From Desulfuromonadales bacterium C00003068 (GTDB taxonomy: Bacteria > Desulfobacterota > Desulfuromonadia > Desulfuromonadales > Desulfuromonadaceae), in NCBI GenBank assembly GCA_001751155.1, contig MAXR01000045.1:807-9979 (forward strand): 9,173 nucleotides of DNA, in the 5' to 3' direction. Below are positions 1 through 9,173 of this stretch, piece after piece. The translations under genes and the position numbers were made by a program. Under the pieces are notes generated by a model. The model searched no databases and had not been told where the DNA came from. It saw only the letters and a list, made by a program, of their open reading frames with translations. The number at the start of each line of letters is the position of its first letter. Position 1 is the first letter of the stretch.

Positions 1-773
1 TCGGCAGGAAATGGTAGATCGGCAGGTTGCACCATCGCCATACGATGGCCGCCAAGCAGACCCGCAAAAGATAACTCAGGCATCCCCTCGGGGAGAGGCA
101 TCACTGCCGCAACGGCCATACTCGGTGCACCGCCGATAAAAATGTTAACAGGCAGTCGTTGATCACTCTGTTTAGCGCTGTTGTGATGAACACCAATGCC
201 ACGGTGGATTTGGTAGTGCAGACCAATCTCTTTATTCTGGATGTAGTCATTACCGCCCAGTTGAACACGGTACATACCGAGGTTGGAATGGCGCAAGCCG
301 GGTTGTTGCGGATGCTCGCTGTAAACTTGGGGCAGGGTGATGAAAGCCCCGCCATCATCAGGCCACGAAACCAGTTGCGGCAGTTGGTCAATGGTGGTCT
401 GTTTTGCTAGACTGGCCCCATCTTTGACCCGTTTGGGTAACAGATTCCATGCCCCGCGTGGTGCCGACATAAATTGCCATGGCCGTTTTATCACCGCAGC
501 TGGGTCGAGTTTGGCATCAACAAGACGTTGGACGGTGTCGAGGGTATCGCGAAAAATAAAACGGGTGCGCTCCAAGGTGCCAAACAGGTTGCCGAGCATT
601 GGAAACTGACTGCCTGTGACGTTGTTAAACAGTAGTGCAGGGCCACCCGCAGCATAGACACGCCGTTGGATCGCACCAGCTTCCAGATGTGGATTGATCG
701 CCTCGTTGATACGGATCAGTTTGCCGTGTTGTTCTAGGTCGCCAACGCAAGTCTGTAGATTTTTATAGCCCAC
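1..773 (-). CDS. UbiD-family prenyl-FMN decarboxylase, N-terminal 257 codons (cut by left edge)
   Basis: The frame is open from a GTG at 773 to the window edge, so the C-terminal half is missing. AGGAG (785-781) lies 7 nt before the GTG. UbiD enzymes reversibly decarboxylate unsaturated or aromatic acids using prenylated FMN in the cytoplasm. Family signs: NLGMYR at residues 164-169, matching the Asn and Arg that contact prFMN and substrate; HYQIHRG at 186-192; and a GGAPSMAVAA...PLPEG...ELSFAGLLGG block at 214-242, typical of the metal/prFMN region. The two catalytic Glu residues that follow in the family would lie beyond the edge. It starts 10 nt after the LOG-family gene and probably shares its transcript. 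The substrate cannot be told: it could act in quinone synthesis or aromatic-acid metabolism. No ubiX-type prenyltransferase is seen. Confidence 0.9.
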   Translation of the reverse strand, partial: MGYKNLQTCVGDLEQHGKLIRINEAINPHLEAGAIQRRVYAAGGPALLFNNVTGSQFPMLGNLFGTLERTRFIFRDTLDTVQRLVDAKLDPAAVIKRPWQFMSAPRGAWNLLPKRVKDGASLAKQTTIDQLPQLVSWPDDGGAFITLPQVYSEHPQQPGLRHSNLGMYRVQLGGNDYIQNKEIGLHYQIHRGIGVHHNSAKQSDQRLPVNIFIGGAPSMAVAAVMPLPEGMPELSFAGLLGGHRMAMVQPADLPFPA

Positions 774-783
774 AACAAATCTC

Positions 784-1812
784 CTAAAACGAATTAATGC
801 GGCGAATGAATGAATTCAGCAAGCCGTAGCTGCGGCGATTAAATTCAATCGCTAAACGTGGTAGATGCCATAAGTCGGGTTGGTCTTTCTCTTTGACAAA
901 GGCCCCTGTGGCCTTAATTCGTGTTCCTGGCCGTAAGATTCCAGCAAACTCACTTTCAAGTGTTTCGATCTGTTCGCTGCTAAGTGACTTATTTAAACGA
1001 ATAACAAGAAGTTTGTCGACGTATCGGCTTGAGTGATAAGTCCTATAGAAAGAGCGGATCACTTCGAGGGCTTCTTCAGCACTGCGAGTAATGGTAAATA
1101 GACCGAAGTCTTCGCCTGAAATTAATCCCTTTGTCAACATGGTATCGCGGGCAAATTCGAGCCATTGTTCCCAGTAGCTGCCCTCGTCATCATCTATTAA
1201 AACCAACGGAATCGGCGGATTTTTGCCTGTTTGTAGTAGTGTTAGTGCTTCCATCGCTTCATCCATGGTACCGAAGCCACCAGGAAACAGGGCAATGGCA
1301 TCGGCTTCTTTTAAAAAGGCAACTTTGCGGTTGAAAAAGTATTTGTACATCAACACGCGATCACTGTCTTGCATGATGATGTTGGTGTCTTGCTCAAAAG
1401 GTAACTGGATGTTAACGGCAAAGGAGTTTTCGGCACCAGCCCCTTCATTGCCAGCTTGCATAATGCCACCGCCACCGCCAGTAATGACCATATAATTGTT
1501 CTGTGCCAGCAGTTTGGCAAAGGTCAAACACTTTTGGTAGATAGGTTGGTGCGGTTCAGTGCGGGCAGAACCGAAGATTGTGACCTTGCGCCGTGAGCGG
1601 TAGGGGGCAAAAATCTCACTAGTATAGCGCATCTCTTTCATGGTGGTACGGATCAGCTTTAGGTCAGCAAGATAGTTGTTCTCTTGGCCAACTTTGAGGG
1701 CGCTGAGGATCATTTCGCGAATAATGTAGGGGTGGTTAACACCGACATGATCAATCAGTTCATCGACAAGGGTGTCGATCTTACCATTACTACGTGTGAA
1801 TTTAATATCCAT
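784..1812 (-). CDS. LOG-family (TIGR00730-like) nucleotide phosphoribohydrolase
   Basis: The product has 342 residues. LOG/PpnN-type proteins have a Rossmann-like fold and cleave nucleoside 5'-monophosphates to base and ribose 5-phosphate. The old label 'lysine decarboxylase' for this family is wrong. Visible motifs: VTIFGSAR at 77-84, a glycine-rich loop ITGGGGGIMQAGNEGA at 110-125, and the signature PGGFGTMDE at 177-185, whose Glu is the catalytic residue of the family. An N-terminal extension of about 75 residues and a C-terminal part after about 260 make it longer than the minimal LOG protein of about 190 residues, a size I associate with deltaproteobacterial members. The ATG at 1812 is the only reasonable start; the AGGAG upstream is rather far (14 nt). 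It follows the cysteine-cluster gene by 36 nt and precedes ubiD by 10 nt, suggesting one operon. Confidence 0.93.
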   Translation of the reverse strand: MDIKFTRSNGKIDTLVDELIDHVGVNHPYIIREMILSALKVGQENNYLADLKLIRTTMKEMRYTSEIFAPYRSRRKVTIFGSARTEPHQPIYQKCLTFAKLLAQNNYMVITGGGGGIMQAGNEGAGAENSFAVNIQLPFEQDTNIIMQDSDRVLMYKYFFNRKVAFLKEADAIALFPGGFGTMDEAMEALTLLQTGKNPPIPLVLIDDDEGSYWEQWLEFARDTMLTKGLISGEDFGLFTITRSAEEALEVIRSFYRTYHSSRYVDKLLVIRLNKSLSSEQIETLESEFAGILRPGTRIKATGAFVKEKDQPDLWHLPRLAIEFNRRSYGLLNSFIRRINSF

Positions 1813-1848
1813 AGAGACGAAGTTGGCTCCTGAAAAGATCGCTACTGG

Positions 1849-2391
1849 TTAAAGTCTATGCGCAAGGTACTGGCTTCCCGGCATACTCTGAGATCGGATC
1901 AACAGCCCCTGTAAACTCGAGCCCACATAGCGTTGATCAAAGGCGGTATAGTGTTCGCGCAGTTGCCGTTCAAAAGTGTAGAATCTCTTTTGATCTTCAT
2001 CACTTAAACACTCTTCGATGGTGTCGCAAATAAAAGTAACGCAGTTAAATGGACGCGATTCTACGGATAAAGCGCAACCCTGATCGGTTAGAAATGGGCA
2101 GGTTTGACTAAAATCGGCTGCAGGGAGGGTGCGATCAAGAAGGCCGCTGAGAACGTTCGCCAAAGTCATGTGATTATTGCCCCGTTCGCAACACGAACCG
2201 AGGCAACTTTGACAATGCTTCAAACCCTGTGCTTGAACAAATAGGGCGTGAAGCTGTCGTTGCAATTGATGGATGTGGGCGATCTGTTGCTCAATCCATT
2301 GACGTTCCGATTCGGGCAAGCAGGAAAATTCCTTGCTTATCGCAACGGTTATATTTTGCCAGCGTTCGCTGGGCGATACGGTACTCGTCAT
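1849..2391 (-). CDS. YkgJ-like cysteine-cluster (Zn/Fe-chelating) protein
   Basis: This 180-residue protein resembles the YkgJ/PF03692 group, whose cysteines are thought to bind iron or zinc; its biochemical role is not settled. The pattern seen is CxxCxxxCC at 60-68, then CPFL at 98-101, GC at 105-106, RPFNC at 113-117, and further Cys at 122 and 128. The N-terminal 55 residues look helical and there is no signal peptide or membrane segment, so a cytoplasmic protein is likely. The ATG at 2391 has no good Shine-Dalgarno sequence; the frame is closed by a TGA four codons upstream, so the start is nearly forced. It lies just downstream of rnpB and 36 nt before the LOG gene. An Fe-S or metal-bound accessory role is an inference only. 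Confidence 0.8.
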   Translation of the reverse strand: MTSTVSPSERWQNITVAISKEFSCLPESERQWIEQQIAHIHQLQRQLHALFVQAQGLKHCQSCLGSCCERGNNHMTLANVLSGLLDRTLPAADFSQTCPFLTDQGCALSVESRPFNCVTFICDTIEECLSDEDQKRFYTFERQLREHYTAFDQRYVGSSLQGLLIRSQSMPGSQYLAHRL

Positions 2392-2405
2392 AAATTCATA
2401 TCATC

Positions 2406-2434
2406 AAACGAGCTGGATGAAACAGGGCTCGTTT
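2406..2434 (-). terminator. Hairpin after rnpB, possible weak terminator
   Basis: A perfect 8-bp stem (AAACGAGC with GCTCGTTT) closes a 13-nt loop, directly downstream of rnpB on the minus strand and 14 nt before the cysteine-cluster gene start. Its 3' arm ends in TTT followed by GATGATATG, so there is no real U-tract. It may mark the 3' end of the RNase P RNA precursor, act as a leaky terminator, or affect translation of the next gene. Confidence 0.5.
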
Positions 2435-2446
2435 CTTAGTTGAAGG

Positions 2447-2823
2447 TGGTCGAAGAAGCCCGTAAGCCGGGTCTTGTACCTGATTTTGGTTACCCAATAT
2501 CAGGGGACGATCATTCCTCTAGGACCGCCGTTGCCGACGGCCTCAAGCAGCCAACCCAGAAGCTTCAGGCGGGTAGCCTTCAAGCGCCTCTCTATTTGGC
2601 CTTGCTCCGGATGGGGTTTACCTAGCCCCTGATGTCACCATCAGGGCTGGTGAGCTCTTACCTCACCCTTTCACCCTTACCTGCCAGTGGCAGGCGGTCT
2701 TCTCTCTGTGGCACTAGCCCTGGGGTCACCCCCGGTTCCCGTTAAGAACCATCCTACCCTATGGAGCCCGGACTTTCCTCCCGTTTCTTGCGAAACCGGC
2801 GATCATCTGTGCTTCTTCGACCA
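2447..2823 (-). ncRNA. rnpB: RNase P RNA, bacterial type A
   Basis: This is the catalytic RNA of ribonuclease P, which removes 5' leaders from pre-tRNAs. The ends form a perfect 13-bp P1 helix: TGGTCGAAGAAGC at the 5' end (2823-2811) with GCTTCTTCGACCA at the 3' end (2459-2447). Universal blocks are present on the minus strand: GAGGAAAGTCCGGGCTCC (2780-2763, P3/P4 region), GGTAAACCCC and GAGCAAGGCCAAATAG (CRII/III region), AGAGGAATGATCGTCC (2520-2505), and ACAAGACCCGGCTTACGGGC (2477-2458, P4 3' strand). The span is 377 nt, normal for type A. The exact mature ends are estimated from P1. It begins 33 nt after the zinc-ribbon gene stop, with no clear promoter in the gap, so it may start inside that gene or be processed from a longer transcript. 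Open frames in 2440-2880 are shadows. Confidence 0.98.
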
Positions 2824-2855
2824 TGTTTCATTTCTTTATTGCTTGCAGGAGGTGG

Positions 2856-3569
2856 TTAGCCTTCCATGGGGCGAATAAAGAGGAGACGGTTGCAGTGTGG
2901 GCAGCTGTCAATTCCCTGTTTTTTAAGCATTGAGTTAAAAAACTGTGGTGGTAGGTGCATATTGCAGCCTAAACAGGTGCCTTTTCGCGCTTCAACAAGG
3001 GCAGAGCCTTTGCGGCGAACCAAAAGCAGCTCATAGTTCTTGCGGATTTTAGCGGGAACATTTTCAGCCAAGCCTTCTCGTTTGCCATCTTCCGATTTCA
3101 GAGAGTTGTCAATTTTGGTTAGTTCTGCTTCGATCTCACTGGCACGACTTGTGTTGCTCTGTTTCAAGTCGTCGAGTTGTTGTTGCTTTTCAGCACGATC
3201 TTCTTCAAGGGTGACAAATGCTTGTTCACTGCCGTCTAGCTGGTCCTGAAGGTCCTTGCATTGTTTCTTAGCAATATCAACCTCTTTTAAAACAGCCAAA
3301 TATTCTTTTTGGGTTTTAATTTCAGGGAGGCGAGATTCAGCCTTTTCGACGTTGTCCATCTCTTGCAACAGCCCTTGATTTACTTCACCACGGTCTTGTT
3401 TGATTGCATCAAGTTCTTTGTCGAGTTGCTCAATAAGTTTTACGAGCTTTGCTGCTTGAGCATTGAGAAGTTCTTGTTCTGCGCGCAGTTTTTTTTGTTG
3501 GTTGCGCCCTTTGATGATCACTTGATCAAGTTCCTGTAAGTCAATTAGCAGCAGTACGTCTTCTTTCAC
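2856..3569 (-). CDS. Coiled-coil C4 zinc-ribbon protein (DUF164/PF02591 type)
   Basis: The product has 237 residues. The first 170 or so are rich in Glu, Lys, Gln and Leu and read as a long antiparallel coiled coil, with few prolines or aromatics. The C-terminal part holds a zinc ribbon, CxxC at 199-202 (TCLGCN) and CxxC at 223-226 (SCPHCN), separated by 20 residues that include the typical LPPQFFN. Proteins of this build occur widely in deltaproteobacteria, actinobacteria and chlamydiae; their role is uncertain, perhaps as nucleic-acid or protein-contact scaffolds. The GTG start at 3569 is supported by GGAGG 7 nt upstream. It follows the Nif3-like gene by 58 nt and precedes rnpB by 33 nt, an arrangement I recognise from Geobacter-type genomes. 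It is probably co-transcribed with the Nif3-like gene. Confidence 0.93.
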   Translation of the reverse strand: MKEDVLLLIDLQELDQVIIKGRNQQKKLRAEQELLNAQAAKLVKLIEQLDKELDAIKQDRGEVNQGLLQEMDNVEKAESRLPEIKTQKEYLAVLKEVDIAKKQCKDLQDQLDGSEQAFVTLEEDRAEKQQQLDDLKQSNTSRASEIEAELTKIDNSLKSEDGKREGLAENVPAKIRKNYELLLVRRKGSALVEARKGTCLGCNMHLPPQFFNSMLKKQGIDSCPHCNRLLFIRPMEG

Positions 3570-3627
3570 CCTGTTACCTCCGTGGTCGATTGTATATTTA
3601 CGTGCTTAATGAATAGGTTTCGCATCT

Positions 3628-4761
3628 TTAAATAAACGTGAAAGGATCACGCTCTTCTGGTGCGACAATATATTGAATGGGCCAAGCCCGTTGTTGCGCG
3701 TGCTGTTCAAGCTTTTCTGCTAAACCCTTTGCCATCAGTTGCTCTGTGGCAAAGTGGCCAGCATCAATTAAAGAGATACCGAAAGATTGGGCTGTTTGAG
3801 CTTCATGATATTTGATGTCGCCAGTGACGAGAACATCCGCTCCTTGACGAGCTGCTTCACCAATCAACATCGCCCCACTGCCACCACAAACGGCGATCTT
3901 GCGGACTGGCGCATCAGAATTACCGACAATTCGGATCCCATTGCAGCCAAGCTGCTGCTTGCAGTCGTTGGCAAATTCCGCTAATTTTTTTTGTTTGGCG
4001 ATGGTTCCAATTCGACCGAGACCAATATCGCAGCGTTGATTTTCTAGTGGGATCAGGTCGTAGGCAATCTCTTCGTAAGGGTGCGCTTTAATCATTTTTG
4101 CCACCACTCGATTGATCTGTGCGCGCGGCACAATGGTTTCGAGGCGTATCTCGGCTGTTTTCACTTGTTCACCAACGGTGCCGATATGGGGTGTACATCC
4201 TTCTTGAGCGCGAAAAGTCCCGATTCCTTGATGCTGAAATGAGCACTGATCGTAGCGCCCAATGTGTCCAGCTCCAGCGTTAAACAGTGCCAGCGAAAGC
4301 ATCTCAGCGGATTCAGGTGGAACAAACACGACAAGTTTAATGAGGTCTCCCGGCTTCGGCATCAACAGCGGCTTGGTGTGCTTAACTTGAAGCGCAGAGG
4401 CTAACCAGTCGTTGAGGCCATCTGCTGCATGATCAAGGTTGGTGTGCACACTGATTATTGCAAGGTTATTGCGGATGGCTTCGAAGAGAATTTGACCTGT
4501 TTCGCTGTCGGTAGATATTTTTTTGAGTGGCTTGAATATCAGTGGGTGGTGAGTAATGAGGGCTTGACATTGCTGCGCTATGGCAGACTGAATGGTGCTG
4601 GGGGTTGGATCAAGGGCGATCATGGTTTTGCTGATGTGTTGTTTAGGGTCACCGACTTGCAGTCCAACATTATCCCAGCCTTCAGCTAGGTCCTGTGGGT
4701 AGTGGCTATTGAGGAGACCGATCAAATCCTGCAGCCGAATGCTGGGTGCTTTTGTCATCAT
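3628..4761 (-). CDS. Nif3-like (DUF34) dinuclear metal-centre protein, long form
   Basis: The product has 377 residues from the ATG at 4761; a second ATG follows directly and may be the true start. Nif3/YbgI proteins form toroidal hexamers with a two-metal site per subunit; their reaction is not firmly known, with GTP cyclohydrolase-like and cofactor-repair roles proposed. Metal-ligand motifs are all present: THHPLIF at 70-76 (H71, H72), SVHTNLDHA at 104-112 (H106, D110) and DAGHFATE at 333-340 (H336, E340). CGGSGAMLIGEA at 292-303 and TGDIKYH at 313-319 are also typical. Residues about 134-245 are the extra PII-like domain of the long form. No strong Shine-Dalgarno is seen. The start codon lies only 10 nt past the U-run of a terminator-like hairpin, so expression may depend on readthrough. 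An upstream in-frame TTG at 4788 would place the hairpin inside the gene and is unlikely. Confidence 0.95.
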   Translation of the reverse strand: MMTKAPSIRLQDLIGLLNSHYPQDLAEGWDNVGLQVGDPKQHISKTMIALDPTPSTIQSAIAQQCQALITHHPLIFKPLKKISTDSETGQILFEAIRNNLAIISVHTNLDHAADGLNDWLASALQVKHTKPLLMPKPGDLIKLVVFVPPESAEMLSLALFNAGAGHIGRYDQCSFQHQGIGTFRAQEGCTPHIGTVGEQVKTAEIRLETIVPRAQINRVVAKMIKAHPYEEIAYDLIPLENQRCDIGLGRIGTIAKQKKLAEFANDCKQQLGCNGIRIVGNSDAPVRKIAVCGGSGAMLIGEAARQGADVLVTGDIKYHEAQTAQSFGISLIDAGHFATEQLMAKGLAEKLEQHAQQRAWPIQYIVAPEERDPFTFI

Positions 4762-4771
4762 AGTACTCGTC

Positions 4772-4807
4772 AAAAAAAGAGAGTGCAACTCTGGTATCGT
4801 TGCACTC
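4772..4807 (-). terminator. Intrinsic terminator or attenuator between tRNA and nif3-like gene
   Basis: On the minus strand GAGTGCAAC (4807-4799) pairs perfectly with GTTGCACTC (4789-4781) around a 9-nt loop, followed by TC and seven T (4778-4772). This is a good rho-independent terminator for the tRNA transcript. Because only 10 nt separate the T-run from the next start codon, it also sits in the leader of the nif3-like gene. Confidence 0.75.
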
Positions 4808-4888
4808 CCTTTATTTTATTGCATTTATGTTGGTGGCGAAATCGCCTTCGTATCTTAAACATTAGTTCCCTTTGTCGTCTGTATAAAG

Positions 4889-4965
4889 TGGTGGGCCCAC
4901 CAGGACTCGAACCTGGGACAAACCGGTTATGAGCCGGTGGCTCTGACCAACTGAGCTATAGGCCC
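4889..4965 (-). tRNA. tRNA with CAU anticodon, probably tRNA-Ile2 (lysidine type)
   Basis: A full cloverleaf of 77 nt with encoded CCA. Acceptor GGGCCTA pairs with TGGGCCC (one G-U), the D-stem is GCTC/GAGC, the anticodon stem is ACCGG/CCGGT with loop CTCATAA (anticodon CAU), and the T-arm is CCAGG-TTCGAGT-CCTGG; the discriminator base is A. A CAU anticodon can be elongator Met, initiator Met or Ile2. The initiator is unlikely because position 1 pairs normally (G1-C72) and the three G-C pairs of the anticodon stem are absent. C4-G69 and C5-G68 are both present; these are known recognition determinants of TilS, which makes lysidine in tRNA-Ile2, so AUA-reading tRNA-Ile2 is the better call. Automated tools may label it Met. 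Confidence 0.97.
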
Positions 4966-4984
4966 ACATGAAAACAGAGGATCT

Positions 4985-5014
4985 AATTTAGATGATTCTT
5001 TTACGTTTTGTCAA
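4985..5014 (-). promoter_or_regulatory. Sigma-70-like promoter for the tRNA gene
   Basis: On the minus strand a perfect -35 box TTGACA (5014-5009) is followed after 18 nt by TAAATT (4990-4985, 4 of 6 matches to TATAAT). Transcription would start about 12-14 nt before the tRNA 5' end, a normal short leader. Confidence 0.65.
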
Positions 5015-5071
5015 ACAAAAATAACGCTTTATCGACAAGTAACGTCTTTTCACCTCGGTTTATTGTTCTAA

Positions 5072-5110
5072 CAGCTGTTGGACTTGACGACCTATTGGGA
5101 GCAACAGCTG
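5072..5110. repeat. 9-bp inverted repeat upstream of the MBL-fold gene
   Basis: CAGCTGTTG (5072-5080) and CAACAGCTG (5102-5110) are perfect inverted copies separated by 21 nt. A second imperfect hairpin, GAGGCTGTC-G-GACAACCTC with one mismatch, lies at 5131-5149. Neither has a U-tract on either strand. They occupy the 271-nt gap between the divergent tRNA and MBL-fold genes, which shows no supportable gene. Regulatory binding or a decayed element are both possible. Confidence 0.5.
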
Positions 5111-5236
5111 GCTAGTACTGCCTGCGCAAGGAGGCTGTCGGACAACCTCTTAGACAAAATGGGCTGACGCATCGCCTGAAGCGTTGTACTATGAAGCTAT
5201 GATGATACACTTTAATTGGTGAAAATGGAGGGTTTT

Positions 5237-6070
5237 ATGCGAATTACAATTTTATGTGAAAATAGTGTTGGTCGGGCGATTCCCGCGATAGGCGAGCATG
5301 GCTTCGCGTGCTGGATTGAGATGGATGGTAAGCATTATCTTGTTGATAGCGGCCAAGGTTTAGGAGTTATTAAAAACGCTCACGTGCTAGATTTGCCTCT
5401 CAATCAGTTGAGTGGAGCGGTTATCAGCCATGGACATTATGATCATGTTGGCGGTTTGGATCAGGTGTTGCGTCATGTTGATGGTCTCGAAGTTTTCGCA
5501 CATCCAGATGTTTTTGCCGAGCGCTATTCACAGGGATCCCACAACCTGCGCTTTTTAGGCATTCCGCAACGCCGTGAGCTGCTTGAAACGTTGGGTGCGC
5601 GCTTTACCTTTACTCCAGGATTTCAGCAGATTGCTGACAACCTGTATGTTACCGGTGCGATTCCACGCGATACGGATTTTGAACTGGGCGATGCAAATCT
5701 CGTACAGCGTAACAGTGATGGCCAGTTTGAACCTGACCCCTTTAATGATGATATGGCTGTGGTGGTTGAAAGTGCTAAGGGGTTGGTGGTTGTTCTTGGC
5801 TGTGCCCATGCTGGTATCATTAATACTCTTGACTACGTCTGTAAACAATTTGACCGTGATGAGGTCTATGCCGTTGTTGGTGGTACGCACCTTGGTCCTG
5901 TCAGTGCCGAGCAATTTAATCGTACCCTGATAGAGCTGAAGCGTTTTAATATTCAAAAAATAGGTGTATCGCATTGCACAGGTCAGCCCCGTGCAGCATT
6001 GCTGCGCAATGAGTTTGGTAAGCGATTCTTTTACGGATCGGTTGGCGCAGTGTTAGACCTGAATCAGTGA
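5237..6070 (+). CDS. Metallo-beta-lactamase-fold hydrolase, COG1237 type
   Basis: The product has 277 residues, from the ATG at 5237 supported by GGAGGG (5227-5232) 4 nt upstream; a longer TTG start at 5216 has no such support. The protein has the MBL fold with a dinuclear metal site: SHGHYDHVGG at 64-73 (H65, H67, D69, H70), GCAHAG at 188-193 (H191) and GGTHLGP at 215-221 (H218). A DDMAVVV segment at 171-177 and the SHCTGQPRA motif at 245-253 are typical of the COG1237 group, sometimes named after the archaeal ribofuranosylaminobenzene 5'-phosphate synthase-like proteins. The true substrate is unknown and that pathway name should not be transferred. No signal peptide, so cytoplasmic. It appears monocistronic, with 222 nt before the next gene; no clear promoter or terminator was found. 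Confidence 0.9.
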   Translation: MRITILCENSVGRAIPAIGEHGFACWIEMDGKHYLVDSGQGLGVIKNAHVLDLPLNQLSGAVISHGHYDHVGGLDQVLRHVDGLEVFAHPDVFAERYSQGSHNLRFLGIPQRRELLETLGARFTFTPGFQQIADNLYVTGAIPRDTDFELGDANLVQRNSDGQFEPDPFNDDMAVVVESAKGLVVVLGCAHAGIINTLDYVCKQFDRDEVYAVVGGTHLGPVSAEQFNRTLIELKRFNIQKIGVSHCTGQPRAALLRNEFGKRFFYGSVGAVLDLNQ

Positions 6071-6292
6071 GCCGCCCGACGGCAAACAGCACAAGTCATT
6101 GAATCACCAAAGTATTCTAAAAATCGCCGCTTAACCCACAATGTGGAGCTAATATTTTAAGAACACTTATGCAATCCAAGCACTTGCACTCTTTATCCGC
6201 CTTGGACCCATTGTTCCAGGTTAGAGATAAATTAACACCAAATTTGTGGTGATTTGCAACACGCTCACCGCCATAGCAACGAGGAGGATGTA

Positions 6293-6742
6293 ATGAAAAA
6301 TGTTGGATTACTGCTCATCTTATGTGTTGTGTCGTTGGTTGGTTGTGCGAATCAATCAGGTGATGTTTACAGTCGCTCGCAAGCGCAACGCCAGTTGTCG
6401 GTGTTTTATGGCACGATTTTAGTTGTTGATACTGTCACCATTGAAGGGGCGCAAACAGGGTTTGGTACCGTTTCGGGCGGAGTGATTGGTGGAATTGCTG
6501 GTAACACCGTCGGTGGTGGCCATGGCCGTGCGCTTGCAACCGCTGTTGGCGCGATTGGGGGTGCGCTGATTGGTACTGCGGTGGAAGAGGGTAGTACTCG
6601 AAAAAATGGTGTTGAGATCACCGTCGAACTCGACAGCGGTGAAGTGATTGCGATCGTTCAAGAGGCCGATGATTTTTATGCGGTTGGCGATCGGGTACGA
6701 ATCATTCGTGGTCCTGGTGGCGTCACACGTGTTCGTCAATAA
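6293..6742 (+). CDS. SlyB/Pcp-like glycine-zipper outer-membrane lipoprotein
   Basis: The product has 149 residues from the ATG at 6293, with GAGGAGG (6281-6287) 5 nt upstream. A TTG start 13 codons earlier would spoil the signal peptide. Residues 1-17 are a lipoprotein signal with lipobox LVGC at 15-18; Ala follows the Cys, so sorting to the outer membrane is expected. Residues about 57-95 form a glycine-zipper segment (GFGTVSGGVIGGIAGNTVGG and GAIGGALIGTAVEEG). The last 45 residues (VEITVELDSGEVIAIVQ...VGDRVRIIRG) form the small beta domain seen in SlyB-type proteins. Such proteins stabilise the outer membrane, and some respond to envelope stress. It is close to SlyB in build, but identity with E. 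coli SlyB is not claimed. It probably forms its own transcription unit; no terminator is visible before the next promoter. Confidence 0.86.
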   Translation: MKNVGLLLILCVVSLVGCANQSGDVYSRSQAQRQLSVFYGTILVVDTVTIEGAQTGFGTVSGGVIGGIAGNTVGGGHGRALATAVGAIGGALIGTAVEEGSTRKNGVEITVELDSGEVIAIVQEADDFYAVGDRVRIIRGPGGVTRVRQ

Positions 6743-6796
6743 CGGTTCTTTTAGTGCGGCGAGTCACGATTAATTACTATTTAGGTAATAATGAGT

Positions 6797-6825
6797 TTGA
6801 CTTTTGCCCATATCGGTTCTATATA
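6797..6825 (+). promoter_or_regulatory. Sigma-70-like promoter of the selenoprotein genes
   Basis: TTGACT (6797-6802, 5 of 6 matches) is followed after exactly 17 nt by TATATA (6820-6825, 4 of 6). Start of transcription would be near 6832, giving a leader of about 46 nt before the ATG at 6879. Confidence 0.65.
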
Positions 6826-6830
6826 TAGAA
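6817..6830. promoter_or_regulatory. Perfect 14-bp palindrome over the -10 box, possible operator
   Basis: TTCTATATATAGAA reads the same on both strands and covers the proposed -10 box. A repressor dimer binding here would block transcription. Part of the symmetry comes for free from the TATATA core, so the extra information is only TTC/GAA and the next pair. Confidence 0.4.
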
Positions 6831-6878
6831 AAATGAATATTGATGTGAGTAAAACTATTCTGACGGGGTGAGAGTGCC

Positions 6879-7223
6879 ATGAAAAAAATTGAGTGGATCT
6901 ATTTCCGTAAGGGATGAGTGTCATGTAAAAAAGCTCAAAAGTTTTTTGAGCAATATACTGTAGAGATCGAGGAGACTGTTGATCCGCGTAAGGAACCTAT
7001 TGATTCTGAAACCGCTTGGCAGAAAATTCTAGGGGCGAAACGGATTGTTGTTGTTAAGGGAAAAGTACTTAAGGATTTGCTTGTTACTGAACGAAACCGC
7101 GAAGAGATTTTAGCAAGTGTGATTGGCCCCTCTGGAAAGTTGCGTGCTCCAACGTTTAAGGTGGGTGATTATTATGTGGTTGGATTTAATGAGGAGATGT
7201 ATGTCACTCAGTTGCAAGAGTGA
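6879..7223 (+). CDS. ArsC/Spx-family selenoprotein with in-frame UGA (Sec13), UxxC motif
   Basis: Read from the ATG at 6879 with GGGGTGA 7 nt upstream, the frame hits TGA at codon 13 (6915-6917) and continues to TGA at 7221-7223, giving 114 residues. Codon 13 falls exactly at the first active-site position of an ArsC-like thioredoxin fold: I-Y-F-R-K-G-U-V-S-C-K-K-A, so Sec13-Val-Ser-Cys16 replaces CxxC. The first strand lies before the UGA, and RAPTFKVGDYYVVGFNE at 89-105 carries the cis-Pro region (P91) and last strands of the fold, so only the readthrough product makes a complete domain. A SECIS-like hairpin follows at the right distance. Likely a cytoplasmic selenol/thiol oxidoreductase; arsenate reduction is possible but not shown. 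A normal gene caller would start at GTG 6918 and lose the active site. The HesB-like selenoprotein gene follows after 62 nt. Confidence 0.93.
6933..6951 (+). promoter_or_regulatory. SECIS-like hairpin of the ArsC-like selenoprotein
   Basis: GCTCAAAA (6933-6940) pairs perfectly with TTTTGAGC (6944-6951) around the loop GTT. The loop starts 23 nt after the UGA and its first base is G, matching the described bacterial SECIS rule (short apical loop 16-37 nt after UGA with a G in its first two bases), the site read by SelB. Confidence 0.8.
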
Positions 7224-7285
7224 TATGGATGATAAGCATAGTATCTGTATAAGATGACTTTTATAACGTGAAAGGAACGAGAAAC

Positions 7286-7588
7286 ATGCTGACCATTACT
7301 GATGAGGCTCGCACTGAGCTGAAAAGTATTTTAGAGCAAAACGATGGTAAATCATTACGAGTGACGATGGCAGGCTTTGGTTGAGGCGGTCCCTCTTTGG
7401 GATTGACTCTGGATGAGTCAACAGATGAAGATAAAATCGTAACTATTAATGAAATTGATGTGTTGCTTGATGCTCAGGTTGTCCGTTTTGCCGACGATCA
7501 AGTGATCCACTACGTACAAGATGGTTTCACTATTACTTCAAAAGAGGGTGGTGGCTGTGGTTCAAGTTGTGGCGGAAGCTGCGGCTAA
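7286..7588 (+). CDS. HesB/IscA-like selenoprotein with in-frame UGA (Sec33)
   Basis: Read from the ATG at 7286 (AAGGA about 9 nt upstream), codon 33 is TGA (7382-7384) and the frame runs on to TAA at 7586-7588, giving 100 residues. The start MLTITDEARTELKSIL is the typical A-type helix, and VTMAGFG-U-GGPSLGLTLDE at 26-44 places Sec where IscA/HesB proteins have their first cluster-binding Cys. The C-terminus has C91, C95 and C99 in a Gly-Ser-rich tail (GGGCGSSCGGSCG), an expanded form of the CxC of IscA. Without readthrough the first half would be orphaned. HesB-like selenoproteins are a known bacterial class. The role is likely Fe-S or metal/selenium handling; the precise function is unknown. 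It is co-directional with and 62 nt after the ArsC-like selenoprotein, and ends before a strong terminator. A normal caller would report only 7397-7588 from a TTG. Confidence 0.94.
7403..7421 (+). promoter_or_regulatory. SECIS-like hairpin of the HesB-like selenoprotein
   Basis: TTGACTC (7403-7409) pairs perfectly with GAGTCAA (7415-7421) around the loop TGGAT. The loop begins 25 nt after the UGA and has G as its second base, which fits the bacterial SECIS rule. A shorter hairpin closer to the UGA (TCCC/GGGA, 7390-7402) may stack below or compete; its loop lies only 9 nt from the UGA and has no G. Confidence 0.75.
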
Positions 7589-7612
7589 CCAAGTGTTCAT
7601 ATCGTTTTAAAC

Positions 7613-7647
7613 AAAAAGAGCCGTCCTATTTAAGGGCGGCTCTTTTT
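7613..7647. terminator. Bidirectional intrinsic terminator between convergent genes
   Basis: AAAAAGAGCCGTCC (7613-7626) pairs with GGGCGGCTCTTTTT (7634-7647) with one G-U pair around a 7-nt loop. The T-run on the plus strand and the A-run on the other side make it work in both directions, ending the selenoprotein unit (+) and the acyltransferase gene (-). Confidence 0.93.
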
Positions 7648-7674
7648 GTTTTGATCTTGTTTATATAAGGACTT

Positions 7675-8454
7675 CTATTCTTTCCAGTCCTTTAAGTTTT
7701 GCTGAATAAACTGAATGATAGTTTCTTGAATCTCTTTTGGGTTACCTGCTGAATCAATTGGGGCGCCGAACTCAAAATAGACTTTTTTATCCGCTAAAAT
7801 CGGGCCAAAATCTTTTAGTCGTTTGCCATTGCTCCATGCATCTGTTTTAAGCACTAAGGGGATAATAGGTACGTTAGCTTTACGGGCTAATTTAATGCCG
7901 ATGGAATTAAATTGCTCGGCATTAAACGTGGTCGTTCGAGTTGTCTGTGGAAAAACGATCACCGACGTCCCTGCTTCAAGTCTTTCACAGCCTTGACTAA
8001 GCACTGTCTTAAGATCTTCGCGCGGATTGGTGCGGTTCACAACCACAGGGTTTCTCGATCGCGCTACATGTTTAAAAAGCGGATAATCGATAAGGCTCTT
8101 CTTGATAACGAATGCTGCAGGCTTGTAGGGAGCTATAAGTGTCGGTAGCACAAAGGTTTCCAGTGTACTCATGTGGTTACCAATAAAAACGCATGGCTCA
8201 GTATTCGCCCCAACATGCTCCATCCCGCGTACTTGAAACTGGACGCCACAGCCTTCAAGGGCTTTGACAATTTTAAAGCTGCTCTTCGCCCAGTCACCTT
8301 CAGTATAAATCCCTTGCTTAGCCATTTGAGCTGCTCTCAAAATAACGTAAAACGCTTGAGGGTAGAAGCAGGCCGTTGGAATTTTATTGCACGGCCAAAT
8401 GCCGCCGTGAGTAGGTGAGTCGTAGCAGCCGTCAATTAATGGTAGTGTTATCAT
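7675..8454 (-). CDS. Lysophospholipid (1-acylglycerol-3-phosphate-like) acyltransferase, variant motifs
   Basis: The product has 259 residues from the ATG at 8454, supported by AAGGAGA 6 nt upstream; a TTG start seven codons earlier would bury that site. PlsC-type enzymes transfer an acyl chain to a lysophospholipid or similar acceptor at the inner face of the membrane. Motif I reads NHMSTLE at 93-99, so the catalytic HX4D is HX4E (H94, E99). Motif II-like VVVNRTN lies at 137-143. Motif III is FPQTTRT at 168-174 in place of the usual FPEGTRS. VPIIPLVLKTD at 195-205 matches motif IV (VPVIPV). No long N-terminal membrane helix is obvious, though 30-45 is fairly hydrophobic. The substitutions suggest a distinct subfamily rather than decay, since the frame is intact. 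It appears to be a single gene ending at the shared terminator. Confidence 0.86.
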   Translation of the reverse strand: MITLPLIDGCYDSPTHGGIWPCNKIPTACFYPQAFYVILRAAQMAKQGIYTEGDWAKSSFKIVKALEGCGVQFQVRGMEHVGANTEPCVFIGNHMSTLETFVLPTLIAPYKPAAFVIKKSLIDYPLFKHVARSRNPVVVNRTNPREDLKTVLSQGCERLEAGTSVIVFPQTTRTTTFNAEQFNSIGIKLARKANVPIIPLVLKTDAWSNGKRLKDFGPILADKKVYFEFGAPIDSAGNPKEIQETIIQFIQQNLKDWKE

Positions 8455-8789
8455 GGTGGTTCTCCTTGCGATCAATCAAAAAACGATAAATTAAAACAGA
8501 TAAGGATCTGTCGTTGCCACGTTTAGCCGTGTAATCCTAACATCTTTTGGCCCCCTATGCTCGCATTTCACAAGTGATCAACTATATAAAGTCTAACCAT
8601 TTGAAGTCGGTATGATGCTCGTAATAGGGTGATTCTTCAATAGTGGTGGTTACTGTGGGAATGTTGAAGGAGGGTGGTTAGGTGAGTATGCAGCTAAGCT
8701 CGTTTTGCGGTAATCTTCAATAAAAGATAAGTTAGGTCAAAGCTATGTTACTAATAACGATTATTGAATGAATTAGCCTTGGAGGAGAT
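8455..8789. other. 335-nt divergent intergenic region, no supportable gene
   Basis: This stretch separates the divergent acyltransferase (-) and oxidoreductase (+) genes and should hold both promoters, but I see no pair of good -35/-10 boxes. It contains an inverted repeat, ACAGAT-AAGG-ATCTGT (8496-8511), about 40 nt before the acyltransferase start, an AT-rich stretch at 8471-8496, and a 13-codon reading frame (8682-8723) with AAGGAGGG 7 nt upstream. No tRNA, known riboswitch or repeat array was recognised. Confidence 0.6.
8496..8511. repeat. Short inverted repeat before the acyltransferase gene
   Basis: ACAGAT and ATCTGT are perfect inverted copies around AAGG. On the minus strand the hairpin is followed by TTTAATTTATCG. 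It is more likely an operator half-site pair or leader hairpin than a terminator, since the stem is only 6 bp. Confidence 0.35.
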
Positions 8790-9173
8790 GTGGAAAATTT
8801 TGATGTCATTGTTATTGGTTCAGGTGGTGGAACAAAGATCGCCCTACCCGCAGCGAAACGTGGGTTAAAAACGGCACTGATTGAGCAAAGTTCCTTCGGT
8901 GGCACGTGTTTAAATCGCGGCTGCATCCCATCCAAAATGTTAATTTATCCCGCCGATGTCATTCTATTATTGAATCAAGCGCATCGACTCAATCTATCAA
9001 TACCGCAACCGATTGATGCAGATTTTACCGCATTAGTAGAGCGAGTGAATAGCACCGTAGATCAAATGTCGCAGCGAATGGCTGATCAGGTTAGCCAATT
9101 AACCAATATTGAATTGATCAAAGGACAGGCTAAATTTGTCAGTGATAAGGTGGTTCAAGTCAATGGCAGGCTG
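8790..9173 (+). CDS. Pyridine-nucleotide-disulfide oxidoreductase (Lpd/MerA-like), N-terminal 128 codons
   Basis: Open from a GTG at 8790 to the right edge with no stop; GGAGG (8781-8785) lies 4 nt upstream. The family consists of FAD flavoproteins passing electrons from NAD(P)H through a redox-active disulfide, such as dihydrolipoamide dehydrogenase, mercuric reductase and mycothione reductase. Residues 4-14 (FDVIVIGSGGG) form the FAD-binding beta-alpha-beta turn, with Thr15 where the third Gly of GxGxxG is usual; E32 at the end of strand 2 (ALIEQ) would bind the ribose. The redox disulfide motif GGTCLNRGCIPSK at 37-49 has C40 and C45. Which substrate it reduces depends on the missing C-terminus (the HxxxxE active-site His). 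The GSGGGTK turn resembles one Lpd-like subgroup I know from other proteobacteria. No neighbour points to a pyruvate dehydrogenase complex. Confidence 0.9.
   Translation, partial: MENFDVIVIGSGGGTKIALPAAKRGLKTALIEQSSFGGTCLNRGCIPSKMLIYPADVILLLNQAHRLNLSIPQPIDADFTALVERVNSTVDQMSQRMADQVSQLTNIELIKGQAKFVSDKVVQVNGRL

What the first reader, a model, noticed from the sequence alone, without database searches (positions are those of the whole stretch)
6879..7588. Tandem pair of selenoprotein genes: ArsC-like UxxC protein plus HesB-like protein
Two consecutive genes each need UGA readthrough, and each has Sec exactly at the family's active-site or cluster-binding position. They share direction, are 62 nt apart with no terminator between them, have one good promoter ahead and one strong terminator behind. 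Each class alone is known from surveys of bacterial selenoproteomes; the two as a dedicated unit suggest a selenium-dependent module, for example a selenol reductase that reduces or loads a Sec-containing A-type carrier. The partnership is inference.
Basis: partly seen in the sequence, partly recalled or inferred. Interest (0 to 1): 0.85.

Follow-up and report, generated by a model that had tools for sequence, protein, structure and literature searches.

The report
Paired selenoprotein genes: redoxin plus HesB
Two neighbouring genes in a Desulfuromonas-like bacterium each carry an in-frame UGA that is predicted to be read as selenocysteine; the pair is kept in most but not all members of one bacterial family, probably arose once, and likely makes a small reductase together with the iron-sulfur-carrier-like protein it would keep reduced.

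Summary
Window 6879-7223 encodes an ArsC-like UxxC protein (NF041106, over cut-off); 7286-7588 a HesB-like protein with Sec at the IscA Cys35 position; 62 nt apart. Both UGAs are almost certainly Sec: they are invariant in family relatives while true stops vary, and covarying hairpins after each fit the bacterial SECIS model. The genome has selA, selB and selD; tRNA-Sec was not found in this incomplete assembly but is in 11 of 14 family members. A promoter-like site precedes gene 1 in 10 of 10 paired genomes. The pair is not a general module: adjacent in 10 of 10 family genomes with both, 0 of 18 elsewhere in the order, 5 of 80 named ArsC-like loci (all this family). Four of 14 family genomes have HesB alone, one with a scar of the lost redoxin. 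The whole neighbourhood is syntenic in the family, so adjacency alone proves little. Classical A-type carriers are nearly absent from the order: 26 of 27 Pfam matches are Sec-HesB. Both families were listed for Desulfuromonas acetoxidans in 2006. The reductase-carrier partnership is plausible but unproven.

The parts
6797..6825 (+). sigma-70-like promoter TTGACT-N17-TATATA, 53 nt ahead of gene 1
   Evidence: same kind of site at 42-53 nt in 10 of 10 paired family genomes; not found by the strict scan
6879..7223 (+). ArsC-like UxxC selenoprotein gene (Sec13), Spx/ArsC-type thioredoxin fold
6915..6917 (+). Sec codon UGA of gene 1
   Evidence: all 56 matches in the order carry an in-frame TGA
6933..6951 (+). 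SECIS hairpin of gene 1: stem 6933-6940/6944-6951, loop GUU
   Evidence: 73-row alignment A4: 19 cells changed on both sides against 3.1 in shuffles, 0 of 500 as high
7224..7285 (+). 62-nt gap with Shine-Dalgarno-like GAAAGGA; no terminator here
   Evidence: relative G001 has a terminator-like hairpin in its gap
7286..7588 (+). HesB-like selenoprotein gene (Sec33), IscA fold, Cys/Gly tail C91, C95, C99
7382..7384 (+). Sec codon UGA of gene 2
   Evidence: TGA in 14 of 14 family copies
7388..7404 (+). first hairpin after the HesB UGA (stem 7388-7393/7399-7404)
   Evidence: two Gly wobble bases covary through four pair types (UA 13, CG 5, GC 5, AU 1, broken 3 of 27)
7405..7419 (+). second hairpin, SECIS-type, loop UGGAU (stem 7405-7409/7415-7419)
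   Evidence: GC 15, AU 9, broken 3 of 27 at the variable pair; helix 97.8% paired
7609..7651 (+). intrinsic terminator behind the pair
   Evidence: 19 pairs, T tail

Best explanation
Two selenoprotein genes sit side by side and are predicted to be co-transcribed: a Spx/ArsC-fold UxxC redoxin that likely reduces, or would hand a metal cluster to, a HesB/IscA-fold protein predicted to have Sec at its first cluster-ligand position. Shown by sequence: both reading frames, invariant internal UGAs in the family, covarying hairpins, a conserved promoter-like site, and grouping of the paired redoxins in one clade. Inferred: Sec insertion itself, one mRNA, a single origin of the pairing, and the working relation. 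Proposed mechanism: in the reduced, anaerobic cell the UxxC redoxin keeps Sec33 and the tail cysteines of HesB in the selenol/thiol state by resolving a Se-S bond (attack by its own Sec13, release by Cys16), so that HesB can bind and pass on an Fe-S cluster or metal. The redoxin is an add-on: HesB is kept without it in some relatives. The Sec reading alone I hold at about 0.97; the number below is for the whole chain, working relation included.
For: Both UGAs as Sec. Machinery: selA, selB and selD (itself with a TGA) lie together on G000 contig C21. One promoter-like site ahead of gene 1 in 10 of 10; none of a looser pattern in the 110 nt ahead of HesB in the six of ten paired genomes scanned. 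Same strand, 33-62 nt apart in 10 of 10 family genomes with both. In G006 a 675-aa gene sits between the lipoprotein gene and the pair, yet the pair stays together. Paired ArsC-like sequences are one clade, support 99/88, in a tree of 82 rows. Folds. Precedent: E. coli GrxD supplies clusters to the A-type carrier ErpA (PMC11327457, abstract). The only PF01521 matches in family genomes are the Sec-HesB (11 of 14 matched; in the other three, window genome included, HesB itself falls under the threshold).
Against: In 0 of 18 genomes outside the family that have both are they on one contig; co-occurrence outside the family p 0.18, and 26 of 136 genomes have the redoxin without HesB. 4 of 14 family genomes lack the redoxin, one by a deletion that left HesB in place. 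The whole block MBL-fold gene, lipoprotein gene, (redoxin), HesB, acyltransferase gene is syntenic in the family, so the kept adjacency is not special to these two genes. In other lineages the redoxin gene sits by semialdehyde-dehydrogenase-type or gyrase genes. 80 of 136 genomes have no HesB match at E 1e-12. G001 has a terminator-like hairpin between the genes. The tail lacks the Cys-x-Cys of A-type carriers and the model is disordered there.
Confidence: 0.38

Rival explanations
1. Neighbours without a shared task: the ArsC-like gene sits, by one old event, in the slot between the glycine-zipper lipoprotein gene and HesB, and has been inherited or lost since; the proteins have unrelated jobs and share only selenium supply and a transcript.
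For: HesB follows the lipoprotein gene in the window and in 13 of 13 other family genomes read, with or without the ArsC-like gene (in G006 with one further gene between); flanking genes on both sides are syntenic too; one clade; no linkage outside the family; scar in G003.
Against: Order and spacing kept in 10 of 14 genomes across two genera, down to 44% identity to the window's protein, with a conserved promoter-like site and through the insertion in G006.
Confidence: 0.42
2. Metal or metalloid handling: the redoxin and the Cys/Sec-rich HesB tail bind or reduce a soft metal or oxyanion rather than serve Fe-S proteins.
For: Patchy distribution (HesB in 56 of 136, redoxin in 54 of 136); Cys/Gly tail with Sec; Spx/ArsC-type fold.
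Against: No arsenic- or mercury-resistance family over its cut-off among the window proteins scanned (6, 10); the redoxin is far below arsenate-reductase cut-offs.
Confidence: 0.15
3. The UGAs are ordinary stops and the genes are decayed or shorter.
For: tRNA-Sec was not found in this assembly.
Against: Invariant UGA with varying true stops, covarying SECIS hairpins, selA, selB and selD present, tRNA-Sec at 68-72 bits in 11 of 14 family genomes.
Confidence: 0.02

Closest known systems
ArsC family (seleno)protein NF041106 (ArsC-like of Zhang 2006, PMC1794560; the link between the two names is my inference)
   Same: over the curated cut-off, UxxC motif, size and fold
   Different: of the 80 named loci examined, only this family's have Sec-HesB next door
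HesB-like selenoprotein (TIGR01911, NF038090)
   Same: Sec in the GFGUGGP motif, IscA fold
   Different: scores under both cut-offs; tail with C91, C95 and C99 where most outer relatives end in C or CC
E. coli GrxD-ErpA (PMC11327457, abstract and outline seen)
   Same: a thioredoxin-fold partner serving an A-type carrier
   Different: GrxD is a monothiol cluster-binding glutaredoxin; here a UxxC redoxin, no interaction tested
Selenoprotein operons such as grdA-grdB and Prx with SELENOW-like (PMC13188914, passages seen)
   Same: adjacent selenoprotein genes taken to work together
   Different: this pair is not named in the passages seen

Membership tests
NF041106 ArsC_rel_Se_1 | score over curated cut-off 85 bits | tested here: met
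   120.3 bits
NF041106 ArsC_rel_Se_1 | UxxC (motif as listed in PMC13188914) | tested here: met
   UVSC, Sec13/Cys16
Arsenate reductase / Spx | curated cut-offs of ArsC and Spx models | tested here: not met
   TIGR01617 27.7 against 75.05; NF009210 15.9 against 159; NF008107 13.1 against 121
HesB-like selenoprotein | over cut-off of TIGR01911 or NF038090 | tested here: not met
   53.8 against 66.35; 69.6 against 85
HesB-like selenoprotein | Sec in UxGP motif (as listed in PMC13188914) | tested here: met
   UGGP in 14 of 14 family copies
A-type Fe-S carrier (IscA/SufA/ErpA) | fold | tested here: met
A-type Fe-S carrier (IscA/SufA/ErpA) | three Cys ligands, the last two as Cys-x-Cys (T. elongatus IscA C37, C101, C103 in PMC8593673) | tested here: not met
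   Sec33 aligns with the first Cys and Cys91 with E. coli IscA residue 99, but the next tail Cys is 95, not 93
A-type Fe-S carrier (IscA/SufA/ErpA) | family cut-offs | tested here: not met
   TIGR00049 40.8 against 58.8; PF01521 24.7 against 26.3
A-type Fe-S carrier (IscA/SufA/ErpA) | binds and transfers Fe-S clusters | not testable with these tools
   needs protein
bacterial SECIS (model in PMC13188914) | apical loop 3-9 nt with G in the first two bases, stem of 4-16 pairs, 16-37 nt from UGA | tested here: met
   gene 1: loop GUU, 8 pairs, 23 nt; gene 2: loop UGGAU, 5 pairs, 25 nt; the model's energy limit was not tested
Selenoprotein operon | one transcript | tested here: inconclusive
   one conserved promoter-like site and a shared terminator, but a terminator-like hairpin in the gap of G001; no RNA data

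The most novel reading that the evidence does not exclude
A selenium-only version of the glutaredoxin/A-type-carrier relay: in an order that has almost no classical A-type carriers, a Sec redoxin and a Sec A-type protein form a two-step hand-over in which both contact residues are selenols.
Probability: 0.15. Interest if true: 0.7.

Novelty: new member of a known kind. Interest (0 to 1): 0.45.

Why it matters
HesB-like selenoproteins were found in 86 organisms in one survey (PMC5029168, passage), and one was identified by mutagenesis and 75Se labelling in Methanococcus maripaludis, where its function is not clear (PMC11097638, passage). A small system that is naturally paired in some family members and unpaired in others, complete genomes among them, would give a direct test of what Sec does in an A-type fold and whether the ArsC-like redoxin is its reductase. 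The counts also warn against reading one family's selenoprotein neighbours as a general pathway.

Tried and rejected

Rows dropped: SECIS set A4 holds the window plus 72 of the 73 distinct 48-base segments (80 loci: 6 identical segments, L131, whose best match has no TGA near its start, and L083, whose picked TGA was plainly not the aligned one, left out). In A4 79.1% of cells pair; a group of sequences pairs in a register shifted by one. A5 holds 27 of the 29 segments (two identical to L005 left out; the Cys copy L019 was never in it). The named scan kept the best 80 of 213 relatives.

Literature: that the pair is not in print rests and on passages only; the most relevant paper named there (Haft and Tolstoy 2025, on selenoprotein neighbourhoods) is not held, so prior description is not excluded. 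Seen: passages of PMC1794560, PMC9312934, PMC13188914, PMC11097638, PMC7144353, PMC8593673, PMC1914089, PMC5029168; outline and abstract of PMC11327457.

Full report

Are the UGAs Sec? In the 136 genomes of the order searched, 54 have the ArsC-like gene and all 56 matches contain a TGA (the G103 match has a TAG too). HesB is matched in 56 of 136 genomes; 14 of 14 copies in the window's family contain a TGA, and the matches without an inner stop are five in family f7 and one partial match in G053. The true stop codons vary: in the ten paired genomes the ArsC-like gene ends 4 TGA, 4 TAA, 2 TAG; HesB in 14 genomes ends 7 TAA, 5 TAG, 2 TGA. Downstream of each UGA is a hairpin that changes on both sides. 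Gene 1 (73 rows): 19 cells with double changes against a shuffled mean of 3.1, none of 500 shuffles as high, though sliding the partner by -2 gives 29 such cells at only 53.9% paired. Gene 2 (27 rows): 98.0% of cells paired against 92.2 in shuffles and 20 double-change cells against 6.8, none of 500 as high for either, and at most 52.9% paired when slid; the number of pairs with a double change (2) and of further pair types (6) is not unusual. One variable pair of gene 2 joins the wobble bases of two Gly codons and runs through UA, CG, GC and AU. The gene-1 hairpin and the second gene-2 hairpin fit the bacterial SECIS model quoted in PMC13188914 (passage). Folded alone, the window's two stretches are more stable than shuffles at z -2.2 and -1.8. 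Gene 2 has two neighbouring conserved hairpins after its UGA.

Machinery. G000 has selA, selB and selD together on contig C21, selD itself with one TGA. tRNA-Sec did not reach the gathering score in G000 or G005 in either search; both assemblies are incomplete. In the family 11 of 14 genomes have a tRNA-Sec match of 68-72 bits; G012's 47.9-bit match is a 77-base kind of hit that recurs in other genomes and I do not count it.

Transcription. A promoter-like site (TTGACA/T, 17-18 nt, TATATA-like) lies 42-53 nt ahead of gene 1 in 10 of 10 paired genomes; a looser pattern found none in the 110 nt ahead of HesB in the six of ten paired genomes scanned, and one (G011) in the four genomes with HesB alone. 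The patterns were written after seeing the sequences. A terminator follows HesB here. In G001 the gap holds a 7-pair hairpin with a T tail; G002, G006, G007 and G008 also fold a hairpin in the gap, with matching changes on both sides between G007 and G008, but the terminator scan of G008 shows none there. So one transcript is likely in the window's genome, possibly attenuated in some relatives.

Is the pairing conserved? Within the family, 10 of 14 genomes have the ArsC-like gene and in all 10 it is directly ahead of HesB. The other four have HesB only. G003 still carries 18 codons like the end of the ArsC-like gene ahead of HesB (L189:5222-5275, 72% identical, E 9e-5; BLASTN to the window's genome E 6e-11): most of the gene was lost and HesB kept. 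The flanks are syntenic: an MBL-fold gene and the lipoprotein gene precede the pair, or HesB alone, in 13 of 13 other family genomes read, and the acyltransferase gene follows in 11 of 13 (G004 and G010 end or break off before it). In G006 a 675-aa gene lies between lipoprotein gene and pair. Outside the family 18 genomes of 122 have both (15.1 expected, Fisher p 0.18; whole order 28 of 136 against 22.2, p 0.03), and in none of the 18 are they on one contig. In the named collection the scan kept the best 80 of 213 loci: HesB of this type follows in 5, all in this family. The paired ArsC-like sequences form one clade (99/88, 82 rows), so one origin fits.

Fe-S carriers. A Pfam search for the A-type family over the 136 genomes gave 27 matches; 26 contain a TGA and only G108 has a classical one, while the same search rings in 9 of 14 control genomes. 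The Sec-HesB is thus nearly the only A-type protein seen in the order, but 80 of 136 genomes have no match to the HesB profile either. It looks like a specialised, dispensable protein rather than a housekeeping carrier.

How it likely works. From papers: A-type carriers are predicted to bind clusters through three cysteines (PMC8593673, passage), and in E. coli the glutaredoxin GrxD supplies the carrier ErpA (PMC11327457, abstract). Inference: the UxxC redoxin reduces a Se-S bond of HesB, or passes it a cluster. Against it: HesB is kept without the redoxin in four family genomes, the redoxin occurs without HesB in 26 of 136 genomes, and the adjacency is part of a syntenic block. I give the partnership chain 0.38 and neighbours without a shared task 0.42; the partnership is kept as the best mechanism because it is the most likely one that says what the two proteins do.

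Novelty. Both families are old: Zhang and co-workers listed HesB-like and a distant ArsC homolog among six selenoproteins of Desulfuromonas acetoxidans in 2006 (PMC1794560, passages). The 2026 review has a section on selenoprotein operons; the passages seen do not name this pair. It is a new member of a known kind, the selenoprotein gene pair.

Noticed in passing
order-wide: Classical IscA/SufA/ErpA are nearly absent: 26 of 27 PF01521 matches in 136 genomes are Sec-HesB; only G108 has a classical one.
   Followed up: partly
window 7388-7419: HesB has two neighbouring covarying hairpins after its UGA, the first with a wobble-wobble pair through four pair types; the role of the first is unknown.
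   Followed up: partly
G031:C1 and G045:C1 (L016, L017): Two Sec-HesB copies in tandem in these genomes.
   Followed up: no
L129, L139, L149: In one clade (L149 is named Desulfobulbaceae) the ArsC-like selenoprotein gene lies near a Cys A-type carrier gene on the opposite strand.
   Followed up: partly
L084, L088, L090, L116, L124, L130, L134, L146, L148, L150, L153, L155: In 12 of 80 loci, five of them named SAR324, the ArsC-like gene sits just ahead of a semialdehyde-dehydrogenase-type gene (Pfam on L090); argC is my guess.
   Followed up: partly
L081, L085, L091, L092, L097, L105, L107, L112, L136, L138: In 10 of 80 loci the ArsC-like gene sits near DNA gyrase/topoisomerase IV genes (Pfam on L105 and L112).
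   Followed up: partly
L009:1378-1431 (L189:5222-5275): Scar of a lost ArsC-like gene in G003, ahead of an intact HesB frame.
   Followed up: yes
L181 5871-7898: In G006 a 675-aa gene (it looks like a signalling protein; no family search run) lies between the lipoprotein gene and the pair.
   Followed up: no
window 2447-2819 (-) and 4889-4965 (-): RNase P RNA (323 bits) and a tRNA-Met gene.
   Followed up: no
window 6254-6742: Glycine-zipper lipoprotein-like gene (PF05433) ahead of the pair or of HesB alone throughout the family genomes read.
   Followed up: yes
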